From the NCBI GenBank assembly GCA_022678445.1, contig JALBWU010000004.1, positions 124,001 through 188,000 on the forward strand: a stretch of DNA of 64,000 nucleotides, in the 5' to 3' direction. Made by a program: the position numbers and the translations under genes. The notes under the pieces were generated by a model. That model searched no databases, was not told the origin of the DNA, and saw nothing but the letters and a program-made list of their open reading frames with translations. Shown piece by piece: positions 1-64,000 of this stretch (position 1 is its first letter; each line of letters starts with the position of its first letter). The DNA is from Candidatus Aramenus sp. CH1. GTDB taxonomy: Archaea > Thermoproteota > Thermoprotei_A > Sulfolobales > Sulfolobaceae.

Positions 1-238
1 AGGTGGAGAAAGAGAATACTTTGGACCCAGGGTTGAAGTGGACTAAAGGCTTCTTCTCTATTGGGTCCACGTGGGCCGCTGCCACCTTTCCGTAAACGTC
101 TAAGTAGAGCTTTCCGTTTCTCACAGTCCTCACTCCGCAGAAGCCAGTTTGTCCCTCGCCTATAAGGCACCTCCTAGCGCAGGCTAAGCACCTAACTCTG
201 CCGTTCTCTTTTCTATACAGAGTTGCTTCCTTGCTCAT
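1..238 (-). CDS. amrS: AmrS-like radical SAM protein (AmmeMemoRadiSam system), N-terminal fragment
   Basis: The reading frame starts at the ATG at 238 and runs off the left edge of the window, leaving 79 residues. It opens with [10 protein letters not shown] and then has the paired cysteine signature CLACARRC...FCGVR, followed by [17 protein letters not shown]. This is typical of the N terminus of the AmmeMemoRadiSam system radical SAM family (AmrS, often called a pyruvate-formate lyase activating-like enzyme). The radical SAM CxxxCxxC motif would lie outside the window, so it is not seen. The biological substrate of the family is unsettled. The TATA-like box at 261-270 sits about 26 nt before the ATG, consistent with a leaderless transcript divergent from the DUF309 gene. 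Confidence 0.8.
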
Positions 239-270
239 TAATTATATTCTCTCAATCTCAGGATATAAAC
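236..270. promoter_or_regulatory. Divergent promoters of amrS and the DUF309 gene
   Basis: Only 32 nt separate two divergent ATGs. The AT-rich attaattata around 236-247 lies about 26 nt before the ATG at 271, and gtttatatcc (minus strand, 261-270) lies about 26 nt before the ATG at 238. Each promoter therefore overlaps the 5' end of the opposite gene. This is inferred from spacing only. Confidence 0.5.
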
Positions 271-1122
<852 letters not shown>

Positions 1123-1155
1123 AGTAAAATGTAAAGGAAAAGGGATTAAAACGTT

Positions 1156-1545
1156 TTATTCGTAGAGATAGGCGTAATTTAACGTGACTTCCTTGTTGGC
1201 GTTTAACTCCACGTGCACAGTGTAGTGTCCAAGCTGGGTTATTTCCACCGTGTAGCTGCCTGGAGGTAAGTAAAAGGTCGCTATGCCGTCTGAGTTAGTG
1301 TAGTTCTGGTAGAAAGAGCCGTTAGCTCCCTTTACCCACACTACGGCGTTAGTCAGCGGAGACTCTCCGCCAAACGGACCGTAGTTCATTATCACCTTGA
1401 CCTCTAGGACGTAGTTACCATCTTGAGGGATAGTAGAAATCGTGGATATCGTCAGGGTGGTCTTGTATCCCGATGCAAGGTAAACGCCAGCAAAGGTGAG
1501 CACTAAGATTAAGACCCCTAGGCCAAGAAGTAATACCTTGTTCAT
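1156..1545 (-). CDS. Membrane-anchored secreted protein with carboxypeptidase-regulatory-like fold
   Basis: This is a 129-residue protein. Residues 5-25 form one strong hydrophobic segment (VLLLGLGVLILVLTFAGVYL) that should act as a signal anchor. The remainder is beta-rich: NAVVWVKGANGSFYQNYTNSDGIATFYLPPGSYTVEI is the pattern of a CarboxypepD_reg/transthyretin-like beta-sandwich. NGS and NYT sequons could be N-glycosylated, as usual for Sulfolobales surface proteins. It is predicted to face the pseudoperiplasm. No specific function is recognisable. The gene is divergent from the VIT-like gene, with a shared AT-rich box at about 1572-1580. Confidence 0.65.
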   Translation of the reverse strand: MNKVLLLGLGVLILVLTFAGVYLASGYKTTLTISTISTIPQDGNYVLEVKVIMNYGPFGGESPLTNAVVWVKGANGSFYQNYTNSDGIATFYLPPGSYTVEITQLGHYTVHVELNANKEVTLNYAYLYE

Positions 1546-1611
1546 GGTTCATAGTAAACTACAAAACACTAATATTTAAAACGAATCAGTATAAGGAGGA
1601 GCGTAACGGGG

Positions 1612-2160
1612 TTGCTGGAGAAGGTAATCCAAGGTCTAAGGTACTCAGTTAAATACGATAAGTCCGTCTTAAGGAGGTACACCATCCTTGGGGCGTTCGA
1701 CGGCATACTTTTGGCAACTGGGATACTAATATCTAGCAGTGCAGTCAAGATACTCCCTCAAGACATATTTTTGTCTGTGGCTAGCGGAATCATAGCTATA
1801 GCGATCTCTTCCACGTGGAACGCCCTAGTGGTAGAGGCAAAGGAGAGGGAAAAGGAGTTCAGGGATTTGGAAAGGCAAATGATGAGAAAACTAGACGGCA
1901 CAATATACGAGTACGGGATGAAGTCCACCATAGTGCTCTCTGCGTTGCTTCACGGTGCCTCACCTTTCTTGGGACTAATACCAATTTTAGTTTACACCTA
2001 CACACGAAGTGTTATGTTGGGCGTAGGGGCTTCCTTGGCCTCACTATTCGTTCTAGGGGTGCTTTACGAGGGGGACTTGAAGGAAAAGCTCGTCTCTGGA
2101 GTGATTATATTCATAGCTGGGGTGGTAACGGTTTTAATAACAGCGTTGATAAGCCGTTAG
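1612..2160 (+). CDS. VIT1/CCC1-family-like membrane protein
   Basis: This 182-residue integral membrane protein starts at a TTG at 1612, preceded by AGGAGG at 1594-1599. The start of the mature region, LGAFDGILLATGILISSS, resembles the first helix of the VIT/CCC1 iron-manganese transporter family (GxxDGxxtt). Three to four further hydrophobic segments follow, separated by a charged loop (KEREKEFRDLERQ) at about residues 80-95. A metal-transport role is inferred from the family only. It is shorter than full-length VIT proteins, so the call stays at family level. Confidence 0.6.
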   Translation: MLEKVIQGLRYSVKYDKSVLRRYTILGAFDGILLATGILISSSAVKILPQDIFLSVASGIIAIAISSTWNALVVEAKEREKEFRDLERQMMRKLDGTIYEYGMKSTIVLSALLHGASPFLGLIPILVYTYTRSVMLGVGASLASLFVLGVLYEGDLKEKLVSGVIIFIAGVVTVLITALISR

Positions 2161-2166
2161 AGCCGA

Positions 2167-2358
2167 TCAGAGCCACCAACCAGTGGTACTCCAGCAACCA
2201 AAACGCGTCATCATATCCTGGCACGAGTTCCTGTCTCCCTTGTTACACTTCTCGCAAAGCGCGCCGTAGTCCTTGACCGTCTCTGGATCGCAAATTATTT
2301 TACCGCATATTTCTACGCAAATTTTGTCTCCTTCTTTAATATAACACTGTATATACAT
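2167..2358 (-). CDS. Small cysteine-rich protein of unknown function
   Basis: This is a 63-residue ORF with eight cysteines (C5, C14, C18, C23, C35, C38, C46, C55), including a CEKC pair, suggesting a metal-binding or disulfide-rich mini-protein. Support for translation is a very good ribosome-binding site: AAAGGTGAT ends five bases before the ATG at 2358. I recognise no family. The gene is divergent from the cupin gene with 39 nt between start codons. It could be a Zn- or Fe-S-binding accessory protein, but nothing in the sequence settles that. Confidence 0.55.
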
Positions 2359-2367
2359 ACAATCACC

Positions 2368-2375
2368 TTTTTAAA
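2368..2375 (+). promoter_or_regulatory. TATA box of the cupin gene
   Basis: tttttaaa is centred 26 nt before the ATG at 2398, the spacing expected for a leaderless Sulfolobales transcript. The same few bases also carry the ribosome-binding region of the divergent cysteine-rich gene. Confidence 0.55.
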
Positions 2376-2397
2376 CTACTTATACCATATAAACATA

Positions 2398-2937
2398 ATG
2401 CAGTCCCTTAAAAGAGTGGACAGACAAAAGGAGTTCACTGAAAAAGTAAAGGATCTAGTCCAGGAGATAGAAGAAGATGACCTAAAGGTAGTAACTTTCA
2501 TGGAGTACACCACACCTCCAGAGAAAGTAAAACCGAAGGTTATTAAATTCGACAAGGTGGTAAAGCTCCTCAGAGTAATAGCTGAGGAGGGGAAGGTGGA
2601 GAAGGGAGTTGCCAAGATCATGCTGTACTCCCCATCGACTGGGAGGTCTAGGGGTCTCACCCCAACAATGATGGCTGGCTTTCAATACATCCAGAAGGGG
2701 ATGAGCACTAAGCCCCACTCCCACAACATGGCTTCAATATATCTAGTAGTTAAGGGAAAGGGATACTCCGTAATTGACGGGGAGAAGTATTACTGGGAAG
2801 AGGGCGACGTCTTCGTGGTTCCAGCAAACGCTGTGCACAGTCATGTAAATACTGGAGAAGAGGACGCGATACTGTTCGACGTCACGGATTCGGGTCTACT
2901 AGAGAACCTAGGAATCCTGGAGTTCAAAGAAGAGTAA
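2398..2937 (+). CDS. Cupin-domain protein
   Basis: This 179-residue protein has a helical N-terminal third (about 1-70) and a single C-terminal cupin barrel. The two cupin motifs are visible: [19 protein letters not shown] (metal ligands H, H and later residues) and [18 protein letters not shown]. The fold is that of gentisate-dioxygenase-like or regulatory cupins. A single cupin domain with an N-terminal helical extension does not identify the substrate. The transcript is probably leaderless. The protein is cytosolic. Confidence 0.75.
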
Positions 2938-2949
2938 AAGGAAAAAAAG

Positions 2950-3906
2950 TCATTTTCCTGTTTTCTCCCCCCAGACCAACTTGTACACTTTGAACAGTTT
3001 TTCGTCCCTCCACTTCGATAACTCTTGGAACGTCTTTCCCTTAACGAATTGGTAATCCTTCATCTGCTGTATTGCCTTCACTACCCCAGTGTAGGGGAAC
3101 TTGTCGTACTTAGCGAGGGTGTGCATCCACTCGTTTGCTCCATAGCCAAATCCCCTGCTGAAGAAGTACTCCAGTCCTCCCTCACCTCCGCCAAGGTGGT
3201 AAGTTAAGAAGGGACCCATGAACGCCCACCTTAGGCCTATTGCTGCCGTCATGACCTTATCTATGTCCTCCACAGTCGCCACTCCCTCGTCAACGAGGTA
3301 AACAGCTTCCCTAAAGAGGGCAAAGGCCAGCCTGTTGCCAATGAAGCCTGGCACCTCTTTCTTGAGGACCACAACGACCCTGTCCAGGTACTCCATGAAC
3401 TCCTTGCTCACGTCTATCGCGGTCTGGGAGGTCTTCTCGCCGGGGACAATCTCGACTAGGGGTAATAGGTGGGGTGGATTCCAGGGGTGTACTATGATCC
3501 CCCTCTCAGGGTACCTCCTCATCGCCTTCTGTATTTCCGTCATTAGCAGGCCAGAGGTAGAACTGCCCAACACCACTTCCTTACCTAGTTTTTCGTCCAA
3601 GTAGGAGAACAGCTTCTTCTTGACGTCGTAGTCCTCTATAACCGCCTCTATTACGTAATCTGCTCCGTTTATTGCCTCGTCGAGGTTAGTGGTTGGCTTT
3701 ACGTTCTTCATGTATTCCTCTGAGGGCTTCTCCACTAGTCCCAAGTTCTTCATGACGTCCAAGTACCCTTTGACCTTCGCTATCCCCTTGTCAAGCGTTT
3801 CCTTCTTCTCAGTGTAGAAAGTAACCTCGTACCCTTTGCTTGCGAGAAGGGTTGCCCAACCTGAACCTATTAGCCCAGCGCCTACCACGGTTACGCGTTT
3901 TATCAT
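2950..3906 (-). CDS. 3-hydroxyacyl-CoA dehydrogenase family NAD-dependent enzyme
   Basis: The N-terminal Rossmann motif [21 protein letters not shown] binds [26 protein letters not shown] and the [17 protein letters not shown] segment follow the 3-hydroxyacyl-CoA/hydroxybutyryl-CoA dehydrogenase family, and [21 protein letters not shown] starts the C-terminal helical domain. At 318 residues it is the size of single-domain enzymes, close to L-gulonate or carnitine dehydrogenase-like members, so the CoA substrate is not assured. I chose the ATG at 3906 because a minus-strand acttatact box (3929-3937) is 26 nt upstream. A GTG at 3912 adds two residues. Confidence 0.8.
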
Positions 3907-3928
3907 AGACACTTATACTGTTTAAGGA

Positions 3929-3961
3929 GTATAAGTACATTTCTCACGTTTAATTTTTATT
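3929..3961. promoter_or_regulatory. Divergent promoters of the dehydrogenase and translin genes
   Basis: Two TATA-like boxes lie back to back: acttatact on the minus strand (3929-3937) and tttttatt on the plus strand (3954-3961). Each is centred about 26 nt from its start codon (3906 and 3983), which supports both start choices and leaderless mRNAs. Confidence 0.5.
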
Positions 3962-3982
3962 TACACGCCTCCCTATATACCT

Positions 3983-4579
3983 ATGGACGTAGCCAAAATA
4001 GTCGACTACTTGAATGGCATTGAGCCAAAGCTCTCCGCTAGGTCTGACAGTAGGGAACAGCTCCTCCTGAAGTCTAGGGAGCTAATAAGGCTCTGCGGGG
4101 AGACTATTTCCCTAGCCCACAGACAGAAAAGGGATGAGGCCTTGAAGAAGTTCCAAGAGGCGATGAACAAGGCAAGGGAAATCGAGCAGATAGTCTCCAA
4201 CTACCCAGAGCTCCTCTATGGAGACGTGGGAACTGCATTCCAGGAATTGGCTGAGGCGTCGATAGTGCTTTCCTTCTACTTTGACGTGGAGCTTAGGCTA
4301 CCCAACGACCTGGGTATACCGGACATATACTACATAACTGGGATAGCAGACGCGGTTGGGGAAATGAGGAGGACCCTGCTAGAGAAGCTCAGAAAGGGGG
4401 ATGGGGTGAAGGAGGCAGAACGTATCCTAGAGTACATGGACGTGATTTACGAGAACCTCTGGAAGATGGAGTACCCTAAGTCCTTGGTCCCAGGGTTGAG
4501 GCAAAAAATAGACCAACTGAGGAAAATCCTGGAGGAGAGCAGGCACGACGTGTTCTTGGCTAGTTTAGGAAAAGTTTGA
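3983..4579 (+). CDS. Translin family RNA-binding protein (COG2178)
   Basis: This 198-residue all-helical protein carries the archaeal translin pattern: [20 protein letters not shown] at about residues 23-42, a long helix of alternating charge, [11 protein letters not shown] and DVYYxxGIADAxGEMRR-like text ([16 protein letters not shown] at about 117-132). Archaeal translins bind single-stranded nucleic acid. The in vivo target is not known. The length is right for the family. The gene overlaps the end of argX by 15 nt tail to tail and has its own promoter. Confidence in the family is high; the function is general. Confidence 0.82.
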
Positions 4580-5413
4580 CTTTAGGTACTCCACGAGTTT
4601 TTCTGGGACGTTTATTCCAGTAGCTAGCATGAAGCCCTTAAACTCCGGCACGTCGTTCAGTTCGTTTATAATGTAGCCCTTCTTGGGGTGCTCTAGGACG
4701 TCTATGGAGATGAACTCCCCCTTTACCACTGACGACGCCTTTAGGGCTATCTCCCTCAACTTGTCGTCCACCTCAATTTTTGAGGGGCTACCCCCTAGGG
4801 CTACATTAGCTCTCCACTCGTTCTGGGGTATGTTCCTCGCGTAACAGCCGAGCAACTCCTTGCCCATCACTATACACCTTATGTCCCTGTCCTTCCACTT
4901 GACGTACTCCTGGACTATGTGGACCTTGAGGGCCGAGTTACCCATCATCTCCCTGTGCTCTATGATGGTCTTTCCCTCGAATATGTCCCTGATCAGCGAT
5001 ACCATCCTACCCCAGCTACCTATTGGGGGTTTGTCAATTAGCGGGTAGCCCATTTGCTCGTATGCCTTTAGCGTGGCGTCTGGGGACATGGCTATAATGG
5101 AATCTGGTATTGGGATGCCTTCCTTGAACAGCTTCGAGTAGGTAAGTATCTTGTCCCCTGCAACCGTGATTACCTCCGTCGAGTTTATTGTGTGGACGTT
5201 AGCCCCCTCTAGTACCGCCGCTGCGTATAAGGACCTATACATGCTCACTGATCTTATTATCCCGACGTCGTACCTGCTCAAGGCCTTGTTGAACGGTAGT
5301 GCCTCTTGTCCTACGTTAATTATGTCGTAGGGTATCTGGTGGTCATTTAGGGCCTTTACAATTAACTTTTCTTCTTGCCTTATTATGTCTACTACTAAGG
5401 CTACTTTAATCAC
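4565..5413 (-). CDS. argX: LysW-glutamate ligase ArgX (RimK-type ATP-grasp)
   Basis: This 282-residue ATP-grasp ligase has the RimK/LysX layout: an N-terminal pre-ATP-grasp domain, [19 protein letters not shown], the ATP-binding lid [19 protein letters not shown], and the metal-binding end [13 protein letters not shown]. In Sulfolobales two such enzymes exist: LysX attaches alpha-aminoadipate and ArgX attaches glutamate to the carrier protein LysW. The position as last gene of the argG-argH-carA-carB operon, overlapping carB by 4 nt, argues for ArgX and arginine synthesis. The carrier gene lysW and the remaining shared enzymes are not in this window. LysX remains a weaker alternative. Confidence 0.82.
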
Positions 5414-8400
5414 ACACCACCTCCATAAGCTCTCATCTCGTAAAAGGTGAGGGATGGCAAGGCAAACGACCTTGAGAGCTCGTAGCCAAGCCTCGCGTTG
5501 AGGACTATGGGCACGTTGTAGTCTACGGCAGTCCTCCTCAACTCGTAGTCGACTCCCTTTAAGTAACCGTTGGTCACCACTATGTCCACCTTTCCTGAGG
5601 TGATCTCCTTTATCAAGTCTTTTTCGCTCTTCCCTTCAAAGCCGTCAGCTTCGAAGCTGGAGAGGGTATGTACCTCTAGCCCTACCTTTGAGAGGTTCTC
5701 TGCAGTGGCTTTTAAGTAGTCCTTGTTCCCCTTCCCGTAGACTATTGCCACCTTTCCCTGAGATGGCGTCTTATTTGGAGAGGACGAGAGCCAGCTCTTC
5801 AGTAACGCCTCGTGGAAGGTAAAGCCAAAGGACGCCGCTTCCCCGGTGCTCCTCATCTCGGGTCCAAGGAACGGGTAAGCTCCCTTGAGCTGAGCCCAGG
5901 AGAACTGTGGCGACTTCACTGCCCATGCCTTTGAAGGCGGGTCGTAGAACTCGTCTAACCCTAGTCCCTTGAATATACCGTCTACTGCCTTCTCTATTAA
6001 GTTAACCCCCTTCGCCTTACTGGTAAAGGGCATTGACCTACTTGCCCTCAAGTTCAGCTCTATTATGTAGGGGTAGTTGTCCTTTACCACGAACTGGAGG
6101 TTGAAGGGACCTTTAATCCCTATTTCCCTAGCCAGCCTTAAGGCGGATTCCTTCATCTCCCTTACCACGTCATCCCTCAACTGCCTATAGGGTATTGACA
6201 TTGTGGCGTCTCCGCTGTGAACCCCCGCCTCCTCAACGTGCTCCAGCACAGTGCCTATTGCTCCCTTCCCGTCGCTTATTGCGTCTATCTCTGCCTCGAT
6301 GGCGTTATCAAGGAACTTTGAGACGACCACAGGGTACTTAGTGGACACCTTAGCTTTACCTAGGAACTCTATCAGCTCGCTCTCGTTGTAGGCAATCGCC
6401 ATAGCTGAACCGCTTAACACGTAACTTGGCCTTATTATCACGGGGTAACCTACTGAGTCCACGAACTTCTTCACCTCCTCCATTGACCTAGCTGAGGTCC
6501 AGGGAGGTTGCCCGAGGCCTAACTTGTCCAGGAGGGCAGAGAACTTTTCCCTATCCTCCGCAACGTCAACGCTCCTCCCTGCAGTACCGAAGAGTTGTAT
6601 TCCGTTGTCCTCTAGGGACTTGGCTATGGAGTTGCCTATTTGGCCTGCAGAGAAGGTGGCGACGTACCTGAACTTCTCCTTCTTGATTAAGTCTATTATC
6701 CTCTCCACGGAAATTTCGTCAAAGTACAGCTTCTTTGCAACGTCCCAGTCAGTTGACACCGTCTCGGGGTTGTAGTTCAGTATGGCGACCTCGTCAAAGT
6801 ACTTGGAGGCGGCGTCGTGTAACGACACAACTCCCCAGTCGAACTCAACTGACACGCCTATCCTGAACCCTCCCGCTCCTATCACGAGTAGCTTATTGGG
6901 GGACTCTGAGAACTCTATGTCGTCTTCTTGTCCACTATACGTTAGATACAAGTAGTTGGTGACAGCGGGCCACTCTCCAGCCAACGTGTCTATCTGCTTT
7001 ACCTTTGGCAACAGGTTCAGCTCTAGCCTCTTCTTGGTTACGTCTTCTGGCCTCGCAGATAATGCTTGGGCTATCTGCTCGTCGCTAAGGCCCAACCTCT
7101 TTGCCTCCTCTAGGATGTCCTTGGTGAGGGCCTTGTGCTTCTTGAGGCCTTCGTAGAACTCCACTACCTTTCTAATCTTCTCGAGGAAGAACTTGTCAAC
7201 CCCAGTTACTTCGTAAACTTCGTCCACCGTGGCCCCTAGCTGGAAAGCCTTTGCGGCGTACAGGAACCAGTAGGGGTACCTGTTCTTCAGCTTCTCCAAC
7301 ATCTCCTGCTTAGTCGTGTAAGAGTTGTAGACCCTTCCTCCTACTAGACCGGGTTCGCCTATGTCCAGCATCCTTATCGCCTTCTGGATCGCCTCCTCGA
7401 ATGACCTCCCTATGCTCATTACTTCTCCTACGCTTTTCATCTCAGAGGCTAGGCTGTTTTCCACTTCTTCAAACTTCTGAAGGTCCCACCTAGGTATCTT
7501 AATGACTACGTAGTCTAGGCTCGGCTCGAAGCAGGCACACGTGGAGCCGGAGACCTTGTTTATTACCTCCTCCAGCGTGTAGCCGAGGGCGAGCTTAGCG
7601 GAGACGTAAGCCAGTGGGTAACCAGTTGCCTTACTCGCGAGGGCGCTTGACCTAGACATCCTTGGGTTGGTCTCTATGACGTAGCTGTTATAGCTCTTTG
7701 GATCTAACGCGAACTGGACGTTGCATTCGCCTATCAAGTCAATGGACTTCGCTACCTCTACGCTCTGCGTCCTCATCTTCTGGAACTCGTAGTTGTCCAA
7801 GGTCTGGCAGGGGGCTATTACCGTGGACTCCCCGGTGTGGACGCCCATGGGATCCAAGTTCTCTATGCACGCTATTACCGCGGAGTTTCCCTTCTTGTCC
7901 CTCATTACCTCGTACTCCAGTTCCTTCCAGTGGTGGAGGTACTTCTCTATTAGCACCTCGTGGATGTAGCTTTGCGAGAGGGCCCTCCCAATGTTCTTCT
8001 TGAGCGTCTCCTCGTCCCAGGCTACTATGGAACCCCTACCGCCCAAGTTAAAGCTTACTCTTACCATGACGGGGTAGCCTATTTCCTTGGCTTTCTTTAG
8101 CGCCTCTTCCTCGGACCTCGCGGAGAGTGAAGGTGGGACTGGGAGACCCACTTGAATCATGGTCTCCCTGAACTTCTCCCTGCTCAGTGCCCTCTCTATC
8201 CCTTCAATTGGCGTTCCCAATACCTTCACTCCGTACTTCTGGAAGATGCCCCTCTTGTATAGGTCTACCCCTACGTTGAGGGCGGTCTGCCCTCCAAAGC
8301 CTATCATTATCGCATCTGGCCTTTCTTGCTCTATTACCCTTTCAGCCGACCACCACGTAACAGGTTGCATGTATATCTTGTCGGCTATTTTGTAGCTTGT

Positions 8401-8550
8401 CTGTACCGTAGCCACGTTGGAGTTTAAGAGGATAGTCGAAATTCCCTCCTCCTTTAGTGCCTTAAGCGCTTGACTACCGCTGTAGTCGAACTCCGCTGCC
8501 TCGGCTATCTTTATTGGACCAGACCCGATGACTAGTACCTTCTCCACCAC
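5410..8550 (-). CDS. carB: Carbamoyl-phosphate synthase large subunit
   Basis: This full-length 1046-residue enzyme consists of two homologous ATP-grasp halves ([21 protein letters not shown] at the N terminus; [20 protein letters not shown] opening the second half) followed by a C-terminal MGS-like domain (from about residue 930, [13 protein letters not shown]). With CarA it makes carbamoyl phosphate from glutamine, bicarbonate and two ATP. The product serves both ArgF-type transcarbamylation and PyrB, encoded at 29.8 kb. It is in the arg operon between carA and argX, one base after carA. No unusual residue is seen in the signature loops. Confidence 0.96.
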
Positions 8551-8551
8551 T

Positions 8552-9652
8552 TTACCTCACCATCTTCTTGAACTTATCAAAGACCCATGTTACGTCGTTT
8601 GGCCCCGGCCGGGCCTCTGGGTGGAACTGGGTCGTGATGATGGGCAACTTCTCGTGGTACATACCTTCTATAACCCCGTCGTCGGGGTTGTAGAACCACG
8701 GCTTCATCGAGGAGGGTACGTCCTCCTTGTATACCCCGTAACCGTGGTTATGAGTAGAGATGTAGCACTTGTTGTCTGTCAAGTCAACTACGGGCTTATT
8801 GATCGCCCTATGCCCGTACTTCATTTTCCTCACTTTCCCGCCGAGGGCCAAGGTAACAGCCTGATGACCTAGGCAGATACCCATTACGGGAAGCTTGTAC
8901 TCCAGCACCTCCCTTACGGCGTTAACTAGCTCTAGCTTTAGGTTGGGGTTCCCGGGACCGTTGCCAAACACCACTCCATCGGGCATGTAGTCCATAATCT
9001 GGTCAGCAGAGAAGTTACATGGAACCCTTACGATTGTGAAGCCCCTGGAGTAGAGCTCGTAAAGTATGCCGTGCTTTATGCCACAGTCCACTAGTACGAT
9101 CGTCTTTCCGTTATTTGGGTGCACTATAGGTGACTTGGGGGAGGTGAACTGGGTGAAGTCGATCTCGTCGTACTTCTTCTCCAAGAACCTCTGTGGGTTC
9201 TCCAATTCGTATCCACTGGTTATGACCCCCATCATAGTCCCCTTGGTTCTCACCCTCTTAACTATCATCCTCGTGTCAACGTTAGAGAGTCCAGGGACTC
9301 CCTCCTCTTGTAGCCACTCATGGAGGGACTTGGATGAGTTCCACTTGTTGGGATCTGTCTCCTCTGTCACCACTAGTCCCTCCACTTGTATCCTCTCTGA
9401 CTCGAAGTTCTTCAGAATACCGTTTTCGTACTCCTTCTTTGGCACGCCGTAGTTTCCCACAAGGGGGTGGGTGATTACCAGTACCTGTCCCTTGTAGGAG
9501 GGGTCAGTGAGGCTCTCTGGATAGCCGTTCATTGATGTTGTAAAGACCACCTCCCCCGCCCTCACTCCCCTTGCCCCGAAGCCGCATCCCTCTATTAAAG
9601 TCCCGTCCTCCAAGTAGAGGTAACCCTTATAGCCCCTCTTGCATAACGTCAT
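8552..9652 (-). CDS. carA: Carbamoyl-phosphate synthase small (glutaminase) subunit
   Basis: This 366-residue protein has an N-terminal CPSase small-chain domain ([18 protein letters not shown]) and a C-terminal class I glutamine amidotransferase domain. The nucleophile cysteine is in [11 protein letters not shown] and the catalytic His/Glu in [11 protein letters not shown]. It supplies ammonia to CarB. The chosen ATG at 9652 is preceded by GGTGG. A start at 9676 would add eight residues that do not look family-like and would deepen the overlap. The gene overlaps the end of argH by 26 nt, implying translational coupling in the argG-argH-carA-carB-argX operon. Confidence 0.94.
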
Positions 9653-10973
9653 CTTCCACCACCCTAAGCTGACCAATTTTGCTCAGGATCAAGTTCTCGT
9701 AGTCGTCCAAGGACTTCGAGTCCCTCTCGAGTCTGGCGATGGCGTCCTTAAGGTCTTCCTCCAAGATTTGGGGGTTCGGAGAACCGGTGACTGCCTTGAG
9801 CTTCACCGATTCCTCAGGGGTTATCTTACTTGTAAACTTATCGCTGAGAACCATTTCCTTAACCTCAAAGTAAGCCTGCCTATAAGGTTTTCCATTTAAG
9901 GCCAACCTTTCAGCTTCGTCAGTTGCCAACGTAGAACTATCTAAGTCCTTCTTGACCACCTGGATACCTTGGAAGAGGTCTTTGAGGACTTCTATCGTGG
10001 CCTTGACGATGGAGGTGCACTTCCAGTAGTATGCGTTCATCTCTTGTAGGTCTAAGTCGTAACCTGAAGGAAGCCCCTTATACATGGCCATGATGGAGGT
10101 TAGAGTTCCCACGCACTCGCCTCCCTTTGCCCTTAAGACTTCCATGGTAACTGCGTTCCTCTTCTGCGGCATCAAGCTACTGGTACTTACCTGTGAGTCT
10201 GGTAGCCTTAAGTACCCCACGAAGGAGGAGGAGAGGAATATCAAGTCCTCAGCTACCCTGCTAAGGGACACCATGAGGGTCGTTAGTTCCGCTATTGCCG
10301 AGATCATGTCTGCCCTAGACGACGTGGCGCTTATGGTGTTAACGATTACCCCGTCAAAGCCCAACATTTCCGCCTCCCTCTTCCTGTTGAGCTTAACGTT
10401 AGTACCTACGATTGCCCCAGACCCTAGTGGGGACCTGTTCAACGTCTTAAGTACGCTAAAGATGACTCCCCACCTAGAGCTTATCTCCTCCTCCACGTAC
10501 ATGAGGTAGTGGGCGAAGGTGGTGGGCTGGGCGGGTTGAAGGTGAGTAAAGGAAGGGAACAAAGTGATCTTGTGTTCCATTGCCTTATTCAAGACAACTT
10601 TCCTCAACTCCAGTAGGCCCTCAAGGATCTCAAGGATCTCCTCCCTCATTTTCAACCTCAATGCAGTAGCGACGTGGTCGTTCCTGGATCTCCCCATCCC
10701 GACCCATCCGCCTTCCTCCCCTACCTTGGTAAGGATGTGATCCTCAAGTGCCTCGTGTACGTCCTCGTAACCTTGCTTTATTTCCTTGAATTCCTTTACG
10801 GCAAACAGTATGTCCCTTGCGGTCTTTTTGCTTATGACTCCGTCCAGGTACAGCTCTACGACGTGGGCCTCCATGACTTCCTTGACTTGTTCCAGGATAG
10901 CGTGGTCTGAGTCAACGGAGGAGGTGTACTTAATTACAGCGTCTTCCTTTGACCCCCACTTCCTGTACAGCAT
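9627..10973 (-). CDS. argH: Argininosuccinate lyase
   Basis: This 448-residue member of the fumarase/aspartase superfamily splits argininosuccinate into arginine and fumarate. The family signature SSLMPQKRNAVTMEVL is present. GMGRSRNDHVATALRLK (substrate-binding loop) and FTHLQPAQPTTFAHYL (catalytic histidine region) precede it. Length is typical. The ATG at 10973 is one base after the argG stop, so ArgG and ArgH should be produced together. Fourth-gene carA begins inside its 3' end. Confidence 0.95.
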   Translation of the reverse strand: MLYRKWGSKEDAVIKYTSSVDSDHAILEQVKEVMEAHVVELYLDGVISKKTARDILFAVKEFKEIKQGYEDVHEALEDHILTKVGEEGGWVGMGRSRNDHVATALRLKMREEILEILEGLLELRKVVLNKAMEHKITLFPSFTHLQPAQPTTFAHYLMYVEEEISSRWGVIFSVLKTLNRSPLGSGAIVGTNVKLNRKREAEMLGFDGVIVNTISATSSRADMISAIAELTTLMVSLSRVAEDLIFLSSSFVGYLRLPDSQVSTSSLMPQKRNAVTMEVLRAKGGECVGTLTSIMAMYKGLPSGYDLDLQEMNAYYWKCTSIVKATIEVLKDLFQGIQVVKKDLDSSTLATDEAERLALNGKPYRQAYFEVKEMVLSDKFTSKITPEESVKLKAVTGSPNPQILEEDLKDAIARLERDSKSLDDYENLILSKIGQLRVVEDDVMQEGL

Positions 10974-10974
10974 C

Positions 10975-12150
10975 CTAGCCGTACCTCACTTGCCTCGTCA
11001 GCAGGGATTGCAGTCCCCATATTTCTATGAACCCCCTCGCCATCTCGTCAGTTGGGTACCAGCCCTTGTTGTAGCTCGCAATCTTGTCGGAGTATGGGGA
11101 GTACTTTGAATCCCTCCCAAGGATCCTCATTCCGTTTCCTTCAATCTCTACCTTTACTTCGCCTGAAACCCACTTGTTCATCTGCTCTCCAACCAACTGA
11201 AGGGTCTCCCTGAGCGGTTCGTACCACAGCCCTTGGTAAACTAAGTCAGCCCACTGGGCGTCGGCGACCTTCTTGAACCTCAGCTCAAGGGGGGTGTACG
11301 CTGTCTTCTCGAGGTCCTTGTGGGCAGATATGAGGACGAGGGCAGCTGGAACCTCGTAGTTTTCCCTGGACTTGAAACCGACTATCCTGTTCTCTAAGTG
11401 TTCAACCCTTCCAAACCCGTACTTACCAACTTCGCTGTTTAGGAACTTCACTAATTCCACGAGCGACATCTTCTCCCCGTTTACCCTAGTCGGAATTCCG
11501 CGGTCGAACTCGACCGATAACCTCAACTTGCCCTGCTTTACCCTCCTCGTCCACTCGAAGGCCTCTTCTGGTACCTCGACGCTAGGGTCGGCAATTTCGT
11601 CCCCCTCTATGCTCCTCCCCCACAAGTTCTCGTCAATGCTGTACTTTGTGCTCTCCACCTTGATCGGGATGCCCCTCTCTCTAGCGTACTTTACCTCGTC
11701 CTCCCTCGTCATCTTCCATATCCTAGCTGGCGCGATTATCTTCGCGTTGGGCATTGTGGCCTTTATGGCGAGGTCAAACCTAACTTGGTCGTTCCCCTTT
11801 GAGGTGGAACCGTGCGCCACGTATTCTGTTACCTCCTTCTTGGCCACCTCCACAATCTTCTCGGCGATTAGTGGCCTTGCTAAGGCGGTTGACAATGGGT
11901 AAACGTCCTCGTATAAACCGTTCATTATAACGTCTTGTGCAATGAACCTTTTTGCAAACTCTTCCTTTGCGTCAATAGTGTAGTGCTTAACTGCGCCTGC
12001 AAGGTACGCCCTTTCTTCGAGCTTCTTAAAATCGTCACTCTGTCCCACATCTACACTGACTGTCACAACGTCAGCGTTGAAGGTTTCCTTCAACCACCTT
12101 ATGGCTACTGTTGTGTCTAAACCACCCGAGTAAGCTAAGACTATTTTCAT
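10975..12150 (-). CDS. argG: Argininosuccinate synthase
   Basis: This 391-residue enzyme joins citrulline and aspartate with ATP. The PP-loop IVLAYSGGLDTTVAIRWL is at the N terminus, followed by HGSTSKGNDQVRFD and the SIDENLWGRSIEG motif. I set the start at the ATG at 12150, because a TATA box at 12175-12183 is about 28 nt upstream, as for a leaderless transcript. A TTG three codons earlier is possible. It is the first gene of the arginine/carbamoyl phosphate operon. The operon carries no ornithine transcarbamylase, which must be elsewhere. Confidence 0.95.
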   Translation of the reverse strand: MKIVLAYSGGLDTTVAIRWLKETFNADVVTVSVDVGQSDDFKKLEERAYLAGAVKHYTIDAKEEFAKRFIAQDVIMNGLYEDVYPLSTALARPLIAEKIVEVAKKEVTEYVAHGSTSKGNDQVRFDLAIKATMPNAKIIAPARIWKMTREDEVKYARERGIPIKVESTKYSIDENLWGRSIEGDEIADPSVEVPEEAFEWTRRVKQGKLRLSVEFDRGIPTRVNGEKMSLVELVKFLNSEVGKYGFGRVEHLENRIVGFKSRENYEVPAALVLISAHKDLEKTAYTPLELRFKKVADAQWADLVYQGLWYEPLRETLQLVGEQMNKWVSGEVKVEIEGNGMRILGRDSKYSPYSDKIASYNKGWYPTDEMARGFIEIWGLQSLLTRQVRYG

Positions 12151-12174
12151 CTCACTCAAAAGGCGGACAACTCA

Positions 12175-12183
12175 TTTAAAAAC
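12175..12183 (-). promoter_or_regulatory. TATA box of the argG operon
   Basis: gtttttaaa on the minus strand is centred about 28 nt before the argG ATG. It is the only clear promoter for the five-gene operon. I did not find a confident operator repeat around it. Confidence 0.55.
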
Positions 12184-12239
12184 TATCAACAAAATGAAAT
12201 TTACGTTTTTCTAAATATAGAGAATGTTGAAGGACTGCC

Positions 12240-12383
12240 TTAAAACTTCTTCCTAGTTTGAACGAAGTATTCCAGAGCTTTTTTTATGAACTCAGTCCTA
12301 CTGTCCACACCTAGTGCTTGACACTTTTCATCTATTTCCCTTAATACGTCTTCTTTCAGTCTAACGCTAATCACCTTTCGCAT
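12240..12383 (-). CDS. Small ribbon-helix-helix (CopG-like) DNA-binding protein
   Basis: This 47-residue protein reads MRKVISVRLKEDVLREI, then a helix DEKCQALGVDSRTEF, then IKKALEYFVQTRKKF. It is a minimal ribbon-helix-helix fold: a DNA-contacting beta strand (KVISVRL) and two helices separated by the VDSRTEF turn. These proteins act as dimeric repressors or chromatin-level regulators. The Sulfolobales cell-cycle regulator aCcr1 is in the same superfamily, but I cannot equate them. It lies alone between argG and a zinc-finger gene, so its target could be either neighbour or remote. ATG at 12383, TAA at 12240-12242. Confidence 0.75.
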   Translation of the reverse strand: MRKVISVRLKEDVLREIDEKCQALGVDSRTEFIKKALEYFVQTRKKF

Positions 12384-12472
12384 AACAACCTAGTAAGAAT
12401 AGGTCGAAACGCAAATAAATAGGTTATACTTCTGAAAGTCAAAAAAAAGGAACGCAAAAATCTATCTACTAT

Positions 12473-12490
12473 TTAAAAACTTGTTTTTAA
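12473..12490 (-). terminator. Inverted repeat and T-rich tract at the end of the zinc-finger gene
   Basis: An 8-bp perfect inverted repeat (ttaaaaac, 2-nt loop, gtttttaa) spans the zinc-finger gene stop codon. On the minus strand it provides a GTTTTTAA run immediately after the coding region. Archaeal termination depends mainly on U-tracts, so this is a plausible terminator, not a proven one. Confidence 0.35.
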
Positions 12491-12936
12491 CTTGCAGAAG
12501 TAAATATTACTGGCTTAACCTTTTTAGCCCTTATTTCATCAAGCTTTTCTTCCATCCTTGCGATTGTAAGCGTAAGGACGTCCTTATGGTACTTCCTTAC
12601 GTGCTCCTCAGCGTCTTCCTTGGCTACCACTGTGTGGCACACTGAACAAGTGTATACGCCGTTCTCGTCTCTAACTACAACCGGTTTAACGTCCTTTGAT
12701 ATCTCCTTGAGTATCGGTATGACCTTCTTGGCTCTAAGCTCGCTTCCGCTCTTCTCAATGATCCTCTGGGCGTAGCCTCTGAGCTGATGTTTTGATATGT
12801 TGTACTTGTGCGCAACGATCGCCGGTCCCTCTCCGTTGACCAAGTACTCCTCTAGGGCGTTCAGCAGGTAGTCGCTCCCTCCCAAAATTTTCAAAGCTAC
12901 GTAATTTATTAGAGACTTCATATCTATAGGTTTCAT
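12487..12936 (-). CDS. HTH plus C2H2-like zinc-finger protein
   Basis: This 149-residue protein has an N-terminal helical region with an HTH-like stretch (GEGPAIVAHKYNISKHQLRG, about residues 35-54) and a central zinc-finger-like motif YTCSVCHTVVAKEDAEEHV..YH with spacing C-x2-C-x11-H-x4-H at about residues 94-115. The tail is charged and probably helical. Such proteins are common, poorly characterised regulators in Sulfolobales. I cannot name a target. The start is the ATG at 12936 (MKPIDMKSL); an ATG five codons later is possible. It lies downstream of the purine operon but has its own 5' region. Confidence 0.7.
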   Translation of the reverse strand: MKPIDMKSLINYVALKILGGSDYLLNALEEYLVNGEGPAIVAHKYNISKHQLRGYAQRIIEKSGSELRAKKVIPILKEISKDVKPVVVRDENGVYTCSVCHTVVAKEDAEEHVRKYHKDVLTLTIARMEEKLDEIRAKKVKPVIFTSAS

Positions 12937-12992
12937 ATATAGTCACTAGAGTCACAATTGAGATTTAGAGTTTAAAAAGACTACATTAAATT

Positions 12993-13958
12993 CTATAGGT
13001 AGAGAATTTCGTTCTTATACGTAATAATTTTTATCTTATCACCCTCAGTTACTTTACCTAACTCAAAAACTTCATGGTATCTCGATAAAAAGTTTTTAAG
13101 AACTTCCGCGTTCTCTATATCAGTAAATACCACCATTCCCACCCCCATGTTGAACACTCTGTACATCTCGTCGTGAGGTACCCCTGCCTTCTCTATTTCC
13201 TTAAAGACCTCCTGTGGTTCCGGCATCCTCAGCTCAAGCCCGTATTTGGTCACCCTCCTGAGCTTGGTAAAGGAACCTCCAGTGACGTGTGCGACTGCCT
13301 TAACCTTGTCAAGGACTGCGAGGATCTCCTTAACGTAGATCTTCGTCGGCTTCATCAGCTCCTCTCCCCAGTCCTTCAGCGAGAGCTTACCCTCGTCTAT
13401 TAACTTCCTGACGAGCGAAAAGCCGTTTGCATGGACGCCGTTGCTCCCTAGACCTAGCACCACGTCCCCTGGCCTCACCTCATTTCCCAGCTTTGGGGAA
13501 TCAACGACGCCAATGGCAGTGCATGCGATGTCGTAGCCGTTTACGACCCCCTGCATTATTGCCGTCTCTCCCCCGACTACCTCAGCGTCGGACTCCTTAG
13601 CCCCCTTGACCAGGCCCTTAATCAACTGCTCTACCACGTCTTCCATTGGTCTCTCGAGCGCTAGGTAGTCAACCAACGCCACCGGTCTTGCCCCAACTGA
13701 GACCAGGTCGTTGACGTTCATTGCAACGCAGTCCACGCCAATGGGCTCGTATATCCCGGTCTTTAGGGAGAGGACGGTCTTTGTGCCCACTCCGTCCACG
13801 TGAATGGCTATGTTCTGCGTCCCTACCCTCACTACCCCTGAGTAGTGGCCTGCTCCCACTACGGTGTTTTTGTAGGTGGACAAGATCATTTCCGCTATCT
13901 TAGAGTGGAGTTCCCTCTGCTTCCCTATGTCCACCCCTGCGTCAGAGTACTTGGTCAC
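12993..13958 (-). CDS. purM: Phosphoribosylformylglycinamidine cyclo-ligase
   Basis: This 321-residue AIR synthetase of the PurM/PurL superfamily contains YSDAGVDIGKQRELHSKI, VGGETAIMQGVVNGYDIACTA, and SNGVHANGFSLVRKL. It converts FGAM to AIR, step 5 of purine synthesis. It starts with GTG at 13958, in a GTGA overlap with the purD stop. It is the last gene of the eight-gene purine operon that begins at purC. Length and motifs are normal. Confidence 0.94.
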   Translation of the reverse strand: MTKYSDAGVDIGKQRELHSKIAEMILSTYKNTVVGAGHYSGVVRVGTQNIAIHVDGVGTKTVLSLKTGIYEPIGVDCVAMNVNDLVSVGARPVALVDYLALERPMEDVVEQLIKGLVKGAKESDAEVVGGETAIMQGVVNGYDIACTAIGVVDSPKLGNEVRPGDVVLGLGSNGVHANGFSLVRKLIDEGKLSLKDWGEELMKPTKIYVKEILAVLDKVKAVAHVTGGSFTKLRRVTKYGLELRMPEPQEVFKEIEKAGVPHDEMYRVFNMGVGMVVFTDIENAEVLKNFLSRYHEVFELGKVTEGDKIKIITYKNEILYL

Positions 13959-15388
13959 CAGAGACCACCGTTTGGAGACCAGTCAGCCGATACTCCGAGG
14001 ACCCCCCTCTTTATCCTGTCTTTGTACGAGTACCTCACTATCTCCGCCTTCTCCACTTGTTCCTCTATCGTCCTGCCTATGTCTGTGCGGTATACAAGCT
14101 TCGCGTTTGACGACACGAGGGAAGTGCACAAGTCCAGCTTCTTCACTGCCCCCTCGTACGTATCGTCCACGGCCACAAGCTCCATAGCCCTGGAGCCAGT
14201 GGTTACGAGCTTTCCTCCCTCTAGGGCTACTGCCCCAAAGAACGCTTGGCAACCAATCTCCTTCATTTTGGGCAAGTCCAAGGAGATCTCCTTTCCCTTT
14301 GCCAGGTCCCTGTTTAGCGGGTAGCCCAAGGGGGCGATGGCCCTAACTATGGAAGGCCTCGGATCCACCTTAAGCTTTGCCTTGTTTAACCTCCCTGTAG
14401 CTGCCAGCTCCAGGATTTCCCCAAAGTCGCTGGTTATCCTGGGAACAATCGCTGAGGCCTCCGGGTCGCCCAGCCTGGAGTAGAACTCTATGACCGTTGG
14501 CCCCCATAGCTCCGTTAGCATCATTTGACCAGATATAAATCCCACGTATTCGTCTCCGGTCTCCTTCTTTATGGCCTCTGCAGTCTGCTTCACTATCTCG
14601 AAGGTGGCATTGTACTCCTCCTCGTTGATAAAGGGTAACGTATAGCCTGGGCCTGAGATGGAACCCATCCCCCCAGTTTCTGGCCCTATGCCGTCCTGGT
14701 AGGCGTGCTTGTAGTCTTGAGCCAGTGGCAAGGGCAGGAAGCTACGCCCGTCAGTGAGGACGTGGAGGGTGTACTCTGGGCCGTCCACTTTTTCCTCTAT
14801 TATTATTTTCACCTCATCCTTCACCAACTTCCCTATCTCGTCGACGCTCCTGCTTGCGGCTCTCCTCTTCTCGTGGGAGAGATAAGCCTGGATGTCGGCG
14901 ACTACCTTAACCCCCTTACCGCCTACCTGCTCTGAAGGTTTAATTGCTATTGAGCCGCCGTACTCCTCTACGAACTTCGCCGCGTCCGCTAAGTTGTTGA
15001 ACGCCCTATACCTGAGCCTCCCTGGGATGTTGTACTTCCACATGAGGTTCCTCATCCACACCTTCGACTTCTCTATTGTCGACGCCTTGCTTGAGGGCCC
15101 CACTACAGGTATTCCCTCTTCCCTGAAGGCGTTGGCAGCTCCGTTGAAGAGCGGGTCCTCTGGGCCTATGACTCCGAAGTCTGGGCTAACTTGAGATACT
15201 ACTTTCTTCACCTCATCCTTTGACAGGATATTGCCCACGAAGTACTTACCGTTGGTCTTGTCCACGTTCTCCTTTATCCCAGGGTTTACGTAAGAGGAAA
15301 AGGCGTATAGCTGGTATCTCCCGGACTTGGCTATGGAGAACGCCAGGGAGTTCTCCCTGGCACCGTCGCCTATGAGTAGGACTTTCAT
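13955..15388 (-). CDS. purD: Phosphoribosylamine-glycine ligase
   Basis: This 477-residue ATP-grasp enzyme makes GAR. The N-terminal VLLIGDGARENSLAFSI and VIGPEDPLFNGAANAFREEG, the ATP-grasp VGGKGVKVVADIQAY and EYTLHVLTDG, and GPETGGMGSISGPGYTLP are seen in order. It is about 50 residues longer than typical bacterial PurD, with the extra length in the middle and C-terminal parts. The ATG at 15388 immediately follows the stop of the purF paralogue and has GGTGATG just upstream. The purine-operon location fits. Confidence 0.92.
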   Translation of the reverse strand: MKVLLIGDGARENSLAFSIAKSGRYQLYAFSSYVNPGIKENVDKTNGKYFVGNILSKDEVKKVVSQVSPDFGVIGPEDPLFNGAANAFREEGIPVVGPSSKASTIEKSKVWMRNLMWKYNIPGRLRYRAFNNLADAAKFVEEYGGSIAIKPSEQVGGKGVKVVADIQAYLSHEKRRAASRSVDEIGKLVKDEVKIIIEEKVDGPEYTLHVLTDGRSFLPLPLAQDYKHAYQDGIGPETGGMGSISGPGYTLPFINEEEYNATFEIVKQTAEAIKKETGDEYVGFISGQMMLTELWGPTVIEFYSRLGDPEASAIVPRITSDFGEILELAATGRLNKAKLKVDPRPSIVRAIAPLGYPLNRDLAKGKEISLDLPKMKEIGCQAFFGAVALEGGKLVTTGSRAMELVAVDDTYEGAVKKLDLCTSLVSSNAKLVYRTDIGRTIEEQVEKAEIVRYSYKDRIKRGVLGVSADWSPNGGLW

Positions 15389-16591
15389 TCACATCACCTT
15401 CGGGTACCTCCCCACCATACACCCAACGCATATTGTGTTAATACCTATCACCTCGTAAATCCCCTTCAAGCTTAGCCAATATATTGAGTTGGCTCCGATG
15501 ACCTTGGCTATTTCCTCGTCGCTCAAGTTAGCAGCTATTAGATCCGAGGACTTGGGCACGTCAACTCCGTATGGGCAGTGCGAGACCAGCTTGGGGCTTC
15601 CTATCAACACGTGGACTTCCTTTGCCCCGGCCCTCCTTAAGCTCATTACCGTGTTCTTCAACGTGAGCCCCGTGACCATGGAGTCGTCTATCAAGATAAC
15701 CCTCTTGCCGAACACCGCTGACTTCACCACGTTAAGCTTCAGCTGAACCCCAACGACCTTAAGGAAGCTGTCCTGCGCCAGCATCGTCCTTATTGGGCTA
15801 CCGGTCCTCGTGAACCCTAAGTCCATAGGTATACCGGTTGCCCTAGAATAACCAACTGCAAACGGCAACGCTGTGTCCGGCACTCCTATAACCGTGTCTC
15901 CTTGTATGGGCCTCTCCTTGGCTAGCTGTTCTCCTATTCTAACCCTCAAAGCGTATATGTCCCTCTCGTTTACCTTGCCGTCTATTCTGGACTGATAGAC
16001 ATAGTCTATTGCGCAGTAGTTCCTCCTAGGTTCCTTCAACCTCTTAGAGTCTATGTAGTACTTGTCAACTATTACCATCTCCCCAGGGGAAATCTCCCTC
16101 CTCGCCTCCCCGCCTATCACGTTGATAGCCACGTTCTCCGACGACACGATTGCCATGTCAAAGCCAAATCCTCCCAAGCTCAAGGGCTTCAGACCGCTCT
16201 CGTCCCTGTAGGCTATCATCTGCCCTTCCCTAGTTATGGCCACAAGCGAGAATGCTCCCTCTAGCTCAGAGAGCGTCTTCTCAGGGTCCTTTGACAACCC
16301 CCTTAAGGCCTCTGGGTTCTTCAATACTCCGTCCACGGCAACAGCCACGTCCTCGTAGACCACTGGGTATGCCCTTTCCTTTCCGGTGTAGCCTATTCCA
16401 GCCCATCCCTCGCCGTTGAACCTCAAGTCTTCAGGTGACTTGTCTTCCCTGTGCTTGTAGAATTCCCCGTTTAGTAGCACTACCCCACTGGAGGAGTAGC
16501 CCCTGTGCTGTAGGCCTATTAAGGCGTAGTACAAAAACTTGGAGACGTTCCATACCTTGTCAAACGCGAACACTCCTACTATCCCAGCCAT
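15389..16591 (-). CDS. PurF paralogue with inactivated glutaminase site
   Basis: This 400-residue protein is homologous end to end with the neighbouring PurF, but its N terminus reads MAGIVGVFAFD, so the nucleophile cysteine that follows Met in active enzymes is alanine. The glutamine-binding GHVRYSTTG segment has become GIGYTGKE and the NG oxyanion residues are missing. The PRPP loop is kept (VILIDDSMVTGLTL), as are the four cysteine positions matching the PurF Fe-S ligands (NYCAIDY, SHCPYG, CVGC). The start is the ATG at 16591 behind a perfect GGAGGTGA. It may be an ammonia-dependent transferase or a regulatory partner of PurF. The loss of glutaminase residues is clear. Confidence 0.85.
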   Translation of the reverse strand: MAGIVGVFAFDKVWNVSKFLYYALIGLQHRGYSSSGVVLLNGEFYKHREDKSPEDLRFNGEGWAGIGYTGKERAYPVVYEDVAVAVDGVLKNPEALRGLSKDPEKTLSELEGAFSLVAITREGQMIAYRDESGLKPLSLGGFGFDMAIVSSENVAINVIGGEARREISPGEMVIVDKYYIDSKRLKEPRRNYCAIDYVYQSRIDGKVNERDIYALRVRIGEQLAKERPIQGDTVIGVPDTALPFAVGYSRATGIPMDLGFTRTGSPIRTMLAQDSFLKVVGVQLKLNVVKSAVFGKRVILIDDSMVTGLTLKNTVMSLRRAGAKEVHVLIGSPKLVSHCPYGVDVPKSSDLIAANLSDEEIAKVIGANSIYWLSLKGIYEVIGINTICVGCMVGRYPKVM

Positions 16592-16596
16592 GACCT

Positions 16597-17934
16597 TCAC
16601 CTCCTAAAAGCTACCTCTAGTCTTTCAATTTGGTACTTACCTTTTAGTGGGTACTTCCCAGTGAAACAAGCCGTACACAGGGTGTTCCTTCCTATTGCCT
16701 CGACCATTTCCTCCACCGTCAAGTAGCCCAAGGAGTCTGCCCCCAACTCCCTGGCGATCTCTCCCTCAGTCCTACCGTACGCCGCTAGCTCGCTCCTCCT
16801 GGGGAAGTCAATCCCCATATAGCAGGGGTACCTTATTGGAGGGGAGCCTATCCTCAAATGCACTTCCTTAGCCCCGGCGTCCCTTAAGAGCGAGATGAGC
16901 CTCTTCATGGTGTTCCCCCTGACTATGGAGTCGTCTATGAGGACGACCCTCTTGCCTTTTAAGACCTCCTCCACTACGCCGAACTTCTCCTCAAGAACCT
17001 CGTTCCTCTTCTCGTTTGTGGGCATTATAAATGACCTCTTTGATGCCAAGGTTCTCACGAGGCCCTCTTCAAAGGGTATTCCGCTCCTCCTTGAAAAGCC
17101 AATGGCGATGGGCCTAGACGAGTCGGGGACTGGGACGACGATGTCCGCGTCGACTGGGTGCCTTTCGAAAAGCACTTCCCCTAACCTCTCCCTAGCCCTA
17201 TATACAGAAATCCCGTCTATCACGCTGTCGGCCCTTGAAAAGTAGATGTACTCGAAGGCACAAGTGCTCACTTCCGACTTTGACAACACATCGGAGTAAA
17301 CTTCCCCTTCCTTGATCACTACCAGCTCCCCGGGGTATACGTCCCTAATTACCTTACCTCCCAGTTGCCTTATAGGTGAGTCCTCCGACGACACCACGAC
17401 GCTCTTTCCTATCCTCCCGAGCACTAGGGGCCTAAAGCCCTTTGGGTCCCTCACCGCGTAGATTTCCCCCGACCTAGTCAGCACCAACAAGGAGTAGGCT
17501 CCGTCAGCCACGTCGACGAAGTGCTTAATAGCGTGGACTAGGCTTTTCCCGCCCTCCAGATCCTTGTTGAGGAACTTTAGGATAAACTCCGTGTCCGTGG
17601 AGAAGTTGCCGAACTCGAAGTAGTTTGTTATTGTCCCGTTAAACGCCACTGCCAACACTTCGTTGCTCAGTGGCTGTGCCTCCTCCAAGGTCGTCTTCCC
17701 AGTAGTAGAGTACCTTACGTGACCTATGCCCACGTTTGAGTTGCTGTCTATGCCTTCCCCTAATGCCTCCTCAACTAGCCCCAGTCCCTTCACGGTCTTC
17801 AACCTACCGTCTTCCACAAAGGATATGCCCGCCGATTCCTGTCCCCTGTGCTGGAGGAGCTTCAGTCCCTCGTACACGTACCTTACCGAGTCCTCTCCCT
17901 TTACTCCAAACACACCGCAGTGCTCTTTAATCAC
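16597..17934 (-). CDS. purF: Amidophosphoribosyltransferase
   Basis: This 445-residue enzyme catalyses the committed step: PRPP plus glutamine to phosphoribosylamine. It begins MIKEHCGVFGVKG, so the N-terminal nucleophile C6 would be exposed after removal of a short propeptide. GHVRYSTTG and FNGTITN complete the glutaminase site, and the PRPP motif is VVLIDDSIVRGNT. Four cysteines (STCAFEY, RYPCYMG, CTAC) correspond to a 4Fe-4S cluster as in Bacillus-type PurF. The gene overlaps the purL end by 8 nt and lies directly upstream of its degenerate paralogue. Confidence 0.95.
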   Translation of the reverse strand: MIKEHCGVFGVKGEDSVRYVYEGLKLLQHRGQESAGISFVEDGRLKTVKGLGLVEEALGEGIDSNSNVGIGHVRYSTTGKTTLEEAQPLSNEVLAVAFNGTITNYFEFGNFSTDTEFILKFLNKDLEGGKSLVHAIKHFVDVADGAYSLLVLTRSGEIYAVRDPKGFRPLVLGRIGKSVVVSSEDSPIRQLGGKVIRDVYPGELVVIKEGEVYSDVLSKSEVSTCAFEYIYFSRADSVIDGISVYRARERLGEVLFERHPVDADIVVPVPDSSRPIAIGFSRRSGIPFEEGLVRTLASKRSFIMPTNEKRNEVLEEKFGVVEEVLKGKRVVLIDDSIVRGNTMKRLISLLRDAGAKEVHLRIGSPPIRYPCYMGIDFPRRSELAAYGRTEGEIARELGADSLGYLTVEEMVEAIGRNTLCTACFTGKYPLKGKYQIERLEVAFRR

Positions 17935-20041
17935 TCAACTCCTCCTCCAAGTAGTTTAAGTAGTGTTCGACCTCTCTCTCGACGTTGAGCTTCCTTGAGC
18001 CTATCTCGAGGTAATTCCCCTCCTTCTTTACTTCCCCTATCACCGACGCTATCACCCCTCTTCTCTTTGCCCTCTCAACTACGCTTTCTGGGGAGTTGGT
18101 TATCGCGATAAACCTCCCTCCGTTCTCGGAGAAGAGCTTAGCCATAAGGTCGTCGGTTCCAAGGACCTTGTCTGGGTCGACTTTTGCTGAGTAGCCCTTG
18201 CTTAGGACAGCCATTAGGGTGCCGACGAGGCCTCCCCTGTTCACGTCCTTTACGAAGGTGATGATCCCTTGGTTGATCAAGTCGAGGACGACCTCGCTCG
18301 CTAAGTAGTCCTCCTGTAACCTCACCTTGGGAACCTCGCCATGGGGGCCGAACAGCTTGGCGAAGAGCGACCCCCTCATCTCGTTCCTGGTGTACCCTAT
18401 GAGCACTAGGGCCCCCTCCTCTACTTTTGGCTTGAGTAATTTCCCCTCCACTAGTCCCGCCATCACGACGAGAGGCGTGGGCTTTATCGGTACGCCGTTC
18501 TTGTTCTCGTTGTAGAAGGAGACCTTCCCCCCAACGATGGGTATGGAGAAGAACCTCGCTGCCTCCCCAATCCCCCTGACTGCGTCAACGAAGTTACTGT
18601 ATATCTCGGGCTTCCTGGGATCGCCGAACTGGAGGTGGTCTACCGCAGCTACCCCCCTAGCCCCCACAACCGCCAAGTTCCTATAGGCTTCAGCAAATAT
18701 CGCCTTTCCGCACTCGTAAGCGTCCTCAGCGCAGAGGTCGGGGTTTGCGTCCCCCTTTATGGCCAACAGCTTGCCGTTTGGCAGGGAGACCACTGCTGAG
18801 TCTGCCTCCCCTGGCTTCACTACCGTTGACGTGCCAACTTCGTAGTCGAACTGGGAGTACGCCCACTCCTTGCTTGCTTGGTCTGGGTGCGTGAGAACAG
18901 AGCGCACTGCTTGTTCGAGCTCAACGTTCGGTTTCACGTCTATTTTCCTCGCCTTCTCCCTTATTGGCCAGGCGTAAAGCGGAGGGGACAGGAGGAGTTC
19001 TGACGGAAGGGAAGCTATTTCCTTTCCTTCGTAGATGAACCTTATCACGCTGTCTGCAGATATCTCGCCTATAACCGCACAAGGGTACTCGTAATACTCA
19101 AAGGCCCTACAGACGTAGTCTACGTTTTCCTCCCTAACTGCAAAGAGCATCCTCTCCTGGGTCTCGGAGATTATGATGTCCTCCGGGCTCATGTCCTTAA
19201 CCCTGAGGGGTACCTTGTCGACGTATACCCTGGCCCCCAGCCCGTTGGCCATTTCAGTCACTGCTACCGCTAACCCACCACCACCTAGGTCCTTTATAGC
19301 CTCTACCTTGTCGGCCACCTCTAGCGTAACGTCCATGACTATCTTGCCCGCGAACGGGTCTGCTATCTGGACAGCCCCAATCTCGTTTTCCCCGCTAAGC
19401 TTCCTGGAAGCAAAGGACGCCCCTCCTAGGCCATCTATTCCGGTGAGTCCCGTCAGGACTAGCTTCAGCCCGGGCTCCTTGACGACGCTCGGCTTTATCT
19501 TGTCCTTCTTGACGATACCGACGCAGGCGACGTCAACCAGTGGGTTGTCCGAGAAGGACTCGTCAAAGGAGAGCTCCCCTCCAACTACCGGGATGCCGAT
19601 GCTATTTCCGTAAAAGCCTATCCCAGCGATAATGTTCTTCAAGAGCCACTTGTTTCTGCTGTCCCTTAACCCGCCTACCCTTATCATGTCTAGCAAGGCT
19701 ATTGGTGTGGCCCCTTTGCTTATTATGTCCCTTATGATGCCTCCAACTCCAGTGGCCGCGCCGTTAAAGGGGTCAACAGCTGACGGGTGGTTGTGACTCT
19801 CAACCTTTAGCACTATTGCGTAGCCGTCGCCTATGTCAACTGCTCCCGCGTCCTGCCAGTCCTCTATCCCCATCACTACTCTTGGGCCCTCGCTTGGAAA
19901 GCTCCTCAGGAATATCTTTGACGACTTGTAGGAGCAGTGCTCGGACCATAGGGCGTCAATGACCTTAACTTCGGCAGGGTTTGGATCCCTGCCCAGCCTT
20001 TTCCTAGCGACGTCTAGTTCATACTCTGAGAGGTTTACCAC
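17927..20041 (-). CDS. purL: FGAM synthase subunit PurL (small type)
   Basis: This 704-residue protein is the short form that needs PurS and PurQ, both encoded just upstream. Visible are ALWSEHCSYKSSK near the N terminus, VLKVESHNHPSAVDPFNGAATG (catalytic His region), DLGGGGLAVAVTEMANG, and a second PurM-like half containing KDVNRGGLVGTL. It converts FGAR to FGAM with ATP and PurQ-derived ammonia. It overlaps purQ by 7 nt and purF by 8 nt. Nothing unusual seen. Confidence 0.95.
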   Translation of the reverse strand: MVNLSEYELDVARKRLGRDPNPAEVKVIDALWSEHCSYKSSKIFLRSFPSEGPRVVMGIEDWQDAGAVDIGDGYAIVLKVESHNHPSAVDPFNGAATGVGGIIRDIISKGATPIALLDMIRVGGLRDSRNKWLLKNIIAGIGFYGNSIGIPVVGGELSFDESFSDNPLVDVACVGIVKKDKIKPSVVKEPGLKLVLTGLTGIDGLGGASFASRKLSGENEIGAVQIADPFAGKIVMDVTLEVADKVEAIKDLGGGGLAVAVTEMANGLGARVYVDKVPLRVKDMSPEDIIISETQERMLFAVREENVDYVCRAFEYYEYPCAVIGEISADSVIRFIYEGKEIASLPSELLLSPPLYAWPIREKARKIDVKPNVELEQAVRSVLTHPDQASKEWAYSQFDYEVGTSTVVKPGEADSAVVSLPNGKLLAIKGDANPDLCAEDAYECGKAIFAEAYRNLAVVGARGVAAVDHLQFGDPRKPEIYSNFVDAVRGIGEAARFFSIPIVGGKVSFYNENKNGVPIKPTPLVVMAGLVEGKLLKPKVEEGALVLIGYTRNEMRGSLFAKLFGPHGEVPKVRLQEDYLASEVVLDLINQGIITFVKDVNRGGLVGTLMAVLSKGYSAKVDPDKVLGTDDLMAKLFSENGGRFIAITNSPESVVERAKRRGVIASVIGEVKKEGNYLEIGSRKLNVEREVEHYLNYLEEELSD

Positions 20042-20703
20042 CTCAATCCCCTCAACAGAAGTAGTCCGTCAACGTTTCCGTCAACTGAAGTTAAGGGAAA
20101 GGAAGCCCTCTCGGGGTGAGGCATTAGCCCAATTACGTTACCCTCCTCGTTGGCTATACCAGCGATGTTCAGCACGGAGCCGTTGGGGTTGTAGTCCTCT
20201 GAAACCTCCCCTTTCTCGTTTGAGTACTGAAACACCATAAGCCTCCTAGCTTCCTCCCCGTCTAAGACGAACCTGCCCTCGGCGTGGGCTATTGGCATCC
20301 TCAAAACCTTCTTTGGCAGGTTCTTGGTGAGCCTAGTGTCATCCCTCACCACCTTCACGTAAATCCACTTGGATATGAACCTCATCTTCAAGTTGGGCAG
20401 GAGGCCTCCCTTTAGGAGACCGCTTTCAGTCAAGATCTGGAATCCGTTGCATATACCCAGCACGGTCTTCCCTTGGTCTGCCATCTCCTTTACCATCTTC
20501 ATGGTCTCCGTGCTTGCAGCTATTGACCCTGCCCTTAAGTAGTCGCCAAAGCTGAAACCCCCCGGTATTACGACGGAGGAGTACCTATCTGGGTCCAAGT
20601 CCTTGTACCTCACTATCTCGGCCTCTACCTTTGCCTCCCCCAGCGCCTTCAGGACGTCATAATCGCAAGTGGTTCCAGGGAACTTAATGACCGCCGTCTT
20701 CGT
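20035..20703 (-). CDS. purQ: FGAM synthase glutaminase subunit PurQ, with non-canonical start
   Basis: This class I glutaminase has its nucleophile in VLGICNGFQIL and histidine in LMPHPERASFP. The only in-frame ATG/GTG/TTG is a GTG at 20613, but the family-conserved N terminus FPGTTCDYDVLKAL is encoded upstream of it, without any stop. An ACG at 20703 gives MKTAVIKFPG, exactly the expected beginning. It follows GGTGAGG (20708-20714) with good spacing and lies within the end of purS, giving about 222 residues. An ATT at 20688 is an alternative. The frame is closed by TGA just before the ACG. The function is secure and the start is inferred. Confidence 0.85.
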   Translation of the reverse strand, partial: TKTAVIKFPGTTCDYDVLKALGEAKVEAEIVRYKDLDPDRYSSVVIPGGFSFGDYLRAGSIAASTETMKMVKEMADQGKTVLGICNGFQILTESGLLKGGLLPNLKMRFISKWIYVKVVRDDTRLTKNLPKKVLRMPIAHAEGRFVLDGEEARRLMVFQYSNEKGEVSEDYNPNGSVLNIAGIANEEGNVIGLMPHPERASFPLTSVDGNVDGLLLLRGLRW

Positions 20704-20950
20704 TCTTCCTCACCCTTATTTCCACCTTGTGAACAATGGGGTTGTAGAGCCTCTTTTCGTCAGCGACTCTCTTGGCTATGTTCATAGCTTCCTCCTCTGA
20801 CCCCGCGTCTACCCTGAAAAGTACGTACTTCCCCGCCCTCACTTCCTTGACCTTGTCGGTCACCTTGTCTACCATGTACTTCTTTATTGTTTCTCCCTCT
20901 GGGTCCCTTACCCCTTCCTTGTTAAGGACAATTATCTCCACGCTGTACAT
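20684..20950 (-). CDS. purS: FGAM synthase subunit PurS
   Basis: This 88-residue alpha/beta protein begins [20 protein letters not shown] and continues RAGKYVLFRVD, typical of PurS, which dimerises and bridges PurL and PurQ for ammonia transfer. Its ATG overlaps the purC stop by one base, and its 3' end overlaps the inferred start of purQ by about 20 nt. The presence of PurS agrees with the short PurL downstream. Confidence 0.92.
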   Translation of the reverse strand: MYSVEIIVLNKEGVRDPEGETIKKYMVDKVTDKVKEVRAGKYVLFRVDAGSEEEAMNIAKRVADEKRLYNPIVHKVEIRVRKNEDGGH

Positions 20951-21657
20951 CAGACCACCCTCTTTAACCTCTCGAGGAACTCAGCGTAAGAAGACGCCAC
21001 CACCTCAAGGGGCTGTCCCTTCCTGTAGAGGTCCTTGTCGTATATTCTCCCCTCCCTGTCCCTTACCCTCATGGAGTCCAAGGATATCTCATCACCTATG
21101 ATGAGCTCGTCGCCCAGCCTTCCGAACTCCAACTTGAAGTCGTAGAGGACGAGGCTCATCCTCTTTACCATGCCCTTAAGTACCTTGTTTGCCCTTACCA
21201 TTATCTCTTCTACCTGTTCAGCCTCCTTCCTCGTCATTAGCTTCAGGAACTCCATGTGGTGGTAATTTAGCATGGGATCGTGTCTAGCGTCGTCCTTCAA
21301 GAAGAACTCGACTATGGGAGGGTCGAAGACCTCCCCTTCCTTTATTGGCAACCTCTTCACTATGCTACCTGTGGCCAAGTTCCTGAGTACCACCTCAACG
21401 GGTACCATCTTCAGCCTCTTGGCTATCATAGTCCTCTCGTCGTACATCCCAACGTAGTGCGTCTTGATTCCTTCCCTCTCTAAAGCCCTAAAGAAGAGGG
21501 CAGACGTTTGGGCGTTAATTACGCCCTTGTCTTTTATCACGTCGACCTTTGCCCCGTCCCCGGCGGTAACGGTGTCCTTGAACTTCAGGAGCACGTGCCC
21601 CTCATCAAAGGAGTAAACTTCCTTTGTCTTCCCTTCCCCGAGCTTCGTAAATTCCAT
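20950..21657 (-). CDS. purC: SAICAR synthetase
   Basis: This 235-residue enzyme joins CAIR with aspartate. It starts [17 protein letters not shown] and carries [33 protein letters not shown] and [12 protein letters not shown], all family signatures. It is the first gene of the purine operon (purC-S-Q-L-F-F'-D-M). The TATA box at 21678-21687 is centred about 26 nt before the ATG, so translation probably begins at the transcript 5' end. No purE/purK, purB, purH or purP is present here, so the pathway is completed elsewhere. Confidence 0.95.
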
Positions 21658-21677
21658 ATCCCAGATTTCCTTAACTA

Positions 21678-21687
21678 ATATAAAAAG
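21678..21687 (-). promoter_or_regulatory. TATA box of the purine operon
   Basis: ctttttatat on the minus strand lies 26 nt before the purC ATG. It appears to be the only promoter for the eight tightly coupled genes down to purM at 12993. Confidence 0.6.
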
Positions 21688-21766
21688 TCTTCTCAGTAGT
21701 CCCCTAATAATTTACTTGGTTAAGGAAACAAGCATTAAATAGCCTATCCGTTTTCCTCAATTGCCT

Positions 21767-22105
21767 ATGGAAATAACAATAGACGACTTCGCTAAGCTCG
21801 ACATAAAGGTTGGCGTGGTTAAGTTTGCTGAGAAAATTGAGGGCACTAAACTCCTTAGGTTGATAGTCGACCTAGGAAGCGAGGAAAGGCAGATAATATC
21901 GGGGATAGCCGAGTATTACACGCCAGAGCAGATGTTAAACAAGAAGGTAGTCGTGTTAACTAACTTGAAGCCTAGGGTGATCAGGGGCTATGAGAGCCAG
22001 GGTATGGTGCTTGCAGCGGGGTGCAAGGAAGACGAGAAAAGGGGCGTGAGGCCTAGTCTTTTAACTTCAGACTCAGATGTTCCACCTGGCACCAAAATAT
22101 GCTGA
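21767..22105 (+). CDS. tRNA-binding-domain protein (MetRS beta-like / CsaA-like)
   Basis: This protein of about 112 residues is a single OB-fold tRNA-binding domain: ITIDDFAKLDIKVGVVKFAEKIEGTKLL, IISGIAEYYTPEQMLNKKVVVLTNLKPR and ESQGMVLAAG. This matches the C-terminal domain of methionyl-tRNA synthetase, encoded as a free-standing subunit in many archaea. It may dock on MetRS or other synthetases. The ATG at 21767 is preferred; a TTG two codons earlier sits 26 nt from a ttaaat box. It overlaps nog1 by 7 nt. Confidence 0.85.
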   Translation: MEITIDDFAKLDIKVGVVKFAEKIEGTKLLRLIVDLGSEERQIISGIAEYYTPEQMLNKKVVVLTNLKPRVIRGYESQGMVLAAGCKEDEKRGVRPSLLTSDSDVPPGTKIC

Positions 22106-23079
22106 ACCCCTTTGAGAAGATCAATTGCCCGCCCAAAGTCGAGGACTTCATTAAGTCCCAGCTCAACAGGCTTTCAAGGATCTCTGGGGAGACGATAAAG
22201 GACAGGGAAATAAGGAGGCTAATTTCCTATAGGGATAACCTCAACAAATACGTGGAGTTCGTCAACTCCTTCCCCAACGTCGATAAGCTCCACCAGTTTT
22301 ACAGAGAGTCCATGGAAATCGTGGCTGGCAAGAGTTCCAGGGAAATTAAGATCTGTCTGGCGGTTGCGATGAAGTCCGTGAAACTCGCCATGAAGATACT
22401 TAACCAGTACATAGGCAAGATAAAGACTTCAGACGAGAAGGTGAGTAACAGGCTGATGAGGGAGGCTTTCGGTAGGGCTTCCTCAGTCCTTAGAAAAGAC
22501 CGTTGCATTAATTGGCTAATAAACTTGGCAAAGCAACTGAAGAAGCTTAAGAGCATAGACCCCTCGTTACCCACTGTAATAGTTGTAGGCCCCCCAAACG
22601 TGGGCAAGTCGACCTTGGTTTCGAGGATATCCTCTGCTAAGCCAGAGGTGGCGAGCTACCCGTTCACTACCAAGGAGATCCACGTGGGCCACATAGAGTG
22701 GAACTTCTCTAAGATCCAAGTAATAGACACTCCAGGGATCCTCGATAGGCCCCAGGAGAGTAGGAACGAAATAGAGAAGAAGGCAATAAACGCCTTGAGG
22801 AACTTGAATGGCGTCGTGGTTTTCCTCTTTGACGTCTCAAAGTACTCCCTCTACTCTCCTAAGGAGCAGTTGGACCTCTACGAGGAGGTGAAGTACTTTG
22901 GCAAGAGGGTGATCCCAGCGTTGAACAAGATAGACGAAGTAGACCCGGGCATCTACGAACAAGTAACATCGGCGTTGAGGGAGAAGTTCTTTAAGATAAG
23001 CGCGGAGAAGGGAGTTGGGCTAGAAGAACTTAAGAAGGAGATCATGAAAGTCTTACAAAATGAAGTACTGGGTAATTGA
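22099..23079 (+). CDS. Nog1-family GTPase
   Basis: This 326-residue protein has an N-terminal helical domain of about 160 residues (NPFEKINCPPKVEDFIKSQL) and a G domain: G1 VVGPPNVGKSTLV, G3 VIDTPGI, G4 LNKID, G5-like ISAEKG. This arrangement defines the Obg/Nog1 group. In eukaryotes Nog1 acts in 60S assembly and the archaeal form is presumed to act on 50S subunits. It has no long C-terminal extension. Genes before and after overlap it, suggesting a short plus-strand operon ending with queE. Confidence 0.9.
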   Translation: MLNPFEKINCPPKVEDFIKSQLNRLSRISGETIKDREIRRLISYRDNLNKYVEFVNSFPNVDKLHQFYRESMEIVAGKSSREIKICLAVAMKSVKLAMKILNQYIGKIKTSDEKVSNRLMREAFGRASSVLRKDRCINWLINLAKQLKKLKSIDPSLPTVIVVGPPNVGKSTLVSRISSAKPEVASYPFTTKEIHVGHIEWNFSKIQVIDTPGILDRPQESRNEIEKKAINALRNLNGVVVFLFDVSKYSLYSPKEQLDLYEEVKYFGKRVIPALNKIDEVDPGIYEQVTSALREKFFKISAEKGVGLEELKKEIMKVLQNEVLGN

Positions 23080-23695
23080 GATATTTACCTCCGTACAAGG
23101 AGAAGGGGAAGTGGTGGGGTACCCCTCCAACTTCGTTAGGCTAGCCGGTTGCAACTTGAGGTGCGTCTGGTGCGACACCAAGTACTCGTGGCTTAGATCT
23201 GACGGGAAGGAGATGACAGTAGAGGAGATAATTTCTAAGCTTGACTTGAGGATGCCATACACAACAATAACCGGAGGGGAACCGCTCCTCCAAGATCTCT
23301 ACCCACTCGTCAAGGCGTTGAAAGAAAGGGGGCAGAGGGTCATAGTAGAGACCAACGGCACTGTGATGCCTAGAAAGGAGTTGAGGGAGCTTGTGGACGT
23401 GTTCTCCGTGTCCCCAAAGCTCAGGAACTCTGGGTACCAAATAAACTACAAGTTCCACCAAGACTGGGCGACCTACTACAAGTTCGTGATCACGAGCCTT
23501 GAGGACGTGGACGAGGTGGTGAAGTTTGTGGAGGACAACGGGATTAACCCCACGAAGGTTATACTACAACCCAATGGCCTCTTAAACGACGAAGAGTACA
23601 TGAAGACCTTGAGGCAGTTAGGCAACTTCGTAGTTGGCAGAGGTCTTCCCTTTAGGATCCTTCCCCAGCTTCACAGAATCCTCGGATACAGATGA
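23060..23695 (+). CDS. queE: 7-carboxy-7-deazaguanine synthase QueE
   Basis: This 211-residue compact radical SAM enzyme converts CPH4 to CDG, a step toward archaeosine. EIFTSVQGEGEVVGYPSNF is the family N terminus, the cluster motif is AGCNLRCVWCDT (C-x3-C-x2-C, about residues 31-38), then TITGGEPLLQ and the C-terminal ILPQLHRILGYR. It begins inside the end of nog1 (20 nt overlap). Its last 78 nt overlap the taw3 gene on the other strand. Both are tRNA-modification genes. Confidence 0.93.
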   Translation: MKYWVIEIFTSVQGEGEVVGYPSNFVRLAGCNLRCVWCDTKYSWLRSDGKEMTVEEIISKLDLRMPYTTITGGEPLLQDLYPLVKALKERGQRVIVETNGTVMPRKELRELVDVFSVSPKLRNSGYQINYKFHQDWATYYKFVITSLEDVDEVVKFVEDNGINPTKVILQPNGLLNDEEYMKTLRQLGNFVVGRGLPFRILPQLHRILGYR

Positions 23696-24262
23696 CTCAA
23701 TTACCTTTTGAAGTTCCCTCATCTTCTCCTTTCCCCTCTGTAGGATCTCGTTGGACAGCCTTGTGAGCCTTGCTACCTCTTCCCACGGCACCTCCTGTTT
23801 CTCGTCCTCCCTAATCAAGTGGACGAACTTTATCCCAGTCTTGAGCTCCACGAGGACGCCCTTTGAGTTCTTGGTTAATATACCGCTGTGTTTGAAGCCC
23901 ACGAGTCTTGCTAGCCTAATAACCTCCCACGCCTCTTCCTCGTCCTTTGTGTACGCGTGTATTATGGGACCTTGGACTACGAGCCAGAGCCTATATAGCT
24001 GTCCCTTGCCCAAGGTGTTCGCTAGGTCCTTTTCCTCTACCTTCAGGTGGTCCTTGAAGACGATGGTGGAGCCTTTTCTGGACCAAGGGTAGACTCCATC
24101 TATTATAGTTATCCTTCCGCTACAGCTACTGTAGGTGTAGGTCTTCTCTCTCTTGAAAAAGGCCATGAGAAGGCCGAAGATGTCCGGGTCTAGGTAGCCT
24201 ATTTCCTTGTCGTGATATATCCTCTGCAGGGCCTTCAGCTTAAACTCTTCCCAGCTCTCCAC
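23618..24262 (-). CDS. taw3: tRNA wybutosine-derivative methyltransferase Taw3 (TYW3 family)
   Basis: This 214-residue protein has TYW3 signatures: YTYSSCSGRITIIDG near residue 45, YRLWLVVQGPIIHAY in the middle and GFKHSGILTKNSKGVLVEL after it. The enzyme N4-methylates the wyosine precursor at G37 of tRNA-Phe. The start is the GTG at 24262 with an actttattag box 26 nt upstream (leaderless). The C-terminal 26 or so residues, which overlap queE, look like a non-conserved extension. Confidence 0.87.
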   Translation of the reverse strand: MESWEEFKLKALQRIYHDKEIGYLDPDIFGLLMAFFKREKTYTYSSCSGRITIIDGVYPWSRKGSTIVFKDHLKVEEKDLANTLGKGQLYRLWLVVQGPIIHAYTKDEEEAWEVIRLARLVGFKHSGILTKNSKGVLVELKTGIKFVHLIREDEKQEVPWEEVARLTRLSNEILQRGKEKMRELQKVIESSVSEDSVKLGKDPKGKTSANYEVA

Positions 24263-24296
24263 AACCTTTTTTCCTAAAGTCTAGCTAATAAAGTGT

Positions 24297-24677
24297 GTGA
24301 AGATAGAGGAGGCTTACAGGCTCTTTCTTCTAGGGGAAGAGAGGGAGATAGAGGTAAGGGAAGACCTTGAGGTAGACAGGGAAATAAAGGAGATCCCTAT
24401 AGGCACGAGGGTTCTCCTAAACGTCAGGGGAAGGAGGAGGACGGTGGACCTAGGTTTCCTTTACATCGCCAGTAAGTGCAGTAGGGAGTTCGTTAGGGAC
24501 TACTTGAACATGGACCTCTCCCTAGAGGAAATCCACGAGAAATACGGCGTCTACACGGAGCTGGAGTTCGTTGCCCTGAACTGCCTAGACGAGGTTAAGG
24601 ACTTAGACGCCAAGGAGGCTTTGAGGAAGCTCAAAGCCTTTATACTTACTAGAGAGAATAGGAAGCATGGATTTTGA
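24297..24677 (+). CDS. Conserved-looking hypothetical protein
   Basis: This 126-residue charged, mostly helical protein starts with GTG at 24297 (MKIEEAYRLFLLGEE). It has an arginine cluster (VRGRRRTVDLGF, about residues 43-54) and two cysteines. I recognise no domain. It overlaps the following lipoamide dehydrogenase gene by 11 nt, so both are probably co-transcribed. That may mean a related role, but the sequence gives no mechanism. No membrane segment or signal peptide. Confidence 0.5.
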   Translation: MKIEEAYRLFLLGEEREIEVREDLEVDREIKEIPIGTRVLLNVRGRRRTVDLGFLYIASKCSREFVRDYLNMDLSLEEIHEKYGVYTELEFVALNCLDEVKDLDAKEALRKLKAFILTRENRKHGF

Positions 24678-26019
24678 TGTAGTGGTAATAGGCGGTGGAG
24701 TCGGAGGATTAGCCTCAGCAATTAGGTCAGCGGAACTGGGGAAAAGGGTAGCAATAGTGGAGAGGGACGTAATTGGAGGGGAGTGCATAAACAGGGCGTG
24801 CATTCCTTCCAAGACGCTCATCGACGCTGTGAAGCTGGTCTCGAGGACAAGGAAGTCCCCTTGGATTAAGGCTAACGCCAGCATAGACTACGAAATCCTA
24901 AACCAGCACAAGAACAAGTCGATAGAGGCAATAAGGAACAACTTGATTGAGAACTTGAGGAAGCACAACGTAACGGTTATAGCGGGCGAAGGTAAGGTAA
25001 ACGAGCACGGAGAAGTACAAGTAGAGGAGAAAACCATCACCTTCGACAAGCTAGTAATAGCCACAGGCTCCTCCCCGATCTCCCTTGCCGACTTCCCCCT
25101 AAACGGGAGGAACGTGCTCGACCCTTGGACTGCAATGAACTTGCCTTCGCTTCCCAACTCCATCGTAATAGTAGGAGGGGGAGTGGCTGGCGTAGAGCTG
25201 GCTACGTTATTTAGGGCCCTAGGGAAGGAAGTGACTATCCTTGAGCTGATGCCCCAGCTACTGCCCGGCTTCGACAGGGAGATAGCCAGCGAGACGAAGA
25301 AAAGACTAGAGGAGAACGGAATAAAAATATACCTACAAGCCAGGTCAAAGATAGTGGACTCCAAGGACAAGGTCAAGTTCTCCGTGTCCCTCCCCAACTC
25401 GAGCGAAACTGTGGAGGGCGACCTGGCGGTGATAACTATAGGGAGGAAGGCTAACAACGACAACTTGGGACTGAACAACTTGAAGGTGGAAGTTGACCAG
25501 AGGGGCTACATAAAGGTGGACGGAAAGGCTAGAACTTCCAACTCCAGGGTTTATGCAGTGGGGGACTGCGCTGGCATACCGCTCTCCGCCACCAAGGCGT
25601 GGAAACAGGGAATAGTAGCAGGGGACAACATAGGCGGTAAGGACAGCGTCATGCCAAAGTACATACCCATCTCTATATTTGCCGACCTGGAGATTGGGCT
25701 TGTCGGCAAGAGCCTAGATGACGTTAAGAAGGAGGGAGTGGAAGCAACAGAGGTAAAGGTAGAAATGAGGGAGATACCTAGGGCTTGGACGGTAAACGAG
25801 ACTGAGGGGTTCCTCAAAGTGGTAGTAGACAAGGAGGGTAGGATACTGGGGGCCCACATGATAGGTGAGGGCGCCACCGAGATAATAAACACCATGGCTT
25901 TGGCAATAGAGGGCAACTTGACCATGAAGGAGCTGTACAAGGTGTCGTTCTCCCACCCGACGCTGACCGAGGTTATATCAGAAGTAGTCCAGAGGTTCTA
26001 TCACGGAGAACTATATTAA
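24667..26019 (+). CDS. lpdA: Dihydrolipoamide dehydrogenase-type flavoprotein
   Basis: This 450-residue pyridine nucleotide-disulfide oxidoreductase has the FAD motif VVVIGGGVGGLASAIRSAELG, the redox disulfide GGECINRACIPSKTL (C-x4-C), the NAD motif IVIVGGGVAGVELATLF, GDCAGIPL for FAD, and the C-terminal active-site SFSHPTLTE with HP-x4-E. It reoxidises dihydrolipoamide or a related dithiol. No E2 or other 2-oxoacid dehydrogenase gene is nearby, so the physiological partner is uncertain. A mercuric-reductase-like or other disulfide substrate is possible but less likely. Confidence 0.85.
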   Translation: MDFDVVVIGGGVGGLASAIRSAELGKRVAIVERDVIGGECINRACIPSKTLIDAVKLVSRTRKSPWIKANASIDYEILNQHKNKSIEAIRNNLIENLRKHNVTVIAGEGKVNEHGEVQVEEKTITFDKLVIATGSSPISLADFPLNGRNVLDPWTAMNLPSLPNSIVIVGGGVAGVELATLFRALGKEVTILELMPQLLPGFDREIASETKKRLEENGIKIYLQARSKIVDSKDKVKFSVSLPNSSETVEGDLAVITIGRKANNDNLGLNNLKVEVDQRGYIKVDGKARTSNSRVYAVGDCAGIPLSATKAWKQGIVAGDNIGGKDSVMPKYIPISIFADLEIGLVGKSLDDVKKEGVEATEVKVEMREIPRAWTVNETEGFLKVVVDKEGRILGAHMIGEGATEIINTMALAIEGNLTMKELYKVSFSHPTLTEVISEVVQRFYHGELY

Positions 26020-26032
26020 CCCTTTAAATCAT

Positions 26033-26350
26033 ATGGCAAATTCAATGAATGAAAAGGAAAGGAGACAAGTGAAGAAGGCGCTGAAATTTCTCTTTTTCTC
26101 CTCAAGGGGAGGGAGGACGAGGCTACGAATCGTTAAACTCCTCGAGGGAGGTGCCTTCAACGCCAACCAGATAGCTGAGGCCTTGGGCTTAGACTACAAG
26201 ACGGTCATGCATCACTTGGAAGTCCTCGGGGAGAACAACCTCGTGGTAAAGGACGGGGAAAAATACGGGGCAAGGTATAGGCTTTCCTCGGAGTACAAGC
26301 TATTTAAGGACATTTTAGAGGAACTAGAAAAGGAGGCAAAATACTCTTAA
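26033..26350 (+). CDS. ArsR-like winged-helix transcription regulator
   Basis: This 105-residue protein has a winged helix-turn-helix core: RLRIVKLLEGGAFNANQIAEALGLDYKTVMHHLEVL, here split as strand-helix-helix with recognition helix DYKTVMHHLEVL, then a wing NNLVVKDGEKYGARYRL. It is a predicted dimeric DNA-binding repressor or activator without recognisable sensor residues. A second in-frame ATG at 26045 is possible. It lies 24 nt before cdvB3 and contains that gene's promoter at its 3' end, so a regulatory link to cdvB3 is conceivable but unproven. Confidence 0.78.
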   Translation: MANSMNEKERRQVKKALKFLFFSSRGGRTRLRIVKLLEGGAFNANQIAEALGLDYKTVMHHLEVLGENNLVVKDGEKYGARYRLSSEYKLFKDILEELEKEAKYS

Positions 26351-26353
26351 ACG
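26344..26353 (+). promoter_or_regulatory. TATA box of cdvB3
   Basis: ctcttaaacg is centred 26 nt before the GTG start at 26375 and overlaps the stop codon of the upstream regulator gene. It gives cdvB3 an independent, leaderless transcript. Confidence 0.5.
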
Positions 26354-26374
26354 TTATCGCCCGATATTTATTCC

Positions 26375-26863
26375 GTGAAGAAGAACCTAGCGGAGCTCTT
26401 GACGGAAGTTAGGGTTGCCAGAAACAAGCTGAGGCTCTGGAGGTCTAGGATTTCCAGTAAGGTAGAGCAGTATAGGAGCTTGTCCATAAGCAACGCCACT
26501 AGGTTTTCCGTGCTTGCGGAACAGTACGCCAAGGAGTCAGAACAGTTGGAGAAGATCTCAGAGTACTTGGAGAAACTCGACGTCCTTCTAGAGCTTCTAG
26601 AGGTAAAGATAGAGACGGTAATAACGGTGGGAAAGGTGGTAAACGACGCGCCTGCGGTCGTCGAGGCCTTGAAGCTCTTCAAGGGGATAACGCCGTCGTT
26701 AAGCACCGAGTTCTCGTTAGCTATAGATGCTATATATACCGATTTCTATACCTCTATAGATGTTCCACAAGAAGTGAAGATAAGGTCAACCAACGAGGCA
26801 AAGAAGGTCCTAGAGGAAGTCGATTCCATAGTGAAAATGAGGGAAGAGGGAGCAAAAGCTTAA
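26375..26863 (+). CDS. cdvB3: CdvB3-like ESCRT-III homologue
   Basis: This 162-residue protein is entirely helical. The N terminus is basic (KKNLAELLTEVRVARNKLRLWRSRISSKVEQYRSL), as in ESCRT-III helix 1, followed by long heptad-rich helices and a short acidic C terminus. It is shorter than CdvB and lacks a C-terminal winged helix or obvious MIM motif, matching the small paralogue CdvB3. ESCRT-III proteins of Sulfolobales remodel membranes in cytokinesis, vesicle formation and viral egress. The exact paralogue assignment rests on length and on remembered gene order near the pur and pyr clusters. Confidence 0.75.
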   Translation: MKKNLAELLTEVRVARNKLRLWRSRISSKVEQYRSLSISNATRFSVLAEQYAKESEQLEKISEYLEKLDVLLELLEVKIETVITVGKVVNDAPAVVEALKLFKGITPSLSTEFSLAIDAIYTDFYTSIDVPQEVKIRSTNEAKKVLEEVDSIVKMREEGAKA

Positions 26864-26886
26864 ATCTATATAGATCTACGTAAATT

Positions 26887-27903
26887 ATGCCAGGAAAAAT
26901 AGTGAGAAAGGTACAGTTAACGGGAGGCTCCACCTATATAGTTTCCTTGCCCAAGAGTTGGGTCAAACTCCTTTCCTTGAAGCCAGGAGACGAGGTAGAG
27001 ATATCCCAGGATAAGAACTTGAGGCTAATCATCGCCCCTAGGACTTCCGAGCAGAAACAGGAGAGAGCAGTAATAAGTTGCGAAAACCTCAAGCCCGATT
27101 TCGCCATAAGGGAGTTTATAGCCTATTACATGGCAGGCTACGTGACCGTATCGCTCTCCTGCGGTAAAATGAAGCCCGAGGATAGATCCGTAATAAAGGA
27201 CGCCATAAGGAAGAGGCTCTTGGGGGCTGAGGTTGTTGAGGAGGACGCTGATTCCTTAACTGTGCAGTTCTTGGTAAACGAGAAAGACCTGCCCATTTCT
27301 AGGGCCATATCGAGAGCCGCTACCATATCCCAGAACATGCTTAAGGACGTGATCACGGCTATGGAGAACTGGGACGTGGATATAGCAAGGGAAGTGACGG
27401 AACGGGACGACGAGGTTGACAGGTTTTACTTCTACGTATCTAGGCAGTTGAGCCTCAGCGTGTCCAACTTCGAGATCTTGGAGGAGGAGGGCTACAACAT
27501 CGCTCAGATCGTCGACATACATTCCGCCATAAAGTCCATCGAGAGGATAGCCGACCACTCGAGTAGGATAGCTGGACTCATCCCACAGTTCAACGGGCAA
27601 AGGGATAAGGACCTAATAGAATTTGGGAAGCTTGTTTTGGAGGTGTACAAGAGGGCCACCTCGGCTTTCATTGAGGGGAGGAAGGACATAGCCAACAAGT
27701 TGATAGAGGAGGACGCAAAGATAGCTGAAATACACAGACAAGTGTCGTCAAAGGTACTCTCCTCCGACTCCCCTTACAAGATAAGCTTCCTCATGACGTC
27801 GGACTCCTTCAGGAGGATAAGCAGGTATTCGATGGACCTGGCTGAGACGTCAATAAACATACTGGCAAAGAGGAGGGCAGAGTACGAGGAACTGAGGGAC
27901 TAG
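26887..27903 (+). CDS. PhoU-family regulator with AbrB-like N-terminal domain
   Basis: In this 338-residue protein, residues 1-45 form a SpoVT/AbrB-like swapped-hairpin domain ([32 protein letters not shown]), and two PhoU helical repeats follow, containing [24 protein letters not shown] and [13 protein letters not shown]. The acidic ExxxD motifs bind metal clusters in PhoU proteins. In archaea this architecture is linked to phosphate-uptake regulation, but no pst genes are adjacent. A gcttaaatct box lies 26 nt before the ATG. The stop overlaps the convergent gene by 4 nt. Confidence 0.85.
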
Positions 27904-28559
27904 AACTCTAGGTACGTAAAGACCAAGTTCTCAGACTTAAAACCCTTGTAGCTGTCAACCAGCTCCTCTAGCCTTTTTGCCCTCTTGACCGACTTGGAGA
28001 GCGACAGGAGACTTTCTCTGTCTTCAGGTGTGTAAGGTCCCTTCCTTAAGATAAAGGAACCGCACTTTGTGTTCATAACTGCCACCACCACGTACCTCTG
28101 GATGAAGTTGTGGTCTGCGGTCTCTAGATCCTTGTGCGAAAAGAGGCATATCCCGGGATGGGTGTGGGCCAGGGCTATTCCACTTGGTAAAGGTAAGGAG
28201 ACCTTGTTTTCCTCTCCCTCGAAGATTGCGAACTCCCCGGAGTCCAAAAGCACGTTTATGAACTCGATCCCGGTCTCCATGGTCCTGCTAGTGTAGGGAG
28301 CCATTACCTCCTTTAGGAACTCTACGTATTCCGAGAAGATCTTATCGTAGAGGACAGTGTAGGGCAGTGGGGCTTTTCCTGTCTCCACTCCCTCGTAACC
28401 CTCGGGGAGAGGCGATCGGACGTAAACCTTCTTAAGGTCTGTGGTTGGGGCTTCTCCCACTTCCTCGTGTAAATCTTCGGCCAGGGTTAAAAGCCCGTAG
28501 AGCTCCGCTATCTTCCTGCTCCTGTTATTGCTGTCGATCCTCTGCTCCTTTACACTCAT
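27900..28559 (-). CDS. JAMM/MPN-like putative metalloprotein in the pyrEF operon
   Basis: This is a 219-residue protein. The segment [21 protein letters not shown] resembles a JAMM zinc motif (H-x-H-P...S-x2-D), but there are nine residues between the second His and the Asp, one fewer than the usual ten. A plausible preceding strand contains [13 protein letters not shown]. The flanking sequence is not a clear match to deubiquitinase or RadC members. It overlaps pyrF by 35 nt and is the third gene of the pyrE-pyrF operon. From memory, S. acidocaldarius also has an unassigned ORF there. Function unknown. Confidence 0.6.
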
Positions 28560-29187
28560 TTAACCTTTCACCTTGTGCTCTTTCCACCTCGAGGAGGGAC
28601 TTCAAGGGATCAGGAGACGCGTAAATGCTCCTTCCCACGATCTCGTAGTCGGCCCCAGCACATAAAGCGTCCCCTGGCCTTGCTCCCTGTGCCCCAACCC
28701 CTGGGGACACTATTACCTTGTCCGGGAAGTCCTGCCTTATCCTCTTGAGTACTTCTAGCCTAGTTGCTGGGGCCACCAGTCCAAATGGGCTAGCCTTGTG
28801 TATCACCTCCCTCAAGTACGGGTAAAAGCTGTCGTTCCAGCCCCGGTGTGACATTGACGTTACCAGGAAGAGCTTCCTCCCTTCCCTTTCCAGTAGCTCC
28901 TTTACCTCATCTAACGCCTCTTCATAGCCCACGAATGCGTGAGCGATGAACCCTTCCCCGTAAGGGGTCAGCGAGCTTACTACCTTGCTCATGGTAGAGG
29001 CTATATCGGCCAGCTTTAGGTCAAAAATCAACCTGCCTTCGAATACCCTCGACGCATCTCTTACTCCTTCCATCCCGGCCTTGAGTATAAAAGGCCACCC
29101 CACCTTAACGTAGGCCACACGGGGAGAAAAGGAAACAAGCACTTCTTTGTCGACTACCTCGTCGAGGGAGAAGATGAGTCTACTCAA
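28525..29187 (-). CDS. pyrF: Orotidine 5'-phosphate decarboxylase
   Basis: This 220-residue TIM barrel decarboxylates OMP to UMP. The catalytic Asp-Lys-Asp array is in [31 protein letters not shown] and [14 protein letters not shown] bind phosphate at the C-terminal end. It overlaps pyrE by 8 nt and the next gene by 35 nt. Length is normal for archaeal PyrF. Confidence 0.93.
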
Positions 29188-29758
29188 CGTTCTTCACCAA
29201 GTACTCCTCTATTCCCTTCCTCTCGGCCTCGTTCAGCTTCCCAAGGATTGACCTCAGTATGTCGTGTATGTTATAAAGGGAGTAGAGCTCAACGCCCATC
29301 TCCTTGAGCTTTTCCCTAGCCCCCTCCTGTCTGTCCACTAGGACAAAGGCCCCTACTACCTTTCCTCCGCTCTTGTTTACCTCCTTTATTGCCCTCTCCA
29401 ACGAGCCCCCTGTGGTCGCTACGTCATCTACTACTAGTACCTTCTTGCCCTCTACCTCGGCCTCGAGTAACTTATCAGTACCGTGCCCCTTTTTCTCCAG
29501 CCTTATGTACCCCATAGGCTTTCTAAGCTTACACGCCAGGAAGGAGGCTAGTGGAACTCCCCCGGTGGCTATGCCTATTATCATGTCGAACTCCACTTTT
29601 TCCACGACTTTCTTGGCCTCCTCTACCACGTCGAAGAACTCAGGAAAGCTGGGGAATCTCCTTAGGTCAAGGTAATATGGACTGCTCTTTCCAGAAGTCA
29701 GTATAAAGTTACCTATAAGCAGTAATTTTCTCTCGAGCAGGACATCTCCTATGTTCAT
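29180..29758 (-). CDS. pyrE: Orotate phosphoribosyltransferase
   Basis: This 192-residue type I phosphoribosyltransferase forms OMP from orotate and [22 protein letters not shown] is the orotate/PRPP region, [18 protein letters not shown] follows, and the PRPP loop is [15 protein letters not shown] start it at the ATG at 29758 ([13 protein letters not shown]). Upstream codons to 29842 run through the promoter and do not look like family sequence. First gene of pyrE-pyrF-(JAMM-like), divergent from pyrB. Confidence 0.93.
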
Positions 29759-29780
29759 GCCAGAAGAATAAGGAAAAGAG

Positions 29781-29788
29781 TTTAAATA
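29781..29788. promoter_or_regulatory. Shared TATA-like element of the divergent pyr operons
   Basis: The 62-bp gap between pyrE and pyrB contains one strong AT box, tttaaata. It is nearly palindromic, so it can be read in both directions. On the minus strand it is centred about 26 nt before the pyrE ATG; on the plus strand about 36 nt before the pyrB GTG. The opposing operons may therefore compete or be co-regulated. Confidence 0.5.
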
Positions 29789-29820
29789 CGCTTTTCTCCA
29801 ATTAAAAGCAAGGGCAATTA

Positions 29821-30714
29821 GTGAGGCACATAATTTCCTCATATGATTTTTCTAGGGAAGAATTACACAAGCTCTTTGAACTGTCGGACGAGATCTTGGG
29901 CGGAAAGCTAAAGCCCAACGTTGATGGAAAAGTCGTATCGTTGGCGTTCTTCGAGCCCAGCACTAGGACTGCAACTAGCTTTGCAACAGCCTCCTGGAGG
30001 ATAGGGGCAAAGGTGATAGGCTTCACCTCGGCGGAGGGGACTTCAGTGGAGAAGGGGGAGAACTTCGCCGACACCATTAGGATGTTGGAGAACTACTCTG
30101 ACTGCATCGTGGTTAGGCACAAGTTTGACGGGGCTGCTAAGTTTGCCTCAGAGGTGTCCGAAAAGCCCATAGTTAACGCCGGGGACGGCAAACACGAGCA
30201 CCCGACTCAGAGCATGATAGACCTATACACTGTCTACAAGGTGTTTGGCCAAGTGGACGGCTTAAACTTCGCCCTCTTCGGAGACCTCAAATACGCTAGG
30301 ACTGTGAACAGCCTCCTAAGGGCTTTGACTAGGTTTAAGCCCAGGAAGGTGTTTCTGATTTCCCCTCAGCAACTGAGGGCGAGGAGGGAAATAGTCCAAG
30401 AACTGAACTACGAGGTGGTCGAACGCGATAACCCATATGACGTCATCTCAGATGTCGACGTACTTTACGTCACCAGGATACAGAAGGAGAGGTTCCCCGA
30501 CGAAATGGAGTACGAAAAGATAAAGGAGAGCTATGTGGTTGACTTGAAGTTGGTGGAGCACATGAAGGAGGACTCAATAATCCTCCACCCTCTCCCAAGG
30601 GTGAACGAGATAGACAGAAGGGTTGACAAGACGCCTCAAGCTAAGTACTTCTACCAGGCTTCGCTTGGAGTCCCAATTAGGATGGCGTTACTTTACACTA
30701 TTCTGACCGGATGA
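29821..30714 (+). CDS. pyrB: Aspartate carbamoyltransferase catalytic subunit
   Basis: This 297-residue catalytic chain has the carbamoyl phosphate motif [12 protein letters not shown], then [14 protein letters not shown], and [14 protein letters not shown] near the C terminus. It condenses carbamoyl phosphate with aspartate. The start is the GTG at 29821. The regulatory chain pyrI follows after 4 nt, so an allosteric B6/R6-type holoenzyme is expected. It heads the plus-strand operon pyrB-I-K-C-D. Confidence 0.95.
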
Positions 30715-30718
30715 GAGC

Positions 30719-31186
30719 ATGGAGAACGGGCTAATCGTCAGCAAAATAAGGGATGGAACTGTGATAGACCACATACCTGCAGGTAGGGCACTTGCCGTGC
30801 TCAAGGTTTTGGGCATAAGGGGAAGTGAGGGCACTAGGGTAGCTCTAGTAATGAACGTAGAGAGCAAGAAGATGGGGCGTAAAGACATTGTGAAGATCGA
30901 GAATAGGGAAATTCAGGAGAAGGAGGCGGAACTCATAACTCTGATCGCTCCTAACGCCACTATTAACATAATAAAGGAATACGAGGTAGTTGGCAAAAGG
31001 AAACTGGGGGTTCCAGAGAAGGTATCGGGTCTGCTAAAGTGCCCAAACCCGTCGTGCATAACGAACAACGACGTAGAGGCGACGAGCACGTTCATAACCG
31101 CCAGGAAGAGCCCGATTACGTTGAGGTGCGCCTACTGCGAAACGGAGATAGGTGAAGAAGAGGTACTGAGGCAGATCTTGTCGTGA
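30719..31186 (+). CDS. pyrI: Aspartate carbamoyltransferase regulatory subunit
   Basis: In this 155-residue regulatory chain, the nucleotide-binding domain ([37 protein letters not shown]) is followed by a zinc domain with LKCPNPSC and RCAYCETE, the four cysteines that tie it to PyrB. It mediates feedback by nucleotides. The stop overlaps the next gene in a GTGA arrangement. Length is standard. Confidence 0.95.
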
Positions 31187-31758
31187 CCTACGGGAAGTTA
31201 CTTTCAATAAAGAGAAACGAGAGAGTCTACGAGGCGGAGATAGAGGTAAAGCTAGAGCCCAGGCCTGGGCAGTTTGTATCCTTGGTGTTCCCCAAGTTCG
31301 AAGTACCTCTGAGCATTGGCGACTACGTAGACAGAGTACTTTACGTGCACTTCTCTTCCGAGAAGATCTATCAGTTGCTGTCAAAGAGGAGGGAAGTTAT
31401 GATTAAGGGGCCGTTGGGAAGGCCAATAGCCCTTGGAAAGAAGGTATTGGGGATTGCAGAGGGGGAGCTCTACTACGATATACTCTTCCCCCTTAGGGAG
31501 GCAAAGAGGAAGGGCTCTGATGTTGCTGTCAATTGTAAGGACTGTCGTTCCGAGTTCAGGGAGCCCTTGAAGGATGAGACGTGGGACACCGTCATAGCCT
31601 CGGTAAGGGACTTTAAGACCTTGCCGAGCAAGTCCTTGGTCTACGTGAGGTGGGTAAAGATGAACTGCATGATGGGAGTCTGTGGAGTGTGCGAGGTTAA
31701 GGGAAACCTGCCCTGCGTTGAGGGCCCTTTCCTGGAGGTGGAGAGGCTTTGTGGATAA
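31183..31758 (+). CDS. pyrK: PyrK-like Fe-S subunit of dihydroorotate dehydrogenase
   Basis: This 191-residue protein is clearly shorter than bacterial PyrK (about 250-260). The C terminus keeps the ferredoxin-like cluster motif [19 protein letters not shown], spacing C-x4-C-x2-C-x7-C, as in PyrK. The N-terminal half looks like a ferredoxin-reductase barrel ([16 protein letters not shown]) but I do not see the usual RxYS flavin motif or a full NAD domain. I recall that the S. solfataricus dihydroorotate dehydrogenase (type 1S) uses such a small partner of PyrD. Location between pyrI and pyrC-pyrD fits. Confidence 0.78.
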
Positions 31759-32897
31759 AGGGTAAACTGTACTTGGGAGAAGTGGTAGAGGGATGCGTGG
31801 AGTTCGATAGGAAGATAAAGTCTATAAAGAAAGAGTGTAAGCCAGATCTCTATTATCCCGACTCAATTATCCTCCCTGGGTCTATAGACATGCACGTTCA
31901 CGTCAGAGGAATGCAACTTTCCTATAAGGAGACCGTGGTATCTGCAACCTCTGAGGCTGCCTATGGAGGGGTCACGGTAGTAGTGGACATGCCAAACACC
32001 CAGCCCTATATAAACACCCACGAGAGGGTTCTCGAGAGGATCAGGGAGTTCGAGAACTTCTCGAGGACGGACTTCGGGGTGTACTCCGGGGTGACGTCTG
32101 ACGCCAGGGTAGACGGGGATCCGATAGCTGGGTACAAGGTGTTCCCGGAGGATCTAGAGAAGCCGGAGCTGGAGATTGTGTGGTCCTCAAACAAGCTGAA
32201 AGTCCTCCACCCCGAGTTGCCCATGTCAAACAAGGTCTTAAGGGAGTCCAGGCTGTTGTGGCAGGAGATAGCCTCCCTGTACTTGGTGAGGGGAAAGGTA
32301 CACGTTACTCACGCCACTAACTTGGAGACCGTTAGGTTGGCGAAATCCCTTGGCTTCACCACCGACGTGACACCCCACCATCTACTGCTAGAGGAGAGGG
32401 ACTGCCTGACTAAGGTGAACCCGCCACTGAGGGACAAAACAGAGAGGAATAAGCTCTTGAGGGCCCTGTTTGAGGCAGACGCTGTAGCCAGCGACCACGC
32501 CCCCCACACAGCTAAGGAGAAGGGATTGCCCTTTGAGATATGCCCTCCAGGGATAGCTGGAGTATCCTTTGTTACTCCCTTCGTTTACACGCTGTTTAAG
32601 AAGGGTGTTCTCTCCCTGGAGAGAACAGTGCAGCTAGTGTCCAAAAATCAAGCTAGGATCCTGGGAATTAAAGCCGGGGAGATAAAGGAAGGCTACGTGG
32701 CGAACTTCACGGTCATTTCCTTTGATACGTGGAGGTACTCTACCAAGTTTTCAAAGGTAACTCAGACCCCGTTTGACGGTTACCCACTTGAAGCTAAGGT
32801 CACGGCAACAATAGTGGAGGGCAAGGTAGCCTACGATGGCGAGACCGTGTATCCAATAAGGGGGGTGAACTTGTTTGATAAGACTGAAAAACCTTGA
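31749..32897 (+). CDS. pyrC: Dihydroorotase
   Basis: This 382-residue amidohydrolase cyclises carbamoyl aspartate. Metal ligands are visible in [23 protein letters not shown] with TPHHLLLEE, and [13 protein letters not shown] lysine in GYKVFPED may be the carbamylated bridge. The start is a TTG at 31749, 10 nt inside the end of pyrK. It overlaps pyrD by 23 nt, showing tight coupling. Confidence 0.9.
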
Positions 32898-33747
32898 GTT
32901 TAACGACCCAATAATCATTCCCTCTGGGATTGTGCCTGACGTAAAGGAATTCATCCAGAGAGTGTGCAAGGAATACAGCCCCTCAGCCCTGACTACAAAG
33001 ACCTTAACGCTTTCGCCACTGCTCTCACACCCGCCTCCTACCTTGGTGAAGTTCCACGAAGGTTGTTACCTAAACGCCATTGGTCTGGGAAACCCGGGAG
33101 TGGAGTTCCTGAAGGGCCTCAACGTTGACTGCAGGCTCTTCGTAAGCGTGGGTGGTTCCTCTCCCCAGGAGATAGCTGAAGTGGCAAGGATAGCGGAGGA
33201 GAAAGGGGAACTCATAGAGATCAACATAAGCAGCCCTAACAGGAGGGGCTATGGGGCCTCACTCTCTAGTCAGGTATACGAAGTCGTCAAGAACGTTAAG
33301 GGAAGTGTTAAGAAGCCCGTTTTCGTGAAGCTCGGTCCTTGGGACAACATCCTGGATTTGGCAGGGAAGGCACTGGAGGCCGGGGCAGACGGTCTGACGT
33401 TAATAAACACTCTTAAGGGGACGATAATAGACCACGAGACCTTGCAACCAGTGCTCAGTTACGGGACTGGAGGGATATCGGGGAAGTGCATTTACCCCCT
33501 AGCCCTTAGGATCATTGCAGAAGTGTACTCCGAGTATGAGGCAGAGATCATAGGCATGGGAGGAGTTTTCACCTTCAGGGAGGTGATAGGCTTAATGAGC
33601 GTAGGCGCAAAGTTGGTAGGGGTGGGCACAGCAATAATCGATAGGGGGTTTGGGGTTATCCGGGAAATAAGGAGGGACTTGTACGCCTATTTGGAGCAAA
33701 ACGGATTAAACTTTGAGGAGATAATAGGTAGAGCAGTGAAAAGATGA
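32875..33747 (+). CDS. pyrD: Dihydroorotate dehydrogenase catalytic subunit
   Basis: This 290-residue FMN-binding TIM barrel oxidises dihydroorotate. [69 protein letters not shown] and [14 protein letters not shown] follow class 1 enzymes. Class 1 uses cysteine as base; this segment needs structural comparison to locate it. The start is a TTG at 32875 inside pyrC. With the PyrK-like protein it should form the electron-transferring complex. Confidence 0.93.
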
Positions 33748-34058
33748 CTCCAAGGCCAGTAATGAAAGGGAGAGACCTAGAGGGCCTAGTGTTCCTAGGG
33801 AAGGTCTCCTCAGTAAACGTGGAATACTGTAGCGAGGACAAGAAGATGGCAAAGGTAGTGGTGACCACTACGGAAGGGAAAGAGGTGGAGTCTGAGTGCA
33901 TCCCAGTGAGAGCTGCGGGCAAGATATCGATAGTCATCAAGCACTACCTCAGGATGGGTATAGGCAAATATATAATTTCGGACGAGAAAGTTGTAGGTAG
34001 CGTCGACATGGAGGGAGAAGATGAAGTTCAGGATAGACAAGATTCCCAAAACGGATGA
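33744..34058 (+). CDS. Unknown small protein at the end of the pyr operon
   Basis: This 104-residue protein begins in an ATGA overlap with the pyrD stop, so it is translated with the pyr genes. The pattern is mostly beta ([45 protein letters not shown]) with an acidic, glutamine-rich tail. I recognise no family. It might modulate the pathway or be unrelated cargo. Its last 38 nt overlap the next gene. Confidence 0.55.
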
Positions 34059-34332
34059 GGACCTAGAGGAAATCCAGAGGGAAGTTGAACAGGAACACCA
34101 GCACGAGCATCATCATGAGGAAGTAGACCTAGAGCACTTGTTAGGCGAGCTATACGCAGGTTTCCAATCACTACAGTCCAAGGCAGACAAACTGGAGAAG
34201 GACAACGACAAGTGCAAGCAGGAAATAAGCAGAATTTACAAGATCCTTTCAAGGATGCTTATAGCTCTATCCACTAACGACCAAAATGAAAAGATTAAAA
34301 ATCTCAAGGAGATTTTAAGCATGTTAGAATAA
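34021..34332 (+). CDS. Histidine-rich coiled-coil protein
   Basis: This 103-residue hydrophilic protein has an acidic N terminus, then a histidine-rich stretch [19 protein letters not shown] (about residues 21-39; six histidines) suited to binding Ni, Zn or Cu, then a coiled-coil ([19 protein letters not shown]) to the end. No known domain. The ATG at 34021 lies within the preceding unknown gene, suggesting coupled expression. A metal buffer or scaffold role is only a guess. Confidence 0.55.
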
Positions 34333-34334
34333 AC

Positions 34335-34937
34335 ATGGACTTTGCTCAAACTTTAGTAATTGCAGTAAAACTTTTTGCTATAATGGATCCCTTCTCTATA
34401 ATACCCTACATCCTGGCAATGTACGAAGAGTTCAGCCAAAACGACCCAAAGGTCACGTGGAGATTACTCGTAAACAAGATAGAGATAGCCGTTATAGTCC
34501 TTCTCCTTTTGTTCTCCGTTTTGGGTAGACCAATGTTGGACTTCCTGGGTCTAAAGCCGTCTTCGCTGGAGATAGGGGGAGGGATAATCTTAGTTTACTT
34601 AGGAATAGACACCATGGGCGGCTTCCAGCAACTCAGGTTCGCCTCGAGAAGCATTACAGAAGCAGTAGTAACACCGATCGCTACACCGCTAATAGTCGGG
34701 CCAGGCACAATGACCGCCCTCGTGACCCTTTCGGTCTCGTTTAACGCCTTTTACTTAATAGTAGGAAGTTTAATATCAGCCCTACTGGTTTACGTAGTCC
34801 TCATGATGGGGCCCCTACTCATTAAGGCCTTGGGCAGGACGGGGACGATAGCAGCGGGAAGATTTACAGCAATAATAATAGCGGCGTTTGGCGTACAACT
34901 TATTTTAGAGGGCATATCGCAGATCAACTTGTCATGA
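34335..34937 (+). CDS. MarC family membrane protein (UPF0056)
   Basis: This 200-residue protein has about six transmembrane segments. Family marks are [14 protein letters not shown] in the first helix, [22 protein letters not shown], and [23 protein letters not shown]. MarC proteins are widespread inner-membrane proteins of unknown transport function; the old multiple-antibiotic-resistance link is not supported. It starts at the ATG at 34335, two bases after the previous stop. Confidence 0.9.
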
Positions 34938-34987
34938 TAATTCGAAGGGAAAATAAAAATTTTTTAACGAGCAATTCGTAATTCTTC

Positions 34988-35464
34988 ATGAAGTGTATGT
35001 CTAACGGTAATAAGAAAGTGGACTTAGACGCAATAGACAGGAGGTTGTTAATAGAGCTTCTAAGGGACGCCAGGACTAGCCTGAGGAGGCTCTCCGAGGA
35101 GATGAACGTGTCTCCCGCGACCCTCCACAACAGGCTGACTAGGCTAGTACAAGAGGGTCTCATAAAGGGCTTTACAGCCCTCGTAGACTACACCAAGCTG
35201 GGCTATTCCCTCTCCGCAGTAATAATGGCAAAGATAGACGGGAAGCACTTAGTGGAGTTCGAGAAGGAAATAGCCAACACGGAAAACGTAGTAGCGGTCT
35301 ACGACGTGGTAGGCGAGTACGACGTTGTGATAATAGCCAAGTTTAGGAGCGTGGAGGACCTAGACAGCTTCCTCAAACAACTGCTGAAGAACCCTAAGGT
35401 GGAGAGGACTTACACTAGCATAGTACTTAACGTTGTTAAAGAGGATCCCAGGATCAAGGTGTAG
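34988..35464 (+). CDS. Lrp/AsnC family transcription regulator
   Basis: This 158-residue protein has an N-terminal HTH ([41 protein letters not shown]) and a C-terminal RAM ligand domain ([19 protein letters not shown]). Sulfolobales have several such regulators responding to amino acids. Which one this is cannot be told. A tttttaac box at 34960-34967 is 26 nt before the ATG at 34988; an ATG three codons later is possible. It is not inside an amino-acid operon. Confidence 0.88.
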
Positions 35465-35490
35465 GGAATACCAGGAAGTTTTCCAAAAGC

Positions 35491-35530
35491 CTTTTATAAC
35501 AATGCCCTGCCCTATATACCTATATGGTGA
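35491..35530 (+). promoter_or_regulatory. TATA box and ribosome-binding site of the zinc-ribbon gene
   Basis: ttttataa (35491-35498) predicts transcription from about 35520. ggtga at 35526-35530 then lies seven bases before the TTG at 35538. This pair decides the start in favour of the TTG rather than the ATG at 35502, which would lie upstream of the predicted transcript. Confidence 0.5.
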
Positions 35531-35537
35531 GTGGGTT

Positions 35538-35843
35538 TTGCAGTTCTGTCCTAAGTGCGGAGGAGTAATGGTTCCAACAAAGAAGGACGGAAAGGAGATC
35601 CTTAAGTGCACTAAGTGCGGTTTCGAGAAAGAGATGGACAAGAAGGACAAGAAGTCCTACGAGGTAAAGGAGGCTAGGTCCAAGTCAGAGAGGGTGTTAA
35701 CTACGTCTATAGTCAGCGAGAAGTCTGGTAGGAAAAGGGACGAGGAAGAGTGGGAGCAAGAAAGGGAGGAGTACTATAAGGAAGTCGGGCTCGAGCTGTT
35801 GAGGGACGAACTAGAGGGGTCAGAAGAGAACGAGGAAGACTAG
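35538..35843 (+). CDS. Single zinc-ribbon protein (RPB9/TFS N-domain-like) with acidic tail
   Basis: With the TTG start at 35538 it has about 101 residues and begins [19 protein letters not shown], like the N-terminal ribbon of TFS/Rpb9 proteins. The second pair is [12 protein letters not shown]. The catalytic C-terminal TFS ribbon with its DE loop is absent. Instead there is a long, highly charged tail ([22 protein letters not shown]). It may be an RNA polymerase-associated paralogue or another zinc protein. Cleavage-factor activity is unlikely without the C-ribbon. Confidence 0.7.
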
Positions 35844-35880
35844 CGTAAACATTTTATAAACCTCCTAATTATATGAAAAT

Positions 35881-36120
35881 ATGAAAGTTAGTGCGTCAGA
35901 AGAAAAGTACTTGATTGACCTCAACAGGAGGAAGTTTTTGGTCGAGGCCTACAAGACGGAGAAGGGCGAAAAGGTATACACTGTGTCAGAGGTAAGGTCC
36001 TATAAGTTGCCGAACGGTGAGGAATGGACTCCTGACACAAACAACGCCAAGACCCTTGACCTGTCCTCCGCCAGTCCGGAGCTCAAGAAAGTCATAAGGA
36101 GTATAGTAATACGTTTATAA
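35881..36120 (+). CDS. Small hypothetical protein
   Basis: This 79-residue protein is transcribed from its own promoter: ttttataa at about 35850-35857 lies 27 nt before the ATG, typical of a leaderless gene. The first half forms beta hairpins (KYLIDLNRRKFLVEAYKTEKG, KVYTVSEVRSYKLPNG) and the last part a helix. No family recognised. The clean promoter and codon usage support a real gene. Function unknown. Confidence 0.6.
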   Translation: MKVSASEEKYLIDLNRRKFLVEAYKTEKGEKVYTVSEVRSYKLPNGEEWTPDTNNAKTLDLSSASPELKKVIRSIVIRL

Positions 36121-36159
36121 ACTATATTTTTATATCATTCTGGTTATTAGGTGAATTGA

Positions 36160-37668
36160 ATGGTTCAGTTTGACTTTATCTTAACAACGGATAGATGCCT
36201 AATGACAAATCACCACCACAAGGAATTCTTGGGCTTCCTGGGCACGGGTCCAGCGATAGGGATACCGGAGAGGGTGTGGAAGTGGCTAGCCTGTCCTAAA
36301 ATGGAAGTTGATGAACTAGGTAGGCCCAAAGAGGCACCTTACGGAATGAGGAAAGTGGAGGCAAAGCTAATAGACGAGGGTTTCAACGCAGCCATCATAG
36401 ACCCAGACTACATAGGCAAGTACTTGAAGGATGCCAAGGCTCTAATGTTTTCTCACCACGACTACTTCGCCTTCGGTCCTCCTTCATCCACGTGGTGGGG
36501 CATAACCAAGAAGGAGCCTCTAAACTACAAGAGCTTCCAGGAGCTGATAAGCAGGCCAGAGATAGCTGAGGCCAAGAAGAGGGGTATGAAGATCTTAGTT
36601 GGGGGACCGTCGACTTGGCAGTGGCTGTGGAGGGAGGACATGATAGAGAAGCTGGGAGTTGACACATTGTTTGACGGAGAGGCAGAGAAGTTAATAGTTA
36701 AGCTGGCTCAGGCAGTACTAGACGGCGAACCTCTGCCCAGGTACGTGTACGTGAGCGGAGACGACGTTCCAGACATAGAGGACATACCCGACATTAAGGG
36801 GGCTAGCGTCAACGGGCTCATAGAGGTGATGAGGGGATGCGCCAGGTCGTGCAGGTTCTGCTCAGTAACCTTAAGGCCAACAAGGTACTATCCGCTTGAG
36901 AAGATCGAGAGGGAACTGCAGGTCAACGTTAAGGCTGGAATAAGGCACGGCGTTATACACAGCGACGACGTGCTCTTCTACGGGGCTGTCGGAATACTGC
37001 CCAGACCGGAGCCCCTCATTAAGCTCCACCAGCTCGTCAAGAAGTACTACAAGACCATTGCGTGGAGCCACGCAAGCCTTGCTGCAATTAGGTACTCGCA
37101 GGAGAAGTACGGGCTCATCAGCAAGCTCTCCGAGATTATTTATGAAAACGACCAAAAGTACCTAGGCGTTGAGGTCGGCATTGAGACGGGGTCCGTGAGA
37201 TTAGCTAAGGAGATAATGCCGGCGAAGTCGGCCCCCTATAAGCCTGAGCAGTACCCAGAGACTGTGGAGGAGGCGTTCAAGATAATGCACGAACACCACA
37301 TCATCCCTGCAGGAACCATGATAGTTGGGTTACCAGAGGAGACAGAGGAGGACGTGTACAGGACCATAGAGTTGGTGGACAACTTGAGGTCTTACAGGAG
37401 CATCCTCGTTCCCATGTTCTTTGTTCCCATGGGGTACTTCAAGAACAAGGATTGGTTCACGAGGATTAAGCTAAGCGACGCCCACATAGAGTTATATAAG
37501 AAAGTGTTCTGGCACGACGTCTACTGGGCAGAGGACATAATAGACAAGTTCTACATGCAAGGGCCCTTGTACTACCCAGTGAGGCTTACGCTAAAGCTGT
37601 TTCTAGCTGCGGCTAAGAGGAAAATGAAACAAGTGGAAGCGTGGCTAGAGTCGCAGATGAAGAAGTGA
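36160..37668 (+). CDS. grsA: B12-binding radical SAM protein, probable GDGT ring synthase
   Basis: This 502-residue protein has a cobalamin-binding-like N-terminal domain to about residue 190 ([30 protein letters not shown]), then a radical SAM domain with cluster cysteines C227, C231, C234 in [13 protein letters not shown], and [19 protein letters not shown] and [19 protein letters not shown] in the barrel. This class includes GrsA/GrsB, which add cyclopentane rings to membrane tetraether lipids. From memory, counting genes from argX through cdvB3 and pyr in S. acidocaldarius brings one to the grsA locus at this position. Other lipid radical SAM enzymes remain possible. GGTGA sits five bases before the ATG. 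Confidence 0.65.
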
Positions 37669-37671
37669 AAA

Positions 37672-37690
37672 TTTTTCCCTTTTCCTTATT
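37672..37690 (+). terminator. T-rich tract after the radical SAM gene
   Basis: A pyrimidine run (tttttcccttttcctta) begins immediately after the stop codon and overlaps the 3' end of convergent serS. It suits U-tract termination in archaea. No hairpin seen. Confidence 0.35.
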
Positions 37691-39053
37691 TAGCCTTTTT
37701 CGGCAGAATGTAGTCCTTTGGAGCGGCCTTAAACATTTCCAAGTACTTCCTCAAAACCTTGGGTACCTCAACTGCTCCGTCCTGCCTCTGGTAGTTCTCC
37801 AGGATAGCAGTTATCGTCCTAGTGCTAGCTACCGCAGTACTGTTTAAGGTGTGGACGTAGCCCTTCTTGTTGTTTTTCCTGTCCACGTATCTTATCTTCA
37901 TCCTATACGCCTGCCAGTCCGTGCAGTTGCTACAGCTTACCATCTCCCTGAATTTAGCTTGAGCGGGCATCCACACCTCTAGGTCGTACTTCTTAGCTGC
38001 ACAAGCGCCCAGATCCCCAGAGGCTATGTTTATTATCCTGTAGGGTAGCCCCAGCCCCTGAAATAGTTCCTCGGCGTTGCTGATTAGTTCCTTGTGGTAG
38101 TTCCAGCTCTCCTCAGGAGAGGAGAAGACAAACTGCTCTACCTTGTGGAACTGGTGGACCCTGAATATCCCCTTCAAGTCCTTGTTGGCAGCTCCAGCCT
38201 CCTTTCTAAACGCTGGGCTAACGCCAACTAGCTTTATGGGTAGGTTTTCCTTCTCTATCTCTTCCTTAAAGTAAAGCGCTGCTAAGGGGTGTTCTGCAGT
38301 GGCAATGAGATAGAGATCCTCGTCTTCGATCTTGTATATCGCGTCCTTAAACGTGTCTAGGTCTATAACGGAGTGTATTACCTCTCCCCTCAACATGTAA
38401 GGTGGAAGCACGAGCATATAGCCCTTGGATGTCAGGAGGTCTACTGCGTACAACAAGAGGGAAAAGTCGAGCCAGACTATGTCGTCAAAAAGGTAATAGA
38501 ACCTCGAGCCAGACACTTGAGACGCCTTCTCTGTGTTCGCTAGGCCTAGGACTCTCTCCAACTCGTCAGCGTGGCCCACTGGCTTCCACTCCAAGACCTC
38601 GTAGTCCACTTGCATCCCTCCAGTTTGCCTCTTGAACTCATCCAGATCCTCCTTGTATACCTTGAACCTCCCCCAGAACTTTATTGGCACACTGTAGTTC
38701 TCGTCTGGGCCAATTGGCACGTCCTCGCTCACTAGGTTTGGTAGACTCTTCAACAAGCTTTCCCTCTCTTCTTCTACCTGCTTCAGCTCCTTCTCCTTCT
38801 CCTTTAACGTGATCAACAGCTTCTTTGCCTCCTCTATCTTGGTCTTCCTTTCCTCTGGTGGAAGTCTCGGTATCTGGTCGGTTATGACGTTATGCTCGTG
38901 CCTCAGCCTCTCCACTTCCTGTAAAGTAGTTCTCCACTTCCTGTCAAGCTCAATGACCTTATTTATCAGAGAAACGTCCACAAACCTCTTTCTCAAGTTT
39001 TCAACAAGCTTGCCTGGATTATTTCTAACCAGTTCCAGTATACTCCAAGACAT
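37686..39053 (-). CDS. serS: Seryl-tRNA synthetase
   Basis: This 455-residue class II synthetase has an N-terminal coiled-coil arm (about residues 30-105, rich in [17 protein letters not shown]) that grips the long variable arm of tRNA-Ser. Motif 2 is in [21 protein letters not shown] with [10 protein letters not shown], and motif 3 in [19 protein letters not shown]. The start is the ATG at 39053, 26 nt after a cataaaag box on the minus strand. A GTG three codons earlier is possible. The enzyme is of the common bacterial/eukaryotic-like type. Confidence 0.94.
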
Positions 39054-39075
39054 AATAAACACAAAAAGCTTTAGG

Positions 39076-39083
39076 CTTTTATG
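39076..39083 (-). promoter_or_regulatory. TATA box of serS
   Basis: cataaaag on the minus strand is 26 nt before the serS ATG and overlaps the stop codon of the upstream DUF59 gene, so serS has its own promoter although the genes run in the same direction. Confidence 0.5.
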
Positions 39084-39483
39084 CCTTCTGATTTTCCGTC
39101 TGAGTGACGTCCTGGGGTAAACCGTAGGTCTGTACCCACATCTCTACTATGTCGTAACCGTAAAGCTTCCTGAACTTCTCCCTACCCTCGTTTGTCATCT
39201 TAAGCGGCGTCCACTGAGTCTCCAGATCCAAGTCAACTTCAACTTCCTTGGCTGGGACGCTCTCCTTGATAACTTGCTCAACCGTGTAGATTAGGTCGTC
39301 GACTACTGGACAACCTGGAGCTGTCAGACCGAGCCTAATGTATACCTTCCCGTCGTCTGAGATTTTCAAGTCGTATATCAGCCCTAGGTTGACTATGTCA
39401 ACCGGAATCTCTGGATCATACACTTGCTCCAGACCTTCCATAATCTTCTTCTTCCACTCCTCCACGTTCACAGCCGTGCTCAT
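39079..39483 (-). CDS. DUF59 / MIP18-family protein (SufT-like)
   Basis: In this 134-residue protein, residues 8-95 form the MIP18 (DUF59) domain: [43 protein letters not shown] with the conserved cysteine, and [17 protein letters not shown]. Family members (SufT, CIA2, PaaD) help Fe-S cluster assembly or delivery. A C-terminal extension of about 35 residues is not conserved. It is a stand-alone gene between serS and the end of the his operon. Confidence 0.85.
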
Positions 39484-39563
39484 GAAATATCCATTTTAAA
39501 ATAGGTTGTTGGCCATTTTTATCCTTTTTTAACATAAATTTTAAAGACTAGTATTTGTTAAGT

Positions 39564-39935
39564 CTACTTAATAAAATCGCTGTAGCCCCTGTAGAAACAC
39601 GACCAATTCCCAGTGTGGCATACGGGACCTGCGGACTTTACCTTGAGCACTATAGCGTCGCTATCGCAGTCTATCCTGACGTCCTCCACAATCTGAAAGT
39701 TACCGCTTGTCTCCCCCTTTAGCCAGAGTTTCCTCCTACTCAAAGACCAGAAGTGGGCGTAACCCGTGGTTAAGGTCTTCATTACTGCCTCCCTGTTCAT
39801 GTGCCCCACCATCAGTACTTCCTTTGTGTTGATGTCCTGCAGTACCGCGATTACCGTGGAGTCCTCGTGTCTGTAGTTCAAGGTAGAGGCTAGCTTCTCC
39901 GCCTCTTCTCTGCTCAACCTTAACGTCTCGCCCAC
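39564..39935 (-). CDS. hisI: Phosphoribosyl-AMP cyclohydrolase
   Basis: This 123-residue enzyme opens the purine ring of PR-AMP (step 3 of histidine synthesis). It shows YAHFWSLSRRKLWLKGETSG and the zinc ligands in VRIDCDSDAIVLKV and AGPVCHTGNWSCFY. It is not fused to HisE, which has a separate gene. It is the last gene of the nine-gene his operon and overlaps hisH by 16 nt. Confidence 0.95.
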   Translation of the reverse strand: MGETLRLSREEAEKLASTLNYRHEDSTVIAVLQDINTKEVLMVGHMNREAVMKTLTTGYAHFWSLSRRKLWLKGETSGNFQIVEDVRIDCDSDAIVLKVKSAGPVCHTGNWSCFYRGYSDFIK

Positions 39936-40507
39936 CTCGTCAAGTTGGAGAAAAACGTCTTTCCTGTCGCACTGCTCTTCTCGGGGTGGAACTGCGTTCC
40001 TATTGCGAAGTCACTGTATACTATGGCCGGGAACTCGACCCCGTACTTGCTCGTGGCTACCACCCTCTTCTCCTGAGTGTAAGCCACGTAGCTGTGGACA
40101 AAGTAGGCGTATTTGTCGTCTAAGCCTTCTACCACCTCAGAGGGCGAGGTAACATGGATTTTGTCCCAGCCTATATGGGGCAGCTTTACCCCTCCTTGGA
40201 TTCTGTCCACTATCCCCTTGAACCAGCCTAGGCCCTTGTTCCTTCCTCCCTCAGTTCCCTCTTCAAACATTATCTGCATACCAAGGCATACGCCGAGGAA
40301 CTTAACGCCCTTACTCCTCAAGTCCTCGATCTTCTCCCTGTTGTTCTCAATGAACTTAGAGACAGCAGAGAAGGACCCTACCCCTGGGAAGACGAGGAGG
40401 TCGGTTTCCTCTAATCCACCTATCTTTACCTCAAACCCCGCCCTCCTCAAGCCGGAGGATATGCTATAGAGGTTGCCCACTCCGTAGTTTACTACCACGG
40501 CCCTCAT
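39920..40507 (-). CDS. hisH: Imidazole glycerol phosphate synthase glutaminase subunit
   Basis: This 195-residue class I glutaminase feeds ammonia to HisF. The oxyanion strand and nucleophile are in LVFPGVGSF and LGVCLGMQIMFEEG. The His/Glu pair is in GTQFHPEKSSATG. It starts with ATG at 40507 in a 4-nt overlap with hisE. hisF lies three genes upstream in the same operon. Confidence 0.95.
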   Translation of the reverse strand: MRAVVVNYGVGNLYSISSGLRRAGFEVKIGGLEETDLLVFPGVGSFSAVSKFIENNREKIEDLRSKGVKFLGVCLGMQIMFEEGTEGGRNKGLGWFKGIVDRIQGGVKLPHIGWDKIHVTSPSEVVEGLDDKYAYFVHSYVAYTQEKRVVATSKYGVEFPAIVYSDFAIGTQFHPEKSSATGKTFFSNLTRWARR

Positions 40508-40785
40508 TTCATCCTCCTCCTCAACTCCTCGTATAGTTCCTCAGGGGTCACGCCTTCAATAGCCATTAGAACCCAAAGGTGGTATATTAAGTCTGCTGAC
40601 TCAGAGATGAACCTCTCTTTCCCCTCGCTCAGCGAGGCGACAATGGTCTCCACGGCCTCTTCGCCGACTTTCCTAGCGACGTAACCCTTGCCCTTGGACA
40701 CTATCTCTGCGGTGTAACTTCCATGCGGTTTGCTCTTTATCCTGTCAACTATCACGCTGTAAAGCTCGTCAAGTACCTCAGTCAT
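40504..40785 (-). CDS. hisE: Phosphoribosyl-ATP pyrophosphohydrolase
   Basis: This 93-residue all-alpha MazG-like enzyme removes pyrophosphate from PR-ATP. Metal-binding residues are in GEEAVETIVASLS and SESADLIYHLWVLM. I prefer the ATG at 40785 ([12 protein letters not shown]); a GTG three codons earlier gives an odd MRG extension. It overlaps the hisD stop by 8 nt. Confidence 0.93.
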   Translation of the reverse strand: MTEVLDELYSVIVDRIKSKPHGSYTAEIVSKGKGYVARKVGEEAVETIVASLSEGKERFISESADLIYHLWVLMAIEGVTPEELYEELRRRMK

Positions 40786-41962
40786 ACCTCGCACCCATGC
40801 TCTCTGAGTGCACCCTAAACCCCTCGTAGTCTGCCAGGACTTTTCCAGCTTCTATTAGCTTTTTGTTAGGCTTCTCTGCAATTACGTAAGTTACTGGCTT
40901 GAGGAAGTCGAACACCGTGACTCCTCCCTTAAACCTTGCCCACCCGTTAGTGGGCAATATGTGGTCTGGCCCCGCGCAGTAGTCAACTATGGCTGGAGGG
41001 GTCTTGCCCAAGGTCACTGCTCCAGAGTTCTCAACTAGGCGCAATAACTCCATTGGCGACTTTACAGCAAGGGACAAGTGCTCTGGGGATAACTCGTTCG
41101 CCACCTTGACTGCCTCGTCGAGGTCTTTTGTCTTCACGAGATAGTAAGTCCTGTTGTCGTCTAAGTAAGGCTTCACGTCTTCAAGAAACTTCTGGGACGG
41201 AGAGATGAGGACTAGGAAAGTGGATTCCCCGTGTTCTCCTTGGGCCTTTAGGTCAAGGGCTACCTGCCTGGGGTCTGCTGTCTCGTCAGCTATTATCACG
41301 AGTTCTGTGGGGCCCTCAATTCCGTCTACGCCTACGTCCTTACTGACGAGAAACTTCGCCGCTTGGACGTAAACGTTTCCTGGGCCAAGTACTTTGTCCA
41401 CTCTCTTCACGGTCTCAGTGCCGTAAGCCATTGCCGCTATTGCTTGGGCTCCGCCTATTTTGTAGAGCTCCTTGACCCCCAGCTTGAGGGATATGTACGC
41501 TATGGCTGGGTCTATCTTTTCCCCTGGGGTGGATACGTAGATTTCCTTAACCCCTGCCACCCTAGCTGGTATTCCAGCCATCAATAATGTGGAAGGATAG
41601 GTCTTAGCCCCTCCCGGCACGTAGATCCCTACCCTGTTTACGGGCTTCCAGACTACCCCGTATTCGATCCCCATCCTCCCGCCTCCAGAGTTTGGTGGCT
41701 TTATGCTCAAGTGGAACTCCTCAAGTTGCAAGTAAATTTCATCTATAGCCTCCCTAACCTTGGCGTCCAAAAGTTTAGCTTGGCTTTCAAGCTCCTCCTG
41801 TGGCGCCTTTACGCTGGTTAGCTTGTACTTGTCAAACTTTTCCGTCAACTCCACGAGTGCCCTATCTCCCTCTTTCCTTACCTTTTCTACTATTTCACTA
41901 ACCTTGTCTAAGACCTGCGAGAAGGAATTTGGCCTCTCCTTTGGGACTTCGTACTTTATCAT
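40778..41962 (-). CDS. hisD: Histidinol dehydrogenase
   Basis: This 394-residue zinc enzyme performs the last two oxidations to histidine. It contains [79 protein letters not shown] and a C-terminal [18 protein letters not shown] with the zinc region. Length slightly short of bacterial HisD (about 430). ATG at 41962 overlaps hisF by 4 nt. Confidence 0.95.
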
Positions 41963-42714
41963 AGTCTTACCTCCAAGCCTTTAGCTTTTAAGTAAGCCTT
42001 AAGCTCTGGGATCTTCACAATTCCGTCGTGGAATATCCCAGCCGCTAACGCTGCCTCTACCTTCGCCTTGGAGAACACCTCGTAGAAGTGCTCCATTTTT
42101 CCCGCGCCTCCGCTGGCTATTACTGGGACGTTAACTGCGTTGACGATAGCCCTAGTGAGATCTATGTCGTAGCCCTGCCTAGTACCATCCCTGTCAATGC
42201 TCGTCAGGAGTATCTCACCAGCCCCCAACAGCTCGACCTCCTTAGCCCACTTCACAGTGTCTAAGCCAGTGTCGTAGCTCCCTGACTTGGTGAAGACCCT
42301 CCACGAGTTGCCCACCCTCTTAGCGTCTATTGCCACTACAACAGCTTGTGCCCCGAACTCCTCAGAAGCCTTCGCTACTAACAACTTGTTCTCCACTGCT
42401 GCTGTGTTGACGCTTACCTTATCTGCCCCTGAAGACAAAACCCTTGACACGTCATCCAACGTCCTTATCCCGCCTCCCACGGTAAGTGGAATGGAGAGGA
42501 CGCTGGCAGTGTCCCTAACCACGTTGAGGAGGATAGCCCTACCTTCTACAGTTGCAGATATGTCCAGGAAGACCACCTCGTCAGCCCCTTCCTCCTCATA
42601 CCTGGACGCCAGCTCTACTGGGTCTCCCTTGTCCTTGAGGTTCAGGAAGTTAACTCCCTTCACTACCCTTCCGTTTTTCACGTCTAGGCAGGCAATTATC
42701 CTCTTCGCAGTCAT
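41959..42714 (-). CDS. hisF: Imidazole glycerol phosphate synthase cyclase subunit
   Basis: This 251-residue beta/alpha barrel starts [20 protein letters not shown], with catalytic Asp in CLDVKNG and in [14 protein letters not shown], and phosphate sites [11 protein letters not shown] and [12 protein letters not shown]. It forms IGP and AICAR, linking histidine to purine synthesis. It is ATGA-coupled to hisB upstream and hisD downstream. Confidence 0.96.
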
Positions 42715-43292
42715 AGCGATCCCTTCGTGCTCGTAACTCCTTTATACACTATCCTGGAAGCGTCGTAAAGGGCAAGCCCAAGTGCCTTAAACGAGGCCTC
42801 GATGACGTGGTGGTCGTTCTCTCCCCTAAACTGGAGTACGTGCAGAGTGATTCCAGCACTTGTAGCTAGAGAGCTGAAGAAGTGGGGCACGTTCTCCGTA
42901 GATAGTCCCCCTACGCTCTCCCTCTTTAAGTTTAGCTCAACCTTTGAGTACGGTCTGCCAGATATGTCCAAGGCCAACATAACCAACGCCTCGTCCATCG
43001 GGATGATCTGGTGGGAGAACCTCTTTATTCCCTCCTTGTTTCCCAAGGCTTCCTTCAAAGCCATCCCCAGGGTTATTGCCACGTCCTCGACTATGTGGTG
43101 GTCGTCGTAGCCCTGCTTGTCCTCTCCCTTCACCTTAGACGTAGCCCTCATGTAGAAGAGGAGGGTGTGCAACATGTGGTTGAAGAAGGGAACCGAAGTC
43201 TCTACCTCCACTTCCCCTGGAGTGTCTAAGTCGAGCTCCACCTCAACCCTCGTCTCCTTGGTCTCCCTTACTACCCGCGCGACCCTAGACGT
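42711..43292 (-). CDS. hisB: Imidazoleglycerol-phosphate dehydratase, with non-canonical start
   Basis: The manganese-binding motifs [16 protein letters not shown] and [18 protein letters not shown], and [14 protein letters not shown], identify HisB (dehydratase only, no phosphatase fusion). The first in-frame canonical start is a GTG at 43241, which would remove the first beta strand. The conserved beginning [16 protein letters not shown] is encoded upstream with no stop. An ACG at 43292 gives [13 protein letters not shown] and 193 residues, the usual length. The purine-rich AAGGGGGG is just upstream. ACG overlaps the hisA stop region by 8 nt. Function certain, start inferred. Confidence 0.88.
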
Positions 43293-43971
43293 ACTTGACC
43301 CCCCTTAAGTTCCCGGTGTAAAAGGACATGCCTACCACGGTGAAGTCGAAGCCCATACCCTTGAGCTTCGCCAGGTCGTTCACGTCCCTTATCCCGCCTG
43401 CGTATCCCTTGAGCCCGCTGACCATAGTTAGGTACTTCCCCACGCCCTCGTCAATACCGACGCTCTTCCCCTCCCTACATATGTTGGTAAATATAACCCC
43501 TGCAACCTCGCCGATTTGTCTCAGTCCCTCTTCTACCCTTATTGCCTTCTCGTTCCACCCCTTTACGTAAATTACGTCATCGCAGTAATCTACCGAGGCC
43601 ATTACCCTTTCCTCTCCTACCTCCTGTAAGATGTCCTCGTAAAGCTTCCTGTCCTTGAAGACTACCGTAGAGAGCACCAAGTAAGTAACGCCGTAGCTTA
43701 TCAACTTACGGGCCTTATCCCTGTCCCTTATTCCCCCACCTACTTCAACCTTACTGAACCCCAAGCCGGCAATCTCCTTTATAAGCTCCTCGTTGGAGCC
43801 AACCCCTTCCGCCGCGTCTAGGTCGACCACGTGAACATAGTCGTATCCCTCTTCGTATATGGACTTCGCAACTGACACCGGGTCTCCTAGTACTAGCCCA
43901 GTCCCCCTCTTGCCCCCTATCCTCTTTACTGCCTTTCCCTCGCTTATGTCTATGCTTGGGACGACTATCAT
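43285..43971 (-). CDS. hisA: ProFAR isomerase
   Basis: This 228-residue barrel homologous to HisF begins [20 protein letters not shown] (catalytic Asp in PSIDIS) with DYVHVVDLDAAEG, VEVGGGIRDRDKA and GYAGGIRDVNDL. It isomerises ProFAR to PRFAR. The start is the ATG at 43971, nine bases behind GGTGATC and in an ATGA overlap with hisG; the longer frame to 44082 is antiparallel coding of hisG and not used. Confidence 0.94.
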   Translation of the reverse strand: MIVVPSIDISEGKAVKRIGGKRGTGLVLGDPVSVAKSIYEEGYDYVHVVDLDAAEGVGSNEELIKEIAGLGFSKVEVGGGIRDRDKARKLISYGVTYLVLSTVVFKDRKLYEDILQEVGEERVMASVDYCDDVIYVKGWNEKAIRVEEGLRQIGEVAGVIFTNICREGKSVGIDEGVGKYLTMVSGLKGYAGGIRDVNDLAKLKGMGFDFTVVGMSFYTGNLRGVKYV

Positions 43972-44825
43972 CTGATCACCTTCTCTATGCCAACTACTAC
44001 TATGTCCCTGGCCCCCGCAGACGCTGCCTTGGCTATGACCTCTGGAAGATACTCCTCCTCGACTACGGTAATGACTTCCCAAGCGTCGCTCCTGCTCAGC
44101 TTCGACACGGCTGGAGCCAACATTGCGGGAAGGGCGTTGATCACCCTCTCCAAGTCCTTGTCGCTCACGTTCATGAAGACCATCTTCTTTCCCCTGGCGT
44201 TCAGAGCTCCCTTTATCATCGTTAACACCAAGTTTATCCTCTCAGCCTCCTCCCCCTTCATCCAGTACTTGTTACCTATTACAACTGCGTACGTGTCCAT
44301 GATCTTGTCTATTTCCTTGAGCCCGTGCAACTTCAAGGTCGTCCCAGTGCTTACGACGTCTATTATGGCGTCTGCAGCGCCTAGGGAGGGCATTACCTCT
44401 GCCGCTCCACTTATTTTTATTATCTTTGCATTTATCCCCTTCCTCCTGACGTAGTCTTGGGCTATGTTGTAGTACTTGGTAGCTATCCTAATCTCCCGTT
44501 TCAGTTGTGATGAGTCGTCTATGCCCCAGCTGGAGGGCACGGCCAAAGAGATCCTGGCCCTGCCGAAGTCGAGCTTAATGAGCTCTTCAACATCAGCCCT
44601 CGACTCCACTACGTAGTCTATGCCAGTTATCCCTACCTCAGCGGCTCCGTTTTCCACTAGGCTAGGTATGTCCTCGGTTCTCGTGAGCACTAGCTGTACC
44701 CCTTCCCAGCTGGTGGGCAGGATCAAGGCCCTCTCGTCGCTTGAAAGAGGCTTTATCCCCACTGAGGACAAGAGCTGTAATGCTGGCTGTTGGAGCCTTC
44801 CCTTATTCGGAACGGCTATCTTCAA
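43968..44825 (-). CDS. hisG: ATP phosphoribosyltransferase (long form)
   Basis: This 285-residue enzyme joins ATP and PRPP, the first committed step. [16 protein letters not shown] opens it, [18 protein letters not shown] follows, and the PRPP motif is [18 protein letters not shown]. The C-terminal 75 residues ([18 protein letters not shown] to the end) form the PII-like histidine-binding regulatory domain. It therefore belongs to the feedback-inhibited HisG-L type and does not need HisZ. It overlaps hisC by 23 nt. Confidence 0.94.
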
Positions 44826-45873
44826 TTACCTCACCCAACTTCTCCAGGAACAATTTAACTTGGTCCAGGGTACCTACAGTTACCCTGTAGTAACCTTCCA
44901 TTGGCCTCCTGATGGCTATCCCCCTGTTCATAAGAGAGTGAAGGAGGTTCTTGTGGTACTTGAAAAGGACAAAGTTGGTCAGGGAGTTGTACGCCTTTAG
45001 CCCCATCTTCCTCAAGCCTCCCAAGAGGTATTCCCTGTTCTGCTTTATCTCCTCTGCTATCCTTAGGGCATAGGAGGGGTTTTCAAGGGCCGTAATCCCG
45101 GCTATCAACGAGGGGAGGGCTATGTCAAAGGGGGTTGTAGACTTCCTTAACGCCTTGACCACCTCTTTATCGGCTATCAAGTAGCCCACCCTGTAAGACG
45201 CCAAGGAAAAGGCCTTGCTCAGCGTCCTCACGATCACCAAGTTTTCGTGCTTGTACACTAGGTCCTTGGCGGTGTACTTGGAGAACTCGTAATACGCCTC
45301 GTCTAGAACCACGAGACCATTTGTGCTCTCCGCCAAAGCGGAGATTACCTCAGCCTTGCCCTGGAGCATGGGAGAGCCCGTTGGGTTGTTGGGGTCGTCG
45401 ATTACTATTAGCCTCGCCTTTGACGCCACTTCGTATAGCTTGTCGAGATCTTCCTTCCACCACTCTCCTTCTTCTTTAAGCTGTATCCTTACTACCTTGA
45501 GCCCCTTGACCGACGCGTAAACAGGGTACATGCTGTAGGAGGGATAATTGAGGACCACTATGTCCCCTGGCTGGGTCAAGTTGAAGAATATGGATCTAAG
45601 CGCACCGTCCCCACCGGGAGTCGGAAGGACGTATTCTGGCTCTACCTTGCTGTACTCTGCCTGCAGTTCCCTTAGCCTCTCCACGAGGTCTGGGTGCTGG
45701 TAGTTGTTGCCCTTTCTCAAGTACTTCTCGACGTTCTCTACCACGAAGTCTGGAGGTGGGTAAGGGGACTCGTTTAAGTGTAGCCTTATCCCCTCCTTTA
45801 TGTCATCGAACGAGTACTCCGTTGCATCCCTTAACCATGGGTATATTATCTTGTTTAAGTCGGTTGGTGCAAT
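44803..45873 (-). CDS. hisC: Histidinol-phosphate aminotransferase, start codon unclear
   Basis: This class I PLP aminotransferase has [34 protein letters not shown], and the PLP lysine in [20 protein letters not shown]. The first in-frame GTG is at 45744, but the conserved substrate-binding N terminus ([29 protein letters not shown]) lies upstream in an open frame that has no ATG, GTG or TTG back to the TGA at 45885. Candidates are ATT at 45873 (356 residues, normal length) or ACG at 45822. I give the ATT. It is the first gene of the his operon C-G-A-B-F-D-E-H-I. Confidence 0.83.
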
Positions 45874-45903
45874 AAGAAACCCTCAAGAAAAAAATAAGGC
45901 TCC

Positions 45904-45911
45904 GTTTAAAA
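45904..45911. promoter_or_regulatory. Bidirectional TATA-like element, his operon and divergent unknown gene
   Basis: gtttaaaag / cttttaaac is nearly palindromic. On the plus strand it lies 26 nt before the GTG at 45932. On the minus strand transcription would begin near 45882, just before the ATT at 45873. It is the only strong AT box in the gap. Confidence 0.45.
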
Positions 45912-45931
45912 GCTTTGTGAGTGATAGTGCA

Positions 45932-46513
45932 GTGTTCCTAGAGGCACTGCTTGGAAAGAGGGCCTTCGTCCACTCCTACTACTATTCAGTTAACTTGCTC
46001 ATAGCTCTGAACTTTGCGGAAATGCTATCGAAAAAAGGCAAAAAAGTTTGTATATTCAATTACGGGAAAATCAGGTGGGAGTTTTTCCCATACCAGCTTG
46101 AGCTAAAGCTGGACTGCTCCCCAGGTTCAGAGGTAATAGTCTTTGAGGCGGAGAGCGAGAAGGAGGTGCCAGAGAACTTCGCCCTTGTCACCTCCTATAA
46201 AAACTTGAAGATAAAGGGAGAAAAGGTGAACGTGGAGAAGGTAGACGTAAACCTCTTCAAGGCAACTGTCGGAGGGGAGACGTATCTCTTTAAGGTAGTG
46301 GAGGGAAGGGTGGTGGATTACGAGATGGGCGACCTCCAGAGGAACCTCCTAGAGCTCATAAAGGAGTTGGGAAGCCCCTGTAGTCTAACTGACGTGGTCA
46401 ACATAGCTTCGAGGCGCTTTAACGCCTCTAGGGACAAGGTGAGGGAGGAGCTTCAGTTCTTGGTAAACGTAGGGAAGATAAAGGTGAAAAACAAGGTCAT
46501 TGAACTACTATAG
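45932..46513 (+). CDS. Unknown protein with possible C-terminal winged helix
   Basis: This 193-residue protein starts at the GTG at 45932, chosen from TATA spacing; earlier starts overlap hisC. The N-terminal part alternates strands and helices ([32 protein letters not shown]), somewhat like a degenerate nucleotide-binding fold without a P-loop. The C-terminal 65 residues ([42 protein letters not shown]) resemble a winged helix. No family recognised. The divergent position beside hisC makes a his regulator conceivable. The stop overlaps leuS by 17 nt. Confidence 0.6.
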
Positions 46514-49334
46514 CAGGCCTCAGCGGAAGGGCCTCCTTGTTGTACTTGGCCCTAACGTTCTCGTTGAACTGCTCCACCGTGACGTTTAGGCCTAGCTTGT
46601 GCTCTATGTACTTTGCGTTCTCCTTGAGTACTTGGTACTCGTCTATGTCGTAGCTCGCCATCCTCTTTATTGTTTCGGGCATGCTGATCACCATCTGGTA
46701 AATCTTCTGCAGGGTTCTCGCCTCTTCCTTGCTAGATGGCTTAAGCTGGTCCATCAAGTTCTTGAGCGTCCCTCCCCTTGACGTGACCTCTATTGCCTTC
46801 CTCAACTTCTCCATCTCCCCCTTCCCTGCGGCGAAGATCATAACTTGAGTGGGGGTTCCCTTGAACACGTTTAGTATGGACCTCACGTCCCCAATCATTT
46901 GTTCCACGAACTCGTGCTCCAGCTCCAGTTTAACGTCTATCTCTGCCTCGTTGGAGGCGGGCCACCTCTCGAGGGAAACGAAAGTCTCGTTGCCCAGCTT
47001 GTGCCATATCTCCTCGGCCAAGTGAGGTGCAAAGGGCGAGAGCAACTTAGTCCACTCTAGCCCTATCCGCCTCATCACTTTACCGTTTGGTTCCCTCCCC
47101 TCTGCCCTTACCATCTCTAAGTACTCGTTCACGTTGGACGTCATCTCGTAAAGCACCTTGTTCAGAGCCCCCCTAAGGTCCAGTTCCTCCATCTCTGCAG
47201 TTACCTCCTTTACCAAGTTGTTAAACTTGGATAGCAACCACCTTTCCGGCTTCCCTACCACGTCCCCTGGGTAGTTGGCTGTAACTATCTCGTAGAACCT
47301 CCTCAGTGCGTCGGCTATTGCCTTTGCTCCTACGTCAGTGAAGTTGGCGTCCGAGCCCAGGTCCACACTACACGCTAAGGCAATCCTAATTACGTCTGCC
47401 CCGTACATCCTTATGGCCTTCCTCAGAGGTAGTATGTTCCTCAGGGACTTGCTCATCTTCTTCCCCTCGTAGAGTATGAACCCGTTTATCGCTATGCCCT
47501 TTGGCCACAGCTCCTCAGGGAATATGGCGGAGTGGTTGAAGAGGAAGAAGGACAAGTGGTTCGGAATTAGGTCTGGACCGCTGTGCCTAACGTCAAGCGG
47601 GTACCAGTAGAGGAACTCCCTCCTCATGTCCTCGATTACGTTCTTGTCTATCCCGGTGCTCTTGGAGATTTCCTCGGGGTTACCCCTGCCTAGCATCACG
47701 TAGTCCCAGAAGTCCAGAGTCAGCTGGGAGGCATGTAGCTTATGCTGTTTTATCTTATGGGCTATAGTGTAGTAGGCCATGTAGATCGTGGAGTCGGAGA
47801 GGCTCTCAATTATCCACTTCTTGTCCCAGGGCAAAGGAGTGCCCAGACCCCTAGTCCTTGCACAAGCCTTCTTCTCCAGCCAGTCTATTGCGTACTCAAA
47901 GTCCTTCCTTACTTCCGGCGGGATTACCCTCATCTTGCTCAGGAGTTTCTTGGTCTTCGCCTTCCACTCTGGGTTCCCGTAGTCCAGGAACCACTGGTCC
48001 TTCAGGATCTTCACGACTACCTCGTTACCACACCTGCAGTAAACGGGCTTGTTCATTATCTCGTAGACCTGCCTACCCAGCTTCTTCTTTACTACGAAGT
48101 CGGTGATGATCTTCCTCGCCTCCGGCACTGGCTTTCCAGCTATTTCCTTAAGCTCTTCTCTGTACTCTGGCTTCACGAGGTCTACTACGTCTTCCCTCAT
48201 CTTTCCCTTGTTGTACTCCGTCCTATAGACAAGCTCAGTTAGCTTCTTCAAGTCGGCGTCGCTCTTTGGGTTCTCCTTTTCAACCACGTCCCTGGCCATG
48301 GCGTCCGTGTTGTCTAGCTTCACCACAAGGACTATTGGTAACTCGAGCTTGCTCTTCTTCAAGTAATAGTAGTCAAAGGGGGCGTGGGCTGGGACGCTCA
48401 TCACCACTCCAGTGGCCAAGGTAGGGTCAACGAAGTCAGCAGGTATTATTGGAACCTCCCTCCCAGTTATCGGATTTACCGCCTTCACCTTCTGCAACTC
48501 CTCCGGGGTGAGCTCTTGGACTTCCTTTAGGTCTAGCTGGAAGGAGAGCCTGAAGGACGCCTTCTTGGAGAGTATAAGCCTCTTCCCGTCAACCTCTACG
48601 ACGGAGTACTTATCCTTTGGGCTTATCCAGACCGCGACTGCTCCGAACACGGTCTCCGGCCTTAAGGTCGCTATGGGCAGGTAGCCAAATGGGGTCTCGA
48701 AGTAGATCAACACGTACTGCCCTATCTCCGGCTCAACGTCTCCCTTAGTGTCGTGCATCCCCACGGGCAAGTTGTGGACTGGGCACCAACCAACAGGGTG
48801 AGTGTCCTTGACCACGTATCCCATGGACTGCAACTTGTTGAACTGCCAGACTATGAAGGAGGAGAACTCGGGGTCTATGGTGGTGAACTCCCTCCTCCAG
48901 TCTATGCTGAGCCCCAGCTCCTTCATCGCCTTCTTTATTTCCTCTTTGAAGTAGTTGGCCATAAAGAGGGGGTCGGAGAGCTTAGGTATAACGCTCGAGG
49001 GAATCTCGTATATCTTCTCAAAAATCTCTATTAGTTCCTTGTCTCCCTTCGCCACGTCGTCAGCCATGGTGATAATGGGGGTTCCAGTGTAGTGGAAGCC
49101 CATTGGGAACAGAACGTTATACCCCTGCATCCTCTTGTACCTGGCGTAAATATCGCAGGTGGTGTAAGTCCTTCCGTGGCCTAAGTGGAAGGGGCTGTTG
49201 GGGTAAGGGAAGGCGGCGGTAGTGTAGAACTTCTGTCTCTCCTCTGGGTTCCTCTCAAATATCTTGCTCTCTTCCCACTTCCTTTGCCACTTTTCAGAAA
49301 TTTCGTTCAGCATTGAGATAAAGTCTTGGGACAT
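46497..49334 (-). CDS. leuS: Leucyl-tRNA synthetase
   Basis: This 945-residue class I synthetase of archaeal/eukaryotic type has the HIGH-like motif [21 protein letters not shown] near residue 45, the CP1 editing domain ([31 protein letters not shown]), [16 protein letters not shown] at about 635, and a C-terminal tRNA-binding extension. The start is the ATG at 49334 (MSQDFISML); a GTG two codons upstream is possible. Divergent from the corrinoid adenosyltransferase gene. Confidence 0.95.
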
Positions 49335-49349
49335 AAACACACCAAAATG

Positions 49350-49358
49350 TATTTAAGA
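49350..49358 (+). promoter_or_regulatory. TATA box of the corrinoid adenosyltransferase gene
   Basis: tatttaaga is centred 26 nt before the ATG at 49380, giving a leaderless mRNA. Read on the other strand (cttaaata) it may also serve leuS, though the distance to the leuS ATG (about 20 nt) is a little short. Confidence 0.5.
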
Positions 49359-49379
49359 GCGGCGTTTTTAAGCTTATTA

Positions 49380-49904
49380 ATGTTCACGAAGACCGGAGAC
49401 AACGGAGAAACTAACCTTAGGAACAAGAGAATAGGCAAGGATTCCCCTTTGGTCAAATTCCTAGGGGACATAGATGAGGCGAACTCCTTTATAGGACTTG
49501 CCGTTTCCAAGTTGACTTGGGACGACATGAGGAACGACTTGAAAAGGGTGCAGAGGGACCTATTTGTGTTAGGCGAGGAAGTGTCCACAGGGAAGGGGCT
49601 AGTGAACGAGAACTCGGTCAAGTGGTTGGAGGAAAGGACTGTCTACTACAGGAAGGAGAGTGGGCCCGTGAAACTCTTCGTGATACCGGGGGGATCGGAG
49701 GAGGCCTCAGCGCTACACGTTGCGAGGGCGGTTGTGAGGAGGGTGGAGAGGAACGCAGTGAAGTACTCGAAGGAGGTCGAGTTCAACAAGTGGGTGATAG
49801 TGTACTTGAACCGCCTCTCCTCCTTGATCTTCTCCATGGCAGTAGTTGCAAACAAGAGGAAAGGGGTACAAGAGGAGTACTACGACATAGGCAAGTTCTG
49901 GTAG
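49380..49904 (+). CDS. Cob(I)alamin adenosyltransferase, PduO type
   Basis: This 174-residue trimeric ATP:corrinoid adenosyltransferase begins [20 protein letters not shown] (ATP-binding N-terminal loop), continues [16 protein letters not shown], and has [26 protein letters not shown], the signature with the R-x3-R-x2-E cobalamin/ATP site. It makes adenosylcobalamin, a possible link to B12-dependent enzymes such as the radical SAM protein at 36 kb, although those usually use other cobalamins. The start at 49380 follows TATA spacing. Overlaps ttuA tail to tail by 25 nt. Confidence 0.92.
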
Positions 49905-50839
49905 TTCAAGAGCCCCGACTTTATTAAAAGCTCGCAGTTCTTGCATATCTCCCTCCCGTAACTGGTGGGCTCGCCGCAGATCTTACAGCTCGGCAGTTCC
50001 TTCATCTCCGTCCTCTGCCTGAACTCCTCTGCTACCCTGTCGAACTCCTCCACTATGTTGAGCAGACTCCCTGGCCTCATGACCTCTAGGGCGTAAAGGA
50101 GGTCCCTTACCCTTGCCCTCAAGGTCGGGCGGGAAGAAATGTAGGGGCACTCCACTTCTTGGAACTCGAAGCCTTTGTAATAGGCGTACATGGTGGTCTC
50201 CCACTCGTAAACCTTCCTCAGGGGCTTCACCCTTAACACGAACTTGTCGCTGAGCTTCACGGGGACGTCGCCCACCCTTATTATCCTCTTAACGTCACCC
50301 CTCAAGAGGTTTATCACAATGGTCTGGGCCTCGTCGTCTAGGTTGTGTCCAGTGGCAACCAGGTCTGCCCTGACCTCCCTCCCAGCGTTGTTTATCAACT
50401 TCCTCCTGAATCCCCCACAGAAGGTGCAGGCAGAGACGTTAAGGCCCTTTCCCTTCGCCGACGAGACCATCTCGTCGAGGGTGTAGCCAACCTCAGCCTT
50501 AAACGACGTGGATATGAGCTCTATCCCTAGGTCTGACAAGTACTTGTTTAGCTTCTTAGCTTGGTCCTCCCTGTTGTAACCTTGAATTCCCTCAACTATG
50601 TTGAACGCTATCAGCCTCTTTGGATCCACAAAGGAGGCTAGGGCGTCTGCAAGTGTGAGGCTATCCTTACCGCCGGAAACCGCCAGGAGAACCTTATTGG
50701 CCCTAGTTATCCCCTGCTTTTCAGCTTCCCTTTTGACTCTCTCCCTAACGTCGCTTATAAAGCACTCCTTGCAGAGGTTCCTCCCAGTGTGGGGCTGATA
50801 AATTACAGCTTCCCTGGACTTGCATACGTTGCAGATCAC
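49880..50839 (-). CDS. TtuA/Ncs6-family tRNA 2-thiolation enzyme
   Basis: This 319-residue protein has an N-terminal zinc finger ([18 protein letters not shown]), PP-loop ATPase [18 protein letters not shown], catalytic/Fe-S cysteines in [33 protein letters not shown], and a C-terminal zinc finger ([16 protein letters not shown]). The family thiolates U34 (Ncs6) or U54 (TtuA) of tRNA using a ubiquitin-like sulfur carrier. Which position is modified cannot be told from motifs alone. For a hyperthermophile TtuA is attractive. ATGA-type overlap with the DUF211 gene upstream. Confidence 0.88.
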
Positions 50840-51117
50840 TTTACTTTTCTCCCCTCAATTAGTCTTTTACCCCCTGCTACTTCGTCGATACTGTGTATTG
50901 CACACCCCTCTTCCTCCAGCGTCTTCTTAACTTCGTAGAAGTCTATGTTATCTCCCTCCACTACTATGCTTAACCCCATTGTCTCCACGTCCATGTCGGT
51001 GACCATGATGTTGACTCCGTCCACTCCATCCAGGGAGGTAAGCTTGCTGGCTAGGTCAATGATGCTGGAGCCCTTGATGGGCTTTAGCACGTCAAGAACA
51101 ATCCGCCGAATCGCCAA
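50836..51117 (-). CDS. DUF211 protein
   Basis: This 93-residue ferredoxin-like-fold protein reads [47 protein letters not shown] and [15 protein letters not shown], typical of the archaeal DUF211 family, which forms ACT-like oligomers in crystal structures. No role is established. It starts with a TTG at 51117 and is coupled to the tRNA-thiolation gene by a 4-nt overlap, so co-expression is likely. Confidence 0.82.
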
Positions 51118-51163
51118 GTTAGATCAGATGTTATTGTGGAACAAAACGTTAAAAACTTAATTT

Positions 51164-51213
51164 ACGGAAGGACTTTAGTCCTTCGTAGATAGGGCGAAGT
51201 GTCGTTTAGCCCT
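51164..51213. other. Two adjacent hairpins between divergent promoters
   Basis: A perfect 7-bp stem with a tttA-type 4-nt loop (gaaggac/gtccttc, 51167-51184) is followed after six bases by a 5-bp stem (agggc/gccct, 51191-51213) with a 13-nt loop. Both lie in the non-coding gap of 189 bp between the DUF211 gene and the AdoMet decarboxylase gene. It could be a small RNA, a protein-binding operator or chance. No C/D or tRNA signature was found. Confidence 0.35.
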
Positions 51214-51262
51214 CAAATCATTTTTAAAAGAGATAAAAGGAAGACGTTGCCTCTAGGATAAA

Positions 51263-51300
51263 TTTAAATACAATTAGATAGAGGGGGTATATAAGGGGGG
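51263..51300 (+). promoter_or_regulatory. TATA box and ribosome-binding site of the AdoMet decarboxylase gene
   Basis: tttaaata at 51263-51270 predicts transcription near 51293, and aagggggg (51293-51300) sits six bases before the ATG at 51307. Unlike most single genes here, this one seems to have a short leader with a purine-rich site. Confidence 0.5.
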
Positions 51301-51306
51301 TTTCAC

Positions 51307-51681
51307 ATGATGGGGGTAAGGCTAAACTATTCGCCAAAAGTTGTCGGAAAGCAAGTTTACGGGAGCTTGTACGACTGCGATGAGGAGGTACTCAAGGACA
51401 CTGAGAGGCTAAAGGCAATAGTCACCAACGCTGCCAAGGAAGGGAACATGACGCTTCTAGACATCAGGTCGTGGAAGATAGGGGAGGGGGTAAGCGTGGT
51501 CGCAATAGTGCTGGAGAGCCACATAACCATTCATACCTGGCCCGAGTACAAGTTTGCTACCGTGGACGTCTACTCCTGCGGTGCCCACACGGATCCAAAG
51601 AGGGCTTTCGAGTACATTGTCTCCGAGCTAAAGGCAAAGAGGTATACCATGAAAGAGGCTGATAGGTCATCGGAGTTCTGA
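51307..51681 (+). CDS. speH: S-adenosylmethionine decarboxylase proenzyme (SpeH type)
   Basis: This 124-residue pyruvoyl enzyme self-cleaves between Glu70 and Ser71 in [15 protein letters not shown]. Ser71 becomes the pyruvoyl group. [15 protein letters not shown] supplies the catalytic cysteine. It makes decarboxylated AdoMet for spermidine. Crenarchaea also have a close paralogue that is an arginine decarboxylase; the length of 124 and the position near the DGGGP synthase gene match, from memory, the AdoMet enzyme of S. solfataricus. The arginine decarboxylase remains the alternative. Confidence 0.82.
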
Positions 51682-52571
51682 TAGTAGGAGGAGGGATAGC
51701 GGGGCTAATTACGGGCTACAGGCTGAGGGACAGAGACCCAATAGTTTTTGACAGGAGGCGTTTTCCTGGAAAGAAGTGCACTGGGATCATAAGTTACGGG
51801 ACTTTCCTAAAGCTAGGCATTAGCAAGGAGTTCGTTGACAGGGAGTTTAGGTCTATACACGTGGTCGTGAACGGCAAGTACCACGTGTACTTTAACGTAA
51901 ACGTGGTAAGGCTTAACAGGGAGAAACTTGAAACTTGGCTCTCCAACGAGCTAAAGGTGAGGAGGCCAGTCAACGCGGAAGTCGTGGGAGAAGGGGAGGT
52001 AGTAGCTAACGGAGAGAGGTTCAAGGGCGAGGTAATTGACGCGTCCGGGTGGAAGGGAAAGGCAAAGTGGGTAAGGGCAATAGAGTACGAATACGAGCCC
52101 GTAGACGCGGAGGAAATAACGGTGTTCATTGACGATAGGAACCCCGGCGGTTTCTCTTGGGTGGTTCCTTTGCCGGAAAAGACCTTAGCAGGGAGCCTCG
52201 GATACTCAAGCGTAGAGCAGTTCGTGCCGAAGCTCGAGAAGAGGGTCTTGGGGATACACGGCGGGGCAATACCCAGAGTCAAGCCTAGGTACGTGAGAAA
52301 CGGGGTGGGCGACTGCACGGGACTAATTAAGACCTTTACTGGAGGAGGAATATTTTCCATTGCGGAACTGTCCCAAGTGGTTCTCACCCCTAAGTACGAG
52401 GAGAAGTTCAACCAGCTCTCCAGGGAGATATCCCTGCAGTACAGGCTCACGTCGTTTCTAGAGAAGACGTGGAAGTACTCCCTTGGGCTGGCAAAGCTGT
52501 TCGACAGAAAGACGTTAAACGTGGGCTCCGAGTTCGACTTCCACTCACTTCTTCTGAGAGTTCCTCACTAA
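51678..52571 (+). CDS. GGR-like FAD-dependent reductase, with non-canonical start
   Basis: The Rossmann motif [18 protein letters not shown] and [11 protein letters not shown] (like the P-G-x-K-C-x-G-x-I-S of geranylgeranyl reductases), and later [16 protein letters not shown], show an FAD reductase of that superfamily. The first ATG/GTG/TTG in frame is a GTG at 51861, after the FAD motif, and TAG at 51663 closes the frame upstream. CTG at 51678 overlaps the speH stop as CTGA and gives [10 protein letters not shown] (297 residues); ATC at 51669 is another candidate. It is shorter than full GGR (about 400-450). Neighbouring DGGGP synthase suggests a role in isoprenoid lipid saturation. Confidence 0.72.
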
Positions 52572-52739
52572 GTTGTAGCAACCCTCTCCCTTCTCTATTA
52601 CTCCCAGCTCAATTAGCTTAGCGATTACCTTTTCTGGCTCCCTTATCCCCAAGCCCTTAAGCTCCCTAACAGCCAGTATCTCCCCCACTGACACGTTTGC
52701 CTCGAAGTACTTCTTAGCCTTCTCTAAGTCGCTGTCCAT
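52545..52739 (-). CDS. Small winged-helix-like protein
   Basis: This 64-residue protein reads [19 protein letters not shown], then [30 protein letters not shown]. Helix-turn-helix spacing followed by a short hairpin suggests a minimal winged helix. It could bind DNA or another protein. It starts at the ATG at 52739 with a promoter-like box about 26 nt upstream and overlaps the flavoprotein gene end by 27 nt. No known family assigned. Confidence 0.6.
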
Positions 52740-52776
52740 ATCTAGATTTATTTACCTTTGTTCCTTTAACGTTATC

Positions 52777-53631
52777 GTGAATCCTTACCTCAAGCTAATT
52801 AGAATCCACAACGTCGTTGGGGCGTCTATAGGAGACTTCGCCGGCTACGTTGTAGCCTCCCACTGGCACCTCCTCCCGGAGAGGCTCTTGCTCTCCACGC
52901 TCGTGGTGGCCCTCGTAGCCATGGGAGGTTACGTCATAAACGACGTGTTTGACGTGGAGATAGACAAAATAAACAAGCCAGACAGGCCCATCCCCTCCGG
53001 GCAGGTGTCCTTGAGGAACGCTACAGTCTTGGCTTACTCTGGCTTCGCTTTTGGAACTGCGATTTCCATAGCCTTGGGATACATACAGGCGCTAGTGTCG
53101 GCGGTCACGTCCATTTTGCTCTACTGGTACGCCAAGTCGCTAAAGAGGACAGGGTTACCTGGCAACCTAGTCGTAGCGCTGACAACTGCCCTGTCCTTAT
53201 TTTACGGGGGGCTAGCGTACTATCAAGGGAACTGGGCCGTCCTGGTTTTCATACCAACCACCTATTCCTTTCTCCTCACCTTGGCAAGGGAGATAGTGAA
53301 GGGGATAGAGGACTACGTTGGGGACAAGGCATATGGTGTTAGAACCTTGGCTACAACTCTAGGAGTAGAGAGGGCGTGGGACGTGGCTAGGGCCCTCCTA
53401 CTCGTCGTACTGATAACTTCACCCCTACCCTACTTCCTGGGGTTCAACGTTATCTACCTAATCCTTATGGTGCCGTTCTGGTACGTAACGCTTAAGTCTC
53501 TACTTCAGCCAAAGACCATCGAAGGAGGAGGAAAGGCAAGGGCGTACTTGAAGGGATCGGCCTTCATTGGCATAGTGGCCTTTGCCCTAGGGGCCGTTCC
53601 ACTCGATCTCCTTGTCAATCATTTTCCTTAG
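52777..53631 (+). CDS. Digeranylgeranylglyceryl phosphate synthase (UbiA family)
   Basis: This 284-residue polytopic prenyltransferase has the first Asp-rich motif NDVFDVEIDKINKPDRPIPSG (about residues 54-73) and the second in EDYVGDKAYGVRTLATTLG. It adds the second geranylgeranyl chain to GGGP, building archaeol-type lipids at the membrane. Length and the N-terminal PYLKLIRIHNVVGA match the archaeal DGGGPS group rather than heme- or quinone-type UbiA. GTG start at 52777, with gatttattta 26 nt upstream. Tail overlaps the next gene by 45 nt. Confidence 0.88.
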   Translation: MNPYLKLIRIHNVVGASIGDFAGYVVASHWHLLPERLLLSTLVVALVAMGGYVINDVFDVEIDKINKPDRPIPSGQVSLRNATVLAYSGFAFGTAISIALGYIQALVSAVTSILLYWYAKSLKRTGLPGNLVVALTTALSLFYGGLAYYQGNWAVLVFIPTTYSFLLTLAREIVKGIEDYVGDKAYGVRTLATTLGVERAWDVARALLLVVLITSPLPYFLGFNVIYLILMVPFWYVTLKSLLQPKTIEGGGKARAYLKGSAFIGIVAFALGAVPLDLLVNHFP

Positions 53632-54552
53632 GCCTGCCTTTACTCCTACAACCCTGACGTTGACGTTTCCCTTCTTCGGGAGGAGTACTTCGTAGTCTAT
53701 CCTGGACTTGCTCTTTACCTCTCCAAAAGACCTAAAGTGAACCGTGATCCCGTTTACCATCACGTTCACTAGAACCTTATCGAGCTGGATCTCGCTCCCG
53801 TTCTCTATGCTCAGGAAAAGCCTCTGGTTGCTGACCTTCCCGTCTACTTGCAGGTCTATGCTCGGCGACTCGGTCTTTGCAGTGTAGTAAAGGTAAACGA
53901 AGGCGGGGCACTTGGGCTGGGAAGGCCTACTGTCGTGGACTACGCTTATTACCCTGTTCTCGTTGGTCTCGATCTCTTCCGCGTCCTTGCTGTTGCTTAC
54001 CTCTGCTATAAGGGAGCTGTCACCGTATACCTTTAACGAGGACCGGTTTGGGTTCTTCAAGAGTATGTAGCCTCTCTCGACGTTCTTGAAGGATATTGAC
54101 TCTGACGGCCTCAGTATTAAGGTCCCGGCCATTGCTGAGAACCTTGTGTGAAAGTGCGGTACGTTGTACATGAGGACGCTACTTACAAAGTTCACCACTA
54201 AGGGCTCCAGCGAAATTGACGTCACCACGAACTCGTTCTTGCCCTGTTTTACCAAGTGGGTCACGTCGAACACGTGGATGGCGTATACCTTTCCGTCGTA
54301 CTCGACTAAGTAGTTTGGCTTGAACTCCCTCGTTAACGAAAAGTTGTTGATCCAGAGCCTCCACTTCACTAGTCTATTGTTGGTCTCAGTTCCCACTACA
54401 ATGTAGCTTTTATGGGGCTCGTTTTCCGCGAAAAAGTTGAACCCCGCCTCCTTGTTTTCCGCTCCTAGCTTTACTGCCCTTAATGACGAGGAGTAGTCAA
54501 TTGTGCCCTCAAAGTCTCCCTCGTCAAAGGTCAATAGTTCTCCAATTGGCAT
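53587..54552 (-). CDS. Large beta-rich hypothetical protein
   Basis: This 321-residue protein has no signal peptide or membrane span and a strand-rich pattern throughout (WRLWINNFSLTREF, GKVYAIHVFDVTHLVKQGKNEFVV, RLFLSIENGSEI, KVLVNVMVNGITVHF). The middle recalls the jelly-roll accessory domains of carbohydrate enzymes, but I see no catalytic motif. It may be a cytosolic structural or binding protein. Own promoter (tattttattt at 54575-54584) 26 nt before the ATG. I do not recognise the family. Confidence 0.6.
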   Translation of the reverse strand: MPIGELLTFDEGDFEGTIDYSSSLRAVKLGAENKEAGFNFFAENEPHKSYIVVGTETNNRLVKWRLWINNFSLTREFKPNYLVEYDGKVYAIHVFDVTHLVKQGKNEFVVTSISLEPLVVNFVSSVLMYNVPHFHTRFSAMAGTLILRPSESISFKNVERGYILLKNPNRSSLKVYGDSSLIAEVSNSKDAEEIETNENRVISVVHDSRPSQPKCPAFVYLYYTAKTESPSIDLQVDGKVSNQRLFLSIENGSEIQLDKVLVNVMVNGITVHFRSFGEVKSKSRIDYEVLLPKKGNVNVRVVGVKAGLRKMIDKEIEWNGP

Positions 54553-54585
54553 ATAATATAAACCGATGGCAGGAAAATAAAATAA

Positions 54586-55362
54586 ATGTTGAGAAAGGTC
54601 TTCTCGATCATAAGCAAGTCTAACGTGGTCGTAGAGGTGCTCGACGCCAGAGAGCCAGAGCTTACTAGATCAAAGACGATAGAGGGGTTCTCCAAGGAGA
54701 AGGGGAAGAAGCTACTGCTTGCAATTAACAAGGGGGACCTAGTCCCAAGGGACGTGTCGGAGAAGTGGAAGGAGTACTTCGCAAGCCAAGGCCTTAGGGT
54801 CGTGTACTTGTCGGCAACAGGGCACATGGGTACCATGGTGCTGAGGAGGGAGATAAAACAGCTCCTTTTGGGAAAGGAGGGAATTGTCTGCTTCGTAGGC
54901 TACCCCAAGACAGGGAAATCCTCCATCATTAACGCGTTGAAGGGCAGGCACTCTGCCTCCACCTCAGCTCATCCCATGGAGATAGGTTACACCAAGGCCC
55001 CACAGCTCTTCAAAATAGACAGCAAGATCTACGCGTGGGACACCCCAGGCGTCATACCGCCTGAGGGCGATCCTGTGGAGAGGATAATCAGGGGGTACTC
55101 GGTGGACGAAATGGAGGATCCCGTGAAGGCTGCCGTCCTCCTCATTAAGAGGATAGAAGGTTTCGACAGGAAGTCCCTAGAGGAGGTTTACGGAGAGTAC
55201 AGGAACCCCTACGACCTCCTCGCCAAGATAGCACTGAAGAGGGGGTGGATATACAAGAAGGACAAAGAGCCCAACATAGAGGAGGCCGCCAAGGCGGTGA
55301 TAAGGGATTACCACGAAGGCAAAATAATTTATTTCAGTCTTCCACCACAGAGAAGTAGATGA
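54586..55362 (+). CDS. Circularly permuted GTPase (YlqF/RbgA-like)
   Basis: In this 258-residue protein the G motifs occur in permuted order: G4 [12 protein letters not shown] at about residue 45-56, then G5-like LSATGHMG, G1 [17 protein letters not shown] at about 103, G3 WDTPGVIPP. This is the YlqF/Lsg1/Nog2 group, ribosome-assembly GTPases. The C-terminal helical domain is short. It overlaps the next gene by 4 nt. TATA-like atataatata (54551-54560) precedes the ATG by about 30 nt. Confidence 0.9.
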
Positions 55363-55844
55363 AGGTCAAAGTAGTAATATACGACGCGGACAAGACCCTC
55401 TGGGACCACTACAACATCTCCGAGTTTCAAGAGCCCATAAAGGTGATAAACAGGGACGAAATTGAGGACGCGGAGGGGAGGAAGTTAAGGGTGTTTCCGG
55501 ACGTAAGGAGTACGTTAGAGGAGCTAAAGAGGAGGAACTTGACAATTGCCATGGCCACGTGGAACTTCCCGGAAAAGGCCGAGAGGATACTCGAGATCCT
55601 GGACTTGAGGAGGTACTTTGACGTTGTGGTAGCAAGGGACTTCCCCTACAAGTTTGTCATGATAAACGAGATACTTTCGGAGCTCAGGAGGAGGGGAATT
55701 TACACCAAGCCAGAGGACGTGGTATTCGTAGACGACAGGAGGGCACACTTTGGCAACGTCTGGCTCTACGTCGGGAGGGTGAAGTGCGTGGAGATGTGGA
55801 GGGACATATCATCTCACTCTGAAATCTTGAAGTTAATTGAGTAA
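55359..55844 (+). CDS. HAD-superfamily phosphatase, MDP-1-like
   Basis: In this 161-residue protein, motif I is [15 protein letters not shown] (nucleophile D and general acid D), motif II near TIAMATWNF, and motif [17 protein letters not shown]. The DxDxTLW form is that of magnesium-dependent phosphatase 1. The substrate is unknown; protein phosphotyrosine or sugar phosphates are known for the family. ATGA-coupled to the GTPase gene. Confidence 0.85.
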
Positions 55845-55926
55845 AAAGTTATCAACTTTAAAAACGTTATATCCTTTAAAAATTTTAGACATTCTGTATT
55901 CAGTGATTTACATTCCCATAACAAAG

Positions 55927-55935
55927 CTTAAAAAT
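55927..55935 (+). promoter_or_regulatory. Putative promoter of the ilv operon
   Basis: cttaaaaat predicts transcription from about 55957, some 130 nt before ilvB, which leaves room for the small ORF at 55974. The 230-bp gap also contains other AT-rich boxes, so the choice is tentative. Confidence 0.4.
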
Positions 55936-55973
55936 GGTAATTGGCACTTTATTTGAAGTGGAAAGGATGATGG

Positions 55974-56081
55974 GTGGCTATACCCTCCAAGTCGAATAAC
56001 TTTTCCAAAAAATCTAGTTCTAAGTCAAGGAACAACTTCGCCAAAAGTAATGGGCTTGCGTATATTATTCTCGACAGGTGA
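55974..56081 (+). CDS. Possible 35-residue leader ORF upstream of ilvB
   Basis: GTG GCT ATA opens a 35-codon frame rich in Ser, Lys and Asn (AIPSKSNNFSKKSSSKSRNNF) and ending in GLAYIILDR. Its TGA lies inside the AGGTGATC ribosome-binding site of ilvB, so translating ribosomes would terminate next to the ilvB start, the geometry of translational coupling. The end has two Ile and one Leu codons, modest for an amino-acid-sensing leader. It may be a real small protein, a regulatory uORF or chance. Confidence 0.4.
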   Translation: MAIPSKSNNFSKKSSSKSRNNFAKSNGLAYIILDR

Positions 56082-56086
56082 TCAAG

Positions 56087-57782
56087 GTGCCTAGCGGTGC
56101 GAGAATCTTAGTTGATTCTCTAAAAAGAGAAGGAGTAAAGGTAGTGTTTGGAATACCAGGACTGTGGAACATGCCCTTCTACGACGAGCTCTTTTACGAC
56201 ATCCAAAACGGGGAAATAAGACACGTGTTAATGAGGCATGAACAGGCTGCTGCCCACGCCGCTGACGGTTATGCGAGGGCGTCCGGCGTTCCAGGAGTAT
56301 GCACGGCCACTTCTGGGCCCGGAGCAACTAACTTGGTCACAGGATTTATCACAGCGTACTGGGACAGCTCCCCCATAATAGGGATAACTGGGCAGGTAGT
56401 GAGGTCTGTAATAGGAAAGATGGCGTTCCAAGAATCCGATAACCCTGGCATCTTTAAGGACATAGCCAAGTACGTGGTGCAAGTAAAGGACATCCACGAG
56501 ATACCCCAGTGGGTAAAGAACGCTTTCTACATAGCCACAACGGGCAGGCCAGGGCCCGTGTTAATAGACATACCAAGGGATGTACAGTTGGAGAAAGTTG
56601 AGGACATAGAGTGGCCAGAGAAGCCCTTAGTGCGGGGATACAAGCCCTTCAAGACGGTGATAGACCCCGTGAAAATAAAGAAGGCAGCTGAGCTGCTGTT
56701 GAACGCTGAAAAACCAATAATCTTGGCGGGAACGGGAGTGATGTGGTCAGGAGCAACGCCAGAGGTTCTCAAGTTAGCTGAGCTATTGGGTTCGCCAATA
56801 ATTTCTACCCTTCCTGGTAAGTCCGCTATACCTCACGACCATCCACTGTACGTAGGTCCCATGGGCTACTACGGAAGGGCTGAAGCGTCGATGGCCGCCC
56901 TAGAATCAGACGTGATGCTGGTAGTAGGGGCCAGGTTCAGCGACAGGACTGTCACCTCTTACGACGAACTGGTGGAGACGAGGAAGAAGTTCATCATGGT
57001 CAACGTAGACCCCACGGACGCCGAGAGAGCCATTAAGGTTGACGTAGCCCTGCCAGGAGACGCCAAGATAATACTGATGGAGCTAATCGACGCAGTAGCG
57101 AAGCTTGGAAGCAAAAAGGACCACACTGCGTGGCAGAAGAGGGTTAAGGAACTAAAGGAGTACTACGCCCAGTTCTACTACCACGATGAACCAAACAAAA
57201 TGAAGCCGTGGAAGGTACTTAAGACGATCAGGAACGCCATACCTAGGGACTCCATAGTCACTACTGGAGTGGGCCAGCACCAGATGTGGTCTGAGGTGTT
57301 CTGGGAAGTCCTGGAGCCCAGGACTTTCATCTCCTCTACGGGAATGGGCACCATGGGCTTTGGTCTACCGGCTGCCATGGGAGCTAAGCTAGCTAGACCA
57401 GACAAGGTTGTAGTAGACCTAGACGGTGACGGCTCCTTCATGATGACCGGAAACAACTTAGCTACTGCAGTTGACGAGCACATCCCCGTAATATCCGTCA
57501 TATTTGACAACAGGACCCTAGGCCTAGTAAGGCAGGTACAAGACTTGTTCCAGAGCAAAAGGATAGTAGGAGTAGACTATGGTCCATCTCCAGACTTCGT
57601 GAAGTACGCCGAGGCTTTCGGAGCCTTGGGCTTCAACGCGACCAGTTACGAAGAGCTAGAGAAATCCATAAAGACCGCGATTAAGGAGGACATGCCAGCT
57701 GTAATTAGAGTCCCAATAGATAAGGAAGAACTAGCCTTACCCACATTACCTCCGGGTGGAAGGTTAAAACAGGTGATCGTAC

Positions 57783-57805
<23 letters not shown>
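56087..57805 (+). CDS. ilvB: Acetolactate synthase large subunit
   Basis: This 572-residue ThDP enzyme makes acetolactate and acetohydroxybutyrate. The catalytic glutamate is in LMRHEQAAAHAADGYARASG, FAD-domain text follows, and the ThDP motif is DLDGDGSFMMTGNNLATAV. I start it at the GTG at 56087 (MPSGARILVDSLK) because AGGTGATC at 56076-56083 is an ideal ribosome-binding site for it. The GTG at 56078 lies within that site. First enzyme gene of ilvB-ilvN-ilvC. Confidence 0.92.
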
Positions 57806-59142
<1,337 letters not shown>

Positions 59143-59159
59143 TTTTTATAAAACTACTT

Positions 59160-59591
59160 GTGAATTCAAGAAAGGCTAAGGGTAGTAACGTAGAAAGACA
59201 AGTTTTGTCCCTTTTGAGGGACAGGGGTTTTGCGGTGGTTAGGGCACCGGCTAGCGGAAGCAAGAGGAAAGACCCGGCCCCAGACATCATAGCGCTAAAA
59301 CTTGGACAGATTGTCCTCATAGAGATGAAGAGCAGGAAACAGGGGAAAGTGTACATAACGAGGGAACAAGCTGAGGGCATAGCGGAGTTCGCAAGGAAGA
59401 GCGGTGGCGAGCTCTTTATAGGGGTCAAGTTACCTAGGCTACTCAAGTTCGTCCCGTTCTCAAAGGTAAAGAGGACAGAGGGAGGTAACTACGTAGTCGA
59501 CGAAGAGCTCATAGAGGAAGGACTAGACATAGACGGCCTCACTAGGTACGTAGAGGCCAAAATAAGCAAGACGTTGGACTCATTCTTCTGA
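59160..59591 (+). CDS. hjc: Holliday junction resolvase Hjc
   Basis: This 143-residue nuclease-fold enzyme starts MNSRKAKGSNVERQVLSLL (GTG start) and continues GFAVVRAPASGSKRKDPAPDII and IVLIEMKSRKQGK. The catalytic E12-like, D and E-x-K residues of the archaeal Hjc family are all visible. It cuts four-way junctions symmetrically. It is convergent, with a 12-nt overlap, with the gene for PINA, a junction-branch-migration ATPase reported to interact with Hjc in Sulfolobus islandicus. Confidence 0.94.
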   Translation: MNSRKAKGSNVERQVLSLLRDRGFAVVRAPASGSKRKDPAPDIIALKLGQIVLIEMKSRKQGKVYITREQAEGIAEFARKSGGELFIGVKLPRLLKFVPFSKVKRTEGGNYVVDEELIEEGLDIDGLTRYVEAKISKTLDSFF

Positions 59592-61130
59592 GCCGTTCTC
59601 GTCCTCGAGCCTTATCCTTATCCTAGTCCCCATTCTCTTTTCTAGCTTCTTTAGCTTGGAGTTCACTTTCCTGTTGAACTTTGATATCTGGGACTTTGGA
59701 ATGCTCACTACGTACTCACCGTTCTCGTACTTCACGGTAGCGCCAGGGAGGGCCTCCTTGACCGCCCTCTCGATCCTCGACTCAGCGCTCTCCCTAGAGA
59801 TCTTGCCCACAGGCACTATCATAGCTTGTTCTCCGAACACGTAGATCTCGTACTCCACGCTATCTGTCAGGAAGTCCTTTATCTCGACCACTGGCCTAGC
59901 GAGATCCGCCTCTTTCATTCCAGATGGCACCTTAACTGACATCTCTAAGCTGTAGACCTTGGCAACTGCCCCGTTGTTTATGAACACGACGGTGTCCAAG
60001 ATATTTGGAATAGTACCCAGGTCGACTCTATTAAGGAACCTGTGGATGGCGTCTATTGGCGTTGTGGCGTGAACTACGCCTATCATACCGATCCCCGCGA
60101 GTCTGAGGTCTATGTAGAGCTTGAAGTCCTCGTCGTTCCTCATCTCATCGTAAACAGTGTAGTCTGGCCTGCTCAAGAGTAGGATGTCGTGGAGCTCCCC
60201 TATCTCAGCGTAGTTCTTCGAGTACTGGGTTATCTCTGGGGGCAGGTGCATGTCCCTGGGGGACTCAATGGTCTTCACGACCTTGCCCAGCCTCATGTAG
60301 TACTCCGATAGGGCCTGGGCAAAGGTCGTCTTCCCCATTCCGGGGGAACCGGCAATGAGGATCCCCTCGGCCCTCTCCTTTAGTCTCTGGAGTAGCTTGG
60401 GGTCGAGGTCGTAATCCTCGAGCTTCTTCCTCGTTACTGGACGAGTTATTGTTATTTCCCAACCGTCGCTCAACGGGGGCCTAGTGATCACAATCCTGTA
60501 GTTGCCGAGCTGGATTATCGTCGACCCCCTTCTCTCTATCTCTATGAAGGATCCCTTAACGTTCTTTATTGCGTTCATTATCTCGTAGACGAGCCTCTTG
60601 AGGTGGTTCGCGTCAGTGACTTCGCTGGAAAGGGTAACAAACTTCCAGTTTCCAGGGACTCCCTTCTTGGCTTTGGGCAAAGTGTCTTCTTTCAAGTGTA
60701 CGCTCATGGTCTGGTCGTCGAAGAACTTCTCTATTGAGAGCTCCTGCATCTCCCCGCCCAAGTAAACGGTCTCAATGCCCAAGAATTCGCATATCCTCTT
60801 CTGTAGCTCGTCTGCAGTCACCACTGCACATTCCCTGTTCTGACAGTACTCCCTCAGTTGCTCGTTCACGTCTTTACCGCGACTTTCCCCCACGATTTCG
60901 AATGAGAATAAGTACTTCTCCGAGAGCTCCTTTAGCCTGTTTACCTCGTCTAGGGAGAGCTCTCCGCTCACTATCCCTTCCCTAGTCTCCCTCTCTAGTT
61001 CCTCCAGGAGGGCCCTATGGATAAGCACGTTACCGTAGATGAGGTTCTTTTCTATGTACCTTGACACGCCGTGAAGTAACGCGCTTTTATCTGGCAATAA
61101 TTCTTTTACGGACAAAAGTTCTTTCCCCAC
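59580..61130 (-). CDS. pina: PINA: PIN-domain plus PilT-type ATPase
   Basis: In this 516-residue protein, the N-terminal PIN domain covers about residues 1-115 (GNVLIHRALLEELERE, CAVVTADELQK), the central RecA-like ATPase has Walker A LIAGSPGMGKTTFAQAL at about 255-271 and PDYTVYDEMRNDEDF (Walker B region), and a C-terminal KH-like region ends with basic repeats. PINA of S. islandicus is a hexameric ATPase that migrates Holliday junctions. The GTG at 61130 is preceded by a gttttttaacg box at the leaderless distance. Adjacent to hjc. Confidence 0.9.
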   Translation of the reverse strand: MGKELLSVKELLPDKSALLHGVSRYIEKNLIYGNVLIHRALLEELERETREGIVSGELSLDEVNRLKELSEKYLFSFEIVGESRGKDVNEQLREYCQNRECAVVTADELQKRICEFLGIETVYLGGEMQELSIEKFFDDQTMSVHLKEDTLPKAKKGVPGNWKFVTLSSEVTDANHLKRLVYEIMNAIKNVKGSFIEIERRGSTIIQLGNYRIVITRPPLSDGWEITITRPVTRKKLEDYDLDPKLLQRLKERAEGILIAGSPGMGKTTFAQALSEYYMRLGKVVKTIESPRDMHLPPEITQYSKNYAEIGELHDILLLSRPDYTVYDEMRNDEDFKLYIDLRLAGIGMIGVVHATTPIDAIHRFLNRVDLGTIPNILDTVVFINNGAVAKVYSLEMSVKVPSGMKEADLARPVVEIKDFLTDSVEYEIYVFGEQAMIVPVGKISRESAESRIERAVKEALPGATVKYENGEYVVSIPKSQISKFNRKVNSKLKKLEKRMGTRIRIRLEDENGSEE

Positions 61131-61164
61131 TATTACTTAATTTTTTGAGAAGAGCGTTAAAAAA

Positions 61165-61767
61165 CTATTTCTTTATCGTGGACAAGAAGTACTCGTGTAC
61201 CGCTGTAGTCCCTGAGAGCTCCGGATGGAACGTGGTAGCGAGCATGTTGTCCTCTTGAACCATTACTTTGCTCTCGCCGAACGACAGTAACTCCTTTGTC
61301 CTTCCCCACACCTTAGTTATTGCTGGAGCTCTAATGAAAACTACCTTCGCCTTGCCTCCTCCAATGACCGAGAAGTCCAGGACTGCCTCGAAGCTCTCCC
61401 TCTGTCTCCCGTAATAGTTCCTCACCATTGTAGCGTCCATTACGCCGAGTAGGGGTTGGGACTTCTTCCCGACCTTCGCGTCTGTCACTTCTTTGGCCAA
61501 CATAATTGCCCCAGCGCAAGTACCCATGACCGGAAGTCCTTGAGATACCTTTTCCTTTAACATGTCGAGTACGCCTAACTTCTGGGCAACTATGCCAATG
61601 GTAGTGCTCTCTCCCCCTGGGATTATTACCCCGTCGACTTGGGACAGCTCAGACGGCTTCTTTACTTTGACTACCTCCCCTTGGATCGACAGCGCGTCCA
61701 TGGCCCTCTTCAGCTGGAGGACGTGCTCCTCGAAGCTCCCCTGGTAGGCTATAACTCCTACCTTCAC
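61165..61767 (-). CDS. pdxT: Pyridoxal phosphate synthase glutaminase subunit
   Basis: This 200-residue protein begins [20 protein letters not shown] with the GGES motif in [12 protein letters not shown]. The nucleophile is in [15 protein letters not shown], and [17 protein letters not shown] contains the His/Glu pair. It delivers ammonia to PdxS. ATGA-type 4-nt overlap with pdxS. Standard length. Confidence 0.94.
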
Positions 61768-62780
61768 AGTCCCCTCACCTGCAGTAGTTCCTCTGGCTTG
61801 AGCGTCTTTATGTCAATCCCCATCATCGACTTCTGCTCGCTTATCATCTTCTGCGCCTCAAGGACTATCTCAGGGTACTCCCAGTTAGCGGTAGCAAGGA
61901 CTACTGCCTTAGCCCTTTCCAGGTGGTCTTGGCTCTTGAATATCCCCGACCCAACAAAGATACCGTCTGAGCCCAACCACATCATCAGCGCAGCATCTGC
62001 TGGCGTAGCTATCCCTCCGGCGGCGAAGTTGACTATGGGCAACCTCCTTAGTTTAGCTACTAACTCCACAAGCTGATAAGGTACCTGGTACTCTCTGGCC
62101 TTTTTCACCCTGTCTTCCTCCTCCATGAAAACTAGGCTCTTTATCTCGCTGTTCATGAGCTTCATGTGCTTTACTGCTTCGCTTACGTTTCCTGTCCCGG
62201 GCTCGCCTTTTGTCCTTATCATCGACGTCCCCTCTGTAATCCTCCTCAAGGCCTCCCCCAAGTTCCTCGCCCCGTTGACAAAGGGAACCTTGAACTCCCA
62301 CTTGTTGATGTGGTGCTCCTCATCTGCGGGAGTCAAGACCTCGCTCTCGTCTATCATGTCCACGCCAAGGGCCTCAAGAACCTTAGCCTCGTAGTAGTGG
62401 CCTATCCTCACCTTGGCCATTACGGGTATCGTAATGGAGTTCATTACCTCCTCTATTACCTTTGGGTCCGCCATCCTCGCCACACCTCCCGCTTTCCTAA
62501 CGTCGTAGGGCAACTTGTCCAGTACCATTACCGCAGTTGCCCCGGCCTCCTCAGCTATCTTCGCCTGCTCAACGTTAGTCACGTCCATGACCACGCCACC
62601 CTTCTGGAAGATGGGGAAAGCATGCTTTACCCTGACTGTCCCCTCGCTCACTTCTGGGATGTCCTTCTGCAGTTCCGGAGTGAAAGTAAGCAGGCCGCTG
62701 TCCTTGAGCACGTCCTTAAACTCGGCGAGCTTGTAAAAGAACTCCTCGATCTCGTTAAAGGACAAGGAATATAGCCGCAT
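61764..62780 (-). CDS. pdxS: Pyridoxal 5'-phosphate synthase PdxS
   Basis: This 338-residue barrel builds PLP from ribose 5-phosphate, glyceraldehyde 3-phosphate and ammonia. [55 protein letters not shown] and [20 protein letters not shown] are conserved. The Schiff-base lysines fall in MAKVRIGH and [16 protein letters not shown]-type context (the second as in the family). It is about 45 residues longer than bacterial PdxS, mostly at the N terminus ([21 protein letters not shown]). cttttaatcc is 26 nt before the ATG. Confidence 0.93.
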
Positions 62781-62825
62781 AAAAAAAGATAAACGTGCGA
62801 GGATTAAAAGTATTTCTTAACGCCT

Positions 62826-63113
62826 TTAGAACGAGGTAGCCCTCGACTTCCTTTCGCTCTCGGCCCTTATCTTCACTATCCCAAAGTGGACCGCGCAGTT
62901 AATGCAGTAACACTTCGTCACCGAGTACCTCGGAATTATGGCGCCCTTCTTCTCCAACTCAGCGGCCAAGGTTGCGTCGACGAGACTGTAGGGCCTTGTT
63001 ACACATATTGCCTTGTCCTCAGGGATCCTCGCACCACAGTTATCGCAAGTTATGTAGCCAACGTGGCCCTTGTCGCCCTTCCTTCTGCCCCTGTTCTCCC
63101 TTTTCTTAGGCAA
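62826..63113 (-). CDS. rps26e: Ribosomal protein eS26
   Basis: This 95-residue protein is basic at the N terminus (PKKRENRGRRKGDKGHVGYI) with a zinc site ITCDNCGARIPEDKAICVTR and a second pair CYCINC. It is a small-subunit protein found in eukaryotes and crenarchaea but not bacteria or most euryarchaea, and so supports the crenarchaeal identity. TTG start at 63113. It lies between proS and pdxS on the same strand with its own 5' region. Confidence 0.92.
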   Translation of the reverse strand: MPKKRENRGRRKGDKGHVGYITCDNCGARIPEDKAICVTRPYSLVDATLAAELEKKGAIIPRYSVTKCYCINCAVHFGIVKIRAESERKSRATSF

Positions 63114-63145
63114 ATCAACACCCTAAACATATCACTCGTCGGTTT

Positions 63146-64000
63146 CTAATAAGTTTTTGCTATCCTCAGAACTGTTTTGGCGGGCTTTTTACAGACCACG
63201 CAGGGGTCAGAGGTCTTCCTGTCCTCTAAAGGTATGCCCTTAACCTTCGCGTTGGTCATTTCCTCTACCTTGAGACCGCAAGACTCCTCGCCACACCAAG
63301 GTACTTCCACTATCATTCCTTCCTCTAGCAAGCTGTTTGCCTCCTCCACACTCTTGGCGTAGCGTATCCTCAAGTTCAGGTTTTCCCACGCCCTCTTCCT
63401 GAGGTTCTGCGTAATGTCATCCATGAGCTTCTTGACTTCCTCTAAGACGTTTTCGAACTTTACCACTTTACCTTCCAACGTGTCCCTCCTCTTCAGAGTA
63501 ACCGAGGAGTTCTGGAGCTCCCTGAGACCTACCTCCGCCCTTATGGGAACCCCCTTGATCTCCCATATGTAGAACTTCTCACCGGGAGTCTTGTCCATGT
63601 CCTTATCCACTGTTACCTTAACTCCACCTTCCTCTAGCTTCTTCCTCAGCTTCTCCGCATAGTCAATTACTTTGCTAGTGCCCTCTTGCTCCTTGGCTGG
63701 AATGGGGATCACCACAACTTGAATGGGAGCTACAGAGGGGACTAGGACAGCGCCCCTGTCGTCTCCATGTATGGAGATAAGCGAGGCGATGACCCTCTCC
63801 GAGATACCGTAGCTTGTCTGGTGCGGGTAGTCGAGGGTTCCGTCCTCCTTTTGGATCTTATAGTCAAAGGCCTTAGTGAAGTGTTGCCCCAAGTGGTGGG
63901 CTGTGCCTATCTGGAGCGTCCTCCCGTCGGGCATGAGGGTGTCAAAGGCGTAAGTAACCACTGCCCCAGGGAACTTGTCCCACTCTGGCCTCTGCGAAAT
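63146..64000 (-). CDS. proS: Prolyl-tRNA synthetase, C-terminal fragment
   Basis: The frame is open through the right edge of the window, giving 284 residues of an archaeal/eukaryotic-type ProRS. It contains [58 protein letters not shown] (motif 3), an anticodon-binding domain, and a C-terminal zinc domain with CGEESC and PCVVCKK. Normal size is about 480 residues, so the N-terminal catalytic motifs are outside the window. Confidence 0.93.

Follow-up and report, generated by a model that had tools for sequence, protein, structure and literature searches.

PurF', a conserved glutaminase-dead PurF paralogue in the purine operon of a Candidatus Aramenus relative

Introduction

PurF catalyzes the step that commits metabolites to purine synthesis and is subject to feedback control, and the known enzymes of this type (GPATases) are, to our knowledge, homotetramers. 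A second PurF-like protein has been described in crenarchaea by Brown et al. 2011 (Biol Direct 6:63, PMC3261824), who divided PurF into two clusters and found one gene of each in all the crenarchaea that they examined. The cluster lacking the nucleophilic Cys was named PurF', and both the Ala or Val found in place of this Cys and the linkage to purine genes were noted (PMC3261824). An ammonia-dependent activity of PurF' was put forward as a hypothesis needing experiments, and that study closed without an established biochemical or regulatory explanation for PurF' (PMC3261824). In the literature searched we found no later study of PurF', and the main text of the S. islandicus essential-genome paper makes no mention of purF.

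The PurF' phenomenon is therefore already known, and the gene described here is a member from a Sulfolobales archaeon close to Candidatus Aramenus. Our analysis adds a wider range within the phylum, a single origin, coupling to purF, and the conservation of the Fe-S cysteines and the flexible loop of PurF'.

Results

The window, i.e. the whole stretch of 64,000 nucleotides of Candidatus Aramenus sp. CH1 that was analyzed, contains a compact purine operon with the gene order purC-purS-purQ-purL-purF-purF'-purD-purM. The genuine amidophosphoribosyltransferase gene purF (16597..17934, minus strand) encodes the nucleophile motif EHCGVFG, the Cys of which aligns with Cys1 of 1gph, and its product scores 428 bits against TIGR01134, which is over the cut-off. 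Upstream of purF are purC (20950..21657; TIGR00081, 196 bits), purS (20684..20950; TIGR00302 / NF004450), purQ (20035..20706; TIGR01737, 258 bits from model position 33, with TKTAVIKFPGTTCDYD in the upstream frame) and purL (17927..20041; TIGR01736, 835 bits), while purD for phosphoribosylamine-glycine ligase (13955..15388; TIGR00877, 323 bits) and purM (12993..13958; TIGR00878, 299 bits) are located at the downstream end, all on the minus strand.

At the 5' end of purQ (20614-20712, minus strand; TKTAVIKFPGTTCDYD) there is no ATG, GTG or TTG between the in-frame stop and the conserved N-terminus. The same gap occurs in both Aramenus-like genomes (that of the window and L001), and GGTGAGGA is found shortly 5' of an ACG codon. 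The true purQ start probably lies upstream of position 20613, which was chosen by the ORF caller, and in Aramenus-like genomes it may be a non-standard codon such as ACG.

The gene of interest, purF' (15389..16591, minus strand), encodes a glutaminase-dead PurF paralogue of 400 amino acids (MAGIVGVF...), as judged from its ORF, its identity to PurF, TIGR01134 and an AlphaFold model. In agreement with the initial annotation, it is flanked by purF upstream and purD downstream, the latter following directly after the purF' stop codon (15389-15391). The ATG is at 16589-16591, and the mechanically called ORF begins at a GTG at 16600, three codons before this ATG. The plus strand of 15389-16591 is stop-rich, and the minus strand is the coding strand. 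The strong ribosome-binding site that had been assigned to purF' is real: a Shine-Dalgarno sequence, GGAGGTGA (16597..16604, minus strand), is present just 5' of the ATG, where it overlaps the last codons and the stop codon of purF, and the distance from the purF stop to the purF' ATG is five bases. The window PurF' is 35% identical to the neighboring PurF over the PurF' length and scores 222 bits against TIGR01134, under the curated cut-off of 350. Its nearest named relative is from Candidatus Aramenus sulfurataquae (96% identity), and the genome to which the window belongs has PurF and PurF' each in single copy.

Active-site residues were compared by aligning 63 PurF' and 78 PurF sequences of Thermoproteota genomes to B. 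subtilis PurF, after which the residues are numbered. In PurF, C1, R72 and Y73 were present in 77 of the 78 sequences (the remaining one is truncated by the end of its contig), while N102 and D127 were found in every one. At these five positions the window PurF' has A, a deletion, a deletion, D and N, and thus falls outside the PurF pattern. The Cys-to-Ala replacement in MAGIVGVF had been read correctly, with the Ala at the position of the Cys in EHCGVFG, and so had the loss of the glutamine-binding Arg motif, R72-Y73 being deleted where GHVRYST is replaced by GYTGKE. The proposed loss of the NG residues stands for the Asn, which has become Asp, but not for the Gly, which is still present in VDG.

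The same picture emerged across the PurF' family. Cys at position 1 of relatives, which would have counted against the initial annotation, occurred in none of the 63 PurF' proteins; the position is taken by Ala in 30, Ser in 10, Thr in 8, Gly in 6 and Pro in 4, the others having a different residue or, in 4 cases, none aligned. R72-Y73 was deleted in 62 of 63, and N102 was changed to Asp in 47 of 63. Ser and Thr could in principle serve as nucleophiles, but a glutaminase using one of them is unlikely, as the PurF' proteins with Ser or Thr also lack Arg-Tyr and Asn102. The absence of the Cys from all 63 proteins and of Arg-Tyr from 62, alongside four cysteines that are kept in 60, 63, 63 and 63 of them, is a pattern far beyond chance. 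From these residues we predict that PurF' has no glutamine-dependent phosphoribosylamine synthesis.

The four cysteines just mentioned are Cys193, Cys339, Cys388 and Cys391 of the window PurF', in the order of the counts given. They align with C236, C382, C437 and C440 of B. subtilis PurF, which we take to be its 4Fe-4S ligands, so that their description as Fe-S-type cysteines holds. PurF' hence has the four-Cys arrangement of a B. subtilis-type Fe-S GPATase with a putative cluster.

The PRPP loop, initially described as intact, is so in its core: IDDSMVTGLT in the window PurF' compares with IDDSIVRGNT in PurF, and the DDS, G and T are kept (pattern DDS..G.T, as DDSMVTGLT), but the R is replaced by T. 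The window PurF' also retains the Arg of the flexible loop. The PRPP-loop R350 is replaced in about half of the PurF' proteins, which could mean weaker catalysis. Other residues of the PRPP site are nearly invariant, with D345, D346, G351 and R311 present in 63/63 and S347 and Y242 in 62/63 PurF'. In AtGPRAT2 of Arabidopsis, activity is greatly reduced or lost when the corresponding Asp-Asp-Ser or Tyr is mutated (PMC7056826).

PurF' is more than a degenerate copy, since at the PRPP site it carries a near-invariant motif of its own, V-G-V-P-[ED]-T-A-x-P-[FY] followed by T-G-x-x-x-R-[ST]...GVQLKLNP, in which the flexible-loop residues L327 and K328 are present in 63/63. The flexible loop of PurF' is better conserved (0.478) than that of PurF in the same genomes (0.386). 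F313-I314 of this loop, invariant in the 78 PurF, is changed in PurF', which would fit the loss of an internal ammonia path. In the window purF (16597-17934) the flexible loop reads TLASKRSFIMP; it has lost the NRYVG part that most other PurF proteins keep. Compensation by PurF' would be one reading of this loss, which affects the family of the window (f1), but the loop is also altered in genomes without PurF'.

Losses in PurF' fall mostly, though not only, in the glutaminase half: of the residues near-invariant in PurF, its glutaminase domain keeps 6 of 20 and its transferase domain 17 of 26 (Fisher p 0.036). In the comparison of the two Aramenus-like genomes the dN/dS of PurF' was 0.016/0.40 (about 0.04), with 0.006/0.44 (about 0.014) for the transferase half and 0.028/0.35 (about 0.08) for the dead glutaminase half. 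Purifying selection thus acts on PurF', including its dead domain. The idea that selective loss implies retention is borne out by this overall ratio, by the single ancient origin described below and by the location of the losses mainly in the glutaminase domain. The mean pairwise identity of the dead glutaminase domain (0.325) comes close to the 0.374 for the live domain of PurF in the same genomes; conservation to this degree in a domain that has lost its reaction points to a structural or interface role. The AlphaFold model of PurF' (pLDDT 92.6, the flexible loop having the lowest confidence) shows a complete GATase plus PRTase fold. Its best fold match was B. subtilis PurF 1ao0, and PurF structures were matched over the full length.

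A phylogeny with purF homologues, suggested in the initial annotation as a check, placed PurF' in one clade (SH-aLRT 100, whole-protein tree). Separate trees of the two domains gave the same split with clade supports of 99 and 100 and thus no indication of gene conversion. With B. subtilis and Arabidopsis as the root, a two-sequence rooting that is weak, PurF' is sister to all Thermoproteota PurF. Because proteins from across the phylum fall in this one clade, the duplication is ancient, and PurF' is an ancient, vertically inherited paralogue of PurF.

Among 151 Thermoproteota genomes, 53 had both proteins, 51 had PurF alone (two of these being cut at a contig end), 45 had neither and 2 had PurF' alone; in both of the latter assemblies the place expected for purF is cut off by the contig end. 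In 38 of the 53 genomes with both, purF' immediately follows purF on its strand, and across distant families the spacing is -16 to +13 nt. In the remaining pair-bearing genomes purF' faces purF in convergent orientation, lies several kilobases from it or sits at another genomic location, and it does not adjoin purF in several families (f7, f8 in part, f9, f18). PurF' is kept even where it is apart from purF, so linkage alone does not explain its retention. At least three lineages (G112, G129, G222) have PurF alone although their PurF groups among pair-bearing ones, which means that PurF is able to function in the absence of PurF'. Many lineages manage with PurF alone, and PurF' is an addition rather than a universal requirement. 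Two genomes of family f18, G196 and G206, have an unlinked PurF' with an in-frame stop (TAG, TGA), which is possibly due to decay or a sequencing error.

The surveyed genomes were also searched for IMP cyclohydrolases. PurO was found in 0 of the 151, including the 51 with PurF but without PurF', and a PurH-type domain in only 8 of the 151, being rare both with and without PurF'. An IMP cyclohydrolase of these two types is therefore missing from nearly all of these Thermoproteota genomes.

Discussion

PurF' has a dead glutaminase site, but it is under strong selection and retains an intact-looking PRPP site and 4Fe-4S ligands. We favor the reading, with a probability of about 0.5, that it is a PRPP-binding partner subunit in a GPATase-type PurF/PurF' hetero-oligomer. 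Three lines of evidence, each indirect, point to this: the dependence of PurF' on PurF, the translational coupling and the conserved dead domain. In such an assembly glutamine would be hydrolyzed by PurF, whereas PurF' would bind PRPP or purine nucleotides and would either make phosphoribosylamine with ammonia from PurF or tune PurF through the shared assembly, the coupling serving to deliver the two chains together. A more far-reaching version, which we consider rather unlikely, is that many Thermoproteota have a two-gene, split GPATase, in which PurF would provide the ammonia from glutamine and PurF', with a conserved flexible loop of its own, would be where phosphoribosylamine is mainly made or where feedback control acts. 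We know of no other split GPATase, and such a divided enzyme would be the first.

The proposal of Brown et al. 2011, that PurF' is a free-standing, ammonia-dependent PRPP aminotransferase converting PRPP and free NH3 to phosphoribosylamine beside PurF, is possible but in our view somewhat unlikely. It is consistent with the behavior of E. coli PurF, which loses its use of glutamine, though not of ammonia, once the N-terminal Cys is exchanged for Ala or Ser (Mei and Zalkin 1989, cited in PMC3261824), and with the conserved PRPP-site residues and the strongly conserved motif that PurF' has in its flexible loop. However, an enzyme of this kind should need neither PurF nor start-stop coupling, yet PurF' always accompanies PurF, and it should not need a conserved dead glutaminase domain, on which selection is nevertheless seen.

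That PurF' might instead be a catalytically silent pseudoenzyme, which would sense PRPP, purine nucleotides or the Fe-S state and regulate PurF in the manner of the PRPP-synthetase-associated proteins, appears unlikely. F313-I314, R350 and D387, near-invariant in PurF, are indeed changed in many or all PurF' proteins, and the retention of the DDS and the four cysteines in a protein paired with PurF is what such a sensor could show. Pseudoenzymes usually relax their active site, though, while the transferase site of PurF' has a near-invariant motif of its own (GVPET, GVQLKLNP; L327 and K328 in 63/63) and the lowest dN/dS of the pair.

We consider it very unlikely that the PRPP site serves another purine reaction, e.g. 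the IMP cyclohydrolase step or a salvage transfer. The systematic difference of the flexible loop from that of PurF (T263, G264, QLKLN) and the missing cyclohydrolase would agree with this, but PurO is absent also from the 51 PurF-only genomes, so PurF' does not track the gap, and the residues kept in PurF' are the PRPP-binding ones. A link between PurF' and the missing IMP cyclohydrolase was accordingly rejected, PurH being rare in both sets of genomes. Finally, the notion of a relic turning into a pseudogene, to which the in-frame stops in the two f18 genomes might point, is extremely unlikely, being already contradicted by the phylum-wide retention from a single origin, the dN/dS of about 0.04 and the invariant sites.

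If PurF cannot do without PurF' as its partner in archaea that have both, their enzyme would be assembled and regulated unlike the bacterial and plant homotetramers, and the label 'second amidophosphoribosyltransferase' would be wrong for PurF'. The strict co-occurrence, the coupling and the site pattern lend themselves to simple tests of its role in Sulfolobus.

Compared with known systems, PurF' shares with the B. subtilis-type PurF (1gph, 1ao0) the full fold (TM-score of 0.86 for the query length, with 32% identity over the structural alignment), the DDS loop and the four cysteines, but unlike it PurF' has no Cys and no Arg-Tyr, the oxyanion Asn is replaced by Asp, and the flexible-loop Phe-Ile is changed. 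The PRPP-synthetase-associated proteins are pseudoenzyme partners of PRPP synthetase, in which an impaired paralogue is likewise kept beside its active twin; they belong to another enzyme family, and their complex has been shown, whereas that of PurF' is hypothetical. Mlab_0150 of Methanocorpusculum labreanum is, like PurF', a PurF copy without the Cys, there replaced by Ser, but it arose in a euryarchaeon by a separate duplication that is described as relatively recent (PMC3261824). Closest is the PurF' cluster of Brown et al. 2011: the window gene likewise encodes a second PurF-like protein in a distinct cluster, with the Cys replaced and located near purF and other pur genes, and it shows all three marks of membership and differs in nothing essential.
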